From NCBI RefSeq assembly GCF_000272405.2, contig NZ_AJZM02000402.1:65796-129795 (forward strand): DNA of 64,000 bases. Direction: 5' to 3'. The notes below the pieces were generated by a model. The model was not told the origin of the DNA. It saw only the letters and a list, made by a program, of their open reading frames with translations, and did not search any database. The position numbers and the translations under genes are program-made. Below are positions 1 through 64,000 of this stretch, one piece after another. Every line of letters begins with the position of its first letter. Positions within the stretch are counted from its first letter, which is position 1. Source of the DNA: Vibrio tasmaniensis 1F-187 (GTDB taxonomy: Bacteria; Pseudomonadota; Gammaproteobacteria; Enterobacterales; Vibrionaceae).

Positions 1-32
1 CAGAACTGTTTAGGTTCAGAGCAGCTAAAGGC

Positions 33-1250
33 TTATAGCTCTTTGTTTTGCTCGGCTTTACATACAGCCGCAGTGAACACTACGTCTGTTGAGCTGTTAA
101 GCGCCGTTTCAGCTGAATCTTGAATCACACCGATAATGAAACCAACCCCTACAACCTGCATCGCTACATCGTTTGAAATACCGAATAGGCCACACGCTAG
201 CGGGATAAGCAGTAGTGAACCGCCAGCAACACCCGATGCGCCACATGCTGAAACTGCAGCAACAAGGCTTAGTAGAATCGCAGTGAAGATATCAATCTCA
301 ATACCCATAGTGTGTACAGCAGCAAGCGTTAACACAGTAATGGTGATTGCAGCGCCTGCCATGTTGATCGTTGCGCCTAGAGGAATCGATACAGAGTAAG
401 TATCTTCGTCTAGCTTTAGCTTCTTACAAAGGTTCATGTTCACTGGGATGTTTGCAGCGCTTGAACGAGTGAAGAATGCCGTTACACCAGATTCACGAAT
501 ACATTGCAGTACAAGTGGGTATGGGTTTTGTTTTGTTTTAATAAATACAAGCAGTGGGTTAACCACAAGTGCGATGATTAGCATTGAGCTTAGTAGTACT
601 GCTAGAAGTTGACCGTAGCTTGCCAGTGCATCGAAGCCTGTTGTTGCGAATGTAGCAGAAACAAGACCGAAGATACCGAATGGCGCAAGACGAATAATGA
701 AGCGAACAATGTGTGAAACACTGTGGCTTAGGTCTTCGAAAACCGCTTTGGTTGTTGCAGATGCGTGGTGCAGAGCAAGACCAAGACCGATTGCCCAAGC
801 AAGAATACCGATGTAGTTCGCATTCATTAGTGCGCTAACTGGGTTGTCTACAAGCTTGAATAGAAGCGTATGAAGAACTTCTGCAATACCTTGAGGAGGG
901 TTAGCACCTTCAGCGCCAGCAACCAGTGTCAAAGTGGTTGGGAACATGAAGCTCAGTACTACAGCAGTCAGTGCAGCAGAGAACGTACCAATCAGGTAAA
1001 GCACAATGATTGGACGCATATGAGTATGCTGACCTTTCTTTTGGTTTGCGATAGAAGCTGCAACAAGAATGAATACTAAAATTGGGGCAACAGCTTTCAG
1101 AGCACCAACAAACAGGCTACCTAATAGGCCTGCATCTTGAGCTGCTGAAGGAGAAACCATGGCGAGAACGACACCGAAAACAATACCAGCAAGGATCTGT
1201 AGAACGAGATTTCCACGAGCGATGCGGGCGAGCATGTTGTGATTTTGCAT
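33..1250 (-). CDS. sstT: Serine/threonine:sodium symporter SstT
   Basis: Inner-membrane permease of the dicarboxylate/amino acid:cation symporter (DAACS) family, importing serine and threonine with Na+. The 405 residues are almost entirely hydrophobic segments, close to the roughly 410 aa of E. coli SstT. Family landmarks are visible: the Ser-rich re-entrant loop [15 protein letters not shown] and the later [13 protein letters not shown] segment that line the substrate and Na+ sites. The ATG is preceded by AGGT. The gene appears monocistronic; its end lies close to the left edge of the window, so its terminator is not seen. Other DAACS members (glutamate, dicarboxylate) are less likely given the sequence. 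Confidence 0.93.
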
Positions 1251-1669
1251 AAAATACCTGCAATTGTTAATTTATTATAGTGATGTATCTTTTTATGAAG
1301 TTGTACCAAATCCAACTATACACTAGCGGAATTGGCGGTCATATTAGCGGGATCTAAGAGGGTGTCTAGGGATAGTTTACTTTTAGGGTTATTGTTTGCG
1401 CTATGTGGTGTTTTTAGAGCTAAATGTTAAATAAATGTATTTTGATTGAGCTATAAATCTGCTGATTCTCATTTGATAGATTCAAAACACTGCAAATGTA
1501 GAAATGTAAACGGCTATAGGAAAGAACATTGTGTGCATAAATAACCACACCATTATCAAATTGAAACAAAAGCCCCACGTGATTAACACGATGGGGCTCA
1601 TTGTCTTAAATTAAAGTTATCTTAAGTTAGGTTATCTTAAATACAGCTTATAGCCGTTAACCTTAAACC
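1251..1669. other. Intergenic region between sstT and rsgA
   Basis: This AT-rich stretch should hold the sstT promoter at its left side and the rsgA terminator near 1571-1598. No credible coding sequence or RNA gene is visible in the remainder. Confidence 0.5.
1561..1598 (-). terminator. Rho-independent terminator of rsgA
   Basis: The arms AGCCCCA and TGGGGCT, with inner CGTG/CACG pairs and an ATTAA loop, form a strong hairpin. On the minus strand it is followed by TTTTGTTTC. It lies about 70 bp past the rsgA stop. Confidence 0.8.
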
Positions 1670-2734
1670 TTAGTCAGACGCTTTTTTAAGATTGCGGCCT
1701 TCTGATTGTACGGTTTTGTACATCTTGGAAAGCTGCTTATTGCTGGCGCGTTGTTCCGCTAACGAGGCGCCATTTCGGGCTTGTTCTCGCAATAACTTTC
1801 GATAGTTAGCAAATCGTCGCTCAGACAATTCTCCACTTTCAATCGCCTTGCGTATCTTGCAACCCGGTTCTGATTCATGATGACAATCAGAGAATCGGCA
1901 ATGCATGGCTAACTCTTCCACATCAGAAAAGGTTTCACTCACGCCTTCAGCGCAGTCAGCAAGTTGTAGCTCTCGCATTCCTGGAGTATCGAGCAGTAAG
2001 CCGCCCGATGTTAGCAAGTGGAGCGATCGTGATGTGGTTGTGTGTCGGCCTTTGCTATCGTCTTCACGAATGCCACCTGTGGCTTGTTCAGCCTCACCAA
2101 GTAATGAGTTGACTAAGGTGGATTTACCCACACCGGATGAACCAATTAAAGCCACAGTCTTGCCCGTTTTACACCAAGGCGACAAGACTTGAGTTGAGTC
2201 TTGGTCTAGGCTATTCACCGCTTCGATCATCAGCATAGAATCTAAGCTTTGCACTTGTTGTACTTTGTCTTCGTAGTCATCACACAAGTCTTTCTTGGTG
2301 AGTACGATAACGGCTTCAACCTGTGCTTCATTGGCGAGCGCTAGGTAGCGTTCAATACGGCTTAGATTAAAGTCGTTATTTAACGAAACCACGATAAAAA
2401 CCGTGTCGATGTTAGCTGAGATATATTGTTCGGCGACACGGCTACCTGCAGCTTTACGGCTGAAGAGTGATTGACGGTCTAATAAACGGCCGAATTGCAG
2501 TTCAGAGTTCAAGATTACCCAGTCGCCTACCGTCATTGAGGGTTGGTTTTGATGGATAGGGAGAACGATTTCGCCTTGTTCTGACGCTAGTGTATAGCCG
2601 CTGCGATGGTGCGCGGTAATACGAGCAATGACGGATTGGTCATAGTCTTCGAGTGTCAGTTGTTGTTGGAATACAGGTTGCCATCCAAGTTGTTGAAGTG
2701 ACATTGGATTAGAAAATGCGTTTTGTGAATTCAT
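1670..2734 (-). CDS. rsgA: Ribosome small-subunit-dependent GTPase RsgA (paralogue type)
   Basis: Circularly permuted GTPase that acts in late 30S subunit maturation. An N-terminal OB-fold covers roughly residues 30-100. The G motifs come in permuted order: G4 TKKD about 146-149, G1 GSSGVGKST about 198-206, G3 DTPG about 249-252. The C-terminal zinc knuckle is present (Cys279, Cys284, His285/286, Cys292). The 354 aa length matches E. coli RsgA (350). The basic C-terminal tail looks like the second RsgA copy that many vibrios carry; that it is a paralogue rather than the only copy is inferred. It stands alone, with a terminator downstream and a repeat-rich leader upstream. Confidence 0.9.
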
Positions 2735-2770
2735 GTCTATTTACCCAGACGTGCGAGCTTTCTTTTCTTG

Positions 2771-2900
2771 TGAGAGCATTAAAGTCTTATCACTGCATTA
2801 AAGTCTTATGAGAGCATTAACTTCTTGTGAGATCTCAATTTGTTGATGAGATCAAAAGAGTTAATGAGACCAAAAAGAGTTGCTGAGATTAAAAGCGTCG
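2771..2900. repeat. Degenerate 18-19 bp tandem repeats upstream of rsgA
   Basis: GCATTAAAGTCTTAT occurs at 2776 and 2795, and a diverged copy GCATTAACTTCTTGT at 2814, giving a 19-bp period. Three further related units (TGAGATCAAAAGAGT and variants) follow to about 2900. The 61-codon minus-strand ORF through this tract is a by-product of the repeats. The rest of 2735-3256 holds only a 15-codon ORF and the PCuAC terminator. Confidence 0.65.
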
Positions 2901-3085
2901 AGACGTCAAAAATGTTTTGAGTTTGGGTCGAATTCAAATAGATAGGACCCCGGATTGAGTCATGCTTTACAGGCATGCAGGAATTGATCACTTACGATCA
3001 ACAGTAAACCGGGTAAAAGTGTGCGGTCGTCAAAGAGTGACGATAAGTTGGTCGATCGGTATTTAAGTTGGATTAACCAAACAAG

Positions 3086-3133
3086 TTAACGCGTTACTTT
3101 TACTGCCAGTTTTAGTGTCTTCATTACAATCAT
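3086..3133 (-). CDS. Possible 15-residue micropeptide
   Basis: The ORF encodes MIVMKTLKLAVKVTR. It is short and basic, and is preceded by a good ribosome site (AAGGAGAA, about 8 nt before the ATG). It lies downstream of the PCuAC gene, beyond that gene's terminator, and upstream of rsgA on the same strand. It is too short to assign to a family. It could be a small membrane-associated peptide, a leader peptide or chance. The only support is the strong Shine-Dalgarno sequence and its spacing. Confidence 0.3.
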   Translation of the reverse strand: MIVMKTLKLAVKVTR

Positions 3134-3196
3134 CTTCTATTCTCCTTGGTTATTAATGTGGTCAGGCTTTGAATAAAAAGCGAGCTCAGTTTAGCA

Positions 3197-3229
3197 AAAA
3201 GCCACGATGGCGAGAAGTCATCGTGGCTT
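3197..3229 (-). terminator. Rho-independent terminator of the copper-chaperone operon
   Basis: Eleven-bp arms AAGCCACGATG and CATCGTGGCTT surround a 9-nt loop. On the minus strand the hairpin runs into TTTTTGC. It lies about 28 bp after the PCuAC stop codon. Confidence 0.85.
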
Positions 3230-3256
3230 AAATTATTTCATCGGTTGTAAATCTGA

Positions 3257-3715
3257 TTAATGATGATCGTGATTCATCTTTTTCATACCGCTCATCACTT
3301 TCTTCACTGGCGCATCAAAGGTCTGTGTTTCACCGTTTGCGAAGGTCAGTGTCATTTTGATTTGTTCACCTTCTTTTAGGCTGCTTTTCAAGTCAAACAA
3401 CATGATGTGTAAGCTACCTGGTTTAAGTACTGCTTTACCATTTGCAGGGATGGTGATCGCTTGAACTTGACGCATCTTCATTACGTCGCCATCAACGATA
3501 ACATCATGAAGTTCAACCTTTCCTGCTGCTGGTGTTGTTGCAGAAACAATAGCGCGATCTTTATCGCTATGGTTCATCAGAGTCGTGAATACCGCGCTGT
3601 TCACTGCTGAAGGCGGGGTTGCGCGCGCGTACGCGTCATGAACCATAATGTCGCTATTCGCTTGAGCAAGAGGAGTGAGCAATAAGCCTGCTAGAGCAAG
3701 TGCTTTTAACTTCAT
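3257..3715 (-). CDS. Periplasmic copper chaperone, PCuAC family
   Basis: Exported Cu(I) chaperone thought to feed copper to the CuA centre of cytochrome oxidase. The 152 aa begin with a signal peptide (cleavage after about residue 19, LAQA). The family's copper motif H(M)X10MX21HXM is present exactly: His70, Met81, His103, Met105. A Met/His-rich tail (MKKMNHDHH) may bind additional copper. It is the last gene of a three-gene operon behind a SCO1-like gene. That context supports a role in oxidase assembly rather than simple copper tolerance. Confidence 0.9.
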   Translation of the reverse strand: MKLKALALAGLLLTPLAQANSDIMVHDAYARATPPSAVNSAVFTTLMNHSDKDRAIVSATTPAAGKVELHDVIVDGDVMKMRQVQAITIPANGKAVLKPGSLHIMLFDLKSSLKEGEQIKMTLTFANGETQTFDAPVKKVMSGMKKMNHDHH

Positions 3716-3829
3716 GTTGTTGTCCTTAGTTTTTTGTTTTGGTCTGGGACCTGACTTTTTGTTCGAACTTTATTCGTTAAGTTCTTTATTTTTGTACACG
3801 TTGTTTCTCGTCGCTGATGACTTGGTACG

Positions 3830-4426
3830 TTAGCGCGTTAATGTGTTAATAACTTCAACAATTGGCGCTGGCGTTAACGTATGCGGCACTTTGGTAATCA
3901 GCGTGCCATCAGGTTTTAAAAAATAGAAATATGAGCTGTGGTCTAGGGTGTATTCCAACTCTGAACCTTCAAGCTTGGTCTTTCTAAAAATAACACCGTA
4001 GTTGTGTGCAAGCGTTGTTGTCACATCTAACGGGCCACTTAATCCTTCCATCATTGGGTGGAAGTATTGTGCGTATTCGTATGAGGCTTCAGCGGCATCA
4101 CGTTCTGGATCGAGAGAAACAAACATCGGGCGAATCTTGGCTTTTGCTTCATCAGAAATCTGGTTAAGTGCTCCGGCTAACATTGCTAGAGAAGTAGGGC
4201 ACACATCTGGGCAACGTGTGAAACCAAAATAAACGATACGAATTCTGTCATCGGTTTGGTCAAAGATTTCAGTTGGCTGGTTATCTTTGCCGAAAAGGGT
4301 TGTTGCGGAGAATTGTTGTTTTGCCGCGTGTTGTTTTTGAGCTTCGTTTTGCCCATCAAGATAACTTTTAACGCCAAAGCCAAGGACAAAAGCGACAACC
4401 AATGCTAACGACCAATTTCTACTCAT
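3830..4426 (-). CDS. SCO1/SenC-family copper and thiol-disulfide protein
   Basis: Membrane-anchored periplasmic thioredoxin-fold protein that helps load copper into cytochrome c oxidase. It has an N-terminal transmembrane anchor (about residues 6-20). The metal-binding CPDVC (Cys72, Cys76) follows the strand VYFGFTR, and the distal copper ligand is His163 in LDHSSYF. The length of 198 aa is typical. The start codon overlaps the stop of the upstream gene by 4 bp (ATGA), so the two are translationally coupled. Followed by PCuAC. Confidence 0.92.
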   Translation of the reverse strand: MSRNWSLALVVAFVLGFGVKSYLDGQNEAQKQHAAKQQFSATTLFGKDNQPTEIFDQTDDRIRIVYFGFTRCPDVCPTSLAMLAGALNQISDEAKAKIRPMFVSLDPERDAAEASYEYAQYFHPMMEGLSGPLDVTTTLAHNYGVIFRKTKLEGSELEYTLDHSSYFYFLKPDGTLITKVPHTLTPAPIVEVINTLTR

Positions 4427-4863
4427 CTTGCCATCCTTATTGCCGGATTTACAGTATCGACACCATCAGTGAGCTCACCGATCCATGTCATCTTGTCTAA
4501 AGTACATACAGGTAAAATCACATCACCTTCATAGGTATTATTGCCAATGTTTTTTAATTGAAAACGTGCCGAGCCCATTTCCATCTCTAAACCTGTAAGC
4601 GACAGCATTAATGTGTCAGAGGCTGCGCCTTCCCACACTACTTTGATTTTGGTGGGAGCCAGAGGTTGAGCTGTCTCGCGATCAAGTGTCATCGCAACTG
4701 TATTTTGCTCACACGATGTGGTGGAAAGCATGCAGTAATCATCTAAGTTAACCTCAGCAGAGGCTCGCTCCATCGCTGATTCAAATTGCTGAATTGCTTG
4801 CGGCCCATAAAAGCCTGCCACGAGAGCGATCCCAAGAGCTGCAACCTTTAATGCAGAGTGCAT
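4423..4863 (-). CDS. Conserved hypothetical membrane-anchored protein of the SCO1 operon
   Basis: A 146-aa protein with one N-terminal hydrophobic segment (about residues 5-20) and the rest probably periplasmic. Visible landmarks are a YCMLSTTSCEQ segment with two cysteines and a third cysteine in ILPVCTLDKM. I cannot name a domain. As first gene of the operon with SCO1 and PCuAC, and coupled to SCO1 by a 4-bp overlap, it is likely to act in copper delivery or oxidase assembly. That role is inferred from context only. Confidence 0.75.
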   Translation of the reverse strand: MHSALKVAALGIALVAGFYGPQAIQQFESAMERASAEVNLDDYCMLSTTSCEQNTVAMTLDRETAQPLAPTKIKVVWEGAASDTLMLSLTGLEMEMGSARFQLKNIGNNTYEGDVILPVCTLDKMTWIGELTDGVDTVNPAIRMAR

Positions 4864-4960
4864 GTCGTGTTCTCATCTAATTTTATAAGAGCGGCGATGT
4901 TATCATATCCCTCAATATGTGCTTGTATCAAAAAGTAATTTTGTGCGTATGGTAGAACTA

Positions 4961-4988
4961 AAAAAGCGAAGCCATTGGCTTCGCTTTT
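4961..4988 (-). terminator. Terminator downstream of the DUF368 gene
   Basis: The arms AAAAGCGAAGCC and GGCTTCGCTTTT with a 3-nt loop form a near-perfect hairpin with T-rich flanks on both strands. It separates the DUF368 gene from the SCO1 operon. Confidence 0.8.
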
Positions 4989-5066
4989 GTCTGTGTCATA
5001 GGGGCGTGAGCTTAGTCTTTCTAAGCATTATCCGTTCTAAACGCTTTCCAGAAGTTGGCTGAATGA

Positions 5067-5987
5067 TTAGTCAGCGTTGCGCTCTGCAAATTTCTCTAAC
5101 CCAAGGACCAGAGCAATCGCTACAAGCATCATCAAAATAGCCATTACTAGCTGTGAAGGTTGAGAAGTGACGGCTTCAAAATCAAACGGTGACAAGTTTT
5201 CTTGAATCAGAGGAACTTGCTCACCTTTAGAGTTAGTGCGCCAGCTGATCGTTTCTTTCCACGGCCAAATCTTCGGCAGTGTACCGATCATCAAACCAGT
5301 CAAGAATACTAATGTGAAGTCGCGGAATGAGCGCAATAACCAAGAAAGTACGTGAGAGAAAGTCAGCAGGCCAATCACACAGCCACCAAGGAATAGGGCA
5401 AGTACATCAACCTGAAATTCTTTAACGGCACCAAGTACCGGGCCGTACATACCAATTAATAGCAGAATGAAGCTCCCTGAGATACCTGGCAAAATCATCG
5501 CACAGATTGCAATCGCACCTGCAATGAGAATATTGATACCGGTAGGTTCCATTTGCAGCGGCTTAAGCACGGTAATGCTGTAAGCGAAGGCGACACCAAG
5601 CAGCAAAAATACGAATCGAATCATATCGCGCTTTTCTACTTGTTTAAGAATATGGAAAACCGACACCAAGATAAGGCCAAAGAAGAAAGACCATAGTGGA
5701 ACTGGGTGGGTGACTAATAACCAAGAAATCAGTTTTGCAAATGTCGCAATGCTCGTGAATACGCCTGCGAACAGTGAAATTAGGAAAAAACCATTGATGT
5801 GGCTAAACGCGGCTTTGAAACCTTCACGCTTCCATAGTCCAAGTACGCTAGGGTTAATTCTTCGAATGCTTTCTAGTAGCGTATCGTAGATACCAGTGAT
5901 GAATGCGATGGTTCCGCCCGACACGCCAGGTACAACGTCGGCTGCGCCCATTGCCATGCCTTTGAAAAAAGTACTTAAGTAGTTCAT
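5067..5987 (-). CDS. DUF368-family polytopic membrane protein
   Basis: Inner-membrane protein with about eight or more hydrophobic segments. It opens with the family signature MGAADVVPGVSGGTIAFITG and has the internal half-repeat ILPGISGSFILLLIGMYGPV. Some DUF368 members are now discussed as undecaprenyl-phosphate (C55-P) translocases; I treat that as possible here. The frame is open from 6026, but I prefer the ATG at 5987 (306 aa) because the family starts close to the FFKGMAMGAAD block. Neither start has a strong ribosome site. Single gene with its own terminator. Confidence 0.85.
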   Translation of the reverse strand: MNYLSTFFKGMAMGAADVVPGVSGGTIAFITGIYDTLLESIRRINPSVLGLWKREGFKAAFSHINGFFLISLFAGVFTSIATFAKLISWLLVTHPVPLWSFFFGLILVSVFHILKQVEKRDMIRFVFLLLGVAFAYSITVLKPLQMEPTGINILIAGAIAICAMILPGISGSFILLLIGMYGPVLGAVKEFQVDVLALFLGGCVIGLLTFSHVLSWLLRSFRDFTLVFLTGLMIGTLPKIWPWKETISWRTNSKGEQVPLIQENLSPFDFEAVTSQPSQLVMAILMMLVAIALVLGLEKFAERNAD

Positions 5988-6199
5988 TGCTTCATAGAGT
6001 TGAGAGTGATTTTGTGCAGTATACAAACTTTAGTGTAAAAAAAGTATGAATATGCCTTTGGCGAGGTGCTTTATTACCTCTTTAATTGTAAGGCAATACG
6101 TTGATGTGAACATCTGCCTTACATTTAAAATACAACTGCTTGGTGTCTTATTATTATCGGCGGCAGTGAAACCTGTTTTCTATCGATATTGCATCTTGG

Positions 6200-6225
6200 T
6201 TGCATTATGCAAATGCACTTTGCAA
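6200..6225 (+). promoter_or_regulatory. Two LuxO-type binding sites upstream of qrr
   Basis: TTGCATTATGCAA at 6200-6212 fits the LuxO motif TTGCA-N3-TGCAA exactly. ATGCACTTTGCAA at 6213-6225 fits with one mismatch. They are adjacent and lie about 90-115 bp upstream of the predicted start, a normal distance for sigma-54 activator sites. Confidence 0.8.
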
Positions 6226-6286
6226 TTCGCATCATGAATTAGAGGTTTTTATGCGATGCAGGGCTTATAAAATGGCTGAATTAAAG

Positions 6287-6303
6287 TTGGCACGCTAACT
6301 GCA
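6287..6303 (+). promoter_or_regulatory. Sigma-54 promoter of qrr
   Basis: The element runs TTGGCACG...CTGCA, with the -24 GG at 6289-6290 and the -12 GC at 6301-6302, exactly 10 nt apart as sigma-54 requires. It predicts initiation near 6314, which is where the conserved Qrr 5' end TGACCC begins. Confidence 0.9.
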
Positions 6304-6313
6304 TTATATACAT

Positions 6314-6424
6314 TGACCCTTCTTAAGCCGAGGGTCACCTAGCCAACTGACGTTGTTAGTGAACTTATGATTTGTTCACAAATATATAGAGCCAATCGCG
6401 ATTATTGCGGTTGGCTATTTTTTT
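6314..6424 (+). ncRNA. qrr: Qrr quorum-regulatory small RNA
   Basis: Hfq-dependent sRNA of the Vibrio quorum-sensing cascade. It is activated by phosphorylated LuxO with sigma-54 at low cell density and pairs with the mRNAs of the LuxR/HapR master regulator, AphA, LuxO and others. The conserved core GGGTCACCTAGCCAACTGAC and the following GTTGTTAGTGAA are present. The 5' stem (TGACCC/GGGTCA) and the 3' terminator hairpin GCCAATCGC/GCGGTTGGC with a T7 tail define about 111 nt. Promoter and LuxO sites are in place upstream. Which numbered Qrr this is cannot be decided from the window. It lies between DUF368 and malT, both on the other strand. Confidence 0.95.
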
Positions 6425-6481
6425 GTCTGTCGTTTGGCTCTTTATGATCAGCTATCTGCTATTAACCCCATGCTCCAAACG

Positions 6482-6512
6482 AAAAAAAAGCCAGTCACCA
6501 TAGGCAACTAGC
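6482..6512 (-). terminator. Terminator of malT
   Basis: On the minus strand GCTAGTTGCC pairs with GGTGACTGGC (including three G-U pairs) around a TAT loop and is followed by T8. It lies just beyond the malT stop codon and the short tandem repeats. Confidence 0.75.
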
Positions 6513-6521
6513 TTAAGCTTT

Positions 6522-6564
6522 TCTCGAATCAATCTCGAATCAATCTCGAATCAATCTCGAATCG
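6522..6564. repeat. Four 11-bp tandem repeats after malT
   Basis: The unit TCTCGAATCAA is present in three exact copies plus a fourth partial one, ending one base before the malT stop codon. It is probably a slippage-generated tract in the 3' untranslated region. Confidence 0.85.
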
Positions 6565-6565
6565 T

Positions 6566-9289
6566 TTAGTACCCCATCAACTGCAGTAAATTCTCCGCTG
6601 TGCTGATCGCTTCTTTACGGTTAGCAATGTTTAGTTTTTGGTAAAGGTTACGGATGTGAGTCTTGATGGTGGTACCTGCGACATCGAGTTCTTGAGCGAT
6701 CTGCTCGTTACTGAACCCTGAATAGATCAAACCAAGTACTTGCCATTCACGCTGGGTGAGTGGGCTTGTGCGCACAAGTTCAGGAATGTTTGGGTGATTG
6801 ACTAAGTTTTCGACAAAGTCTTCATCAAAGTGAACCGAGCGGCTGCGTTGGGTGGTCGAGATATCTTTCATGATCTGTTGAGCGCGATGGCGTTCTAAGT
6901 CACCTAAGCCAGGCTTGTTACTCAACTTATCCAAGATATGTCCGATAGTCCCGCCGTCTACTAAGAAGTTGCCGACCATACCGGTTTGGTTAGTCATATG
7001 AAGCGCTTCTTCAAGTAGCACGCGTGCGCTGTCTTCATCGTTAATTTGTGTACGTAACACGGCTTCAACGATCAAGTTTCGGTTGGTGTCTGTAATCAGA
7101 TGTGAACGCTGAGCTTCACTCTTAAGGAAAGTCAGCGCTTCTTCCGCTTCTTCATACTGCTCAAGAATGATGTGAGCGCGAACGATGTTTCTCCATTGCA
7201 GTTGGCAGAAGTGGTTGCTTGCCGATTCAGGTCGAACAGCCACATTCAACCAATCACGTATCGCCTCTTTATTGCCTTTTACTTGCCAAAAAAGAATCAA
7301 AGAAAGAGAAGCGTTCGCCGTCCAGTCCACGTGGTAAGTCGATTGACGCAATAGGTGCTGAATTTGGTCGATAAACTTAGATGCTTTATCAATTTCACCG
7401 CGACTCAGTGAAATACGAGCCAGCATTGAATAGCTGTGAAGGTGCTTACTTGGTGAATGGTGACCAAGGATATCCAAGCCTTTGTAACAGCACTCTTCCG
7501 CTTCATCTAATCGGTTCCAACACCAGAATATTTGAGCTCTAACACGCAGTAAGAATTCATGCAGAGGCACGTATTTTAGCTGGTGTTCTTCGATCAATTT
7601 GAACGCACTGTCTTGCAGCTCGAATGCCGCTTGAACGTAACCCTGTGCAATTAAGATCTCGCTCTGTTGTAGAATTGCCCAAAGCGCTTGGTGGTAAACT
7701 TGATACTGGCGTGCAAGTTTTTCTGTTTGCTGCATCATCGGCAGTGCACGGCTCAAGTTGCCCATTACGTGATTGACTTCACCAACAACAGACGTGGCGA
7801 CAATTCGGCTACGATAAACGGTGGTGTTCAGCTGACTTAGCGAAAGCTCTGCCAATTCCAAGGCTTTTTCAGGTTCATTGCTGTTAATAGCAACTTGCGC
7901 GCGCAGGGCGTTGTATTGCCCTTGTTGTTGAGTATCGAGTTCAATATTTCGAGCTTGATATTGTGTTTCAGCCTCTTCCAATAATGTCCCTACTTGTTCG
8001 TAGCGGTGCTGACTTTGTGCTAGCCAAGCTCGTAACATGGACAGTTTAGGGTCGCTGTAAAGTTGATCCGTAGTCAGTTGCTTGATCGCCATCTCTAACG
8101 AGGAAAGCTCGCCTTGGTTGAACATCGGCCAACCGTGGTCTGTCAGTATTTGAATGATCAGTTCTGGGTCTTCAGCGCGCTGTGCATGGCGTAGTGCTTG
8201 GTGTGGTGTGTCTTGTTTAATCCACGCCTTCGCGGCACTTCGGTGCAACTCTGCTTCTTGTTGAGGGATTCGAGCTTGACGCTCATGTGCCAAAAATTCA
8301 CCAAACAGGTTATGGAAACGATACCAGTTCTTTTCGCCTTCAAGCGGGTAGATGAATAAACCGAATCGATTTAATGATTCGATCATACCCAGTGCGTCTT
8401 CACGCTGCGTTAGCGCACAAACCAGTTCGTCGTTGAAGTGGTCAAGCACTGAACACTGCATCAAGAACTGTCGAGTTTCTTTGTCTAACAGGTCGAAAAC
8501 CTCTTCAACCAAGTAGTCCCAAAGATGGGCTTGATTAAAGTGGGAGAAGGACTCAGCAGACTGCGCCAGCGTGCGTTTTTGATGTTGGGCTTGTAGCGCA
8601 ATAAGTTGAAGTGCAGAAGGCCAACCCTCTACATAGGTACAAATACTGTCTGCCGTTGTGTCATCAATACCATCGGCAACACGCTGATTAAAAAAGCGCG
8701 TCGTCTCTTCGGTATCAAAAGCCAGCGAGTCATTACCTAATTCGATCATTAAGTCTCGAACGCGAAGGTTTGCCGTACCTAGGGGTGGTGTACCACGACT
8801 GGTTACAACTAGCGTGAGATTGTCGGGCATGTGTTTGAGGAAAAAGCGCATTGCTTCTTGAATGTCATCATTGTTGACTAAATGGTAGTCGTCTAAAACA
8901 AGAAAACATTCATGATGATAGTCCGACATCTCGGCGAATACTTCGCTCAATAAAGAATGCAGCGATGAAAACTGTCGTTTCTCTGCCAGTTTTTGGGCAT
9001 TGGGACAGGAATTTTGAGTCGCTTTATTGAGTGATTGGAGTAGGTAGTTGATAAAACGGAAGGCATCGTTGTCACTATCATCGATGCTGTACCAACCCAC
9101 ATTCGGCTTATCTAACAGCCACTGTGCAGCCATGGTGGTCTTGCCATAGCCCGCAGGAGAACGGAACAATACAAGCTTATAGCAATCTGCGTTCTGGAGC
9201 AGATCGAGAACCCTAGGTCGTAGGATTGCATTATGTAAGCGGCCGGGACGAGTCAGTTTCGAAGGGATCCACATATCGAAGTTTTTCAC
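6566..9289 (-). CDS. malT: MalT, maltotriose-responsive transcriptional activator
   Basis: ATP- and maltotriose-dependent activator of the maltose/maltodextrin regulon (STAND-class LuxR-type regulator). The 907 aa compare with 901 in E. coli. The N-terminal NTPase has Walker [10 protein letters not shown] (about 44-52) and Walker B FLVLDDYH (about 129-136). The middle is a long helical repeat sensor. The C-terminal LuxR helix-turn-helix ([15 protein letters not shown] to NRKEA, about 835-895) binds MalT boxes. It diverges from malP, and its likely targets malPQ, glgB, malK and malEFG are all in this window. Confidence 0.96.
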
Positions 9290-9645
9290 CTATTCCGTGG
9301 CGTATGTTTTGGGGATTCTAAAACCGTAAAAGAGTTGCCCAATCACATCTGCCTAATTACTTAAGTCTGTGCTTATGTTACGTGAAGAAAAATGGCACCG
9401 ACTATGATTCTCCTCAGAAACCTTGCGGTCTTGCATGTTTTTGGCTTTCTACGCCCTTAATTTGAGACTTCGCTCACGTTGCGTGATGGTTTGTGAATGT
9501 GACTTTGTTCGGTCTTACACTGAGATTTATGTAAAAGATGAGATATGGAAAATAATTTCGTGATCTCAAACTCAGATTTGCTAATCAGTTTATTCCGGTT
9601 AAATAAAACTCACATCAATTAACGTTAAGTTATCGAACGGGAGCT

Positions 9646-9661
9646 TGTGATCTTAGTCACT
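9646..9661 (+). promoter_or_regulatory. CRP-cAMP site upstream of malP
   Basis: TGTGATCTTAGTCACT matches TGTGA-N6-TCACA at nine of ten conserved positions. It lies about 180 bp upstream of malP, as expected for a catabolite-controlled maltose operon. Confidence 0.75.
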
Positions 9662-9718
9662 CCAACTTTTTGTTCGAAGTTAGAACATGAGAGTCAGATC
9701 ACTAACCTTACATCGGTA

Positions 9719-9771
9719 CGCCCCCTACGCCCTCTCATCTACTCCTAGTTAGTCGTATTAACGGGAGGATG
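9719..9771 (+). promoter_or_regulatory. Probable MalT boxes of the malP promoter
   Basis: GGGAGGATG at 9763-9771 resembles the MalT box (consensus GGGGA(T/G)GAGG). The complementary strand of 9719-9745 has further purine-rich blocks (GGAGTAGATG, AGGGCGTAGG). Several boxes in a cluster are usual for MalT, but the individual boundaries are uncertain. Confidence 0.55.
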
Positions 9772-9840
9772 TTTAGTTAATGGTGACCATGCACGATATG
9801 TCACAGATGAATTAGAACTATTAAAAGCGAGATTTCTGAA

Positions 9841-12294
9841 ATGAAACCAACTCAGCAAAAAACTTTCGATAAAGTGTCGTTCCAAGAAAGCGTTAAAAAG
9901 CATTTATCTGCAACTTACGCAACAACGATTGAAAACGCAGATAGCCGCGCATGGTACCTAGCAATGGGGCGTGCGCTAGCAGAATTGACAACATTTGATC
10001 TGCTAGAAACTGAAAATGATGAAAAAATCAAAAACGCGAAGAGCGTTAACTACCTTTCATTAGAGTTTTTGATTGGTCGTCTAACAGGTAACAACCTGAT
10101 CAGCATGGGTCTGTACGAACAGATTACTCATGCAATGGAAGAGCTAGGCCAAAACCTAACTGACCTTCTAGAAGAAGAACGCGACCCATCGCTAGGTAAT
10201 GGTGGTCTTGGTCGTCTTGCTGCTTGTTTTATGGATTCTTGTGCTGCACAAGAGTACCCAACAGTAGGCTACGGTCTTCACTACGAATACGGCCTATTCA
10301 AACAGTCTTTCCAAGACGGTCGTCAACAAGAAGCACCAGACGCATGGCGTGGTGTTGAAGGTTACCCATGGGAAGTCGCTCGTCCAGAGCTAGCACAACA
10401 CATTGGTTTTTACGGTCATGTAGAAGTTGAATTCATCGACGGTAAAGAAGTTCGTACTTGGGTTCCAGGTATGGAAGTAAAAGCAATGCCTTGGGATCTA
10501 CCAATCGTAGGTTACGAGTCAAACACGGTTTACCCATTGCGTCTTTGGGAATGTCAGGCAATTGCACCATTCTCACTAGCAAGCTTTAACAACGGTGATT
10601 ACTTCGAAGCGCAACACTCGCTAATCGATGCAGGTAACATCACTAAAGTACTTTACCCGAACGACAACCACGAAAAAGGTAAGACACTGCGTCTAATGCA
10701 GCAGTACTTCCACTCAGCAGCGTCAGTTCGCGATATTCTACGCCGTCACGAAGCAGCAGGTTTCTCTCTAGAAGATCTGCCTAAGCAAGAAACAATTCAG
10801 CTTAACGATACGCACCCAACGATTGCGATTCCTGAGCTAATGCGCATCCTGATCGACGAGAAAGGTCTATCTTGGGATCAAGCATGGGAAATCAGTGCAC
10901 ATACGTTCGCTTACACGAACCACACACTACTTCCAGAAGCGCTAGAGACTTGGTCTGAATCGCTGATCAACCGTCTTCTTCCACGTCACATGGAAATCAT
11001 TTTTGAAATCAACCACCGCTTCATGCAAGAAGTTCGCAAGATGTGGCCTGGTGACGGTGAGAAACAAGCGAAGCTTTCTATCATCCAAGAAGGTTTTCAC
11101 CGCATGGTTCGCATGGCAAACCTATGTGTGATTGGTTCTTACAAAGTAAATGGTGTAGCGGCACTTCACTCTCAACTTGTTAAGAAAGACTTGTTCCCTG
11201 AGTTCAACGAAATCTTCCCAGGTAAACTGACTAACGTAACGAACGGCATCACGCCACGTCGTTGGTTGAAGTTCTGTAACCCAGGTCTATCTAATCTAAT
11301 CACAGGTAAGATTGGCTCTGAGTGGCCAGCAAAACTTGAGCAGCTAGAAGGCATCGCTAAGTTTGCAACAGACGCGAAATTCCAAAAAGAATTTATGGCT
11401 GTTAAGAAAGAAAACAAACAGCGTCTTGCGGATTGGGTTCAAGAGAATATGGGTATCGAGCTAGATACTAACGCTATCTTCGACGTTCAAATTAAGCGTC
11501 TGCACGAATACAAGCGTCAGCACCTAGATTTGCTACACATTCTGTCTCTGTACCACCGTATTCTTAACGAACCTGGTTTCGAGTGTGAGCCACGCGTATG
11601 TTTCTTCGCAGCGAAAGCAGCACCGGGTTACCACCTAGCAAAAGAAATCATCTTCGCGGTTAACAAGATTGCAGAGAAGATCAACAACGATCCTCGCATC
11701 GGTAACAAGCTGAAAGTGGTATTCATTCCTGACTACCGTGTAAGCATGGCTGAAATCATCATCCCTGCGGCAGACGTTTCTCAGCAAATCTCATTAGCTG
11801 GTAAAGAAGCTTCAGGTACGGGCAACATGAAGATGGCTCTAAACGGCGCTCTAACTATCGGTACTATGGATGGTGCAAACGTTGAGATTCGTGAAGAAGT
11901 TGGTGATGAAAACATCTACATCTTCGGCCTAGAAGTTGACGGTGTTGTTGCACTGAAAGCTCAGGGTTACAACCCATACGATTACTACAATGCAGACCCA
12001 CTATTGAAAGCATCTCTAGATCTACTGACTGGCGATGAGTTCACTCCAGGTCAACCCGGTCTTCTACGTGCAACGTTTGATAGCCTACTAGACGGTGGTG
12101 ACCCTTACCTATGTCTTGCTGACTTCGCATCTTATGTGAAAGCGCACGAAGACATGGGTACGCAATACAAAGACCAAGCAGGCTGGGCTAAGAAAGCGAT
12201 TCTTAACACGGCATTGGTTGGTAAGTTCACATCAGACCGCTCAATTCGCGACTACGTGAACAACATCTGGAAACTTGAAGCGGTTAACCGTTAA
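9841..12294 (+). CDS. malP: Maltodextrin/glycogen phosphorylase MalP
   Basis: Cytoplasmic PLP enzyme (GT35) that phosphorolyses alpha-1,4-glucans to glucose-1-phosphate. The 817 aa match the family length. The PLP-lysine region EASGTGNMKMALNGALTIG is intact, with the lysine near residue 664. Other conserved blocks include LGNGGLGRLAACFMDS near the N-terminus and RRWLKFCNPGLS in the middle. No strong Shine-Dalgarno precedes the ATG (AAGCGAGA only). First gene of malP-malQ(-glgB), divergent from malT. The name malP rather than glgP is chosen from this context. Confidence 0.95.
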   Translation: MKPTQQKTFDKVSFQESVKKHLSATYATTIENADSRAWYLAMGRALAELTTFDLLETENDEKIKNAKSVNYLSLEFLIGRLTGNNLISMGLYEQITHAMEELGQNLTDLLEEERDPSLGNGGLGRLAACFMDSCAAQEYPTVGYGLHYEYGLFKQSFQDGRQQEAPDAWRGVEGYPWEVARPELAQHIGFYGHVEVEFIDGKEVRTWVPGMEVKAMPWDLPIVGYESNTVYPLRLWECQAIAPFSLASFNNGDYFEAQHSLIDAGNITKVLYPNDNHEKGKTLRLMQQYFHSAASVRDILRRHEAAGFSLEDLPKQETIQLNDTHPTIAIPELMRILIDEKGLSWDQAWEISAHTFAYTNHTLLPEALETWSESLINRLLPRHMEIIFEINHRFMQEVRKMWPGDGEKQAKLSIIQEGFHRMVRMANLCVIGSYKVNGVAALHSQLVKKDLFPEFNEIFPGKLTNVTNGITPRRWLKFCNPGLSNLITGKIGSEWPAKLEQLEGIAKFATDAKFQKEFMAVKKENKQRLADWVQENMGIELDTNAIFDVQIKRLHEYKRQHLDLLHILSLYHRILNEPGFECEPRVCFFAAKAAPGYHLAKEIIFAVNKIAEKINNDPRIGNKLKVVFIPDYRVSMAEIIIPAADVSQQISLAGKEASGTGNMKMALNGALTIGTMDGANVEIREEVGDENIYIFGLEVDGVVALKAQGYNPYDYYNADPLLKASLDLLTGDEFTPGQPGLLRATFDSLLDGGDPYLCLADFASYVKAHEDMGTQYKDQAGWAKKAILNTALVGKFTSDRSIRDYVNNIWKLEAVNR

Positions 12295-12306
12295 TAGTTG
12301 CAAAGT

Positions 12307-12404
12307 AGCCAAGGCAGTTTCTGCCTTGGCTCAATTAGCTTGTGAGCAAATAGACGGCTTATTCAGATAGCAATGCTTACAAACTGATTGTCACAAGCTA
12401 ATTG
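12307..12404 (+). repeat. Hairpin and long inverted repeat between malP and malQ
   Basis: AGCCAAGGCAG and CTGCCTTGGCT (12307-12331) make an 11-bp stem with a TTT loop directly after malP but no T-run. A perfect 14-bp inverted repeat follows: CAATTAGCTTGTGA at 12332-12345 and its complement at 12391-12404. The structures are probably for mRNA processing or stability rather than termination. Confidence 0.7.
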
Positions 12405-12470
12405 ATTAGTAAAAATTAAATAGACAACCCTACAAAAATTGAAAGCGTCAGAACGTTTTCGGAGAGAGCG

Positions 12471-14651
12471 ATGAAAGAACAGACCGTATTAAAACAAGTC
12501 GCAGAAATGGCAAATATTGCCGATAGTTACGTTAGTGCGTGGGGCGATGAAGCACAAGTATCAGAAGAGACGATTACGTCTCTATTGGCTTCATTGGGCT
12601 ACGATACAAGCAGCGATGATGCACTGCTTAAATCTGCAGAAAGAAAGCACAGAAAAGATGTACTAGACCCGGTTCTTGTCTTGCGTGACGGTGAGCCAGT
12701 AGAAGTGACACTCAATCTGGGTGTGAGTGCTCGTGAAAGTGAGTTCAGCTGGCGCTTAGAAACCGAGCAAGGAGAGGTACTTGAAGGCTATCTTCAATCT
12801 CAAGTCGTTCGTGACGAGCGTGCCGAGGGTGGCCCTTTAGTGTTTGCATTGCCAAGTGATTTGGCATGGGGTTATCACAAGCTCATTGTGAGTCGTAAGC
12901 GCCGTAAGAAACCTTACGAGATGACGCTGATTATTACGCCAAAAGCGTGCTTCAAACAGTCACCCATTGAGCAAGGCAAAAAGCTTTGGGGACCAAGTGT
13001 TCAACTGTACACGCTAAGAACTCAGCACAACTGGGGTATTGGTGATTTCGGTGACCTAAAACAGCTTGTTTCGGATATCGCGTCTCGCGGTGGTGACTTT
13101 GTTGGTCTAAACCCAATTCACTCACTGTTCCCTGCAAACCCGGAAGGTGCGAGCCCATACAGCCCGTCTTCACGTCGTTGGTTGAACGTCTTATACATTG
13201 ATGTGAGTTCAGTTCCTGAGTTCGCATTAAGCGCGGAAGCGCAACAAACGGTAGGCAGCGCCGAGTTCCAGCAGCGCCTACAGAAAGCTCGTGAAGCGCA
13301 CTGGGTGAATTACACTGAAGTGTCTGAGCTGAAGATGAGCATCTTACCTCTGCTATTCGCAGAATTTAAGACTCGTCATCTAGACAAAAACAGCGACCGC
13401 GCACAAGCGTTCTTAGCGTTCGTTGAAGAGGGCGGTGAAAGCCTGATGCATCAAGCGGCGTTTGATGCTCTGCACGGTGAACTGCATGCTGAAGATTCAG
13501 GTATGTGGGGCTGGCCTGTATTCCCAGAGAAATTCCGTACATTTGAAAGCCCTGCGACCCAGAAATACATCAAAGATAACCTAGATCAAGTGCATCTCTA
13601 TATGTACCTACAATGGTTAGCCGATTGCCAAATCAACGATGCACAGTCTCTTGCTGAAGAGAAAGGCATGGCGGTTGGACTGTACCGTGACTTAGCGGTA
13701 GGCGTTGCAGATTCAGGCAGCGAGACATGGGCTGATGAAGGCAACCTAGTGATGGATGCGAGCATTGGTGCTCCACCGGATATTCTTGGTCCTCTAGGCC
13801 AAAACTGGGGCTTACCGCCACTAAACCCAGAAGTACTTCAAGAAACCGGCTACGACGCTTACATCAAACTACTTCGTGCCAACATGAAGCACTGTGGTGC
13901 ATTGCGTATTGACCATGTTTTAGGTCTGCTGCGTTTGTGGTGGATTCCAAAGGGTGAGAACGCAACGAAAGGTGCGTACATCTACTACCCAGTGCAAGAC
14001 ATGCTGTCTATTCTGGCGCTTGAATCTCACCGTTACCAATGCAGCGTTATCGGTGAAGATTTAGGGACGGTACCGGATGAAATCGTAGACATCCTTGCTG
14101 ATGCTGGCGTGCATTCTTACAAAGTCTTCTTCTTCGAAACATCAGAAAATGACGGTGGTTTTATTTCTCCGAAGCACTACGCGTCACAATCGATGGCAGC
14201 ACTGTGTACTCACGATATGCCAACGCTTCGCGGCTTCTGGCACTGTGATGACTTGAAAATGGGTCAAGAGATTGGTTTATACCCAGACGCACAACAGCTA
14301 GAAACTTTGTTCGATAACCGCTTGGAGTGCAAGCAAGGTATCTTAGACTCAGTGGCATGGCACGGCTTCCTACCAGAAGGTGTTGGGCGTGATGCAAGTC
14401 AAGTACCGATGGATTCTTATCTTGCTGAAGCGCTTCAGTTGCACGTTGCGGCTGGTGGCTCAACACTCCTGAGTGTTCAGTTGGAAGATTGGCTAGAGAT
14501 GGATAAGCCCGTTAACATCCCTGGTACGGTCGATGAGTACCCTAACTGGCGTCGTAAACTATCAATGAACTTGGACGAAATCTTCGCTCATGAAGGCGTG
14601 AATCGTATCGCCTCTAAGCTAACTGACGTACGAGAAAAAGCAGCTAAATAA
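12471..14651 (+). CDS. malQ: 4-alpha-glucanotransferase (amylomaltase) MalQ
   Basis: GH77 enzyme that disproportionates maltose and maltodextrins in the cytoplasm, making longer glucans for MalP. It has 726 aa; E. coli MalQ has 694. GH77 landmarks are present: LRIDHVLGLLRLWWIP with the nucleophile Asp near residue 480, GEDLGTVP with the acid/base Glu near 529, and THDMPTLRGFW with the third carboxylate near 581. The ATG has a good ribosome site (GGAGAGAG). It follows malP after a structured 176-bp spacer and precedes glgB. Confidence 0.95.
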   Translation: MKEQTVLKQVAEMANIADSYVSAWGDEAQVSEETITSLLASLGYDTSSDDALLKSAERKHRKDVLDPVLVLRDGEPVEVTLNLGVSARESEFSWRLETEQGEVLEGYLQSQVVRDERAEGGPLVFALPSDLAWGYHKLIVSRKRRKKPYEMTLIITPKACFKQSPIEQGKKLWGPSVQLYTLRTQHNWGIGDFGDLKQLVSDIASRGGDFVGLNPIHSLFPANPEGASPYSPSSRRWLNVLYIDVSSVPEFALSAEAQQTVGSAEFQQRLQKAREAHWVNYTEVSELKMSILPLLFAEFKTRHLDKNSDRAQAFLAFVEEGGESLMHQAAFDALHGELHAEDSGMWGWPVFPEKFRTFESPATQKYIKDNLDQVHLYMYLQWLADCQINDAQSLAEEKGMAVGLYRDLAVGVADSGSETWADEGNLVMDASIGAPPDILGPLGQNWGLPPLNPEVLQETGYDAYIKLLRANMKHCGALRIDHVLGLLRLWWIPKGENATKGAYIYYPVQDMLSILALESHRYQCSVIGEDLGTVPDEIVDILADAGVHSYKVFFFETSENDGGFISPKHYASQSMAALCTHDMPTLRGFWHCDDLKMGQEIGLYPDAQQLETLFDNRLECKQGILDSVAWHGFLPEGVGRDASQVPMDSYLAEALQLHVAAGGSTLLSVQLEDWLEMDKPVNIPGTVDEYPNWRRKLSMNLDEIFAHEGVNRIASKLTDVREKAAK

Positions 14652-14762
14652 TGGAATCGAGTGGCTTGAAAAGAGGTGTTTTTTTGCTTACGCCGTACGA
14701 AACTACAACCTCGGTCACTCAATATTGAATGCTCATCTGGTAGAATAAACCGTCGTTATATT

Positions 14763-14789
14763 GCCCGCACTAATAGCGGGCATTTTTGT
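14763..14789 (+). terminator. Terminator or attenuator between malQ and glgB
   Basis: GCCCGC/GCGGGC with an ACTAATA loop is followed by ATTTTTG. It lies about 110 bp after malQ and 45 bp before glgB. Either glgB has its own promoter in this tight space or it depends on read-through. Confidence 0.75.
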
Positions 14790-14826
14790 ATTATGTTTTT
14801 TGGATGTTTGGTTAGGGAGAAGCGTT

Positions 14827-17007
14827 TTGGAACTAAGTTCGATTTCAAAGCAAAAACAAATATATACCCAACTATCACAGGCTTGCTTCACAGACCCATT
14901 TGCGTTTTTAGGGCCATACTTACCTTCTGAACAAGGTTCATTACGAGTGTGGATTCCTGGGGCAGATAAAGTCGAGTTGATTGTTGGAAAGGAACCTCGT
15001 ATTAAGTTAGCGCGAGAGGGTGAAAGTGGTTTCATTCTTAAGCAAGAAAGAGACTTACGTTTTACTCACTACAAGCTTGCGGTTGATTGGAATGGAGTAG
15101 AGCAGATCATCGATGATCCATACCAATACCATGATCTGTACGCGAGTTATGAGGATCTTCATACACCTAAAGATATGTATCATCACATGGGAGCTCAGTT
15201 TATTACGCTAGAGCGTGATGGACAGACGATTTCAGGCACGCGTTTCTTGGTGTACGCACCTCATGCAACAGCGGCTAGCTTGGTGGGTAACTTCAACGCT
15301 TGGGATGGTCGTCGCCACCCAATGCAGCGTCTAGATTATGGTATGTGGGGCTTATTTATTCCTGATCTGGAAGAAGGCGCACAATACAAGTTTGAATTAA
15401 AAGGACCCGATGGCGAAGGCTTGCCACATAAAGCTGACCCATGGGGTTTCTACTCTGAGCAGTACCCATCATTTTCATCTGTGACTTACGATCACGCTCG
15501 CTACCAGTGGCAAGATTCTCAATGGCAGAATCGCCCAGTGACGCAAAAGCGCAAAGAAGCCCTTTCATTCTATGAATTGCATGCCGGCTCTTGGAAGCGC
15601 AATGCTGAAGGTGAATTCCTAAACTACCGTGAGCTAGCGGCAGAGCTAATCCCATATCTAACGGATTTGGGTTACACGCATGTAGAGTTGATGCCGGTTT
15701 CAGAGCATCCGTTTTACGGTTCTTGGGGCTATCAGCCAATAGGCTTGTTCGCACCAACGAGTCGTTTTGGGTCTCCTGATGACTTCAAATTCTTCGTCGA
15801 TCAATGTCACCAAGCTGGTTTAGGTGTTGTTCTGGATTGGGTTCCAGCACACTTCCCTAGTGATGATCACGGCTTAGCCAATTTTGATGGAACACCTTTG
15901 TTCCATGATCCAGATCCACGTCGCGGTTGGCACCAAGATTGGAATTCGTACATTTATGATTTAGGCAAAGAGCATGTGCGCCGTTTCTTGGTTGCAAACG
16001 CACTGTACTGGTTTGAACAATTCCATATCGACGGTATTCGTGTTGATGCGGTTGCTTCGATGTTGTACCTCGATTATTCGCGTAGCCATGATCAATGGAT
16101 TCCGAACGCAGACGGAGGCAACGAAAACTACGATGCTATCGCAACCCTTAAGTGGATGAACGAAGAAGTTTACAAGCACTTCCCTAATGCGATGACGATT
16201 GCTGAAGAATCGACGGCTTTCCCTGGTGTTTCAGCCCCAACCTTTATGGGTGGCTTAGGCTTCGGATTTAAGTGGAACATGGGTTGGATGCACGATAGCT
16301 TGTCTTACATTCAAGAAGATCCAATCAACCGTAAATATCACCACGATACGATTACCTTCCCGTTGGTTTATGCTCACAGCGAAAACTACGTATTGTCTCT
16401 GTCTCACGATGAGGTGGTTTACGGTAAAGGCTCTATCCACAACAAGATGCCGGGTGATGAGTGGCAGCAAACGGCTAACCTACGCGCTTACATGGGTTAC
16501 ATGTATGCACAACCGGGTAAAAAGCTGAACTTCATGGGCGCTGAATTCGGTCAAACGGCTGAATGGAATCATGATGATCAACTGCAGTGGTTCTTGTTGG
16601 AATATGAACGCCACCAAGGTGTTCAACGCTTAACGAAAGATTTGAACAATCTATACCGCTCTGAGGCGGCAATGCACGATCTTGATTTCGACCCGAAAGG
16701 TTTTGAATGGCGTCTACAAGATTCTGCTGAAGCAAGTATCTTAGCTCATGAACGTATTAGTGAGTCGGGTGAACGCGTGTTGGTTGTTTCTAACTTTACG
16801 CCCGTTCCTCATGAGCGTTTCCGCTTAGGTGTTCCAGCCCAAGGCCAGTACTCGCTATTGCTGAATACTGACTCGGCTGATTACGCAGGCAGCGGTTTTG
16901 AAGTGAAGCAGGTTGCTGAGGTTGAATCAATAGCAAGCGAAGGTTTGGAGACGTCGATTGAGCTGCGTTTACCACCACTTTCAACGGTGTTTTACAAATT
17001 AAACTAA
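14827..17007 (+). CDS. glgB: 1,4-alpha-glucan branching enzyme GlgB
   Basis: GH13 branching enzyme that introduces alpha-1,6 branches into glycogen. An N-terminal beta-sandwich ([33 protein letters not shown]) precedes the catalytic barrel. Catalytic segments are [19 protein letters not shown] (nucleophile Asp), [10 protein letters not shown] (acid Glu) and [12 protein letters not shown]. The frame is open from 14761, but that would put the start inside the upstream terminator. I chose TTG 14827, which has GGGAGA 6 nt upstream and gives 726 aa (E. coli 728). It lies downstream of malPQ, so maltodextrin use and glycogen synthesis are linked here. No glgC or glgA is in the window. Confidence 0.93.
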
Positions 17008-17043
17008 TAATAATCACAGTAAGTCAGTGATCACAAAGACGAC

Positions 17044-17070
17044 AAAGGGAGCCCTGAGGCTCCCTTTTTT
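17044..17070 (+). terminator. Terminator of glgB
   Basis: GGGAGCC and GGCTCCC with a CTGA loop, flanked by A-rich and T6 sequence. The region lies between glgB and the convergent ECF transporter operon. Confidence 0.9.
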
Positions 17071-17158
17071 GTTTTGATTTTCACTCTAAAACGGCTTGAA
17101 TTTCGTTAAGTAGAACATCAAGCAGCACGTTATATAAGCGTCGCTTTCAATGAAAAAC

Positions 17159-17998
17159 CTAAAATGGATACCAGAATAATTGTGGTTCTAAAACACGTTT
17201 TACGATCGCTAACACAACGATAAAGGCGATAACCATTAGCCAAACATAATCGATACGTTTCAAAGGCGCATAGCTATACCAAGTCCGTGACTTATGTCTG
17301 CCAAAACCTCGTAACGTCATTGCGTTTGAAATCTCGTCTGCACGGTCTAAGCTAGAAAAAATGAGCGGACCTAGAACCTTAGCAACGTTTTTGATGCGAG
17401 TGAGTAAAGGTGCTTTCTTCGATAGTTCAACGCCACGAGCCTGTTGCGCGTGCATGATATTGATGAAGTCTTTTTTAACTTCAGGTAAATAACGCAGTGT
17501 TAAGCTGACCGCGTAGGCGATTTTGTATGGAACGCCAATACGGTTGAGGCTTGCTGCAAACTCGGTCGGGTGCGTGGTAAAGACGAATATTAACGCTATC
17601 GGGAACATACTCATGTATTTGAGCGTGACAGTGATTAAATAAAACAGAGTCTCTTGGCTCAACGAGTAGTTACCCGGCAGTGTCAGCAATAGGGTCTCGC
17701 TGCCGATGAGCTCTGTACCTTGCTGTGGAGCAAGCAGATACATGAACAAAGCATTTAGGCTTAATACACTCACCGTTCCCAATAACAAAGGCTTATAAAT
17801 GCGCACAGGCACATTGGTGAGCTTTAGAAGAAATAAACCAGTCACAATAAGCAACGCAATCAATCTCAGGTCGAACGTAGTTAAAACCACAGTGACCCAA
17901 GCGAGAAAAAGTACAAATTTAGTGATGCCGTTCAGTGCGTGTAACGGTGATTTAGTATCAATGTAATTGATGCCAAATTTTACTTTTGATGCATTCAT
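17159..17998 (-). CDS. ECF transporter transmembrane component EcfT
   Basis: Membrane coupling (T) subunit of an energy-coupling-factor vitamin/metal importer, CbiQ family. It has 279 aa with about five to six hydrophobic segments. The two coupling-helix motifs that contact the ATPases are visible as QQARGVEL and NAMTLRGFG. Its start overlaps the stop of the ATPase gene by 4 bp. The substrate cannot be read from this subunit; see the S component. Confidence 0.9.
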   Translation of the reverse strand: MNASKVKFGINYIDTKSPLHALNGITKFVLFLAWVTVVLTTFDLRLIALLIVTGLFLLKLTNVPVRIYKPLLLGTVSVLSLNALFMYLLAPQQGTELIGSETLLLTLPGNYSLSQETLFYLITVTLKYMSMFPIALIFVFTTHPTEFAASLNRIGVPYKIAYAVSLTLRYLPEVKKDFINIMHAQQARGVELSKKAPLLTRIKNVAKVLGPLIFSSLDRADEISNAMTLRGFGRHKSRTWYSYAPLKRIDYVWLMVIAFIVVLAIVKRVLEPQLFWYPF

Positions 17999-19689
17999 AG
18001 CGAGCTTCTCTCGTCGTCGATGAAGTACTGCATAAAAGCGTTGGTGTCGTCGATTTTCATCATAGTCGCAAGTTCATAAATGCTGGTGGTGCAAAGGTTC
18101 GCACGTTCTAAAAGCGATGGCTGACTAAACACTTCCGTCATGGCTGCATTAGCAATTAACTTACTGTCTGCGATTACGATCGAACGTGTGGTGTATTCTA
18201 GAACCAAGTGCATGTCGTGTGAGATGATCACAACAGTAATGCCCAAATCTCGGTTAAGCTTTTGGATGAATGCCAGCATCGATGTGTAGTTACGGTAGTC
18301 TTGGCCTGCTGTTGGCTCATCTAAGATGAGGAGTTCAGGCTCCAACACTAAGATAGACGCGATCGTTACACGCTTTTTCTGACCATAGCTCAGAGCTTCA
18401 ATGGGCCAGTGGCGGAACTTACTTAACCCGCAAAGCTCAAGAACGTTCTCTACTTTTTCTGTGACCAGCTGTTCTGCCATCCCGCGGTTACGAAGACCAA
18501 AAGCAATCTCATCAAAAATCATATGATGTGAGATCATATGATTCGGGTTTTGCATCACCACACCGACTTTCTGGCTTCTTTCAAAGATGGAAAGTTCAGA
18601 TAAGTCTTGACCATTTAGATAGGAAGAACCTGAATCAGCATCTATCACACCCATGATGAGTTTGGTGATAGTGGATTTACCCGAACCGTTCTTGCCCAAA
18701 ATCGAGACAAACTCACCCTTACCAATTTTGAAACTCACATCTTCGAGTGCATTTTTTTCGCCGTCGTAAGAATAAGTTAAGCCATGAACTTCGAGCAAAG
18801 GCTGGTACTGTTTCTCTGCTACCGGTGCCGGGCGCTCAGCAAACCAAGCTTGAACTGCTGGGCGGAATCTTTTGTAATCCAAAGCTTTGAGGTTTGAAAG
18901 TTTATCTTCGTTAGTCAGAGGGGCTTTCGCTGCTTTAAGTGCAGATAAGTAGAGAGGTTCACGAATACCGTGCGTATCAAGTAACTTGGACGCTAAGAGG
19001 TCATCCGGAGTCATATCCGCGACTATTTCACCGCGCTCCATTAAGATCACACGATCGATATCGCGATGCAGAACATCCTCAAGGCGATGCTCGATAATCA
19101 CGATAGTCTTGTTGGTTTCTTTATGAAGTTGGTCGATGATCTCAATCGTTGCTTTGCCCGTTTTAGGGTCAAGGCTTGCTAGAGGCTCATCGAACAGCAA
19201 GATATCGACATCATCGACTAAAATACCCGCTAACGATACTCGTTGCTTTTGACCACCTGAAAGGTCATGAGGAGAGCGCTCAAGCATATCCGCTAGGTCG
19301 ACCATTTTTGCAGTCGATTTAACTAACGGGTACATATCAATGTTCGACATCAACTGGTTTTCTAATGCGAACGCGATATCTTCACCGATACTTAACCCCA
19401 CAAATTGGCTGTCAGTATCTTGTAATACTGTGCCGACTTGCTCGGTATAGTCGTGCATTGAAAACTCAGAGACATTCTTGCCGTTGATCTCTAAAGAACC
19501 AGATACCTCACCTTTAATTGCATGAGGTATCAGACCATTGAGACACTGACCTAGCGTAGATTTACCACTACCACTTGGTCCAATAATGACGATTTTCTCT
19601 CCTTTCTCTATCCTTAGATTGATATTTTTTAGCGTCGGTTTATCCAGCGACTCATATCTAAAAGAGAAGTTCGAAAATGCTATAGTCAT
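17995..19689 (-). CDS. ECF transporter ATPase with two fused ABC domains
   Basis: Cytoplasmic ATPase of the ECF importer, with the usual EcfA and EcfA' subunits fused in one 564-aa chain. Domain 1 has Walker A GPSGSGKST (about 37-45) and signature LSGGQKQR. Domain 2 has Walker A GKNGSGKST (about 330) and the variant signature LSYGQKKR. A linker of about 50 residues separates them. The gene sits 6 bp after the S-component stop and overlaps EcfT by 4 bp, so all three are one transcription unit. The fused architecture resembles YkoD-like proteins. Confidence 0.92.
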   Translation of the reverse strand: MTIAFSNFSFRYESLDKPTLKNINLRIEKGEKIVIIGPSGSGKSTLGQCLNGLIPHAIKGEVSGSLEINGKNVSEFSMHDYTEQVGTVLQDTDSQFVGLSIGEDIAFALENQLMSNIDMYPLVKSTAKMVDLADMLERSPHDLSGGQKQRVSLAGILVDDVDILLFDEPLASLDPKTGKATIEIIDQLHKETNKTIVIIEHRLEDVLHRDIDRVILMERGEIVADMTPDDLLASKLLDTHGIREPLYLSALKAAKAPLTNEDKLSNLKALDYKRFRPAVQAWFAERPAPVAEKQYQPLLEVHGLTYSYDGEKNALEDVSFKIGKGEFVSILGKNGSGKSTITKLIMGVIDADSGSSYLNGQDLSELSIFERSQKVGVVMQNPNHMISHHMIFDEIAFGLRNRGMAEQLVTEKVENVLELCGLSKFRHWPIEALSYGQKKRVTIASILVLEPELLILDEPTAGQDYRNYTSMLAFIQKLNRDLGITVVIISHDMHLVLEYTTRSIVIADSKLIANAAMTEVFSQPSLLERANLCTTSIYELATMMKIDDTNAFMQYFIDDERSSL

Positions 19690-19695
19690 TAGCGT

Positions 19696-20244
19696 TTATG
19701 CCTCGGTCAGGTTACGGCTTTGTTTGTTACGTTTAGCGACTGATTTTAGGATCAGGAAGCCTACCACTGCGATAAGAATAGTGTTGCCCGCAGCGATGAT
19801 AGACAGTTGAGTGAAGACTTTAGTAAACGGTTCTGCGTATAGGATGGTATCTAGGAACGCAGAGCTACCATAACCCACAACGTTACCCGCAAGGGCAAGA
19901 ACCACGAACAGTGCAAAATCTTTCATTGGTAGTTCACCTTGTTGAAGGCGATTCTTAGTCATCATTGGGAATAAGCCGATAACCATACCGACAATACCTG
20001 AGCCTAATACCCAAGTTAACCATACCCCCCAACCTGCGAACAAATCCGTTACCCAGTGACCGATAAAGCCAACCAAGAAGCCAACAATAGGGCCAAACAA
20101 AACAGAAAACAGTGCTAGGACTGCCATTGCTGGTTTCAATGTCGTGTTAGCAAACACTGGGACACCAAACATAGGTAAACCACCAATGCCGTACAGTGCC
20201 GCGCCAATAGCAATAACGACGACTGTTTTAGCTGAAAAGTTCAT
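19696..20244 (-). CDS. ECF transporter substrate-binding (S) component, UPF0397 family
   Basis: Integral membrane S subunit of the ECF importer. The 182 aa have about five to six hydrophobic segments and the UPF0397-type pattern [49 protein letters not shown]. The family has been grouped with riboflavin-type S components, but the true substrate is not established by sequence. The frame is open back to 20367. I chose ATG 20244, which has GAGG 8 nt upstream and starts at the family N-terminus. First gene of the S-A-T operon. Confidence 0.87.
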
Positions 20245-20344
20245 AGATAACCTCGAATACTGAAAATAAAGCATAATATTCGCCATTATTAATATGCGTC
20301 TCAATGAGAACGTTTTTTGGGCAAATATAAAAAATAAGGCGCGC

Positions 20345-20409
20345 ATTATACAGTAGAACCCTTCCATAAGGGAAGGTAAGTGTCTAGATGTCTAAAATTC
20401 CATCTAGAC
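20345..20409 (-). promoter_or_regulatory. Promoter and inverted repeats of the ECF operon
   Basis: A consensus -10 box TATAAT (minus strand, 20345-20350) lies about 100 bp before the S-component start. Upstream of it are CCTTCC/GGAAGG (20360-20376), overlapping the -35 area, and a 9-bp repeat GTCTAGATG/CATCTAGAC (20382-20409). The repeats could be operators. The regulator is unknown. Confidence 0.5.
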
Positions 20410-20458
20410 GCATTAATATCATGTAAAAAACGCAATTTTACGGTTAATCAAGCAACAA

Positions 20459-20483
20459 AAAAGCCAGAACGAGTCTGGCTTTT
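20459..20483 (-). terminator. Terminator of the HlyD/DUF3302 operon
   Basis: AAAAGCCAGA and TCTGGCTTTT with a 5-nt loop; T-rich flanks on both strands. Confidence 0.85.
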
Positions 20484-20552
20484 TGATTCATATTAACAAT
20501 GTGTTAAGCGGGGGTGTCGTATATCTACGACCGTTTAGTGGTCTAGATACGG

Positions 20553-21683
20553 TTAGTGGTCTAGATATAGATAGTTTTGCCAACTCTTCATGCGAATAAG
20601 CACTTTACGCATGATAGATACGTGAGTGAAGCTGTCAGAATAAACGGCCACTTCCACGGCAGTACCCATAGGCAAATGGTACTCAGACAGATCATCAGTG
20701 ATGGTCAGCTTAACAAATACACGGCCGCTAGTACGCAGTGCGTCAGTACCTAGAAGTGTGCCTCGAGCTTGAAATTGGCTTTCACCAATGGCTGGGATGA
20801 CTTCATCAATGCGTCCTTTAAATACTTTTCCTGGTAGTGCTCTAAATAGAAACTCAGCTTCGTAGCCAGGTTGCAGGCGTTGTAGTGAGTTTTGTCTAAA
20901 GGCTGCGGTATAGAATTGCGCCTCAGTGTGAACAAAGGTCATCACCGGCGCTAATGGTAGTGGTACAGCCATTACACCAGGACGAAGAGCGAGTTGAGTT
21001 ACGTAGCCATCGGTTGGTGCTCTTACTACCGTTTGGTCAAGATTGAATTCAGCTTTACGTAAATCAGCAAGTAAGCCTGCAACCGCTGTATTCTCACCGC
21101 CAATCTCAGAGTTAAGTGCGATCTGAGCTTGTTGTTGGTTTGCTTCGGCTACTTTCACTGCAGCTTCTGCGGCTTTGTATGCCTGTCGACGAGTATCGAG
21201 TTGTTGCTCTGTAAATGCGCCACTTTCGAAGCCTCGCTTGTATCGAGAGAATTCACGTTGTGCTTTGTCTCTTTCTGCAATGGCTTTTATTTTGGCAGCT
21301 TCAGCTTCTCCAACTTGCGACTCTAGACCTAAGGCTCCTTGACTCGCTTCTTTTACTTTGGCTTGCAGCTTAGCAACTTCAGCTTCAAAAGGAATCGGGT
21401 CTATTTTGAAAAGGATATCCCCTTGCTTGAGAGGCTTATTTGCTTCAACCGGAACCTCGATGACTTTGCCTCGAACCCCTGAAACAATCGGTGTCGTTGA
21501 GTAAACTTGATTACCGATTTGTGTGAAAGGGTGGTTGTAGTTCATCAATAGAATCAAAGTACCGATGAGGACAACACCACCCAGTACGGCAGTGGGGACA
21601 GTCCATTTGTTTAGTGGGATTTTGAATACTTTGAAAATCGTAATACAAAGCGCCGCGTAGGTCATTATCAGCAGTAAATCCAT
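20553..21683 (-). CDS. HlyD/EmrA-type periplasmic adaptor (membrane fusion) protein
   Basis: Inner-membrane-anchored adaptor of an efflux or secretion assembly. One N-terminal transmembrane helix is followed by the lipoyl-like half-motif (GVRGKVIEVPVEANKPLKQG, about residues 65-90). A long coiled coil (about 100-205) comes next, then the second barrel half (APTDGYVTQLALRPG). The 376 aa are typical. The start overlaps the DUF3302 stop by one base. No inner-membrane pump or TolC gene is adjacent. The pair resembles E. coli yiaV-yiaW in family and order. Confidence 0.88.
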   Translation of the reverse strand: MDLLLIMTYAALCITIFKVFKIPLNKWTVPTAVLGGVVLIGTLILLMNYNHPFTQIGNQVYSTTPIVSGVRGKVIEVPVEANKPLKQGDILFKIDPIPFEAEVAKLQAKVKEASQGALGLESQVGEAEAAKIKAIAERDKAQREFSRYKRGFESGAFTEQQLDTRRQAYKAAEAAVKVAEANQQQAQIALNSEIGGENTAVAGLLADLRKAEFNLDQTVVRAPTDGYVTQLALRPGVMAVPLPLAPVMTFVHTEAQFYTAAFRQNSLQRLQPGYEAEFLFRALPGKVFKGRIDEVIPAIGESQFQARGTLLGTDALRTSGRVFVKLTITDDLSEYHLPMGTAVEVAVYSDSFTHVSIMRKVLIRMKSWQNYLYLDH

Positions 21684-22078
21684 TACTTAGCCTCCTGATC
21701 TTGAACGTTGTTTGTCTGTTTCTCTGTGCTGTTTTGCTCAGTGCCCGCTTGCTTTAACTGTGCGATTTCGTTCTGAAGTGCACTCACTTGGTCGATGAGA
21801 GTGTCGACTCGGTGATGAATATCATGTTGTTCTTCTTCAAGCTTAGCGAAGCCCCAGCCACGATCTTTGCGCCACAACGTAGCCCAAATCCAAAGGAACG
21901 GCCAAATAGTGTGTAAAGTGAATAGGCTAACCCAGCCTGAGACATGAATAGCATCTTGATGAGGGTGATTACGTTCTTTCGCAATTTCATAAGGAATATC
22001 GTGAATAACGATGATGCCGTAAAAGATAACTAATGCTACGAAAATCAGTAGACCGAGTGCAAAGTAGTCTAAAAACAT
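21683..22078 (-). CDS. DUF3302 small inner-membrane protein
   Basis: A 131-aa protein with two hydrophobic segments (about residues 4-25 and 47-67) separated by a conserved polar loop (IHDIPYEIAKERNHPHQDAI). A Trp-rich end (PFLWIWATLWRKDRGWGF) and a C-terminal coiled coil rich in Glu and Gln follow. The family (E. coli YiaW) is found with HlyD-type adaptors and its function is not known. It is transcribed first, overlapping the adaptor gene, which suggests a two-protein membrane complex. Confidence 0.85.
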   Translation of the reverse strand: MFLDYFALGLLIFVALVIFYGIIVIHDIPYEIAKERNHPHQDAIHVSGWVSLFTLHTIWPFLWIWATLWRKDRGWGFAKLEEEQHDIHHRVDTLIDQVSALQNEIAQLKQAGTEQNSTEKQTNNVQDQEAK

Positions 22079-22334
22079 AACAGATCCTTGTAATGTTAGA
22101 TGTTAGTTACAAATATACTACGCTATCATCCAAGTAATTGTTATAAAAATGATTTACCAATCTGAAAATAATATGTTGCTGCTAATAATGAGAATAAAAT
22201 CATTGATGGATCTTATAAAATCCAATTGAACTTGAATAGGTTATTTCGGATTTCTTGCTGACAAGATGACAGTTCTGATTCAAACGATGCGCATAGCCAT
22301 AATCATAGCCATAACAACAATAAATAAAGGATAA

Positions 22335-23249
22335 ATGCGGATGTATATAGGTGAATTAGCGGCCATTGGCGCTGCGATGGTGTGGGCATGTGCGACATGG
22401 ATCTATGGGCAATTTGGACATCGCTTCTCTGCGATGCAGTTGAACATTGTTAAGGGGGTTGTAGCCTCTGGCATGATGCTGTTGGTCATGCCGTTAATAC
22501 CGATGCCTGAATTCGAATTGAGTGCTAACCATTTTGGGATCTTGGCGATCTCGGGAGTCATTGGTATCGCAGTTGGTGACAGTGCTTATTTTGCGGCATT
22601 AAAAAGAATTGGCGCCAATAAGACCTTGTTGCTGGAATCTCTGGCTCCACCTCTTTCTGGTGTTTTGGCATTAATGTTTCTTGGCGCGGCACTCACTTTG
22701 CAAAGTTGGCTCGGTGTTGTGATAACAACCTTAGCGGTGACCTTTGTGGTCTTTCCGCCGTCGAAATCAGCGAACGGTAATGATATTTCTAATGACAAAG
22801 CACAGTGGGTTGGCATTGGATATGGGCTTATGGCAAGTGTTTGTCAGGCGTCGGGTGTGGTGATCTCCCATTACGCATTGGTGGCGGGTGACATTCCACC
22901 ATTGTTAGGTGCTTTGATTCGCCTGACGATTGGCGTGTTTGCCGTAATGCTGATTATCCCTTTCGTTGAAAAGAAGCCGTACTCGTCGATAAAAAGAGAT
23001 TTATGGGCAATGACCAAGCTCGATAAACTTTGGTTATTAGGGGCAATCTTTGTCGGGACGTTTCTCGCTCTATGGCTTCAGCAAGTGGCGTTGAAAAATG
23101 CTAACCCTGCGATTGCTCAAACATTAATAGCGACCAGCCCGGTCTTTATTTTGGTGATTTATGCGATTAGAGGAGAGAAGGTGTCAAAGCAAAGTATCAT
23201 CGGGACTCTGGCCGCATTAGGTGGAATCTCTTTGTTCTTTTATCAATAA
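22335..23249 (+). CDS. DMT-superfamily (EamA) permease
   Basis: Predicted metabolite exporter of the inner membrane with ten hydrophobic helices and two EamA repeats in 304 aa. The second repeat begins near residue 150 (AQWVGIGYGLMASVCQASGVV). The C-terminal repeat contains the pattern NPAIAQTLIATSPVFILVIYAI. AAAGG lies just upstream of the first ATG; an ATG 6 bp further is also possible. It stands alone, and the substrate cannot be predicted. Confidence 0.85.
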   Translation: MRMYIGELAAIGAAMVWACATWIYGQFGHRFSAMQLNIVKGVVASGMMLLVMPLIPMPEFELSANHFGILAISGVIGIAVGDSAYFAALKRIGANKTLLLESLAPPLSGVLALMFLGAALTLQSWLGVVITTLAVTFVVFPPSKSANGNDISNDKAQWVGIGYGLMASVCQASGVVISHYALVAGDIPPLLGALIRLTIGVFAVMLIIPFVEKKPYSSIKRDLWAMTKLDKLWLLGAIFVGTFLALWLQQVALKNANPAIAQTLIATSPVFILVIYAIRGEKVSKQSIIGTLAALGGISLFFYQ

Positions 23250-23260
23250 GAGGCTGGCTT

Positions 23261-23284
23261 AGCTACAGAGCTACAGAGCTACAG
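23261..23284. repeat. Three 8-bp tandem repeats
   Basis: AGCTACAG is repeated three times exactly, followed by the related ACCCACAG, between the convergent permease and GGDEF genes. Confidence 0.8.
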
Positions 23285-23304
23285 ACCCACAGACAGACGT
23301 GTTA

Positions 23305-24888
23305 CTACTCTGTACACACTTGATTACGGCCGTTGGCTTTAGCTCGGTATAGGGCTTTGTCTGCACGATAGAAGGTACGCTGAGTATTTTCTCCATCGCG
23401 ATGCAAAGTGATACCGATACTAACGGTTAAACCGCGCTCGCCGAGTATTTCATGCCACCCAAATTGGAAGATACGCTCTCGATAATTTTCAGAGTGCATT
23501 TCTGCTTTCGCAAGGTCAGTATTCTCAAGGATGACGAGGAACTCTTCTCCGCCAAACCTGACACATGACGCGCCTCTAAACTTAAAGTATGAACGCAGTT
23601 CTTGAGAAACGCTGACGATCGCTTTATCACCCACTAAGTGGCTCAGTTCATCATTGATTGACTTAAAGTGGTCGATATCGATAACCATTAATGCGAAAGG
23701 CGTTTCGTGTAGCAGTAGATCTTTCAGTTTCACATCTAACCAGCGACGGTTGTGTAACCCGGTCAGTGGATCGGTGAAAACATCTTGTTGTAGCTGAGCA
23801 ACTGTATTTTTATGTTGCTCTGTTGTCTCTTTAAGCTCTTTGTTCTCTTGTTCGGAGAGAATGAGTTTAAGTTGTAATTCAAACCGTGATAGACGGCGCA
23901 GTTGGCTTGCACCGAGTTCGCTGATCGGGATCTGTTTCATCAGATCCGTTTCAATTCGGTAGCCTTTCTTCTCGTAGCTCAGCGCTTCTTCAAAACGACC
24001 TTGATTCAAACACACATCACTTAGAGAATCATAGAAGCGCTTCGCAAGCACTGGTGACGAGTCGGGCTTCACACGTTTGTGGGTGCTCGACAAGATCATA
24101 CTTGCATAGTCTTGCTTTCCGATCGCACTCAAGCAATGTGCTAACTCTAGACGAGTCATGGTAGCGAGCCAACTTGCTTGAGTACTGTTGGCTGGATATT
24201 GAATCTTTGACAGGCAACGTAGCGCTTCATGGTGCTTTTTCTTAGCACGGAGCACTTTTGCTTGATACAACAATATTTGAGCTGTGAGTAGCTTATCACT
24301 CACTAAAATGCTCAGTTCTTCGCATTCGTTCAGTAAGTCGCTGGCCGCCGTTATTCGGTTGAGCAGTAGCAGACTTGCTACCATATAAAGCTTGAATTTC
24401 AAACGAAGTGATCGACTGCTTATCGCGTGATCTATGCTATTGATTTTTTGGTAGTAGCGAAGAGCTCTGCTGTGGTCTCCGTAAGCGTCACACAGGTTCC
24501 CCATACCTAAGATAGCCATTACATATTCATCGATATGTCCGTGCTCAACGGCGATTGTCGATGAGCTGACGAATTCATTCAGTGCCGACGTGTAATCACC
24601 AATTTCAACCAAGCGATTACTTAAGCTGGTCTTTACAGTAAGAATATCTTCTATATCTGTAGGAAGGTGGAGTAGGTCGAGTGCCAGTTTTAATTCATCA
24701 ATACTGGTTTGATTTTGTTGTAACTCGGCGCGGTACTCAGAGCTGATGATGTAACAGTGTGCTTGTTCTGTTTGTGTCGTCGAAACGTGTTGGCGAATAT
24801 GATTCCAGAATATGATCGCCTCTTCACCCGATACCGATGAAGGATCTAGACCTGCATCTGTAATCTTGCTTAATAGGGTTTCCATCAT
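23305..24888 (-). CDS. TPR-GGDEF diguanylate cyclase
   Basis: Cytoplasmic signalling enzyme predicted to make cyclic di-GMP. Residues about 60-330 form TPR-like helical repeats and a coiled coil follows (about 330-365). A complete GGDEF domain begins with DPLTGLHNRRWLD and contains the metal motif MVIDIDHFKSINDELSH and active-site RFGGEEFLVIL. No RxxD inhibitory site is visible upstream of GGEEF. No transmembrane segment is seen, so the TPR part is probably the sensor or docking module. Translationally coupled (4-bp ATGA overlap) to the upstream TPR protein with a degenerate GGDEF domain. Confidence 0.9.
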   Translation of the reverse strand: MMETLLSKITDAGLDPSSVSGEEAIIFWNHIRQHVSTTQTEQAHCYIISSEYRAELQQNQTSIDELKLALDLLHLPTDIEDILTVKTSLSNRLVEIGDYTSALNEFVSSSTIAVEHGHIDEYVMAILGMGNLCDAYGDHSRALRYYQKINSIDHAISSRSLRLKFKLYMVASLLLLNRITAASDLLNECEELSILVSDKLLTAQILLYQAKVLRAKKKHHEALRCLSKIQYPANSTQASWLATMTRLELAHCLSAIGKQDYASMILSSTHKRVKPDSSPVLAKRFYDSLSDVCLNQGRFEEALSYEKKGYRIETDLMKQIPISELGASQLRRLSRFELQLKLILSEQENKELKETTEQHKNTVAQLQQDVFTDPLTGLHNRRWLDVKLKDLLLHETPFALMVIDIDHFKSINDELSHLVGDKAIVSVSQELRSYFKFRGASCVRFGGEEFLVILENTDLAKAEMHSENYRERIFQFGWHEILGERGLTVSIGITLHRDGENTQRTFYRADKALYRAKANGRNQVCTE

Positions 24889-26354
24889 TCTGTTACCTCA
24901 GCATCGTCTTCTTCTAGTTGTTCAAGAGTGAACGGGAACGTCAAAATATCGTTGAGGCTGACGGTCGGTCTCGAACCTTTTAATCCTTTTCTGTGCCATG
25001 GATAGATATCTAGCATGGTGGTCAGAGTTTTGAAGATCTGGTCAGCAGCTTCGTCTTTTTCGGAAAGCATAAGAGCCACACGTTCCGAACTTAGCCTTGC
25101 AATGAAGTCGTTCTGATTACACAAGGTATGTGCTATCTCGGTACAGACATCTAAGTAATCGGTATCGATGTGATGGAACATGATGATGCAGTGATTAGAG
25201 CGTTTAAGCTCCGTCTTAAATAGTACCAGTTTTTCCCACCAGAAGGTTTCGGAAACGACATAAGAGAGGTGCTTTTCCGGGTCGTGTTCGTGTTGACCTC
25301 GAATGCGGTTAATTAGCTTACGAGCTCTCTGTTCAAGCTGGCGTTTTGAACTGCGCGCTTTGTCTAAACCGACACGATTTGTTTGTTCTTTAAGCATGCC
25401 GGTAGAATATTGACGATACTTCTTAAAAGCGATCAATGCGGCTTCAAAATCTTGATTTTCTTCTGCGACTAAAGACTGTTGATAACAAATTTGGCTAAGC
25501 AGTTCGCCATTATCGAATTCGTTTGCTGACTCTTCTGCCAGCCTTAGCAACTCGGCGGCTTGTTCTGGCCTCTTTCTTAAGAGCTCCAGTCTAGCTCGAC
25601 TGATGTAGGAATGCGCTTTCATCCATACAAGGTTGTGCTCTACTGCTAGCTTGTGCGCTTTGGCTGTGGCTCGTTCTGCATCATCCAAACGTTCAAGGCC
25701 AAGTAGGGCAAGGCCTCGAAAATCCCATACTTCAGCGTGCCAAGTATTATCTTTATATTCTTTTAGTGCTTCTTCTGCACCGTCGAGCACCGATAGCATT
25801 TCAACATAGTTGTTGAGCAGGTAGTAATCCCATGCGAGAAGTATTCTTGCTTTGCCTTCTAACCAACCAATGCGGCTGTTATTCGCTACTTTTACAGCGA
25901 GCTGGTGGGTAGAGCGTGCAAGTTTATATTCGTGAGTCATTCGCCAAATGTTGCCAAGGCCAATGAGGCATTCAATTTGAATCTCCACTTCATCAACCAG
26001 TGCAGATTGTTCTAATGCATTGATCCAGAACTGTTGGGCGGAGTAATACTTGGCTTGTCCCCAGAATTGGAGAGCGTGTAAGTGGAGAATTTCAGGGAGA
26101 AAATGATCGGTATCTAATCGGCTTTGGCGTTTGTAGGCTTCCTTGATGTATTTTAAACCTTTCTGGTAATCCATAAGGTTCCAACAACATCTCGCCATTA
26201 ACATGAATGACTGGATAGCGCCCTCTTCAAACAGAACTTGCTCTGATCTGACTAGGCATTGTTGTGCAATCTCTAGGATCACCAATGGCTCAGAATCAAC
26301 GCGAGTTTTGAGTTGTTCTAGTTCGGTTTCAAGAAGGTACTGATTTTTGTCCAA
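24885..26354 (-). CDS. TPR protein with a degenerate GGDEF-like domain
   Basis: A 489-aa cytoplasmic protein with tandem TPR-like helices to about residue 335. A coiled linker follows, then a domain whose layout follows GGDEF but without its catalytic residues. EHDPEKHLSYVVSETFWW stands where D-LTGL-NRR is expected, CIIMFHHIDTDYLDV in place of the metal motif, and FIARLSSERVALMLS in place of RxGGDEFxxxL. It therefore should not make c-di-GMP; it could bind nucleotide or regulate its partner. It overlaps the active TPR-GGDEF gene by 4 bp. The GGDEF relationship is my reading of the pattern. Confidence 0.75.
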   Translation of the reverse strand: MDKNQYLLETELEQLKTRVDSEPLVILEIAQQCLVRSEQVLFEEGAIQSFMLMARCCWNLMDYQKGLKYIKEAYKRQSRLDTDHFLPEILHLHALQFWGQAKYYSAQQFWINALEQSALVDEVEIQIECLIGLGNIWRMTHEYKLARSTHQLAVKVANNSRIGWLEGKARILLAWDYYLLNNYVEMLSVLDGAEEALKEYKDNTWHAEVWDFRGLALLGLERLDDAERATAKAHKLAVEHNLVWMKAHSYISRARLELLRKRPEQAAELLRLAEESANEFDNGELLSQICYQQSLVAEENQDFEAALIAFKKYRQYSTGMLKEQTNRVGLDKARSSKRQLEQRARKLINRIRGQHEHDPEKHLSYVVSETFWWEKLVLFKTELKRSNHCIIMFHHIDTDYLDVCTEIAHTLCNQNDFIARLSSERVALMLSEKDEAADQIFKTLTTMLDIYPWHRKGLKGSRPTVSLNDILTFPFTLEQLEEDDAEVTE

Positions 26355-26540
26355 GGCTTAGATCCATAATTATCGAACATATTGATAACACAATCATTAT
26401 AGGAGTGTGATTGATGATAAGCATCAATTATCTCTCGCTGAGCATAAAGGGGACACGTATCTTTTCCAATTTTGGGTGTTATCTCATGCTTTTGCTTTGA
26501 AATCAATGAGTTCTAGAGTGCTTGTCTAGATGGTAAATTT

Positions 26541-28010
26541 CTATGAAAGCAATTGCTTAAGAGTTAATGGCTGCTCTGTCACACCTAAGCGTTGTGCTGC
26601 CGTCAACCCTTGCTTATCTTGGTAGCACAGATTGTGCCAAGATCTAAATATGTCGAGTAATGGAAGAATGCCCCCAGGACGAAGTTTACGTCTTGGCTCA
26701 TTGATGAAGCTATCAAATAACAACTGAAAACGTTGTTGATAGAACTTTGTTTGCTGAATTGAAGCTGTATTAAGCCACTGTTTTGGTTCTGGATTATTAC
26801 CCGTTAGGTAGCAGATACCTTTTTGACTGTCACCTTGACTCGCGATAGCCCAACGATCGCGCCACCAACTCATATGAACGATGTCGATCTTTTCAAAATT
26901 TTGGTCATCTTGCCAACCTGAGTCTTCCTCTACATACATAAGGTCAACATTTTGACTCTGAATACGCGGCAAGCAAACGCTTAGAGCGGCAGATCTTAGT
27001 AATGGATCTTGTGGCATATAGATCGTGACATGCTTATTCTCGTCACACATATCAAGCACGTGTAGGAAGTGAGCATAGGAAGTATAAGGCGGTCGAATTA
27101 GCGCGCCTTTCGAAGGGTAACTGAATGTCGTAAGGTTCCCCATTGGGTCCTCTACATTGCCTCTCGCAAGAATTACTTGATATTGCTGCTCAATGCGCTC
27201 TTTCAGTTTGTCAGACGGCTGAGGAAGTTCGAGATTCGCTTCTGAAGAGTGCTCTTTAGATACAAAGCGTGCAACGTCATCATAAGGGTTGTGATCAGCA
27301 CTTCCAGATGGTTCTTCATTTTGAGAGTAATTTACGTGTTGGCAAAGGATGTAGCCAGAGTGTGCCTCGCCAGTCGCTATCCATACCACACCATTGTTGC
27401 TTTTCGGTTGCAGGCGTTGGTAGTGAGAAGCGAATTCGTAATCTTTAGCATGGTTGACCCAACGAGCATCGATCATCGCTAACTTGCGACGACAGCGACT
27501 GGCGATATGGTCAACATGATCATAGAAAGTCTTTGGATTGATCTCTAACTTTCTACAAATTTCACGTACTGAATACCCCATGAACAATAAGCCCATGAGG
27601 TTCTCTTGAAACTGAAGTTTTTTGTTGGATCCTGACCACTTATCAACGAAGGTTGATTGGCAGTCTTTGCATCTGTAACGCTGCCTATCGCCACTGTAGC
27701 CGAAGGCATGATAAAGATGTTTGTGGGTATGAACCGATAAGCCAAAGTTATCGCAATCATCATTACGACAAGCAGGGAGCCCGTCGCTGTGAAGTTGTCT
27801 TAGGCGATGAAGTTCGCTTAACACTTCACGATTGTTAAGTAAGGGGGGGAAAGCTCCACATTCACGACAAACCATCGCTGGACGCTTAGGGTTTGCGTGT
27901 TGCAAAACATACCGTTTTGCATCGCTCAAGCCAAAGTTGTCACACGCCAATGTTTTACAAAAGTTGAGTTGCAAACCATCCGCATCTTTTGGCAGCTTGT
28001 CGTTAGACAC
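26541..28010 (-). CDS. Zinc-ribbon, IS1-transposase-like protein of unknown function
   Basis: I do not recognise a named family. The N-terminal third carries repeated cysteine pairs (CxxC units near CRECG and YRCKDCQSTF) alternating with CDNFGLS motifs. A helix-turn-helix follows (MGYSVREICRKLEINPKTFYDHV). This order matches InsA-type zinc-ribbon/HTH modules of IS1-like transposases. The C-terminal half could be a diverged nuclease fold, but I cannot place a DDE triad. No terminal inverted repeats flank it. The frame extends to TTG 28073, across a hairpin. I prefer GTG 28010, which has AGGGGGAG just upstream (489 aa). It follows deoD on the same strand. Confidence 0.7.
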   Translation of the reverse strand: MSNDKLPKDADGLQLNFCKTLACDNFGLSDAKRYVLQHANPKRPAMVCRECGAFPPLLNNREVLSELHRLRQLHSDGLPACRNDDCDNFGLSVHTHKHLYHAFGYSGDRQRYRCKDCQSTFVDKWSGSNKKLQFQENLMGLLFMGYSVREICRKLEINPKTFYDHVDHIASRCRRKLAMIDARWVNHAKDYEFASHYQRLQPKSNNGVVWIATGEAHSGYILCQHVNYSQNEEPSGSADHNPYDDVARFVSKEHSSEANLELPQPSDKLKERIEQQYQVILARGNVEDPMGNLTTFSYPSKGALIRPPYTSYAHFLHVLDMCDENKHVTIYMPQDPLLRSAALSVCLPRIQSQNVDLMYVEEDSGWQDDQNFEKIDIVHMSWWRDRWAIASQGDSQKGICYLTGNNPEPKQWLNTASIQQTKFYQQRFQLLFDSFINEPRRKLRPGGILPLLDIFRSWHNLCYQDKQGLTAAQRLGVTEQPLTLKQLLS

Positions 28011-28029
28011 GATCTCCCCCTCGGGATTA

Positions 28030-28055
28030 TTTGAGCAGCCAAGTGAGCTTGGCTG
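28030..28055 (-). terminator. Hairpin after deoD
   Basis: GCAGCCAAG and CTTGGCTGC pair perfectly around a CTCA loop on the minus strand. The downstream sequence TCAAATAAT is only weakly T-rich, so this may attenuate rather than stop transcription into the next gene. Confidence 0.5.
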
Positions 28056-28090
28056 CGGGGTAACGCTTTTCAATGTATCTTATCAATTCG

Positions 28091-28801
28091 TTAGATGTTG
28101 ATTGCAGTCTCTAGAGCAACTTTCATCATGTCGTTGAAAGATTTTTGACGATCTTCAGAGCTTAGTTTCTCACCACGGATGATGTGGTCAGATACTGTTA
28201 AGATAGTTAGGGCTTTAGCACCAAGATCCGCAGCAACACCGTAGATACCAGCTGCTTCCATATCAACACCAAGGATGCCTAGCTTTTCCATTTTTTCGAA
28301 AAGGTCAGCTTCTGGAGTGTAGAAAAGGTCTGCAGAGAATACGTTACCAACTTTAACTGGAACTTCTTGTGCACGTGCTTGGTTTACGGCTTCTTCTAGA
28401 AGACCGAAATCAGCGATTGCCGCGAAGTCATGGTTGTTGAAACGAATGCGGTTTACTTTTGAGTCAGTCGATGCACCCATACCGATAACAACGTCCATTA
28501 GTTTAACGTCATCACGTACCGCACCACAGCTACCTACGCGAATAACGTTCTTTACGCCGTACTCAGCAATTAGCTCATGTACATAGATGCAGCACGATGG
28601 AATACCCATACCGTGGCCCATTACAGAAACTTTCTTACCTTTGTAAGTGCCTGTGTAACCAAACATGTTGCGAACGTCACAAACTTGCTTCACGTCATCA
28701 AGGAATGTTTCTGCAATGTATTTTGCGCGAAGCGGGTCGCCTGGCATAAGTACAGTTTCTGCGAAATCACCAGCTTGAGCATTAATATGAGGTGTAGCCA
28801 T
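28091..28801 (-). CDS. deoD: Purine nucleoside phosphorylase DeoD
   Basis: Cytoplasmic hexameric enzyme that phosphorolyses purine (deoxy)ribonucleosides. The 236 aa compare with 239 in E. coli. Family signatures include the N-terminal [20 protein letters not shown], the phosphate-site [10 protein letters not shown], the substrate segment [13 protein letters not shown], and the catalytic Asp region [10 protein letters not shown]. It is not next to deoC, deoA or deoB, so it is probably the second DeoD copy found in vibrios (inference). A CRP-like site is present upstream. Confidence 0.95.
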
Positions 28802-29147
28802 GGTCGTTCTCCAAAGTTTTAACGGTAATTATAGGAACAGGGTTTTATTAATTACCGATTCTGTTGAATTGAATTCGTTTTGTTGAGGCAATATTAGCGA
28901 GTTAAAACGAGGATCCGTGAGATGTTTGTCACAAATTTGCTCTACCTTTAAAGTATTATTCATATAGATAACCAAATATGTTGAAAGTTTAGAGGCAATC
29001 GATTTTGTGTGGTTAAATTACGCTATGTCCAGAAGAAAAACGACAAATAAAAGCCTGTTGCATATCAGCTTGGAGCAACAATACGTTGTCGCGACGTTTG
29101 ATCAGCGATAATCTAAACTTTGATAAAAAGACAAACCAAGGAATTGT
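28802..29147. other. Divergent deoD / L,D-transpeptidase intergenic region
   Basis: This stretch contains the promoters of two divergent genes and the CRP-like site at 28918-28933. A 28-codon plus-strand ORF at 29024 has no ribosome site and is not called. Confidence 0.5.
28918..28933 (-). promoter_or_regulatory. CRP-like site upstream of deoD
   Basis: On the minus strand TGTGACAAACATCTCA matches TGTGA-N6-TCACA at nine of ten positions, about 117 bp before the deoD start. CRP (with CytR) control of nucleoside catabolism is established in enterobacteria and Vibrio. Confidence 0.6.
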
Positions 29148-30122
29148 ATGTCGTATTGCGCTAACTCGACGCCTTTGCACTCAATGAGAACACAGATACG
29201 TAAGGTAGCTTTACCTCTAGTGAGGGTCTCCTTGTTTGTGGCAGCGATGGCTTCGTCGTGTGTGTCTGCTGCAACTTTTGAGTTGCCGCCAACTGAAAGT
29301 CGTATTGTCGGAAGAATACAGCAGCATGAAGTGGCAGCGGGCGAAACGTTGGCCATCATTGCTAAGCAATACGATATTGGTTTTCTCTCTTTAATGGCGG
29401 CAAACAAAGGCGTTGATCCTTTTCTTCCTGCTGAAGGTTATGTGTTAAGTATTCCTAGTCGTCTGATTCTGCCGGATACGCCGAGAAAAGGCATTGTGAT
29501 TAACCTTGCCGAGTTAAGGTTGTACTTCTTTGAACCTGAGAAAAATCAGGTGCACGTATTTCCTGTTGGCATCGGTCGAGTGGGGCGAGATACCCCAGAG
29601 ATGATCACTAAGATAAGCCAAAAAAGACCCAATCCGACTTGGACGCCTCCAAACTCAATTCGTAAAGAGTATCTAGAGAAAGGGATTGAGCTACCAAAAG
29701 TGGTTCCTGCTGGGCCGGAAAACCCTCTGGGCGAGTATGCATTACGACTTGCTTATGGTGCAGGTGATTATCTGATACACGGCACCAATAAAGACTTTGG
29801 GATAGGCTTGCGAGTCAGCTCCGGCTGTATCCGTATGGAACCTAAAGATATTGAGTGGCTTTTTGAACAGGTTAGTCGTGGTGAGCAAGTCACAATAATC
29901 GATGAGCCTATCAAAGTGTCTTTAGAGCCAGATAGAAGCGTGTTTGTTGAAGCTCACGAACCATTGACGCGAAGCGACGGCTCTAAGAAATTATTGCAAA
30001 TCCCCGTTGAATTAAAATGGTGGCTTGAAGATGCAGATCTACCAAATTCAAAAGCGAAAGCGGTGATATTTGCTCAAAATGGCGTGCCTGTTGAGATAGC
30101 ACCACCTGTGATTGAGTTCTAA
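29148..30122 (+). CDS. L,D-transpeptidase (YkuD/ErfK family) with LysM-like domain
   Basis: Periplasmic transpeptidase that either attaches Lpp to peptidoglycan or makes 3-3 cross-links. A signal peptide with a long n-region ends near CVSA. A LysM-like segment follows (HEVAAGETLAIIAKQYDIG, about residues 59-78). The YkuD domain contains YLIHGTN and the catalytic SSGCIRM, with Cys about residue 227. The ATG has AAGGAA 5 nt upstream, which favours this start over the ATG 36 bp later. It converges on an Lpp-type lipoprotein gene, its likely substrate. The architecture matches E. coli ErfK/YbiS/YcfS. Confidence 0.92.
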   Translation: MSYCANSTPLHSMRTQIRKVALPLVRVSLFVAAMASSCVSAATFELPPTESRIVGRIQQHEVAAGETLAIIAKQYDIGFLSLMAANKGVDPFLPAEGYVLSIPSRLILPDTPRKGIVINLAELRLYFFEPEKNQVHVFPVGIGRVGRDTPEMITKISQKRPNPTWTPPNSIRKEYLEKGIELPKVVPAGPENPLGEYALRLAYGAGDYLIHGTNKDFGIGLRVSSGCIRMEPKDIEWLFEQVSRGEQVTIIDEPIKVSLEPDRSVFVEAHEPLTRSDGSKKLLQIPVELKWWLEDADLPNSKAKAVIFAQNGVPVEIAPPVIEF

Positions 30123-30188
30123 TTTGATTGCCTCTTCTGTAATAAGGGGCGTTTATCTTTGTTTACTCGAATTAGTAACGCCCAAAAA

Positions 30189-30217
30189 AAGCACCACATC
30201 CGTTAAGAGGTGGTGCT
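30189..30217 (-). terminator. Terminator of the Lpp-type lipoprotein gene
   Basis: AGCACCAC and GTGGTGCT form a strong stem around an 11-nt loop. The minus-strand side is followed by T7. Confidence 0.85.
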
Positions 30218-30278
30218 GTCTATTTACTGCATTTTGCGACTGATTTAATCTACAGCTTAATCGCACTGAGCTCTCAAA

Positions 30279-30545
30279 CTATTTAGTGTAAGACTCTGCG
30301 ATGTTGTCGATACGGTCGTTAGCACGATCCGCTTCTTCTTTTGCTGCCATAGCGGCTGCAGCTGCTTCTTGAGCTTTCATTTCAGCTGCCGCTTTATCGC
30401 CTTTAAGTGCTTCAACTTCACTGGTTAGCTCAGCAACTTGGTTAGTCAATTGATCCATTTGTGACATTGCAGCTTCTTCTGGCTCAGAAGAACAACCAGC
30501 TAAAATGAAAACTGAGGCTGCAGCTGCGATTAACGTCTTATTCAT
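30279..30545 (-). CDS. lpp: Major outer-membrane (Braun-type) lipoprotein Lpp
   Basis: Trimeric coiled-coil lipoprotein that tethers the outer membrane to peptidoglycan. The 88-aa precursor has a lipoprotein signal with lipobox LAGC (Cys18). Long alpha-helical, Ala/Glu/Lys-rich heptads (about residues 30-80) follow, then a C-terminal lysine (ESYTK), the residue joined to peptidoglycan. The frame is open from 30611, but ATG 30545 has AAGGAG at proper distance and begins the signal peptide. It converges with the L,D-transpeptidase gene. Confidence 0.9.
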   Translation of the reverse strand: MNKTLIAAAASVFILAGCSSEPEEAAMSQMDQLTNQVAELTSEVEALKGDKAAAEMKAQEAAAAAMAAKEEADRANDRIDNIAESYTK

Positions 30546-30905
30546 AAGAACTCCTTGCTTATTTATCATCAAAAGATGCGCTATACATTCTTTATCATAT
30601 AGTCGCTTCATTAATGATTGTAGCGACTAATTTTTTAACTGCAAAAACAATAACTAGAGAAATTACTAAATTTTTGAGGTAATTAGCTGAGCGTCACGTT
30701 ATGTCTCGTTTATGAGATGAAGGGGTGAGAGCCGGTTTTGATGTGTTTTGGAGAGTTATTTCTTTACGATCAATGCATACAATGTGCTAGCAAACGAGAG
30801 ATAAAGGGATAAATTTTCTGTGATCTCTATCCTTATAAAGTACTTTCGCGGTATCATGTCACGTTAAATTAATTTTATTCAATACCATCATGACTGGAGA
30901 GTCCT
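30546..30905. other. Divergent lpp / helicase intergenic region
   Basis: The region holds the promoters of lpp (minus) and the helicase (plus). An 8-bp inverted repeat TAGTCGCT (30600-30607) / AGCGACTA (30622-30629) followed by ATTTTTT reads like a plus-strand terminator, although no plus-strand gene precedes it. No coding sequence is visible. Confidence 0.5.
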
Positions 30906-32237
30906 TTGCACTTTAAAGATTTAGGCTTAGATAACCGCTTACTGAAGAACTTAAAACATTACGACTTCAAGAAGGCGACAGAGATCCAATCAAAAGCGAT
31001 CCCTGTTGCTATTGCTGGTAAGGATCTATTGGCTTCATCAAAAACGGGATCAGGAAAAACATTGGCGTTTGTGTTGCCAATGATTCATAAAGCATTAAAA
31101 ACAAAAGCGTTTTCTGCTAAAGATCCTCGTGGTGTAATTTTGGCTCCTACTCGTGAGCTAGCAAAACAAGTTTATGGCGAGCTGCGTAGCATGCTTGGTG
31201 GTCTGTCTTACGAAGCGACACTTATTTTGGGTGGTGAAAACTTTAACGACCAAGTTAAGGCTCTGCGTAAGTACCCTCGCTTTATTGTTGCGACTCCAGG
31301 CCGTCTTGCGGATCACCTTGAGCACCGCTCACTGTTTTTAGATGGTGTTGAAACGCTGATCCTTGATGAAGCTGACCGGATGCTAGATTTAGGTTTCGCA
31401 CCTGAATTGCGTCGTATCGCGAATGCAGCTAAACACCGTCGCCGTCAAACGTTGATGTTCTCTGCGACACTTGATCACGCGGAAGTGAACGACATTGCAA
31501 ATGAAATGCTAGATTCGCCTAAACGCATCTCAGTGGGTGTTTCTAACGAACAGCACCTTGATATCACTCAGAAGTTTTACCTGTGTGACCATCTCGATCA
31601 TAAAGAAGCAATTCTGGATCGTGTTATTGAAGAAGCTGAATACCGTCAGGTGATGATCTTCACGGCAACTCGTGCTGATACTGATCGCCTAACCGAGAAG
31701 TTAAACGAGAAGAAGCTTAAAGCGGTGGCATTGAGCGGTAACCTAAACCAAACGCAACGTAATGCAATCATGAGCCAGTTCGAGCGTGCGGTTTACAAGA
31801 TCTTGGTAACAACAGACGTTGCTTCACGTGGTATCGATATTCCAAACGTAAGCCACGTTATCAACTTTGATATGCCTAAGCATACAGAAGAGTACGTGCA
31901 CCGCGTCGGTCGTACTGGTCGTGCGGGTAACAAAGGTGATGCAATCTCTTTGGTTGGTCCAAAAGACTGGGATAGCTTTAAGCGTGTTGAGCTTTACCTT
32001 CAACAAGATCTTACTTTCTCTGTACTTGAAGGTCTAAAAGGTAAATTCAAAGGTATTAAGCCGCGTAAACCTGCTTTTGCTAAAGGCGGTCCTGCGAAGA
32101 AGAAAACCAACACTCAAGCTAAGAAAACGCCGAAAAAACCGGTTAAGCGCGATAAGAGCTTCCACAAGAATGTGGCAGTGGGTGATACAGTATTTATCCC
32201 TAAGAAGAAAGTTGCGCCAAAAACTGACGACGAGTAA
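30906..32237 (+). CDS. DEAD-box ATP-dependent RNA helicase
   Basis: ATP-dependent RNA-remodelling enzyme, RhlE-like in layout. All core motifs are present: Q motif (FKKATEIQSKAIP), I (ASSKTGSGKT), Ia (PTRELAKQ), II (DEAD), III (SAT), IV-V (VTTDVASRGIDIP) and VI (HRVGRTGR). The C-terminal 80 residues are very basic and lysine-rich, probably for RNA binding. It begins with TTG, supported by GGAGAG 5 nt upstream. Single gene with its own terminator. I do not assign it to SrmB, RhlB, DbpA or DeaD, so no symbol is given. Confidence 0.93.
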   Translation: MHFKDLGLDNRLLKNLKHYDFKKATEIQSKAIPVAIAGKDLLASSKTGSGKTLAFVLPMIHKALKTKAFSAKDPRGVILAPTRELAKQVYGELRSMLGGLSYEATLILGGENFNDQVKALRKYPRFIVATPGRLADHLEHRSLFLDGVETLILDEADRMLDLGFAPELRRIANAAKHRRRQTLMFSATLDHAEVNDIANEMLDSPKRISVGVSNEQHLDITQKFYLCDHLDHKEAILDRVIEEAEYRQVMIFTATRADTDRLTEKLNEKKLKAVALSGNLNQTQRNAIMSQFERAVYKILVTTDVASRGIDIPNVSHVINFDMPKHTEEYVHRVGRTGRAGNKGDAISLVGPKDWDSFKRVELYLQQDLTFSVLEGLKGKFKGIKPRKPAFAKGGPAKKKTNTQAKKTPKKPVKRDKSFHKNVAVGDTVFIPKKKVAPKTDDE

Positions 32238-32302
32238 TCAACTCGCGTGAGCTAAAAGATTATGTTTATAAATACAGATCTTTATACAAACTAGCGTAAA
32301 TA

Positions 32303-32331
32303 AAAACCGCCGATGAAGGGCGGTTTTTTTG
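32303..32331 (+). terminator. Terminator of the DEAD-box helicase
   Basis: AAACCGCC and GGGCGGTTT form a stem around GATGAA, followed by T7. Confidence 0.9.
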
Positions 32332-32389
32332 TATCTGGTTTCTGCACCTGAGAGGTGTTGTCTCAGGCCTCAGAGTCATTCGAAAAGCA

Positions 32390-33637
32390 TTAGAAATCAA
32401 AGGTTGAGAATGAATACGCCAAAATATGGTCGGCAATGTATTTGTGGGTGGCGGTCGTTGGGTGTGTTACTCCCCAGAAGACATAGCTGTCTGATCCGTG
32501 CGCTGCGCAATCATTGGTTAAGCTGTGACTTTTTAGGTAGTCGGCTGCTGAGCTTCTATTGATATTAAGGCAGGCATCACTCGCGTTTCGAAAGCCATGT
32601 TGCTCTGGATTATCGGTAATGCTGGCGAACAACGCACTCGCATCGAACAACACCACGTTTTTACCCATGCTTTGGTAATACTTGGCCTGCGTCTTGATGA
32701 ATTGATTGAACTCTAAAATCTTGCCACGAACTTTAATGATCTCTTGTTCAGTTGAGTATTTGAATTGAGGTGCTTTGGTTGCATCGGGCAAGGTGAACAG
32801 CAGGATATTGTTTGCACCAGATTCCGTTAAGCGTATCAAAGCGCTGCTGAAATCGGCCTTTACATCGGCCACTTCTCGGTTGTAGTTCATAAAGTCATTG
32901 AGGCCAAACTCTAAAGTAAACAACGAGTTTTCTGGGCGGTAGTTTTTGGCGATTTTCATATAGGTTAAGTAAGAGGTGACTTGGTCATATACTCCGGTTA
33001 ATGCGACGTATTGATTGGTGCCAGCAGCCCCACCTACTGCCCAGTTATAAAGAGGCACATCTTTCGCCTTGGCTAAATACTCTGTCCAGACTAAACCGTT
33101 TGAAAAGTGCCCTAAAAACCATGAGTTAGCGTTCGGGAAAACCCATTGAGAACCGTTAAATAGGTTACCGGTGTCAGAAAGACTATCACCGAAGGTGACG
33201 ATACGGTTGATGGTGTTCGCTTGGACAACGTTGTCATTTGTCCAAATCGAGTGGTTATAAGAGAAGCGATTGTCTGCTGCAAAGTAAGTGATGTCTGCGG
33301 CGTCATGTTGGATGTCGAGCGTCTGTTCACAACGCTGCTTGATTTCAGATTGAGGAGCGTCACTGTAGAACATGTTCTTGAAGGATACAGAAGACCACCA
33401 GTATCCATTGATTGTGTAGTAATCACCATTTTCCTTTTTCGCCCATTTCCAGTCGGTGGCTGGAGAGTCATGTGAGGCATCGGTTCGATACCAGCATCGA
33501 ACATAAGAATAGGTCTCTGAACCTTGTGTACTAAATACTTGCGCGGATGTAATGGATTCAGGTGTCGGTATTGAATCTTCAGCAGCATAAGCGCCAAAAG
33601 GCAGGGTTAATGCGAGTATAAAAGCCGTATTTTTCAT
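32390..33637 (-). CDS. tlh: Thermolabile hemolysin / lecithin-dependent phospholipase (SGNH)
   Basis: Secreted phospholipase A/lysophospholipase of the Vibrio TLH family. The signal peptide ends after GAYA (about residue 18). A family-specific N-terminal domain (about 20-135) is followed by the SGNH hydrolase domain. Block I is TFGDSLSDTGN with Ser152; oxyanion residues are in AVGGAAG and FGLNDF; block V is WGVTHPTTATH with His392. Position 389 is Gly rather than the usual Asp. The frame extends to 33673, but ATG 33637 has AAGAGAA upstream and starts the signal peptide, giving 415 aa. It diverges from the lipase genes. Confidence 0.92.
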   Translation of the reverse strand: MKNTAFILALTLPFGAYAAEDSIPTPESITSAQVFSTQGSETYSYVRCWYRTDASHDSPATDWKWAKKENGDYYTINGYWWSSVSFKNMFYSDAPQSEIKQRCEQTLDIQHDAADITYFAADNRFSYNHSIWTNDNVVQANTINRIVTFGDSLSDTGNLFNGSQWVFPNANSWFLGHFSNGLVWTEYLAKAKDVPLYNWAVGGAAGTNQYVALTGVYDQVTSYLTYMKIAKNYRPENSLFTLEFGLNDFMNYNREVADVKADFSSALIRLTESGANNILLFTLPDATKAPQFKYSTEQEIIKVRGKILEFNQFIKTQAKYYQSMGKNVVLFDASALFASITDNPEQHGFRNASDACLNINRSSAADYLKSHSLTNDCAAHGSDSYVFWGVTHPTTATHKYIADHILAYSFSTFDF

Positions 33638-34152
33638 CACTGTATTCTCTTTTATATTTAGTGAGCCAAACAAAACGTTGTTGCTTGTGACTGTTTTAAT
33701 AACTAAATTTCAGATAACTGGTATGACCTATATCTAAAACCAATAGCTCTCGTCAATACATTCAGGTTGTTAGCTGCTCATAACTGGCATAAGTGTCAAA
33801 GTTTCAACCACTTTTTGATTGAAAAACAATGGCTTCGAAGTGAAATGGCTAATATCTAACATTTGATTTTAACTAACTATCGCAGGCAAACACGTCGTCA
33901 TTGACCGGTATGTGATGACTTGTCTATTGAATGCTAAATGAAAACGTTATCAGAAGGGTGGGAGGTAAATTATAATTTAATCAGTAGCTTACCCGTTGGT
34001 AATATCAAGCGACGTTGCATTTTCTATGTTCATCACAATTGTTTAATTCAAGTTCAATATCACAAATATCAAGTTGTTACTTTTTGTTTTATAAAATCAT
34101 CATCTACGGTTTCTTTACTCATCAGAGGTCTAATCTGTTTAAGGAAAGAGCA
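33638..34152. other. Divergent tlh / lipase control region
   Basis: A 515-bp AT-rich region between two secreted lipolytic enzymes. It must hold both promoters, but I see no clear sigma or operator motif. The open frame running into the lipase from 34015 has no ribosome site or signal-peptide logic and is treated as untranslated. Confidence 0.5.
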
Positions 34153-35094
34153 TTGAAAAAGATATTAATTTGGACGATAGCCTGCCTATCCAGTTTTGGC
34201 GTCTATGCCGGAACAAGCGCATCAGCATTAGAAACCAGCGGATACACTGCAACGAAATACCCTATTATGTTGGTACACGGCTTGTTTGGTTTCGATACAT
34301 TAGCAGGCGTGGATTACTTCTATGGCGTACCGGAGTCTCTAACTAAAGATGGTGCGAGCGTATACGTTGCTCAGGTTTCTGCTACCAACAGTTCCGAAGT
34401 TCGTGGTGAACAGTTACTCGCTCAAGTTGAGACGCTGTTAGCCGCGACAGGCGCAAGTAAAGTGAATCTAGTTGGTCATAGTCACGGTGGTCCTACTGCG
34501 CGCTATGTCGCATCGGTTCGACCTGATCTTGTTGCTTCGGTGACGAGCATTGGTGGTGTTCATAAAGGCTCGAAAGTAGCCGACCTCGTACGTGGAACCG
34601 TATCAGAAGGTTCAGCCGCGGAAGGTATTGCGGTTAAGTTGGCTGGTGGATTGACGACGCTCATCAACCTGTTATCTGGTGGAACGGATCTTGACCAAGA
34701 TGGCCTTGCATCGCTTGAAGCGTTGACCACTGAAGGTTCGCTTGCATTCAATCAGTTTTACCCTGAAGGCGTTCCGACGTCTGCGTGTGGTGATGGTGAA
34801 TGGCAAGCAAACAACGGTGTTTATTACTATTCATGGACAGGATCTTCCACTTTTACCAACCTTCTTGATCCTACCGACGGAGCGATGACAATCCTTGGTT
34901 TAGCTTTTAATGAACCTAATGACGGGTTAGTGGGAGCATGTAGCGCGCATTTGGGCAAAGTGATTGGTGATGACTACAAAATGAATCACCTAGACGAGAT
35001 CAATGGACTATTGGGTATCCACCATCTTTTTGAGACAGATCCAGTGACCTTATATCGTCAGCACGCCAATCGATTGAAGTTGGCCGGCCTTTAG
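34153..35094 (+). CDS. lipA: Secreted triacylglycerol lipase (family I, foldase-dependent)
   Basis: Extracellular alpha/beta-hydrolase lipase. It has a signal peptide to about residue 19 (FGVYA). The oxyanion-hole segment is MLVHGLFGFDTLAGVDYFYG (His42-Gly43). The nucleophile elbow is GHSHGG with Ser110. The acid is probably the Asp of PNDGLVG, and the catalytic His lies in NHLDEINGLLG, which also resembles the calcium-site segment of Pseudomonas lipases. TTG 34153 is chosen because AAGGAAAG lies upstream and the protein then starts MKKILIW; this gives 313 aa. Followed after 36 bp by its dedicated foldase, so a type II secretion substrate (inference). Confidence 0.93.
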   Translation: MKKILIWTIACLSSFGVYAGTSASALETSGYTATKYPIMLVHGLFGFDTLAGVDYFYGVPESLTKDGASVYVAQVSATNSSEVRGEQLLAQVETLLAATGASKVNLVGHSHGGPTARYVASVRPDLVASVTSIGGVHKGSKVADLVRGTVSEGSAAEGIAVKLAGGLTTLINLLSGGTDLDQDGLASLEALTTEGSLAFNQFYPEGVPTSACGDGEWQANNGVYYYSWTGSSTFTNLLDPTDGAMTILGLAFNEPNDGLVGACSAHLGKVIGDDYKMNHLDEINGLLGIHHLFETDPVTLYRQHANRLKLAGL

Positions 35095-35130
35095 GTAGCA
35101 CTAACCGTTTATTAAGAGAATAAGGAAAGT

Positions 35131-36027
35131 ATGATGAAAAAGATCGCCATTTTGTCGATAACCACGATAGCCCTGATGAGTACAGCGGCGGTCTTTTTAT
35201 ATCTAAAGAAGGAAGATACAAGTTCATATAATAACAGCGAACAAAGCGCTTCTTCATTGAAGGTTAGCTCTCAACAAGATACCGAAATCGATAGTGCGTC
35301 AGCTAAAGACATGATGGAATATTTCGTGTCAGGCAATACAGAATTAACCCTCGAAGATATTCGCGACAATGTGGCAAAACACCACGAGCAATCACAAGCT
35401 ACGATTGTCGATGAAGCACTGTTTGCCAAGTATCTTGAGTACAAGTCGGCACTGACAGCATTAGACGTGCAATTCGACAACACCTCTATATCCGCTGAGG
35501 ACTTACGCGCACTGAATCAAGCTCTCCTCGATCTTCAAGCACAGTTTTTCAGTGAGAGCGAGATAAGTATTTTGTTTACCCATGACAACAGAATGAGGGA
35601 AATCGCTTTAGAAAAGTTACTTCTGAAACAAGAAGGGCTAGACGAGTCAGAATATCAGCAAAGGCTTGAGTCTTATCTATCTGAACAGCCAGATTACGTT
35701 CAAGCCAGTCATCAAAATCAGGTGTTATTGCAGCAATTATCTAGCTCTAAGGGCTTAGATGAACAAGGCCTGTACTTGAAGAGAAACGAACTGGTTGGCG
35801 AAGAAGCGACACAGAGGCTCGAAGCGCTTGATCAACAAAGGGCGGACTTTGATGGAGCTTTAGAAATTTACTTTGTTGAACGAAATGACATTTTGAATGA
35901 CCCTGCACTCTCTAAAATTGAGCAACAAGAGACTATCGCACAGCTTCGGACTACGCATTTTCAGTCAGAACAACTTCGAAGAGTCGAAGCGATTGAAAGA
36001 ATCAGAGCTGCTGAGAGCGATCAGTAA
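35131..36027 (+). CDS. lifO: Lipase-specific foldase (lipase chaperone, LifO/Lif family)
   Basis: Membrane-anchored periplasmic steric chaperone needed to fold the adjacent lipase. One N-terminal transmembrane helix (about 5-25) is followed by a Ser/Asn/Gln-rich linker and a highly helical domain to residue 298. The foldase core motif RxxFDYxxSxxGE is recognisable but altered: K59, M62, E63, Y64, S67, T70, E71. AAGGAAAGT precedes two consecutive ATGs; either may start. Operonic with the lipase. The altered motif may reflect coadaptation with this lipase. Confidence 0.87.
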   Translation: MMKKIAILSITTIALMSTAAVFLYLKKEDTSSYNNSEQSASSLKVSSQQDTEIDSASAKDMMEYFVSGNTELTLEDIRDNVAKHHEQSQATIVDEALFAKYLEYKSALTALDVQFDNTSISAEDLRALNQALLDLQAQFFSESEISILFTHDNRMREIALEKLLLKQEGLDESEYQQRLESYLSEQPDYVQASHQNQVLLQQLSSSKGLDEQGLYLKRNELVGEEATQRLEALDQQRADFDGALEIYFVERNDILNDPALSKIEQQETIAQLRTTHFQSEQLRRVEAIERIRAAESDQ

Positions 36028-36041
36028 TCTCCAGCAATTAA

Positions 36042-36077
36042 AAAAGCCAACTACTGATGACTCAATAGTTGGCTTAA
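36042..36077. terminator. Bidirectional terminator between lifO and a chemoreceptor gene
   Basis: AAGCCAACTA and TAGTTGGCTT pair around a 12-nt loop. The minus-strand side has the better T-run (T6), so it serves the chemoreceptor gene as well as the lipase operon. Confidence 0.7.
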
Positions 36078-36215
36078 TAATGAAGGTGGGTTACTGCAAT
36101 CTATACATGCTAAGTAAGTGCTTACATTTTAAGGCTTAAAGTTTGTATCTTAGAGCCTATGCCATAAGCCGTTACAGCTGAACCTTAAAGATTATTCGCC
36201 CTTAACCCTTACCCC

Positions 36216-37856
36216 TTAAACCTTAAAGAAGCCCAACTGCTGCTTTTGTTGTTCAGCGAGGTTTGATAACTCGTGGCTTGCTGCTGCTTGGGTAATGCCG
36301 GTTACGTTTTGGCTTACTAAGCTGTAGATATTTGAGATATTACGGTTAATGTCTGAAGTCACTTGGCTTTGCTCTTCTGCAGCAGCGGCGACCTGAGTGT
36401 TGATTTCCGTGATATCCGTTACTGAGTTCGCAATGCCGGAAAGTGCAGAGCTTACCTCACCCGAAAGCGTCTGGTTATGCTCCAGCATAGACAGCGAACT
36501 GCTCATACTCTCATTCGCGTTTCCAGATTGAACCTGCAAGCCTTCAATGATGGTTTGGATTTCCTTGGTCGAATCTTGTGTACGTGCTGCTAGCATTCTC
36601 ACTTCATCAGCTACAACCGCAAAACCACGTCCGCTTTCACCTGCACGAGCGGCTTCAATGGCAGCGTTAAGCGCAAGAAGGTTAGTCTGCTCTGAGATGC
36701 TTTGAATAACCTCAATGACATTACCAATCTTCTCTGAGTGCTCTTTTAGCGTGCCAACAACGTTCGCAGCTTCGCTAAGCTGAATCGCCATTTGCTCGTT
36801 TGCTTGGTTACTTTCATTAAACAAGCTCATGCTGTGTGTCGCCATTTCGTCAGCTTGCTTAGACGCGGAGTCGGCTTGTACTGCATTTTCGTTGACGTTT
36901 GCTGCTGTGCTCTCAAGTTGATTCACGGCAGAAGCAACTTGTTCCACTTCTTGCTTCTCTTGGTCTGAGTTCGCACTTGATTGTGTCATTACAGCAGCTA
37001 GTTCAGTCGATGCTGACGCAACTTCGATGCTGATTCGAGACAGTGAACTTACCGTGTCACGCAATTGCTCAACGGATTTGTTTACGTCTTGCGCAAGACG
37101 TGAGATCTCATTGTCTCCATGTTCTTCGGCTTTTACTAGCAGGTTACCTTTTGCTACTTCGCGCATGGTTGCCTGAATATTGTTGATTGGTTTAACAATG
37201 ATGCCAGCCAGTGTCCAGCTAATAACAAGAGCAATAGAAAGAATCACTAAAAGCCCAATAGTCGCAGTATTTAGGGTGCTAGTGTGTTGCTGACCATTGG
37301 TATGGACTTGTTGAGTAGCAAGCAAGTTTAGCTTTTTAGAAAGACTGTCGATTGCTTTTACCATTTCGTTACCTGCATGGCGGTATTGGTCAATTGCCGT
37401 TTGGTAACGAGTATCAAAGTCAGAAGTTAGCACTGAATTACCGTGTTTTGCTTTTAACAGGGGAAGCATGGTATTGCGTGAAAAGTTAACGTAATGGTCC
37501 ATCGCTTTGCTCATTGCTGCGACTTCATCTTGCATACCTGGCACTGTGTCTAATGAGCTCAGTAGGCGTGAGTTTTGATCGCGTTTTTGATTAAGCGTTT
37601 CAACGAGTGTGTTTACATCATCAGGGTTGAACAAGCTATAGATTGCTTTGATGCGCATGCCGTAACTATTGTCGACGATTTCGCTGAGTTCTTCTTTATG
37701 TAGAATGAGTTGATCTGTTGCTGTTGATACATCTTTAAATGCGTTTTCCAGCTTGTCACCTCCGATGATGACACCCGTCAAAAGTAATACGACGGAAAAG
37801 AGTACTGGAATAAGAATTTGTATTTTAATTGATAAGCCACTGAGAAGTTGGCGCAT
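36216..37856 (-). CDS. Methyl-accepting chemotaxis protein
   Basis: Transmembrane chemoreceptor. TM1 (about 12-32) is followed by a periplasmic helical bundle of about 150 residues and TM2 (about 200-222). A HAMP domain ([20 protein letters not shown]) comes next, then the signalling domain with the hairpin tip [20 protein letters not shown] and [14 protein letters not shown]. The ligand domain looks like a four-helix bundle, not Cache or PAS; the ligand is unknown. Frame open to 37895; ATG 37856 is preferred because GAGGG lies 7 nt upstream and TM1 follows at once (546 aa). No C-terminal CheR/CheB pentapeptide is seen. Confidence 0.92.
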
Positions 37857-38320
37857 GAATTGTCCCTCTATAAATAAGTAAATGAGCCGATGCAATTGCT
37901 TTTATTATAATTATCCCGTGATTCTAACTACTGAGAATGACAATTCAATCAGTAATACATTCGATTTAGATATATGCGATAGGTAATTGATAAATTACGG
38001 TTATTTATTGTGCAAAATGAGCGTTTTTCTTTATTTCTCTATGGTTTTCCCGTTATGGTTTGGTGTGTGGTAATTGGTAATATTCGGTATTGGTGGAATG
38101 TTGAACGATTTGGGTTAAATAGATTGAAATAAGTGTTTAACGTTTATGAGTTATTTAAACTTATTGCTTCAAGGTTATTTGACACGAAAAAAGACGAAAA
38201 TAAATGTCAGCTGTCATATAGGCTTCAATTTAATGAAACACAACTGTCACATTCAGATTCTAAAGTGGGCACCGTTCAAGTTAAACACAACGGCAATAAC
38301 GCCACTTAAGGAAATTTGTG
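37857..38320. other. Intergenic region with the pst promoter
   Basis: This 464-bp AT-rich stretch separates a minus-strand chemoreceptor from pstS. The right end carries the Pho box (38211-38254). The left part should contain the chemoreceptor promoter. Small open frames here lack ribosome sites. Confidence 0.55.
38211..38254 (+). promoter_or_regulatory. Pho box of the pst operon
   Basis: Four PhoB-type 7-bp half-sites recur every 11 bp: CTGTCAT at 38211, GCTTCAA at 38222, ATGAAAC at 38233 and CTGTCAC at 38244. The outer two are near-perfect and the inner two weak. A possible -10 (TAAAGT at 38261) lies about 10 bp downstream, as in PhoB-activated promoters. Confidence 0.75.
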
Positions 38321-39142
38321 ATGAAAAAGACAGTTATCGGTGCAATCGCTCTTTTAGGTGCACTAACAGTGACTCCAGCTTCAGCTAAAGAAACTATTTC
38401 AGCAGTTGGTTCAAGCAGCGTGACGCCACTGATGGAAGTTTTCTCTGAAACATACATGAAAACGAATTCAAACGTATTTATCGAAGTACAAGGTCCAGGT
38501 TCGTCTGCTGGTGTTAAAGCGGCGAAGAACGGCAGTGCAGATTTAGGTATGTCTTCTCGTAACCTTAAAGATAGCGAGAAAGAAACAACACTCGTTGAAG
38601 AAGTGGTTGCTCGTGACGGCATCGCAGTCGTGGTTAACCCTAAGAATGGTCTTGACGGTCTAACGGCTGAGCAAGTAACAGCTATCTACAAAGGTGAAGT
38701 AACAAACTGGAAAGACGTTGGTGGTGCAGACAAGCCAATCGTAGCAATCACTCGTGATACAGCATCGGGTACTCGCGGTGCATTCGAAGACATCATGTCT
38801 CTTAAAATGAAGATTTCTGGCACGAAAGTATCAGCAATCTCTCAACGTGCTCAAGTTGCTAACGGTAACGGTGCACTAAAAACAATGGTTGCATCTAACC
38901 CTTACGCAATCGGCTATATCTCTTTAGGTACAGTAGATAACTCAGTAAACGCGCTTGCAATTGACGGTACTGAAGCATCTGTAGACAACGTTAAGAACGG
39001 TTCTTACAAAGTAGCTCGTCCTTTCCTAGTACTTTACAAAGAAGGTAAGCCTTCTTCTGAAACTCAAAAGTTCCTAGATTGGATGCTAACTGACGAAGCT
39101 CAATCTCTTGTTGAGAACAAAGGCTACATCTCAGTTAACTAA
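38321..39142 (+). CDS. pstS: Phosphate ABC transporter periplasmic binding protein PstS
   Basis: High-affinity phosphate-binding protein. The 273 aa comprise a signal peptide (ending TPASA) and the phosphate-loop blocks AVGSSSVTPLMEVFSE, GPGSSAGVKAAKNGSADLGM and TRDTASGTRGAFEDI. It belongs to the shorter PstS type common on Vibrio chromosome 2. GTG 38318 and ATG 38321 are adjacent; the ATG is chosen, with AAGGAA upstream. It leads pstSCAB and is preceded by the Pho box, so induced under phosphate limitation. Confidence 0.95.
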   Translation: MKKTVIGAIALLGALTVTPASAKETISAVGSSSVTPLMEVFSETYMKTNSNVFIEVQGPGSSAGVKAAKNGSADLGMSSRNLKDSEKETTLVEEVVARDGIAVVVNPKNGLDGLTAEQVTAIYKGEVTNWKDVGGADKPIVAITRDTASGTRGAFEDIMSLKMKISGTKVSAISQRAQVANGNGALKTMVASNPYAIGYISLGTVDNSVNALAIDGTEASVDNVKNGSYKVARPFLVLYKEGKPSSETQKFLDWMLTDEAQSLVENKGYISVN

Positions 39143-39266
39143 TCTATATCTCAATTAATTAAATATTGCTCAGCCTACCTTTTCAGGCTGAGCCTTTTCT
39201 ATCCCACTTCGAGTTAATCCGTACGCTTAGACAGCGTGTTAAGGATTTCGATATGTGAGACTTGTT

Positions 39267-40196
39267 ATGACCATCGCAACGAATAGTGAACAGCTTATGA
39301 ATAGCGAAGCGACTCAACTGAAACGCGGCTTACGTAAAAAGAAGCGTGTAGATTGGAAAGAGCGTATTTTTCACGGCTTATTTTTTACTAGCGCAATCAT
39401 CGGCATCGTATCCCTTGCTGTTATTGCTTTTTTCATCGTTAGAGAAAGTATCCCTGCGTTCCAGGAAGCGGGCCTATCGGGCATCGTGCTAGGACAGAAC
39501 TGGCTACCACCAGCACTTTACGGTGTTGCAACCATGATTGTGGCATCTGTCGTATCGACATTAGGCGCGGTAGTGGTTGGTGTGCCGATTGGTGTATTAA
39601 CGGCAATCTTTATTGCTGAAATCGCGCCAAAGCGTCTGGCGGACATCATTCGTCCTGCTGTCGAATTGCTAGCGGGTATTCCTTCGGTAGTTTACGGCTT
39701 CTTCGGCCTCGTTATTATCGTTCCCCTGATTCAAAACGTATTTCAAGTGCCTGCGGGTAACACGATTTTGGCGGGTATTATTGTTCTGGGTGTGATGATC
39801 CTTCCGACGGTAATTACGGTTTCTGAAACCTCAATCCGTGCTGTACCAAGAACGTACAAAGAAGGTTCTTTAGCGTTAGGTGCTTCAAAAATCTTTACTA
39901 TCTTTAAGTTGCTCGTTCCGGCTGCTCGCTCAGGCATTATGACGGGCGTAATTTTGGGTATTGGCCGTGCTCTTGGTGAAACGATGGCAATCATTATGGT
40001 GATGGGTAATGCACCGGCAATGCCTGAAGGTATCTTAGATTCAGCTCGTACACTAACCGCGAACATTGCGATTGAAATGTCTTACGCGAGTGGTATTCAC
40101 GCAAGTGCGCTCTATGCGACGGGTGTTGTTCTCCTTGTTTTCATCATGTCTCTGAATGCAATTCTCCTTTACTTGAACCGTGAGAAGGCGAGGTAA
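39267..40196 (+). CDS. pstC: Phosphate ABC transporter permease PstC
   Basis: Inner-membrane permease of the Pst importer. A hydrophilic, basic N-terminus is followed by about six transmembrane helices. The EAA loop reads SLALGASKIFTIFKLLVPAA, and a family block reads ELLAGIPSVVYGFFGLV. The start is uncertain: GTG 39255 (AAGGA 9 nt upstream) and ATG 39267 are both possible; the ATG is chosen (309 aa). It lies 4 bp before pstA. Confidence 0.93.
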   Translation: MTIATNSEQLMNSEATQLKRGLRKKKRVDWKERIFHGLFFTSAIIGIVSLAVIAFFIVRESIPAFQEAGLSGIVLGQNWLPPALYGVATMIVASVVSTLGAVVVGVPIGVLTAIFIAEIAPKRLADIIRPAVELLAGIPSVVYGFFGLVIIVPLIQNVFQVPAGNTILAGIIVLGVMILPTVITVSETSIRAVPRTYKEGSLALGASKIFTIFKLLVPAARSGIMTGVILGIGRALGETMAIIMVMGNAPAMPEGILDSARTLTANIAIEMSYASGIHASALYATGVVLLVFIMSLNAILLYLNREKAR

Positions 40197-40200
40197 CATT

Positions 40201-41124
40201 ATGTCTTTAGAAAATAACGTAGCACCTCAAACTAATCCTACGAACCCGCAAGGTAAGACGATGAATAAAATCGCGTTAAAGAAAGCCCGCGCACGTAAAG
40301 ACGCCGTTCTGAGTGGTTTTATATGGGCTGCTGCCGCGTTAACGGTGGGCTTCTTGTTCTGGATTATGTGGTACATCCTCTCAAACGGCTTACAGCACGT
40401 TGATTGGAATTTCATCACGGATGACTACACGCGAACGGGCGATGAGCACGGCATTTTTCCGATGATCATCTCGACCATCTACATGGTTATTGCTTCGATT
40501 GCGGTTGCGGCGCCATTGGGTATCATGACGGCAATCTACCTGACTGAATACGCAAAAGTAGGCAGTCGCTTAGTTAAGATCATTCGTTTTTGTACCGAGT
40601 CATTAGCAGGTATTCCGTCAATCATCTTCGGTTTGTTTGGTATGACATTTTTCGTAGCTATTTTAGGTTTAGGTTTCTCTATCCTATCGGGCGCGTTGAC
40701 ATTGAGTATCTTGATTCTTCCAGTGATTATTCGTACTACTGAAGAAGCATTGATGGCGGTATCTCAAACTTATCGCGAAGGCTCTTATGGTTTAGGTGCT
40801 TCTAAAATCTACACAATCTGGCGTTTGATTCTACCAAGTGCAATGCCGGGTATTATCACTTCAGTTATTCTGAGTATTGGTCGTGTTATTGGTGAATCAG
40901 CGCCAGTATTCTTGACCGCAGGTATGGTTGCTCGTATCCCAGATTCATTATTGGATTCTGGCCGTACATTAACCGTTCACTTATATAAGTTAACGACGGA
41001 GCTATTTACCATTGAAGAATGGAATCAAGCATACGGCACAGCAACAGTACTGATTGTTCTTGTACTGCTGATCAACACACTCACGAAGTTGATCGCAAGA
41101 CGTTTTAATACTGCAACTTACTAA
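40201..41124 (+). CDS. pstA: Phosphate ABC transporter permease PstA
   Basis: Second membrane subunit of the Pst importer, forming the translocation channel with PstC. It has about six hydrophobic helices, the block ESLAGIPSIIFGLFGMTFF and the EAA loop SYGLGASKIYTIWRLILPSA. ATG 40201 has GAGG 7 nt upstream and lies 4 nt after the pstC stop, giving 307 aa. Upstream in-frame codons would overlap pstC without a ribosome site. Confidence 0.94.
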   Translation: MSLENNVAPQTNPTNPQGKTMNKIALKKARARKDAVLSGFIWAAAALTVGFLFWIMWYILSNGLQHVDWNFITDDYTRTGDEHGIFPMIISTIYMVIASIAVAAPLGIMTAIYLTEYAKVGSRLVKIIRFCTESLAGIPSIIFGLFGMTFFVAILGLGFSILSGALTLSILILPVIIRTTEEALMAVSQTYREGSYGLGASKIYTIWRLILPSAMPGIITSVILSIGRVIGESAPVFLTAGMVARIPDSLLDSGRTLTVHLYKLTTELFTIEEWNQAYGTATVLIVLVLLINTLTKLIARRFNTATY

Positions 41125-41199
41125 GCAGGGTTTTCTAGAGCCAAATGAGCTCCTAAAACAAAAACAGTACAGACTTTGACGAATTACGAGATTACGAAT

Positions 41200-41949
41200 A
41201 TGAACAAATTTAATATTAAAGACCTAGACCTTTTTTACGGCGAAAACCAAGCGCTTAAATCAATCAACCTACCCGTACCAGAGCGCCAAGTGACCGCTTT
41301 GATTGGCCCGTCGGGTTGTGGTAAATCAACGCTATTACGTTGCTTGAACCGAATGAACGATCTTATTGAAGGTGTAAAAATCACCGGCCTTCTTGAGATG
41401 GATGGCGACAACATCTACGGCAATATAGATGTGGCTGATCTACGTATCAAAGTCGGCATGGTTTTTCAAAAGCCAAACCCATTTCCAATGAGCATCTATG
41501 AAAACGTGGCATACGGATTACGTGCTCAAGGGATCAAAGACAAAAAGCACATTGATGAAGTGGTTGAAAGTTCACTTCGCGGCGCGGCGCTTTGGGATGA
41601 AGTGAAAGATCGTTTGAAAGCACACGCATTCGGTTTGTCTGGTGGTCAGCAGCAGCGCCTGTGTATTGCTCGCACCATCGCAATGCAACCTGACGTAATT
41701 TTGATGGATGAACCTACTTCAGCACTTGATCCAATTGCGACTCATAAAATAGAAGAGTTGATGGAAGATCTGAAGAAGAACTTCACTATCGTTATCGTAA
41801 CGCACTCAATGCAGCAAGCCCGCCGTATTTCAGATCGCACGGCTTTCTTCCTAATGGGGGAGCTTGTAGAGCACAACGAAACCAGCGTTATCTTCAGCGA
41901 ACCAAAAGATGATCGCACTAAAGGTTATGTAAACGGTGACTTTGGTTAA
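41200..41949 (+). CDS. pstB: Phosphate ABC transporter ATP-binding protein PstB
   Basis: ATPase subunit of the phosphate importer. Walker A is GPSGCGKST (about residues 37-45), the Q loop [20 protein letters not shown] carries the PstB-specific KPNPFP, the signature is LSGGQQQR, and Walker B is [16 protein letters not shown] 41200 ([14 protein letters not shown]) is chosen over the upstream TTG because it matches the usual family start (249 aa). It is the last pst gene; no phoU follows. Confidence 0.95.
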
Positions 41950-42268
41950 TTGCTTAATCGATAACGTGGTCAATACCACTAACTGAAACGCAGGTTAGAT
42001 AATCGATTCGATTTACAGAATTATCACTATAACTATAAGCGATGGAAGTTTTGCCCCACTTTAGGTGGGGCTTTTTTATGCTGTTAAAAAGCATCACATG
42101 TCGACGAAATTTTGGGCAGGAAATCCCATTTTTGTAGTCCTTCTCATGCTTGTGATAATGCAAAAGGTCAAATTGCGACCCACTTAACATCTCATTTTTA
42201 GTTATATTGATTGCATATCAAGGCTTCTGTATTTTTGCGTTATTCTTATTAGCCAATGGATCAACGCC
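41950..42268. other. Intergenic region between pstB and the GAF-GGDEF gene
   Basis: It contains the pst terminator at 42050-42077 and about 190 bp of AT-rich sequence that should hold the promoter of the following gene. No other structure is evident. Confidence 0.5.
42050..42077 (+). terminator. Terminator of the pst operon
   Basis: GCCCCAC and GTGGGGC around TTTAG, followed by T6. Confidence 0.9.
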
Positions 42269-44413
42269 GTGCATGTTAAAGCCTTTGCAAAACAGATATC
42301 TGCTACGCGTGACCACCGTTTATTGGCTGAGTCTCTGTTTGACTACCTGATTAAAATGCTTGGTCCCCAAGGGATCGGAATATTTTCAGAGCCAATACCA
42401 GAAAGCGACTCGTTACCGTTGTTTTCCTACGGTGAATTAACCTCTCTTGATCATTACCCTTCAACATTTTGGCCATGGGTTTCACAGTTCGACACTGCAG
42501 ACGGTGTGTTACCGATGTCGCTCAATACGTGCAAGTGGGATCACAGTAAAGCGCTTGGTGGAGAGTCGTTCATCATGATGCTCGACAACGCCCCAGCCTG
42601 TAGAACTTATTTAATTATTCAAAATTGCATCGCAGAAAAAGTTAATCAAACCTTTGACCAAGGGCTGGATGGCCTTCAATTAGCGGCAGCTCGCTGGCAG
42701 TGTATTCGCGCAGAAAAAAATGCAGCTATCGAGATTAAGCATAGGGATACACGTGAAGCGCAATATCTTGATGAAATTAAGCTTCGAGAGTTGTTTGTCG
42801 AGAATATGAAATTGGTTCATCAGGTGGCGTTAGAGCTCTCGAACCCTGAATCATTGGATGCACTCTACAAAGCATCGGTAGAGGCGGTACGCGATAGACT
42901 TGGTTTTGATCGCGCCATATTTATGTTGCTTGATATGAAAAAGCGTTGCTTTAGTGGCACCTACGGCACCGATGAACTAGGAAAAACCAACAGCGAACAT
43001 CACACTCAATATGACCTGCATCAGCTTGAATCGGAATATATCGAGGCATTGTCTGACAACCACACTAACTTGGTCGTTATTGAACAGGCTCCACTCTACA
43101 CTGAAGGTAAGGTTGTAGGGCAAGGGTGGAATGGCATGCTTATTTTGCGTGAAGGGGATAAACCCGTAGGTTGGATTGCCATGGACAACTACATTCACCG
43201 CTCGCCAATCACCAATTACCAAAAGCAGATGCTTGAATCGTTCGGCTCTCTGCTGTCTCAGATATACATTCGTAAACGCCAAGAACTGAACATCCGAATG
43301 CTGCATTCGAGTATGGTTGAGTTGTCTCGCTGCGATAGCGTCAGTGCTGTGTGTAAGTCCGCCGTCAGTTTTGCTATTCAGCATTTAGGCATTGATCGAT
43401 TAGCCGTTTTCCTTACCGATAAAAATTGCAGTTACATGCAAGGTACTTGGGGTACCGATATAAAAGGCGATATTGTCGATGAGTCTTATTATCGATCAGA
43501 GCTGGTAGAGCGTGACATTGTGTCTGCAGCTCGTACTTACCCTAACCAAGTCGCTTTTGAAGAATCGGTCCCTATTTATCATGATTACAATATTGTCGGG
43601 GTTGGCTGGACGGCAATGACAATGCTCACCACAAATACAGGCGTTCCGATTGCGTTTATCGCTGCGGATAATTTGCTAACACGAAGCCCTTTAACTTCAC
43701 AACTGCGTGAAGTGATACGTATCTTCGCCTCTAGCCTTGCTGAAGTCTTACAAAGAACCATGGCGCAAGAAGAGATCAAAAAGCTCAATGAAACCCTAGA
43801 ACAAGAGGTTAGCAAGCGAACTCAAGAGCTTGAAAATGCGAATGAACAGCTCGATGTAATTTCTAAACTCGACCCGCTGACTCGTCTTGGTAACCGCCGT
43901 ATGCTGTCACAAGTTTTAGATGATCTGAATTGTGAGGAACACGGTGCATTTGCTACGCAGAATGAGGTCACCTTTGGGTTAATTCTTGTCGATCTTGACC
44001 ATTTTGGTTTGTACAACAGTGTCTATGGCCATACTGAGGGGGATGTCGCTTTACGTGCCATTGGCAAGATACTGAGCACTCATGTTTACGGTGATCAAGA
44101 AACCTTCTGCCGTATCGGCGGTGAGGAGTTTATGTTGTTGATGATCGGTACCAATCACACAACAACAAAGCAGCGTGCAGAGTCGATTCGACAAAGTATT
44201 GAAGATGCAAAAATTCTCCATTGTAAAAGTAGCACTAGCCAATATTTAACCGCATCTGTGGGTTATGCATCGATAACTTCGGATCAGCGCCAGTTCGATT
44301 TTGATTTGTTGTATGGCAAGGCTGATAAGGCTTTGTATAAGGCGAAAGATTCAGGGCGAAATAGAGTTGTCTCGGCTATGAAGCGAAGAAAAGTTGCGGC
44401 TACACTGACTTAG
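42269..44413 (+). CDS. GAF-GAF-GGDEF diguanylate cyclase
   Basis: Cytoplasmic signalling protein of 714 aa. A variable N-terminal region (about 1-170) precedes two related GAF-like domains. Each has a pattern of an FDRAIFMLLD or IDRLAVFLTD strand, a GTYGTD or GTWGTD turn and a late VGQGWNGMLIL or VGVGWTAMTML strand. A coiled coil (about 495-530) leads to a C-terminal GGDEF domain with DPLTRLGNRRMLS, LILVDLDHFGLYNSVYGH and IGGEEF. The RxxD inhibitory site is absent. The start is GTG, with a modest GGAT upstream. No transmembrane helices. Downstream of pst but separated by a terminator. Confidence 0.9.
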   Translation: MHVKAFAKQISATRDHRLLAESLFDYLIKMLGPQGIGIFSEPIPESDSLPLFSYGELTSLDHYPSTFWPWVSQFDTADGVLPMSLNTCKWDHSKALGGESFIMMLDNAPACRTYLIIQNCIAEKVNQTFDQGLDGLQLAAARWQCIRAEKNAAIEIKHRDTREAQYLDEIKLRELFVENMKLVHQVALELSNPESLDALYKASVEAVRDRLGFDRAIFMLLDMKKRCFSGTYGTDELGKTNSEHHTQYDLHQLESEYIEALSDNHTNLVVIEQAPLYTEGKVVGQGWNGMLILREGDKPVGWIAMDNYIHRSPITNYQKQMLESFGSLLSQIYIRKRQELNIRMLHSSMVELSRCDSVSAVCKSAVSFAIQHLGIDRLAVFLTDKNCSYMQGTWGTDIKGDIVDESYYRSELVERDIVSAARTYPNQVAFEESVPIYHDYNIVGVGWTAMTMLTTNTGVPIAFIAADNLLTRSPLTSQLREVIRIFASSLAEVLQRTMAQEEIKKLNETLEQEVSKRTQELENANEQLDVISKLDPLTRLGNRRMLSQVLDDLNCEEHGAFATQNEVTFGLILVDLDHFGLYNSVYGHTEGDVALRAIGKILSTHVYGDQETFCRIGGEEFMLLMIGTNHTTTKQRAESIRQSIEDAKILHCKSSTSQYLTASVGYASITSDQRQFDFDLLYGKADKALYKAKDSGRNRVVSAMKRRKVAATLT

Positions 44414-44447
44414 TGTGGTATCTGTTTTTCCCGTTCTCAAAAACGAC

Positions 44448-44492
44448 TGAAGCCGTGATGTTCACAATGTGGTCATCACGGCTTCATTTTTT
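44448..44492. terminator. Bidirectional terminator between the GGDEF gene and batD
   Basis: The 13-bp arms TGAAGCCGTGATG and CATCACGGCTTCA pair around a 13-nt loop, with T-rich sequence after the plus-strand arm and a weaker T-run on the minus strand. Confidence 0.85.
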
Positions 44493-44516
44493 CTGCCAGT
44501 TTTATTTTTTGGTTAA

Positions 44517-46199
44517 TTAAAGCGTTTCTAGTGAACTTTTACGCGTTTTGTTAGAGACTCGCTTTGGCTTCTTAACTATTTTGATTGTCTCAGTAGGATC
44601 CCATGACTGACTTGGTGAGCCAGCTTCAGCATAGAGGCTCTGATTTAGCTTGGTGAGCTCAGCTTCGATTGTTTCTAACGTCTCATCACTCAAGTCTGGG
44701 TTTTCAGTTTTCCACTGTTCGAACAAAGTTCTCGTCTTCACACCATCTTTCATCTTCAGAGAGGCAATCAGCGCTTCTGCCGTATCGGATTGACGTTCAT
44801 CTTTTTGCTTTGGTTTTACTGCTGTACCGCGGCGTGACCAGAAGTAGAAAGCAAACGCCGAGCTGATTAACCATAATGCTGCAAACAGAGCCGTTAGATA
44901 AGGCCACATTCCTGGTTTTTCAACGGTAACAATTGTCGGGCTGGCTTGCTGAGTTGGTGTTTCAATAACAGGAGGCGGCGTGCTTGAGGTTACGCGATCA
45001 CTTGCCTGAACCGACAACTCAAGCCCAAGAGCTTTATTGGTCTCTTGTGATTGCGAATCAGTGTTAAACCAAGTTTGAGAAACATCAGGCAGGGAGATGC
45101 TTCCAGATTCCTTAGGGATTAGAACTTGCTTATACACCACGATAGCATTACCGGATTGGGTAGTGCCAAATTGCGGTTTCTCTTCATAAACACGCACCGA
45201 TTTAGGGTAGGTGGTGTTCAGTTTTGGTAACTGGTGTTGAGTCAAGTTGCTGGCTGTCATTGTGATGGTACGAGTTAACGAATCACCGGCTTCCATTTCA
45301 ATATTCTGCTTGTCGCCACCTAAAGTATTACTACCTGTCAGCTCATTGCCTTGGCTATCTGACCATTTCTGAATCAACTTGAAGTCCGATGTTGGTAACC
45401 ACTCACCTTGATAGCCTTTTGGTACAGGTTTCACTGTGACATCTAAGGTTTCAACGGGCGTGTCGAGTTGGAAAAGGCGCGTTGTGCTTGAGTTGTTGGT
45501 TGAGTAAACAACAGCACCGGTTAACTTTGGCCCTTGAAGCTGAAATTGTCCTGCTTGTTGTGAGGATATATGGAAAGATTGCTGAACAACGGTGACTTCT
45601 TGTCCGTTGATAACATCTTGGAACTGTTTCGACTCACCGATGGGTTCCACGTCCAAATTTGATGAGTTTGGTAGAGAGATCTGGGGATCTTGTAATCTTC
45701 TTGGATCCGCTTTGATGATGAGCTTTACATCAAGCTCGGCGACTTCTTGTGGATACAAGATGTTTTTGCTGAGATTTAATTGGAATTCCGCCATATCACT
45801 CTGCTTTGGAGCGGCTTTATTAATCGAAACGTTGATGGTGATCGGTTGGGTTTTGGCACCTTCAATATCAAAGCTAGGTATTTCTAATCGGCCTAATCGA
45901 AGTGGGGCAAGGGTAATATTCCACTCGCTAGACACAGTGCGGCTACCATTGACGATTCGCATCGATGACCCAAAGCTTGGGGTGCCGACGTAGAAATTCT
46001 TCTGAAGGAAGGTTAGATCTAAAGCACCGGACGATACTTTTTCATCGGTCGCCACTCTAAGTAGGAAGACTTCATCTTTGGTAACACTGTTTTGCGAAAC
46101 ACTCGCCACAGCGGTCGCTGCGAATACAGAGTGTGACGAGAAAACACCGATTAGCAGTGTCAGTAGCATTGATAAAAATGGCTTGTTTAAAAATCGCAT
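44517..46199 (-). CDS. batD: BatD-family protein (oxygen tolerance)
   Basis: Membrane-anchored periplasmic protein of the Bat/aerotolerance system. The signal peptide ends near VFAA. Several beta-rich domains follow (opening ATAVASVSQNSVTKDEVFLLRV), then a C-terminal transmembrane helix (about residues 440-460) and a short basic cytoplasmic tail. ATG 46199 is chosen (560 aa), three codons after a GTG at 46208, because it starts the signal peptide. It is the last gene of the moxR-DUF58-DUF4381-batA-batB-batD operon. The molecular role of BatD is not settled in any organism. Confidence 0.87.
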   Translation of the reverse strand: MRFLNKPFLSMLLTLLIGVFSSHSVFAATAVASVSQNSVTKDEVFLLRVATDEKVSSGALDLTFLQKNFYVGTPSFGSSMRIVNGSRTVSSEWNITLAPLRLGRLEIPSFDIEGAKTQPITINVSINKAAPKQSDMAEFQLNLSKNILYPQEVAELDVKLIIKADPRRLQDPQISLPNSSNLDVEPIGESKQFQDVINGQEVTVVQQSFHISSQQAGQFQLQGPKLTGAVVYSTNNSSTTRLFQLDTPVETLDVTVKPVPKGYQGEWLPTSDFKLIQKWSDSQGNELTGSNTLGGDKQNIEMEAGDSLTRTITMTASNLTQHQLPKLNTTYPKSVRVYEEKPQFGTTQSGNAIVVYKQVLIPKESGSISLPDVSQTWFNTDSQSQETNKALGLELSVQASDRVTSSTPPPVIETPTQQASPTIVTVEKPGMWPYLTALFAALWLISSAFAFYFWSRRGTAVKPKQKDERQSDTAEALIASLKMKDGVKTRTLFEQWKTENPDLSDETLETIEAELTKLNQSLYAEAGSPSQSWDPTETIKIVKKPKRVSNKTRKSSLETL

Positions 46200-46201
46200 G
46201 G

Positions 46202-48104
<1,903 letters not shown>

Positions 48105-48112
<8 letters not shown>

Positions 48113-49097
48113 TGTTTCTCCTAATGGCTAACAGCATAAATGCGAAAAACATTGCCGCCAACAGTGGCCAGACAAACCACTCTTGTTGTGGTCGCCAGAT
48201 CTTAGTGGCGTTCGTCACGGGCTCTAACTGGTTGATGGTGTCGTAAATCGTTGCCAGCTCTTTGCTGTCACGCGCACGGAAGTACTGACCGCCAGTGCGT
48301 TTGGCGATTTCCGTTAGAGTACGCTCATCCAAGTCTTGAGCAGTATTGACCTTACGAGTCATGAAGAACTCTTTGACCATCATTTCACCCGCACCGACAC
48401 CCACGGTGTAAATCGTCGCGTTGTACTTCTTAGCAATATCCGCGGCTTCTAGTGGATCTAATACGCCTGCGGTATTGCTGCCGTCACTGAGTAGAATCAT
48501 CACACGCTGAGGGGCGTCACTGTCGACAAAGGTTTTGGTGGCAAGGCCGATACCATCACCAATCGCGGTTTGAGTACCAATCAGCTTTAACACAGCCTGA
48601 TTGAGTTGTTGTGAAAGCGTGTCTCTATCTAACGTCAGTGGCGTCTGCAGATAGGCGTGATCAGCAAATAGCACCAATCCGATTCGGTCGCCTTTTCGTC
48701 GCTCAATAAAGTCACTCAATACATGTTTCACCGCAGATAAGCGATCGATGTATTCGCCATTGAACTGCATGTCTTCTTGGCTCATCGAGCCGGAGAGGTC
48801 GACAACCAACATCAAGTCTCGGTGTTTTGGCTGAAACTCAACCGGTTCACCGTACCAAACTGGACGTGCCATGGCCGTTACCAATAAAAGCCAGATGATG
48901 ACCGACAACGCCTTGGGTAAGCGACTGCTCGGTGTTTTGGTATTGCTGTCCTCGGGTAGAAATGGAAGCCTTAGGGCATTGTTCGATTCCGCCTTAGGCG
49001 AGAGCAAGTAAACAAGGATTGGCAATGGCGCTAGGAAAAACATCCACCACCAAACAAACTCGATATTTAGTAAGCTCGTGTTTAAAAGATCAGTCAT
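48105..49097 (-). CDS. batA: BatA-family VWA protein
   Basis: Inner-membrane protein with two N-terminal hydrophobic helices (about 13-30 and 60-77), a von Willebrand A domain with a complete MIDAS (VVDLSGSMS, then TAIGDGIGLA and MILLSDGSNTAG), and a C-terminal helix (about 308-325). The 330 aa are typical. Overlaps by 8 bp both its upstream (DUF4381) and its downstream (batB) neighbours. Probably forms a complex with the other VWA protein and is acted on by MoxR. Confidence 0.92.
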
Positions 49098-49575
49098 AAC
49101 GACCTCGCTTTGGAGGAAGGGCTTTACGAAGCCAGATTTCGCAGTCGTTAACCAATTGCTGTTGAGCCTTTTTCTGTTCGTCGGTCATTAAGGTTGCATC
49201 TTGGTAGAGCGCTTGTTGCCATTGCGATTGTTTTGCGGCGAACAAAGGTTTTGCCAATTGCGCATCTAAGAACGTCAACCAATCATCACCAGATAAGCCT
49301 GCCACTTTTTCGCGTGGGAAATAGCTTAGTGCTGCCTGACGAACGATGTCTTGAGCTGCACTCGGAGACAAGGTATTTGAAGGCTGACTATCACGAAAGC
49401 AAGCAAGTGCTTCGTTCTTCGCGTATTGGTTCTTTTGTCTTTTGTTTACAATGAAAAATACTAAGGCGATCAGAACGATGGCCGTGATAATGATTAACCA
49501 CCAACCCCATGCCAAAGGCCACCATGACGGTGCGCTTGGCGTAATAATAGGGCTCAAGTCGAGAGGTTGATTCAT
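49090..49575 (-). CDS. DUF4381-family membrane protein
   Basis: A 161-aa protein with a Pro-rich start, one transmembrane helix (WGWWLIIITAIVLIALVFFIV, split in the middle of residues 23-45) and a cytoplasmic helical domain. DUF4381 proteins occur almost exclusively between DUF58 and VWA genes in MoxR operons, as here. ATG 49575 is chosen because GGAG lies 7 nt upstream. Its start overlaps the DUF58 stop by 4 bp (ATGA). Function unknown. Confidence 0.85.
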   Translation of the reverse strand: MNQPLDLSPIITPSAPSWWPLAWGWWLIIITAIVLIALVFFIVNKRQKNQYAKNEALACFRDSQPSNTLSPSAAQDIVRQAALSYFPREKVAGLSGDDWLTFLDAQLAKPLFAAKQSQWQQALYQDATLMTDEQKKAQQQLVNDCEIWLRKALPPKRGRYD

Positions 49576-50498
49576 GACTGAACTCCTGATACTTGGCTCA
49601 TTAACGATTGCGCACAAGACAATGAACTGTATGGGATCGCCAAAGAAAGGCTCATTTGCATAAGCTGTTGTTGCTTCTGATCAAATGCGTGACTGAGCTT
49701 TTCCTTTTCCTTGCTTGATGAAAAGTTAAACCATTGCGTTTTATTGCCGTCGGTGATCTGTTTTGAACCTTTGAAAGCAGTGACACCTTGCTCTAATGGA
49801 TCGTAAAAATGCACCAAGCGAACCCGATTATGTCGACGTATTTGATTGATAAGTGAGTAATTACTTTCGCTATAACGAACAAAATCACTGAGCATAATGA
49901 TATCGCTGCCTTTCGGGCAAAGCTGATGAAGAGACTTCAGCCCATGCTCTAAGGTTGTGTTGCTGTGATTGTTTGGGTTAGTCAGCGCTGCGTTATTGAT
50001 TTCTATGACTTTTTGTAAAATACGCAGCGGAGCGTGGTTGCTAGCACTGGGTTTAATCTCAATGATCTCTTGGCCAGTATCGATCACTGCACCAATACGG
50101 TCTTTTTGAGCGACGGTTAACCAGCAAAGTTGGCTGGCAAAGTGTGCGAGTTGAACCGATTTAAGCAACAAGGTTGAACCGAAAATCATACTGCTCGACA
50201 GATCTAAGAACAAAATCACAGGCTGTTCTCTTTCTTCAGAAAACAGTTTGGTGTGCGCCTTGCCTGTTCTCGCCGTGACGCGCCAATCAATGCTGCGGAT
50301 ATCGTCGCCCGCCTGATATTGACGAACCTCAGAGAAATTCATCCCGCGACCTTTACGATTGCTTTCGTGCTGGCCGTTAAGTTGCGACCACAGGCTCTTG
50401 GCTGGAGGCAACCAGCGAACAGACTGCGCTTTGTATTGCAGCAGTTCGTCCAGGTTTAACGTGACGCCGTCACTATGGTTGGGTAATTGATTCTTCAT
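49572..50498 (-). CDS. DUF58 (VWA-like) protein
   Basis: Cytoplasmic protein of about 308 aa with the DUF58 signature GMNFSEVRQYQAGDDIRSID followed by WRVTARTGKAHTKLF, leading into a VWA-like fold with FLDLSSSM as MIDAS-type motif. DUF58 proteins are partners of MoxR AAA+ ATPases. ATG 50498 has AGGGA 7 nt upstream. It lies 10 bp after moxR and overlaps the DUF4381 gene by 4 bp. Confidence 0.9.
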   Translation of the reverse strand: MKNQLPNHSDGVTLNLDELLQYKAQSVRWLPPAKSLWSQLNGQHESNRKGRGMNFSEVRQYQAGDDIRSIDWRVTARTGKAHTKLFSEEREQPVILFLDLSSSMIFGSTLLLKSVQLAHFASQLCWLTVAQKDRIGAVIDTGQEIIEIKPSASNHAPLRILQKVIEINNAALTNPNNHSNTTLEHGLKSLHQLCPKGSDIIMLSDFVRYSESNYSLINQIRRHNRVRLVHFYDPLEQGVTAFKGSKQITDGNKTQWFNFSSSKEKEKLSHAFDQKQQQLMQMSLSLAIPYSSLSCAQSLMSQVSGVQS

Positions 50499-50508
50499 GC
50501 GCGTATCC

Positions 50509-51465
50509 CTATGCGCTACCAACCAACGAGAGAAGGTGTGCGATCACTTGGTTTGCAGTGACCCCTTCGGCTTGTGCGTGGTAGCTACGAAGCAGGCGGT
50601 GACGCAGTACAGGGAACGCCATCGCTTGAACATCTTGTGGAGTGACGTAATCTCGTCCTGCAAGCCAAGCGTGAGCGCGGGCACAACGGTCTAACGCGAT
50701 GGTTGCACGCGGGCTAACACCCATGTCTAACCATTGATCAAGCTGGTCGCTGTATTGCTTAGGTTGGCGCGTCGCCATTACCAATCTGATGATGTACTGC
50801 TCAATGGTGTCTGCCATGTGAATGTTGAGCACTTCTTGGCGAGCTTCGAAGATAGTTTGTTGAGAAATAGGCTCTGGTTGAACTGGTTGATTGCCTTGAG
50901 CTTCGCCTCTGTTTAGGCGCAAAATCTCCAGCTCACTTTCCATGTCTGGATAAGCCACTTCTAAATGCAGCAAGAAACGGTCTAATTGAGCTTCTGGTAG
51001 CGGGTAAGTGCCTTCTTGCTCAATTGGGTTTTGCGTTGCCATTACCAAAAACAAATCGGGTAAGACATAGGTTTTTCGTCCCGCCGTCACCTGCTTCTCA
51101 GCCATCGCTTCTAGCATTGCGGCTTGCACTTTCGCCGGAGCACGGTTGATCTCATCCGCTAGAATAAGTGAGTTGAAAATCGGGCCAGATTGGAAAGTGA
51201 ATTCTCCCGTTTCTGGACGAAATATATCGGTACCCGTTAAATCAGCAGGTAACAAATCTGGCGTGAATTGAATGCGGTGGAAGTCTCCCTCGACACAGTC
51301 AGCCAATGATTTTACTGCGCGAGTTTTTGCTAGCCCGGGAGGCCCTTCAACGAGGATATGACCATCGGCCAAAAGGGCTATCATCAGCTGCTTAACAAGC
51401 TCTTTTTGACCAATGATTTGAGACTCTAGATAGTTTTGAAGGACTTCGAAATTTGTTTTGTGCAT
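50509..51465 (-). CDS. MoxR-family AAA+ ATPase
   Basis: Chaperone-like AAA+ ATPase of the MoxR group, thought to remodel or activate metal-binding VWA partners. Walker A is GPPGLAKT (about 40-47). Walker B is LILADEINRAPAKVQAAML, sensor 1 lies in MATQNPIEQEGTYPLPEAQ, and the arginine-finger region is LDRFLL. The 318 aa are typical. It is the first gene of a six-gene operon running to batD. Confidence 0.94.
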   Translation of the reverse strand: MHKTNFEVLQNYLESQIIGQKELVKQLMIALLADGHILVEGPPGLAKTRAVKSLADCVEGDFHRIQFTPDLLPADLTGTDIFRPETGEFTFQSGPIFNSLILADEINRAPAKVQAAMLEAMAEKQVTAGRKTYVLPDLFLVMATQNPIEQEGTYPLPEAQLDRFLLHLEVAYPDMESELEILRLNRGEAQGNQPVQPEPISQQTIFEARQEVLNIHMADTIEQYIIRLVMATRQPKQYSDQLDQWLDMGVSPRATIALDRCARAHAWLAGRDYVTPQDVQAMAFPVLRHRLLRSYHAQAEGVTANQVIAHLLSLVGSA

Positions 51466-51926
51466 TTTGGACTCTCTGGGTATCCATTTGATTTTTATTT
51501 TGAGTATTGGTCACTGATTACTAGAAAAAAGTTCCAGTACGTTTGTGGAATTTATTTTTTCAAAATTGGAATTATTTACAAGCGGTTAACGAGAAAAACC
51601 CACTAAGCCATGGTTTGTACCATATCAATCGTTTTTTATATATCAAAGCTTCATTGGTCTGTCGTTAAGTGAGCTTCGTGGAACCTTATTGTCCAGATAA
51701 TTAAAATGAATGGTTACGTTTTACTGCATTAGTCTTGCTTATAGTTTTCTCTATAGAAGAATGATTGCTTTGTTTCACCATGCTTACAAATTTTTGCGAA
51801 ATACCTCTCTAGTTTGATGGTGTTTGGCCGATATATGGTGGAGAGAGTGCACTACTGGTTTAAGTGCACCAAAAAATCCTGTTCAGGATATATAAATAAC
51901 GAGCGATTCTTTTTAAAGGTCCAAAT
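51466..51926. other. Intergenic region between moxR and a chemoreceptor gene
   Basis: A 461-bp AT-rich stretch between divergent genes. The only structure seen is an inverted repeat GTGCACT / AGTGCAC at 51847-51869, about 60 bp before the chemoreceptor start. Promoters for both operons must lie here. No riboswitch core is recognised. Confidence 0.5.
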
Positions 51927-53843
51927 ATGTTGAAAACTAACTCTCTGAGTATTAAACAAAAAGTTGTACTTGGAATTACCTTCGCAGTTCTTGCATCAAC
52001 GGTGATTGTCGGTGCGATGGCACAAAAGCAAGCAAGAGATGTTTTGAGTCATCGATTAGTCGATATTGAGCTTCCGGGAATGTTAGAGCGAATTAATGGT
52101 GAAATTGACCGTGAAGTCTCTCAGCTATTGTTAGCTGCAGAACAAATTGCTTCGAATGAATTCATTTTTGACGCTATCGAATCGACCGATCGTGATGCCG
52201 TCTTAGAGAACAAGCTAGTAAAGCAATTGAACAATGTTCGTAACCAATACCAGCTAAATGATGCCTCGGTAGCAAACCGTCAAACGGCCTACTACTGGAA
52301 CCAAGATGGCTTCTTGCGTCAACTCAATCAACAGCAAGATGGTTGGTTCTTTGGCTTTACGCAATCTGGCCAGCAGACAATGGTCAGTATGTTCCAAGAA
52401 GCGACAGGTGAAGTGAAAATGTTCGCTAACTACCAACAACCTTCTGGTTTAGCGATGTCTGGCTTATCGAAATCGATGGGTGACATGGTAAGTCTACTCA
52501 ATAGTTTTAAGATCGAAGATACCGGTTTTGTTTTCTTAACGAATAGCCAAGGTGATGTTCAAATTCATCGCGAACGTTCGCTTAGTGATTCATCACTTCA
52601 ACAACTTTACGGTCCTCAATCTAGTCAGTTGTTAAGCAAGTCAGGATTTAACCTGATTACAACGGAACATAAAGGACAAGAGTTGTTTGTCGCGAGTTTG
52701 TATGTGCCGTCAATGGATTGGTTCGTTGTTGGTGAAGTTCCGACGAGCGAAGTTTTTGCTGAGCTTGATGCAACGGCTAAACAGATGCTGATCATGACCG
52801 CTGTTGTAGCGTTAATCTTTATTCTGATGGGCGTGGTGCTAGCAAACAGTATTACTCAACCGATTAAACTTTTGGCTAAGCGATTCGGTGACCTTGGCGA
52901 AGGTGACGGTGACCTTGCTCAGCGTATCGAAGTGAAAGGCAACGATGAAATTGCACAGCTTTCAAAGGGCTTTAATGGATTCATCGAAAAGATTCACGAG
53001 TCGATGAAAGAGGTGTTTTCTACAAGCCAAGCACTTCAAGTCGCGGCTGAGAGTGTTTCTAATAAAGCACACATCACCCACGACAATAGCCAAGAGCAAC
53101 GAGATCAAACTCTTCAGGTAGTTGCTGCCATTAACCAGATGGGTATGACAATCAGCGAGATTGCATCGAATGCGGCAACGGCTGCGGAAACGGCAACACA
53201 GGCTTCAGGCAATACTGAAGTAGGCCGATCTGTGGTAAATAAAGCAAAAGACGCGATCAGCCGTTTAGCGCAAGACATCGAAAGTACAGGTCAAGTGGTA
53301 GAGCAGTTGGCTTCAACAACTCAAGACATTGGCTCTATTTTGGGTGTAATTCGTGACATCTCTGAACAAACCAACCTACTAGCTCTGAACGCTGCTATTG
53401 AAGCTGCGCGTGCGGGTGAACAAGGTCGTGGTTTTGCCGTGGTAGCCGATGAGGTTCGTAACCTAGCAAGCCGTACCGCAGATTCTACGGAAGAGATTCA
53501 GAAGATGATCAACCAACTGCAAAGTGATGCTAAAGATGCCGTAACGGCGATGAGTGCAGGTAAAGTGATTACACTTGAAGGTGTATCGGCGTCGGATGAA
53601 GCGGTGGATGTATTGGGTGGTATTTCAGACCGTATCGTTGATATCACTGATCGTAACACTCAAGTGGCAACGGCAACGGAAGAGCAATCAACCGTAGTCC
53701 ACACCATCAACCAGAACATTGAAGAGATCAACGCGATCAACGAAGTGACGACTGGAACCGCAGAGCAGCTTGCTGAAGCGAGCCAAGAACTTCAACAGCT
53801 TTCTTCTCGTCTAGATAAGATGGTTGGCTCGTTTAAGCTTTAA
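51927..53843 (+). CDS. Methyl-accepting chemotaxis protein with Cache-type sensor
   Basis: Transmembrane chemoreceptor of 638 aa. TM1 (about 12-30) leads to a periplasmic domain of about 250 residues with Cache-like features ([42 protein letters not shown]). TM2 lies at about 287-307. A HAMP domain ([15 protein letters not shown]) and the signalling domain follow, with tip [20 protein letters not shown] and [20 protein letters not shown]. The ATG has AAAGGT upstream. Monocistronic. Ligand not predictable. Confidence 0.93.
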
Positions 53844-53871
53844 TAGCGGATAAACTTGCAACACTTACATT

Positions 53872-53908
53872 GGAGCCGGATTCATTTCACGTGAATCCGG
53901 CTTTTTTA
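53872..53908 (+). terminator. Terminator of the chemoreceptor gene
   Basis: AGCCGGATTCA and TGAATCCGGCT around a 7-nt loop, followed by T6. Confidence 0.9.
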
Positions 53909-54090
53909 CGTCTGATGCTGCTTGTTACGTTTGGTATCGCTTTTTACGTTGAACGTCGCCATTCAAACCGCAGCTTTGCATTTAAGCTGACGTTCACTTG
54001 ATCTGGTTTCGGGCTTTGCACCTAATCGCCCTAGCATCATAGAGCGTAAATGAGTAAAATCTCGCTAGGTTTAATATTTAGGTAAGTATC

Positions 54091-54291
54091 ATGAGCGATT
54101 TTGAAAAAGAACTAGAGCAGATGACTCAAGAGATGGGCGATGAGCCTGAAGTGAAACTTCCATCACTTGAAGAGCAAAAAGCGATCGTTGCTGAATTTAA
54201 GCGACTAGAAGCGGAAGGCAAACTGACACCTGAAGTGTTAGAACAGCATTTTGGCCAGTTCAATAAAACAAGTGATACGCCAATTCACTAA
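54091..54291 (+). CDS. Small acidic conserved hypothetical protein
   Basis: A 66-aa protein without signal or membrane segment, rich in Glu and predicted helical (SLEEQKAIVAEFKRLEAEG, LTPEVLEQHFGQF). It has its own ribosome site (AGGTAAG) and terminator. I do not recognise a family. The clean ORF, ribosome site and terminator make it a credible gene. Confidence 0.75.
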   Translation: MSDFEKELEQMTQEMGDEPEVKLPSLEEQKAIVAEFKRLEAEGKLTPEVLEQHFGQFNKTSDTPIH

Positions 54292-54373
54292 GTTATTTAC
54301 TACGATTGGTATTAAAGTTGAGCAAGCCTATATCTTTATCGTATAGATAGGGTGGCTTTTAGCTCCAACAGAT

Positions 54374-54406
54374 AAAGGTCTAGCATTCGCTAGGCCTTTT
54401 TTGTTT
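54374..54406 (+). terminator. Terminator of the small acidic protein gene
   Basis: AAAGGTCTAGC pairs with GCTAGGCCTTT (one G-T pair) around ATTC, followed by a T-run. Confidence 0.85.
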
Positions 54407-54416
54407 TTATACTGAA

Positions 54417-54451
54417 CAGACAACAGACAACAGACAACAGACAACAGACAA
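54417..54451. repeat. Five tandem heptamers
   Basis: CAGACAA is repeated exactly five times between the small-protein terminator and the malK terminator region. Confidence 0.9.
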
Positions 54452-54496
54452 AGCGCGATCTATTTAATGAAAGTAAAACTCGTTGTCAGAAAATGA

Positions 54497-54527
54497 GAAA
54501 TCCCCCTTACAAGGTAAGAGGGATTCG
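54497..54527 (-). terminator. Possible terminator of malK
   Basis: AATCCC-CTTAC and GTAAG-GGGATT pair around AAG with one internal mismatch. The minus-strand tail TTCTCATTTT is only moderately T-rich. Confidence 0.5.
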
Positions 54528-54562
54528 ATATGGGCAAGTTATATCCTAAAAAGACGAACCGA

Positions 54563-55675
54563 TTAGTCGGTGCCGTACTCTTTGTACAAGCGACGACATG
54601 CTCTACCATCGCTATGGAACAAGTGACAACGGTGTGCAGGAATACCAATCGCTAGCTTGTCACCAGACTCAATCGTCAACGTGTCTGGCTGGCGATAGAT
54701 AACGTCAGCATCGGCACTGTCGAGGTTTAGGTAAACTTGTGTTTCGTTACCGAGCTTCTCGACCATCAACACATCAGCTTCAATCGTCGCATCACCTGTT
54801 TCAGCAGACAATAAGTGCTCAGGACGAACACCTAGAGACATACGGTCACCAGCGTTGACAGTCGTGCCATCAACTGGGATCCAGAAAGTCATGCCGTTTG
54901 AAAGTTGTACCAATACGCGTTCAGCTTCAGCTTGTTCGATGTGAACCGACATAAAGTTCATTTTTGGTGAGCCAATAAAGCCAGCAACGAAACGGTTTTG
55001 AGGATAGTGGTAAAGATCAAGAGGTTTACCCACTTGAGAAACAAAACCACCATCAAGCACAACGATTTTATCCGCCATTGTCATCGCTTCAACTTGGTCG
55101 TGTGTTACATAAATCATGGTACAGCCCAGTTGACGCTGTAGCTTGGTGATTTGTGAACGCATTTGAACACGAAGTGCTGCATCCAGGTTAGATAGAGGCT
55201 CATCAAGTAGGAATACGTTTGGTTGAGAAACCAAAGTACGACCAATCGCAACACGTTGACGTTGACCACCAGACAATGCTTTAGGTTGACGTTCAAGAAG
55301 GTGACCAAGCTGAAGGATTTCTGCAGCATGTTCAACACGCTTGTCAATTTCAGCTTTATCGGCGTTTGCCAGTTTAAGACCAAAAGACATGTTGTCGTAG
55401 AGATTTAGGTGAGGGTAGAGCGCGTAAGATTGGAATACCATACCTACACCACGTTTTGATGGCTCAACATCGTTCATGCGTTGATCACCAATGTACAAAT
55501 CACCAGACGTAATATCTTCTAGACCTGCGATACAGCGTAATAGCGTCGATTTACCACAACCTGATGGTCCAACGAATACTACGAATTCACCTTCGTTGAT
55601 GTCTAAGGTTACGTCCTTAGAAATCTGTACATCACCATATGATTTATAAACGTTTTTTAACGTGACACTCGCCAT
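54563..55675 (-). CDS. malK: Maltose/maltodextrin ABC transporter ATPase MalK
   Basis: ATP-hydrolysing subunit of the MalFGK2 importer, and a MalT inhibitor in E. coli. It has 370 aa (E. coli 371). Walker A is GPSGCGKST (about 36-44), the signature LSGGQRQR, Walker [14 protein letters not shown] and the H loop VTHDQ. A C-terminal regulatory OB-type domain ([17 protein letters not shown]) runs to the end. GAGGA lies about 9 nt before the ATG. It diverges from malEFG across a 665-bp control region with MalT boxes. Confidence 0.96.
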
Positions 55676-55781
55676 CTAGCTTGTCCTCGATCGATCAAAT
55701 TTTAAGTTTTACTGCTTATCATTATAAGGAATTTTTGGGTCAGCAGTAACTGTAGGAATTGGTAAGTATTGAGTGAGTAAG

Positions 55782-55823
55782 AAAAAAGTGGGTGGGACTT
55801 GAATTCTTTAACCAAGCCCACCC
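55782..55823 (-). terminator. Terminator-like hairpin upstream of malK
   Basis: GGGTGGG-A-CTTG pairs with CAAG-CCCACCC. On the minus strand it is followed by AC and T6. It lies 107-148 bp before the malK start and could attenuate malK or insulate it. Confidence 0.5.
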
Positions 55824-55848
55824 GTCATAGCCAAACTGGTGCCTATTT

Positions 55849-55875
55849 CCCCCACATCCAGCTAAATCTCCCCCG
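55849..55875 (-). promoter_or_regulatory. MalT-box-like cluster on the malK side
   Basis: The minus strand reads GGATGTGGGGG (55849-55859) and CGGGGGAG (near 55868-55875), both close to the MalT box consensus. The second lies inside one arm of the palindrome. Confidence 0.5.
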
Positions 55876-56033
55876 TGATTCAATCACAGATTTAGCTCGA
55901 TGCTTAATAAAGACAACAGCGGGCAGTGAAGCCAACTAAATGAAGAATGCGTCAACGCATAACATTCGCTGGTAAAGGGTTCTTACTATCCACTCTTGGA
56001 TGAATGCAGTTTCGGTGAATTCGCGTAATGGTA

Positions 56034-56079
56034 CATCCTCCCAATAGAAAATTAACTAGGGGGAGTAGGAGGGGAGGAG
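56034..56079 (+). promoter_or_regulatory. MalT-box cluster on the malE side
   Basis: GGGAGGATG on the minus strand (56034-56042) and GGGGGAGTAGG (56059-56069) and GGGGAGGAG (56071-56079) on the plus strand match the MalT consensus GGGGA(T/G)GAGG well. Confidence 0.7.
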
Positions 56080-56137
56080 TAGATAAAGGGGGTTATCTAT
56101 AACTGGCGATCCAGTTCAAATAAATCCACCGCATAAC

Positions 56138-56153
56138 GGTGATGTGGATCACG
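56138..56153 (+). promoter_or_regulatory. CRP-like site in the malK-malE region
   Basis: GGTGATGTGGATCACG fits TGTGA-N6-TCACA at eight of ten positions. CRP sites between MalT clusters are known in the E. coli malK-malE region. Confidence 0.5.
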
Positions 56154-56340
56154 ATGAGTATCTACTTTGTGACTTCGCTCGCCAATCTTACCGGATGACG
56201 ATCACGAAATTAGGCCATAATAGCTAGGGCGTAGTGGCTAGGATGATGAGCTGTCATTGATTTTCTCAGATCATAGCCTCCGAAAACTGGCTCGTCTTAA
56301 TTGAATGCGCCCTACGTATAAATATAAAAAGGATATTGAC

Positions 56341-57525
56341 ATGAAAAACGCTCTAAGCGCTGTAGCTCTAGGCACAATCGTTGCTCTGGGTTCTTTTGGT
56401 GCAAACGCTGCTATCGAAGAAGGTCAACTAACTATTTGGGTTGGTGGCGACAAAGCTTATGAAGGAATGGCTGAAGTAGGTAAACGCTTTGAAGAAGATA
56501 CTGGTGTTAAAGTAACCGTCGCTTTCCCAGACAAACTAGAAGAGAAATTCTCTCAGGTTGCAGCAGCTGGCGATGGCCCAGACATGATTTTCTACGCACA
56601 CGACCGTTTTGGTGGTTTTGCTGAAGCAGGTCTTCTTGTTGATATCAAACCTTCTAAGGAAACTAAAGAAGGTATCGTAGACTTCGCATGGGATGCTGTT
56701 TCTTACGAAGGTAAAACAATCGCTTACCCAGTCGCGGTTGAGTCAGTTTCTCTTATCTACAACAAAGCACTTGTTCCTAACCCACCTAAGTCTTGGGAAG
56801 AGATCCCTGCACTAAACGCTAAGCTTCAAAAAGATGGCAAGAAAGCAATCATGTGGCCTCTACGTGGTGGCGCTTACTTTACATGGCCTCTACTTGCAGC
56901 TGACGGCGGTTACGCGTTCAAGCAAACAGCGGAAGGTTACGACATTAAAGATGCAGGCGTAGCGACTGACGGTGTTCAGAAGTCTCTAGGTTTCATTGAG
57001 AAGATGGTAAAAGACAAAGTTATTTCTGCGGATATGGATTACTCAGTTGCTGAGTCTGAATTCGTAGCAGGTAACGTTGCAATGACAATTAACGGTCCTT
57101 GGGGCTGGGCAAACATCGAGAAAGCTGGCGTAGATTACGGCGTAGCAACATTGCCTAAGTTCAACGGTAAAGCGTCTAAGCCATTCGTTGGTGTATGGGC
57201 TGGTGGTATCAGCACCGCTTCTCCAAACCGTGATCTAGCCGTTGAGTTTATGGAAAACTACCTACTAACTGATGAAGGTATGAAGAGCTTGAACGACGAC
57301 AAGCCACTAGGCGCTGTTGCTCTTAACTCTTTCCAACGTCAACTAGACAGCGACACTCGTATTGCAGCAACAATGGATAACGCGATGAACGGCGAAATCA
57401 TGCCTAACATCCCTCAGTTCACAACATTCTGGTACAGCATGGAAGAAGCTATTGGCAACGTAGTTGATAGCCGTCAATCAGTAGAGCAAGCACTAAAAGG
57501 TGCTGAAGCTCGAATGACTAAGTAA
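56341..57525 (+). CDS. malE: Maltose/maltodextrin periplasmic binding protein MalE
   Basis: Periplasmic receptor for maltose and maltodextrins. It has 394 aa (E. coli 396) with a signal peptide ending ANA. The mature protein begins [19 protein letters not shown], as in MalE. Sugar-stacking and hinge segments are recognisable ([48 protein letters not shown]). The frame extends to 56305; ATG 56341 is chosen because AAGGA lies 7 nt before it and it starts the signal peptide. First gene of malEFG. Confidence 0.96.
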
Positions 57526-57544
57526 CAACCAAGCACTACCTTTT

Positions 57545-57566
57545 AAGGAGGGGGCAACCTCTCCTT
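57545..57566 (+). promoter_or_regulatory. Intergenic RNA hairpin between malE and malF
   Basis: AAGGAGGGG pairs with CCTCTCCTT (one G-U pair) around a GCAA tetraloop, followed by pyrimidine-rich sequence. It is well placed to protect the malE mRNA 3' end and reduce malFG expression, as the REP element does in E. coli. Confidence 0.6.
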
Positions 57567-57603
57567 ACTTTTCTATTTTTATATCTCGTTAGCAGGTTCC
57601 TCT

Positions 57604-59175
57604 ATGCAGTCAGTTCAAGGTTCAGATGCGATCCCGGCACCATCAAGCCTTCCAGGCAGTAAAAGCGTCTTCATCAAATGGGGGTTGCTTGGTAGTGTTG
57701 GCTTAATTAATGGCTACGCTACAATTTTAATGTATTCTCGCGGTGAGCTCGCATTTGCGCTGCTTACTGTGATTTTAACGGCTTTGGCTCTTTACATTTT
57801 TGGTAGTAAGAAAACTTACGCCCACCGTTATATTTACCCCGGTATTGCCGGAATGATCTTATTCATTCTTTTCCCACTGGCATATACCGTAGGGCTTGCG
57901 TTTACTAACTACAGCGCAAAAAACCAGCTCTCTCTAGAGCGTACTCAAACCGTTCTTTTAGACCGTTCATTCCAAAGCGGTGAAAGCTACCCATTCACTT
58001 TGTACAAAACAGATAACGGTCACCAGATCGTTGTGAAAGATGGCGACCAGCTGTTAGCAACTGATGTATTTTCTCTGGAAGGCATGACATCAACAGAGAT
58101 GGACCTATCTGCAATTGACTCTGTACAAGGTGAAAAAGAGAAGATCAAAGCGATCATCCAAAATCGCTCTGTGATCAGTGGTGTCGATTTCCATCTGCCA
58201 AATGGTGATGACATCCGCATGAGCGGCTTACGTAAATTTGCTGCCGTTGCACCGCTTTACACTCTTCAAGATGACGGGGAAACGTTATACAACAATGAAT
58301 CTGGTGAAATATTGAAACCAAACATGGAAGTGGGTTTCTACCAACCGGTTGACGAGAAAGGTGAGTTTATCGGTAACACCATTTCTCCAGGATTTGTTGT
58401 AGACATTGGTACAGCCAACTTTGAACGTGTTTGGAAAGATGACGGCATCAAAGAACCGTTTATCAGCATCTTTATTTGGACGGTTGTGTTCTCCATTTGT
58501 ACGGTAGCCTTCACACTTGCAATTGGTTTGGTTCTGGCAAACGTTGTGCAGTGGGAAGAGCTGAAAGGCCGTGCTGTGTATCGTGTTCTACTAATTTTGC
58601 CTTACGCCGTACCAGCATTTATCTCGATTCTTATCTTTAAGGGCCTATTCAACCAGAGCTTTGGTGAGATTAACATGGTGCTTGAGAGTATCTTTGGTTT
58701 AAGCCCAAACTGGTTCTCCGACCCGATCTTAGCGAAATCCATGGTGTTGATTGTTAACACTTGGCTAGGCTTCCCTTACATGATGATTCTATGTATGGGT
58801 CTACTAAAAGCGATTCCTGAAGATTTGTACGAAGCGTCAGCAATCGATGGTGCTAACTTCCTTGATAACTTCAAGCGAATCACTTTTCCATTGATGATAA
58901 AACCGTTAACACCACTATTGATTGCAGCGTTTGCCTTTAACTTCAATAACTTTGTAATGATTCAACTATTGACGAACGGTGGCCCGAACATGATTGGTAC
59001 TTCTGAGCCAGCGGGTTACACAGACTTGCTTGTAAGCTACACGTACCGAATTGCATTCGAAGGCGGCGGCGGTCAAGACTTTGGTCTAGCAAGTGCAATC
59101 GCAACGCTTATCTTCCTATTGGTTGGTGCCCTAGCGTTACTAAACCTTCGTTTCACTAAATTGACTCAAGATTAA
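57604..59175 (+). CDS. malF: Maltose/maltodextrin ABC transporter permease MalF
   Basis: Larger inner-membrane subunit of the maltose importer. It has 523 aa (E. coli 514). N-terminal helices are followed by the MalF-specific large periplasmic loop (about residues 105-280), then the C-terminal permease core with EAA loop [25 protein letters not shown] precedes the ATG. It lies between malE and malG, 11 bp before the latter. Confidence 0.95.
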
Positions 59176-59186
59176 GGAGCACGACA

Positions 59187-60077
59187 ATGGCTATGGTACA
59201 AGGTAAGAGCCTTAAATACCGAGTATGGGCAACGCATATTGCGCTGTGGTGCTTCTTAGCGCTAATTATTTTCCCACTACTGATGATTATTGCTATCTCA
59301 TTCCGCGAAGGTAACTTTGCAACCGGTAGCTTGATTCCAGATAACCCATCTTTGGAGCACTGGAAATTGGCTCTGGGTATGTCCGTGACGAATGCTGATG
59401 GCTCAGTTACTCCGCCTCCATTCCCAGTACTGACTTGGCTGTGGAACTCAATAAAAGTAGCGGGTATTACGTCAATTCTTATTGTGACACTGTCGACAAC
59501 ATCGGCTTACGCATTTGCTCGTATGCGCTTTAAAGGTAAAGAAACTATCCTGAAAGCGATGATGATTTTTCAAATGTTCCCTGCGGTATTGGCTCTAGTG
59601 GCTATCTACGCACTGTTCGACAAATTAGGGCAATACATCCCATTCTTAGGCTTGAACACGCATGGCGGTCTGATCTTCTCGTACTTGGGCGGTATTGCAT
59701 TGCACGTTTGGACGATTAAGGGCTACTTTGAGACGATTGATAACTCTTTGGAAGAAGCTGCAGCATTAGATGGCGCAACACCTTGGCAAGCGTTCAGATT
59801 GGTTCTATTACCACTGTCAGTACCCATCCTAGCGGTTGTATTCATTTTATCTTTCATTGGTGTTGTTGGTGAGGTACCAGTTGCTTCCATCCTATTATCG
59901 GACGTGAACTCTTACACGCTAGCGGTAGGTATGCAGCAGTACCTATATCCTCAGAACTACTTATGGGGCGACTTTGCGGCAGCGGCTGTACTTTCCGCAC
60001 TTCCGATTACTATCGTGTTCTTACTGGCTCAGCGTTGGTTAGTTGGCGGTTTGACGTCGGGTGGTGTAAAAGGATAA
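59187..60077 (+). CDS. malG: Maltose/maltodextrin ABC transporter permease MalG
   Basis: Second membrane subunit of the maltose importer. It has 296 aa, identical in length to E. coli MalG, with six hydrophobic helices and EAA loop [19 protein letters not shown] contacting MalK. AAGGAG lies at ideal distance before the ATG. Last gene of malEFG; its 3' region leads into a MicX-like sRNA locus. Confidence 0.96.
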
Positions 60078-60100
60078 GCTGTCCTTATAAGAAAGACAAA

Positions 60101-60135
60101 AGAGCGACCGTTAGGTCGCTCTATATTGGCATTTT
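60101..60135 (+). terminator. Hairpin after malG
   Basis: AGAGCGACC and GGTCGCTCT pair perfectly around GTTA. The T-run (GGCATTTTTATT) starts only some 8 nt later, so termination may be partial and some transcripts could continue into the next structured region. Confidence 0.7.
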
Positions 60136-60279
60136 TATTACATCACTTGGTTTGGCCGCCGATCAGTAATAAAAATAACCCTCAGGTTACGCATAGCTGG
60201 CTACTAATCAGGTTCCTTACGCTATTAATGATTAGTGGTTTTTGTAACTCTAACCCAGGTACTTACTTGGGTTTTTTTA
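60123..60279 (+). ncRNA. MicX-like small RNA at the 3' side of malG
   Basis: In V. cholerae the sRNA MicX overlaps and extends beyond the 3' end of the malG gene and is cut by RNase E into a shorter stable form. Here the 175 nt after the malG hairpin hold no protein but are structured. ACTAATCA pairs with TGATTAGT around 60200-60237. A clear terminator (AACCCA / TTGGGTT, then T7) ends at 60278. The 5' end is a guess; a longer precursor could begin inside malG. Identification rests on position, the terminator and recalled synteny, not on alignment. Confidence 0.5.
60252..60279 (+). terminator. Second terminator downstream of malG
   Basis: CCCAGGTA and TACTTGGG form the stem, followed by T7. 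It lies about 175 bp past the malG stop and defines the 3' end of the putative sRNA. The following 60280-60631 shows only short TCTCTA-type repeats and no gene. Confidence 0.8.
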
Positions 60280-60631
60280 TGCCCGCTACTTTTATCTCTA
60301 TCTCTATCTCAGTCTTTTTGGTTTCTTTCAGTCATTAAATACTGAAGTACCTCTTTCCTGGATTTTTCCGGTTTCATCTCTCTAATTGAAGACATCAACG
60401 AGTCTCACAAATCAGACACTCAGTATAGGGGGCCACAGCTCTATTGATATATGTGTAATATTTCCATGCGTGATACTTCAATAATTTGCATGCAACGGAT
60501 CGGTCTATTACACAGAAAGTGCCTATAAAGGCAGGCTCGTGTTAATTTTTGTGGTGGGTATTCTCGGTAGTTATTGATTTAGTGGTAAATATTTCAAAAA
60601 GGGAAGGAGAAAAGGAAGAGGTGATGTGAGA

Positions 60632-60904
60632 CTAGAACTCTTTGCTAGAAGGTGCGCAACCTAAATGCTGAAGTAAAACATAGATGCTGTCTTGATAAAG
60701 AGCTACGCGACGAAACAGATCCGCAAACGTCTGATCACCGCCAAAACAAGCTTGGATATAGTGGTTAATTTCATTCGTGTCGTAGCCTTCGACGTACAAA
60801 CTTCTAACCCATTGATACTCAACTGCCTTCAAGTTCGTCAGTGTAGATTCGCAAAGGGTGGGAAATGTTGTGCTCAAAAGTGGCTCCAAGAAATTTAAAT
60901 ACAT
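60632..60904 (-). CDS. Hypothetical 90-residue protein
   Basis: The ORF codes for a small, probably helical, soluble protein with conserved-looking features (EGYDTNEINHYIQACFGG, a C-terminal YQDSIYVLLQHLG). It has no signal peptide and no family I recognise. The start lacks a good ribosome site. Composition looks protein-like rather than random, and no larger gene overlaps it. It could be a genuine small Vibrio protein or a remnant. Confidence 0.5.
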   Translation of the reverse strand: MYLNFLEPLLSTTFPTLCESTLTNLKAVEYQWVRSLYVEGYDTNEINHYIQACFGGDQTFADLFRRVALYQDSIYVLLQHLGCAPSSKEF

Positions 60905-61069
60905 CCATTATGATTGGCGGTATTTAAACAGAGCAAAATGACGACTTTATTACAGTCAAAATAAATCCGTGAACAAGTATCGGATCATTTTAACTTTTGA
61001 CTGGGTATCACGCGTTATAGTCAGCATTAGGTGTGTAACGGATTTACTTGGGTATAGAGAGGGAATTGA

Positions 61070-61098
61070 AAATGCCAAGCAAGTACTGCCTGGCATCG
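61070..61098 (-). terminator. Terminator of the acyl-CoA thioesterase gene
   Basis: ATGCCA and TGGCAT flank a 13-nt loop; the minus-strand side continues TTTTC. Confidence 0.6.
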
Positions 61099-61134
61099 TA
61101 ATAAGGTTTTGTAGAGTATATCTGCTAGCTGCGC

Positions 61135-61638
61135 CTATTTAAGATACTTTACGTGTGCTTCCATCTCTTCACCGATCTGTTTTCGCATGTTCATTAGGCG
61201 AATAGCAGAATCTCTTAATTCGATGTCTTCTGATGTTTCTGGTACCCATTCTGGCACTTTAGTCGGGTTACCATTTTCATCAACAGCGACCATAATCACG
61301 ATACAGTGAGTCGTTAGGCGGTTGTTGAGTTCTTTTGGGTCGCTGGCTTGAACATCGATAGCGATGTGCATAGAAGATGAACCTGTATAAATGACCTTCG
61401 CACTTACTTCAACAAGGTTACCCACATGGATTGGAGCAACGAATCGAATACCACCAGCGTAAGCGGTAATACAGTACTTACCACTCCATCCAGCAGAACA
61501 AGCGTAAGCCGCTAAATCGACCCATTTCATTACGGCACCACCATGAACTTTACCACCAAAGTTCACATCCCCGGGTTCAGCTAAAAAACGCAGAGTAACG
61601 TCTCGTTTACCATCTTGTCGGCTATTGTGACTGCTCAT
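61135..61638 (-). CDS. Acyl-CoA thioesterase (hotdog fold, YciA/BACH-like)
   Basis: Cytoplasmic enzyme predicted to hydrolyse acyl-CoA thioesters. The single hotdog domain opens GDVNFGGKVHGGAVMKWVD with the active-site HGG and catalytic Asp. The core strand FVAPIHVGNLVEVSAKVIY and the acyl-CoA-hydrolase extension to 167 aa follow. AAGGAAG precedes the ATG. It stands alone. Confidence 0.88.
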   Translation of the reverse strand: MSSHNSRQDGKRDVTLRFLAEPGDVNFGGKVHGGAVMKWVDLAAYACSAGWSGKYCITAYAGGIRFVAPIHVGNLVEVSAKVIYTGSSSMHIAIDVQASDPKELNNRLTTHCIVIMVAVDENGNPTKVPEWVPETSEDIELRDSAIRLMNMRKQIGEEMEAHVKYLK

Positions 61639-61779
61639 CTATCTTCCTTCATTATTATTGTTCTGAATAACATGCTCGTTACTTGCTAATAACAATATAC
61701 TTAAGATGACATAAATTAAAGCGGATAATCTCACGAACAAGACTATTTTTTCAAACAGATGGCGAGTTGATGACTATTG

Positions 61780-61881
61780 ATGTTTAAAGGAGGTGGACGT
61801 GACGCTCCAACAGAGGAGTACTCTATCGAGCAAGCTGGCGGAAGGGGGGATTGCAAAAAAAAACACCTAGCGGAATGCTAG
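61780..61881 (+). CDS. Possible small ORFs behind a near-perfect Shine-Dalgarno
   Basis: AAAGGAGGTGGAC (61786-61798), close to the full complement of the 16S tail, directly precedes GTG 61799. That GTG opens a 23-codon frame (start TLQQRSTLSS, end IAKKNT) closing at 61870. An overlapping ATG frame spans 61780-61881 (33 codons; contains EQAGGRGDCKKK). Both cross an A9 tract. Neither resembles a family I know, so translation is uncertain. The ribosome site is the main support. Confidence 0.25.
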   Translation: MFKGGGRDAPTEEYSIEQAGGRGDCKKKHLAEC

Positions 61882-61888
61882 GTGTTTC
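61852..61888 (-). terminator. Strong minus-strand terminator without an obvious gene
   Basis: AAACACCTAGC and GCTAGGTGTTT pair around a 5-nt loop, and on the minus strand T9 follows. No protein gene ends on that strand within 600 bp upstream, so it may end a small RNA. Confidence 0.7.
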
Positions 61889-62462
61889 TAAGCCGTGTGG
61901 TACTCATATCGGTACCTTTTTGAGTTAGCCAACTAACCGTTGCTTATCCGGTTTAGTTTAAGTGATGGTATCTTAATTAATCCCAAAACGATAGTTTTGA
62001 TTGTTTTCTTATAAGCTCACTTTCTGTTCGAAAAGTATAGAACCTTCGCGTAGATATTTCCTTTCGTATTATTGCTAGAAAACTCTTTTAATACATTATT
62101 GCAATAATAATCTGTATTTATCGGTAAGTTAAGGTGTTAAAGCTAAATTTATATCGATTTTAAAGTGTTCACTTTTGTATAAACCAAAGTAACTAGACGG
62201 TTATTTCGTTGCTGTAAATTTTCTAAATGGCTCATAGTGACCTGGGTTACATGAGCCGTGTTACCATAGGAGAGCGATTAGATCAACAGTTACCTGCTTT
62301 CTGGAGAGTTATTCTAACGCTTTGAACACTTAAACCGTACTTAGTGCATTAAATGGAAGTTGGCGAGATATTGCAATAGCAAACACCATTATTAAGTGTA
62401 CTTAAAAGCTTCATGAACGAAAAATAAAATTAGAGAGCATGAATCGAGAAATCGAAAATAAG

Positions 62463-62492
62463 CAAAAGTACCTGCTAACGAGGCAGGTACTG
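62463..62492 (-). terminator. Terminator of the DMT permease
   Basis: AGTACCTGC and GCAGGTACT around a 7-nt loop; the minus strand continues TTTTGC. Confidence 0.8.
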
Positions 62493-62533
62493 AGTGGAAA
62501 ATGGAATGGGGCATTGTCGCTGGTTAAGCGGGG

Positions 62534-63427
62534 TTAGTTTTGCTGAGGTAAGGGAGCCTCAAGCCTTGGTTTTCTTTTGATTTGAGCAAGGATGACACCG
62601 GAAATCACCATTGCACCACCAATGATGTGGAACTGGTTAATCTTTTCACCCAGCCAGGTGGAAGCTAATACAATCGCGATAACTGGCATCAGATTCATAA
62701 ACATCGCGCTTGAATCCGCGCCAATGGTATCAATCGCTTTCACCCACATCCAAGGCGCTAAAATTGAAGCGGCCACCGCGGCGTAAGCTATCAATGGTAT
62801 CGCTTGTTGCGGTGGTAAAAGCTGTTCGCTGGTAAGCCAAAGTGGCGTAAGCATCGCGACAGCAAACAGTCCCTGAATGTAAATCACCACCCAGCTACTG
62901 ATTGGCATTTTCCAGCGTTTCAATAACACACAGTAAGACGCATAAACAAAGGCCGCAATTAACATATAGCCATCGCCTTGAGTCAATTCTTGATGCATGA
63001 AGAATAACGGGTCGCCTTTACCTAACATCAGAGCTAAGCCTGACAGTGACAACACACCGCCCACAATACTCAAACTAGAAATCGACTTGTGCAACAGAGG
63101 GACGCTTAAAAACACACTGATCAATGGAACCAAAGAAGTGATCAGTGCCATGTTAGAAGCGGTTGTGGTTAAGCCCGCGTAATAACCTAGAGATTGGTTC
63201 AACACCATGCCCAAAAAGCCGAGGAACGCTAATTTTGATAGGTTTGGTTTAATGACCGCCCACTGTTTCATTACTGGGCGAATACAGAAAGGCGTGAGAA
63301 TTAACATCGCAAAAAACCAACGGTAAAAACTCATCGCGCTAGGTTCTATGGTGCTTGCAGCAAGCTTGTTGACGATTGCATTGGCGCCCCAGATACAGAC
63401 TGTAAAAAATGGTAAGAGATAATGCAT
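62534..63427 (-). CDS. DMT-superfamily (EamA) permease
   Basis: Inner-membrane exporter with ten hydrophobic helices and two EamA repeats in 297 aa. The first repeat begins FFTVCIWGANAIVNKLAAS, and the second contains the typical LMPVIAIVLASTWLGEKI. The substrate is unknown; relatives export amino acids or nucleobases. GGAATTC precedes the ATG. It is transcribed divergently from an AraC-type regulator 98 bp away, a common pairing for regulated exporters. Confidence 0.88.
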   Translation of the reverse strand: MHYLLPFFTVCIWGANAIVNKLAASTIEPSAMSFYRWFFAMLILTPFCIRPVMKQWAVIKPNLSKLAFLGFLGMVLNQSLGYYAGLTTTASNMALITSLVPLISVFLSVPLLHKSISSLSIVGGVLSLSGLALMLGKGDPLFFMHQELTQGDGYMLIAAFVYASYCVLLKRWKMPISSWVVIYIQGLFAVAMLTPLWLTSEQLLPPQQAIPLIAYAAVAASILAPWMWVKAIDTIGADSSAMFMNLMPVIAIVLASTWLGEKINQFHIIGGAMVISGVILAQIKRKPRLEAPLPQQN

Positions 63428-63525
63428 GTGAATTCCGTGGCGAATGAGTTGATGCGGCTAGTTTGACAGGTCGTTATACTTACAAGTATCTTTATAAAGA
63501 CATCAGGCGCGATAGGAAGACAAGT

Positions 63526-64000
63526 TTGAAAAAACACTCCAGAAACCTTCATCCATCCTTATCAATTGACAAGGCACCATCCAACGTATTTATGAATTTT
63601 GAAGCGTTTCTTTCGAACACTGAAACCCGAGTTCATAGCCACTCATGGGGACAGGTTCAATTGATCAGTGGCGGTATATTAGAGATGGAAGCGGAAAGCA
63701 CTCGATTTCTAGCGCCACCACATCTAGCGATTTGGGTACCGGCCGGGGTGATGCACTGCAGTTATAACCGTAAGCCTTTGGACTACTGCTCGCTAAATAT
63801 CGCCCCAGAACTCACGCAACACCTGCCAGATAAAACCAGCCTTATAAAGATCACGCCGATTGTGTCTTCTATCATCGATGATTTTCGCGATCGTGGGATA
63901 AATGTTGCGGAAACAGAGCAAGACCAAAGGCTCGTTCAGGTACTGCTTGACCAACTTGCGCAGCGTGAGGTTGAACACCACTTCTTGCCTTCGACCGACA
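63526..64000 (+). CDS. AraC-family regulator, N-terminal part (cut by window end)
   Basis: Partial transcriptional regulator, read for 158 codons to the window edge. The cupin-like sensor domain is recognisable: VHSHSWGQVQLISGGILEME, then RFLAPPHLAIWVPAGVMHCS. It is close in pattern to NimR/YeaM-type regulators that sit beside exporters. TTG 63526 is chosen as start because AGGAAGA lies 5 nt upstream; the next in-frame ATG is at 63592. The C-terminal helix-turn-helix is outside the window. Divergent from the DMT permease, its probable target. Confidence 0.8.
   Translation, partial: MKKHSRNLHPSLSIDKAPSNVFMNFEAFLSNTETRVHSHSWGQVQLISGGILEMEAESTRFLAPPHLAIWVPAGVMHCSYNRKPLDYCSLNIAPELTQHLPDKTSLIKITPIVSSIIDDFRDRGINVAETEQDQRLVQVLLDQLAQREVEHHFLPSTD

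Follow-up and report, generated by a model that had tools for sequence, protein, structure and literature searches.

The closest described relatives of the locus analysed here are qrr2 of V. harveyi/V. campbellii (VIBHAR_04846) and qrr2 of V. parahaemolyticus (intergenic region VPA1623-1624), named according to the accessible part of PMC3323551. The same part of this source reports a LuxR/OpaR box about 150-170 nt upstream of qrr2 in V. harveyi and V. parahaemolyticus, but a qrr2 without LuxR box in V. vulnificus, so that the box does not define the gene. V. parahaemolyticus and V. cholerae are stated to share the genomic locations of qrr1-4 (PMC8630636, accessible text); accordingly, V. cholerae qrr2 would fall into the slot between malT and popT. 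For V. anguillarum, the available sections of PMC3352281 describe two sites for VanO (LuxO-type) in qrr2 alone among its four qrr genes, together with low expression; this gene may be the same orthologue as the qrr2 analysed here.

A cmscan of the window (the whole stretch of DNA analysed, 64 kb) against Rfam revealed three families above their cut-offs, among them Qrr (RF00378), matched at 6314-6424 (+) with 112.3 bits (cut-off 50; E 6.5e-21) and covered end to end (model positions 1-108 of 108). This covariance search had been proposed as a check by the initial annotation, and the core, 5' stem and terminator claimed there were all recovered. The predicted transcript of 111 nt starts with the long form of 5' stem-loop 1 (6314-6337, +; nt 1-24 of the minimum free energy structure, in agreement with the Rfam alignment), followed by the conserved target-pairing core CCTAGCCAACTGACGTTGTTAGTGAA (6338-6363, +), which comprises invariant alignment columns of 11 malT-slot Qrr genes. 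Another stem-loop and an intrinsic terminator (6390-6424, +) follow, the latter with a stem at 6390-6416 and then a U tract, ATTTTTTT; this order is the usual Qrr layout. The predicted fold has a free energy of -38.3 kcal/mol (z -5.43), and none of 200 shuffled sequences was equally stable. Positions 6314-6424 (+) are thus confirmed as a complete, full-length Qrr sRNA gene. The locus is an ordinary, already known gene, qrr2 at its usual place; protein-only annotation would miss it, and a Splendidus-type genome gains a correctly numbered qrr2.

The draft genome, which consists of 435 contigs, contains four Qrr matches over the cut-off (RF00378), and no fifth copy was found in this search. We numbered the window copy qrr2 because the Qrr beside malT in V. 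campbellii (L066) bears, at -164, a LuxR box identical to the one that PMC3323551 gives for V. harveyi qrr2 (accessible Table 2), and because in the same slot of another genome (L096 in G038) the V. parahaemolyticus qrr2 reverse primer given in that paper is matched with 0 mismatches. LuxR box, primer and neighbours support the assignment of the window copy as the orthologue of V. harveyi and V. parahaemolyticus qrr2, and it has the RNA, the sigma-54 promoter and the LuxO sites in common with L066. L066 likewise displays popT at the promoter side and malT at the terminator side; the window qrr2 begins with TGACCC and the V. campbellii copy with CGACCC. The suggested comparison with the numbered V. 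harveyi qrr genes hence pointed to qrr2, by slot and by the L066 box. The initial annotation was also right to regard the window gene as an extra copy other than the luxO-linked qrr1, as the qrr1 of this genome lies elsewhere, beside luxO on contig C66. Qrr1 shares core and mechanism with the window qrr2, but the C66 gene is shorter (93-nt Qrr match). Contig C14 carries a Qrr next to a cytosine permease gene, the product of which is 86% identical to that of a V. campbellii locus (L092) with the exact V. harveyi qrr3 box. The C113 copy has as its neighbour a gene for a DUF3612-type protein that shares 83% identity with its DUF3612 counterpart in L068, a V. parahaemolyticus plasmid copy in which the three V. 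parahaemolyticus qrr4 primers are matched with 0 mismatches. Judged by these neighbours, the copies on C66, C14 and C113 fit qrr1, qrr3 and qrr4, respectively. The qrr3 and qrr4 genes are, like qrr2, full-length with a sigma-54 promoter and LuxO-like sites, whereas their neighbours differ.

Upstream of the window qrr2, the correctly spaced sigma-54 promoter and the two LuxO sites claimed before were found at 6288-6303 and 6200-6225. The promoter (TGGCACG-N5-TGCA, +) is the sole exact match to the sigma-54 pattern used in the whole 64 kb; with one mismatch allowed, four matches were found against 2.25 expected. Its GG (6289-6290) and GC (6301-6302) lie at -25/-24 and -13/-12 relative to base 6314. 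This spacing agrees with the earlier statement that the promoter gives 6314 as +1 and a TGACCC start, although the 5' end remains a predicted one. LuxO site 1 (TTGCATTATGCAA, 6200-6212, +) has 0 mismatches and abuts site 2 (ATGCACTTTGCAA, 6213-6225, +) with one mismatch; a third, overlapping LuxO-like site with two mismatches is present at 6220-6232. Taken singly, LuxO sites (at most one mismatch) occur at chance level in the window (six found, 5.0 expected). Two sites within 150 nt of which one is perfect, however, never arose when the upstream 150 nt were subjected to 20,000 mononucleotide shuffles; along the + strand, 12 of 6385 tiled segments contain such a pair, and every one of the 12 overlaps the qrr2 locus. 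A chance origin of the pair was rejected on these grounds.

Alternatively, transcription of the same RNA might depend little on sigma-54 and start from another promoter, overlapping or not, which we regard as unlikely. Tague et al. 2022 state in their title that expression of V. parahaemolyticus Qrr2, the same orthologue, is independent of sigma-54, so that demanding a sigma-54-dependent transcript, as the initial annotation had done, is too strict. A weak sigma-70-like match (9/12) at 6287-6314 overlaps the sigma-54 promoter of the window gene, but such sites are near chance in this region (four found, 2.1 expected), and the second hexamer of this one ends at the predicted start. Moreover, the 21 named relatives with a malT-adjacent Qrr all display GG-N10-GC at -25, and all 21 have at least one LuxO site (up to one mismatch) within 150 nt.

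On the promoter side, qrr2 is flanked by a divergent gene for a popT-type polyprenyl-phosphate transporter (5067-6026, -; NCBIfam NF052564, 501.7 bits, cut-off 400), which we take to be a DUF368 protein. On the other side lies the convergent malT (6566-9289, -; NF003420, 1409.6 bits, cut-off 537) with a probable terminator of its own at 6488-6514 (-), separate from that of qrr2 in the terminator analysis of the locus. The encoded MalT is 97-98% identical to that of named V. splendidus, V. lentus, V. crassostreae and V. chagasii, and we consider the strain Splendidus-type because of this identity. A Qrr downstream of malT, on the opposite strand, was detected in 21 of 29 named MalT loci, each of the 21 with a popT homologue beyond the Qrr. 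The fetched stretches of the other eight (L040, L047, L048, L050, L052, L054, L055 and L061) gave no Qrr match; the contig of L040 stops 24 bases past the malT match. Of 100 relatives' genomes searched, 61 belong to the same genus as the window, and the 58 genomes in which a Qrr was found are all among these. The Qrr lies within 3 kb downstream of malT, always convergent, in at least 20 of 61 genomes with MalT. In V. cincinnatiensis, 5 kb around malT contained no Qrr match.

All of 13 fetched malT-slot or related stretches carry both Qrr and popT. Among 63 Qrr loci from such genomes (the best-scoring ones, about 3 kb each, with some places represented twice), 32 have popT within about 1.5 kb of the Qrr, and nine of these 32, but none of the others, extend as far as malT. 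In genome G051, malT is 16 kb off and qrr2 still adjoins popT. The steadier neighbour of qrr2 is popT, not malT. The emphasis placed before on the position next to malT needs to be shifted in this respect, although malT is indeed the convergent neighbour. Similarly, the strain is of the Splendidus type as proposed, but the slot is not peculiar to Harveyi/Splendidus-type vibrios, as it is also occupied in V. albus (L058); popT-linked Qrr genes were further seen in L126 and L139. In Salinivibrio (L052), a distance of 3.2 kb separates malT from popT and no Qrr match was obtained, so that qrr2 may have been inserted into a malT-popT junction that is older than itself. One locus (L100, genome G003) displays two tandem Qrr copies between popT and malT, starting near 3865 and 4260 (+) about 400 bases apart.

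The convergent arrangement, with only some 140 bases between the RNA gene and malT in many relatives, could also be taken to mean that the RNA is a local malT regulator that acts on maltose use through an antisense or a linked mechanism. The two transcripts are, however, predicted not to overlap and to end at a terminator each, and where malT has moved off, as in G051, qrr2 retains popT; with no predicted overlap and a synteny that breaks, cis-regulation of malT was rejected as very improbable.

The described V. harveyi qrr2 and the window qrr2 differ in the LuxR feedback box. With a matrix built from 20 sites taken from Table 2 in PMC3323551 (training scores 11.7-19.0), the box of V. harveyi qrr2 was not detected upstream of the window gene (best score 5.3 in -230 to -100), and no credible LuxR box was found in the 314 upstream bases (best score 5.6). 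In five close relatives (L036, L053, L056, L057 and L060), a LuxR-box-like site at -175 scores 11.2, whereas its counterpart in the window (about 6130-6155) reaches only 5.3. LuxR feedback on qrr2 may be a difference between close strains. The undetected box, the partial redundancy of Qrr copies (PMC8043402, accessible part) and the V. anguillarum qrr2, a possible orthologue that is undetectable on Northern blots in the available part of PMC3352281, might speak for a silent, decaying copy, but this was rejected and appears very improbable, as the RNA elements (core, stem 1 and terminator) and the upstream elements (promoter and LuxO sites) are all intact and all 111 bases are identical in five other loci.

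We consider it very likely that the locus as a whole is the qrr2 of a Splendidus-type Vibrio, a LuxO/sigma-54-driven, Hfq-dependent sRNA of low cell density. The genome codes for LuxO (843.1 bits, NCBIfam cut-off 800) and for a LuxR/HapR/OpaR regulator (403.6 bits, cut-off 350), and genes for sigma-54 and Hfq are present. The AphA candidate is one PadR-family protein, for which no NCBIfam model scored above its cut-off. The luxR leader contains GTTGGCAAGG directly before the start codon, and the start of luxO contains TGGCTAGG; both fit the Qrr core. The core-target alignment scores were equalled by shuffled targets in 23 of 200 cases for luxR, 10 of 200 for aphA and 49 of 200 for luxO, and in a permissive duplex ranking 39 other start regions in the window and 119 in other loci came above the known targets. 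From the Qrr family we infer that the window qrr2 is expressed, that LuxO binds its upstream sites, that the RNA depends on Hfq and that it acts on each of these targets; what Qrr2 and its stem-loop 1 do is taken from the accessible part of PMC8043402. At low cell density, phosphorylated LuxO would bind at 6200-6225 and drive sigma-54 RNA polymerase at 6288-6303, which would yield an Hfq-dependent RNA of about 111 nt. Its 26-nt core would pair with luxR/hapR mRNA for repression, with aphA mRNA for activation, for which the long stem-loop 1 would be required, and with luxO mRNA for feedback; at high density, Qrr2 RNA would fall away.

Four plasmid records carry Qrr genes as well. Those of V. 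vulnificus pFORC54 (L069:6001-6113) and of a V. navarrensis conjugative plasmid (L071:5001-5111) precede umuD and the gene of a Y-family polymerase by about 100 bases; a GG-N10-GC scan did not find the sigma-54 -12 GC in either, and LuxO-like sites remain. The Qrr genes of V. tritonius pMA35 (L070:5001-5113) and of V. parahaemolyticus (L068:6001-6121), records filed as plasmids, lie beside a DUF3612 gene.

The window region, used as a DNA query, matched one phage record, Aliivibrio phage vB_Alvi_H905, at an unannotated place about 40 bases ahead of a gene that scores as holin, and a pattern scan of IMG/VR revealed two further phage stretches. Using the conserved 20-base leader just upstream as bait, with the seed excluded, we obtained 10 stretches on nine viral contigs and hits in two of 329 Vibrionaceae genomes (contigs of 41,040 and 43,202 bases). 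Together with the H905 phage, the bait finds amount to 12 distinct leaders. In 11 of them the 8-base Qrr seed CCTAGCCA is located 42-46 bases in and is followed by a terminator; L153 has no seed. The leaders are related and form 10 groups at 85% identity, nine of them with the seed, which stands out since the preceding bases average just 43% identity between group representatives. The whole 26-base core is present in four leaders and a partial or interrupted core in two more (L034 and L155). An Rfam Qrr scan of the 12 leaders placed five over the 50-bit cut-off, L110 (74.5 bits), L065 (73.8), L156 (64.6), L151 (62.2) and L111 (54.1), and L034 below it (43.0), with no match at E 0.1 in the remaining six. 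The Qrr-like RNAs are predicted at L034:3987-4074 (+), L110:2364-2456 (+), L065:5833-5925 (-), L156:7674-7770 (-), L151:1752-1848 (+) and L111:2361-2457 (+), each as a leader just upstream of lysis genes; L149, L150, L152, L154 and L158 are seed-only forms. In L065, the one contig scanned for genes, the next genes score as holin, endolysin and terminase. This position recalls that of lambda 6S RNA and of the StxS RNA of Shiga phages, and the carriers seem to be Vibrio/Aliivibrio phages of a lambda-like group.

Ahead of the three phage copies examined (L034, L064 and L065), neither a sigma-54 nor a LuxO site was found. In our judgement there is about an even chance that these phages have adopted the Qrr seed and that the phage leader is a Qrr mimic free of LuxO/sigma-54 control, which would push the host to the low-density state or act on luxO/luxR messages. 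It is also possible that the seed serves antitermination or pausing. CCTAGCC is absent from the fetched stretches of L159-L162, phages with related terminases (one Vibrio, three Aeromonas), a weak control as the lysis leader of the Aeromonas phages was not located; the lack of the seed in these and in L153 suggests that it is dispensable for the other duties of the leader. From the nucleotide patterns described, we infer that the phage promoter is active, that the RNA is made and what it does, and the operon is a late one by appearance. If the mimic reading is true, a phage sRNA would exploit the quorum-sensing RNA signal of the host; for host Qrr RNAs, a driving role in the lysogenic conversion by phage VP882 is already reported (accessible part of PMC11315295). 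The larger value of the window locus is indirect, in that its core could be traced into phage and plasmid collections and led to Qrr-type RNAs on mobile elements. Among the matches listed, no published phage Qrr was recognised, in a literature search that is weak on subscription papers. When viral sequences were scanned with a looser pattern, six stretches emerged; two of them had been found before, and the other four (L144-L147) were rejected as chance matches inside coding sequence. A DNA search of the 329 genomes with the phage leader matched mostly ordinary chromosomal Qrr genes.

Apart from Qrr, the window contains a MicX sRNA match (RF01808) at 60087-60280 (+) with 193.7 bits (cut-off 75) and a malK-II cis-regulatory RNA match (RF03008) at 55709-55759 (-) with 69.7 bits (cut-off 52.9).
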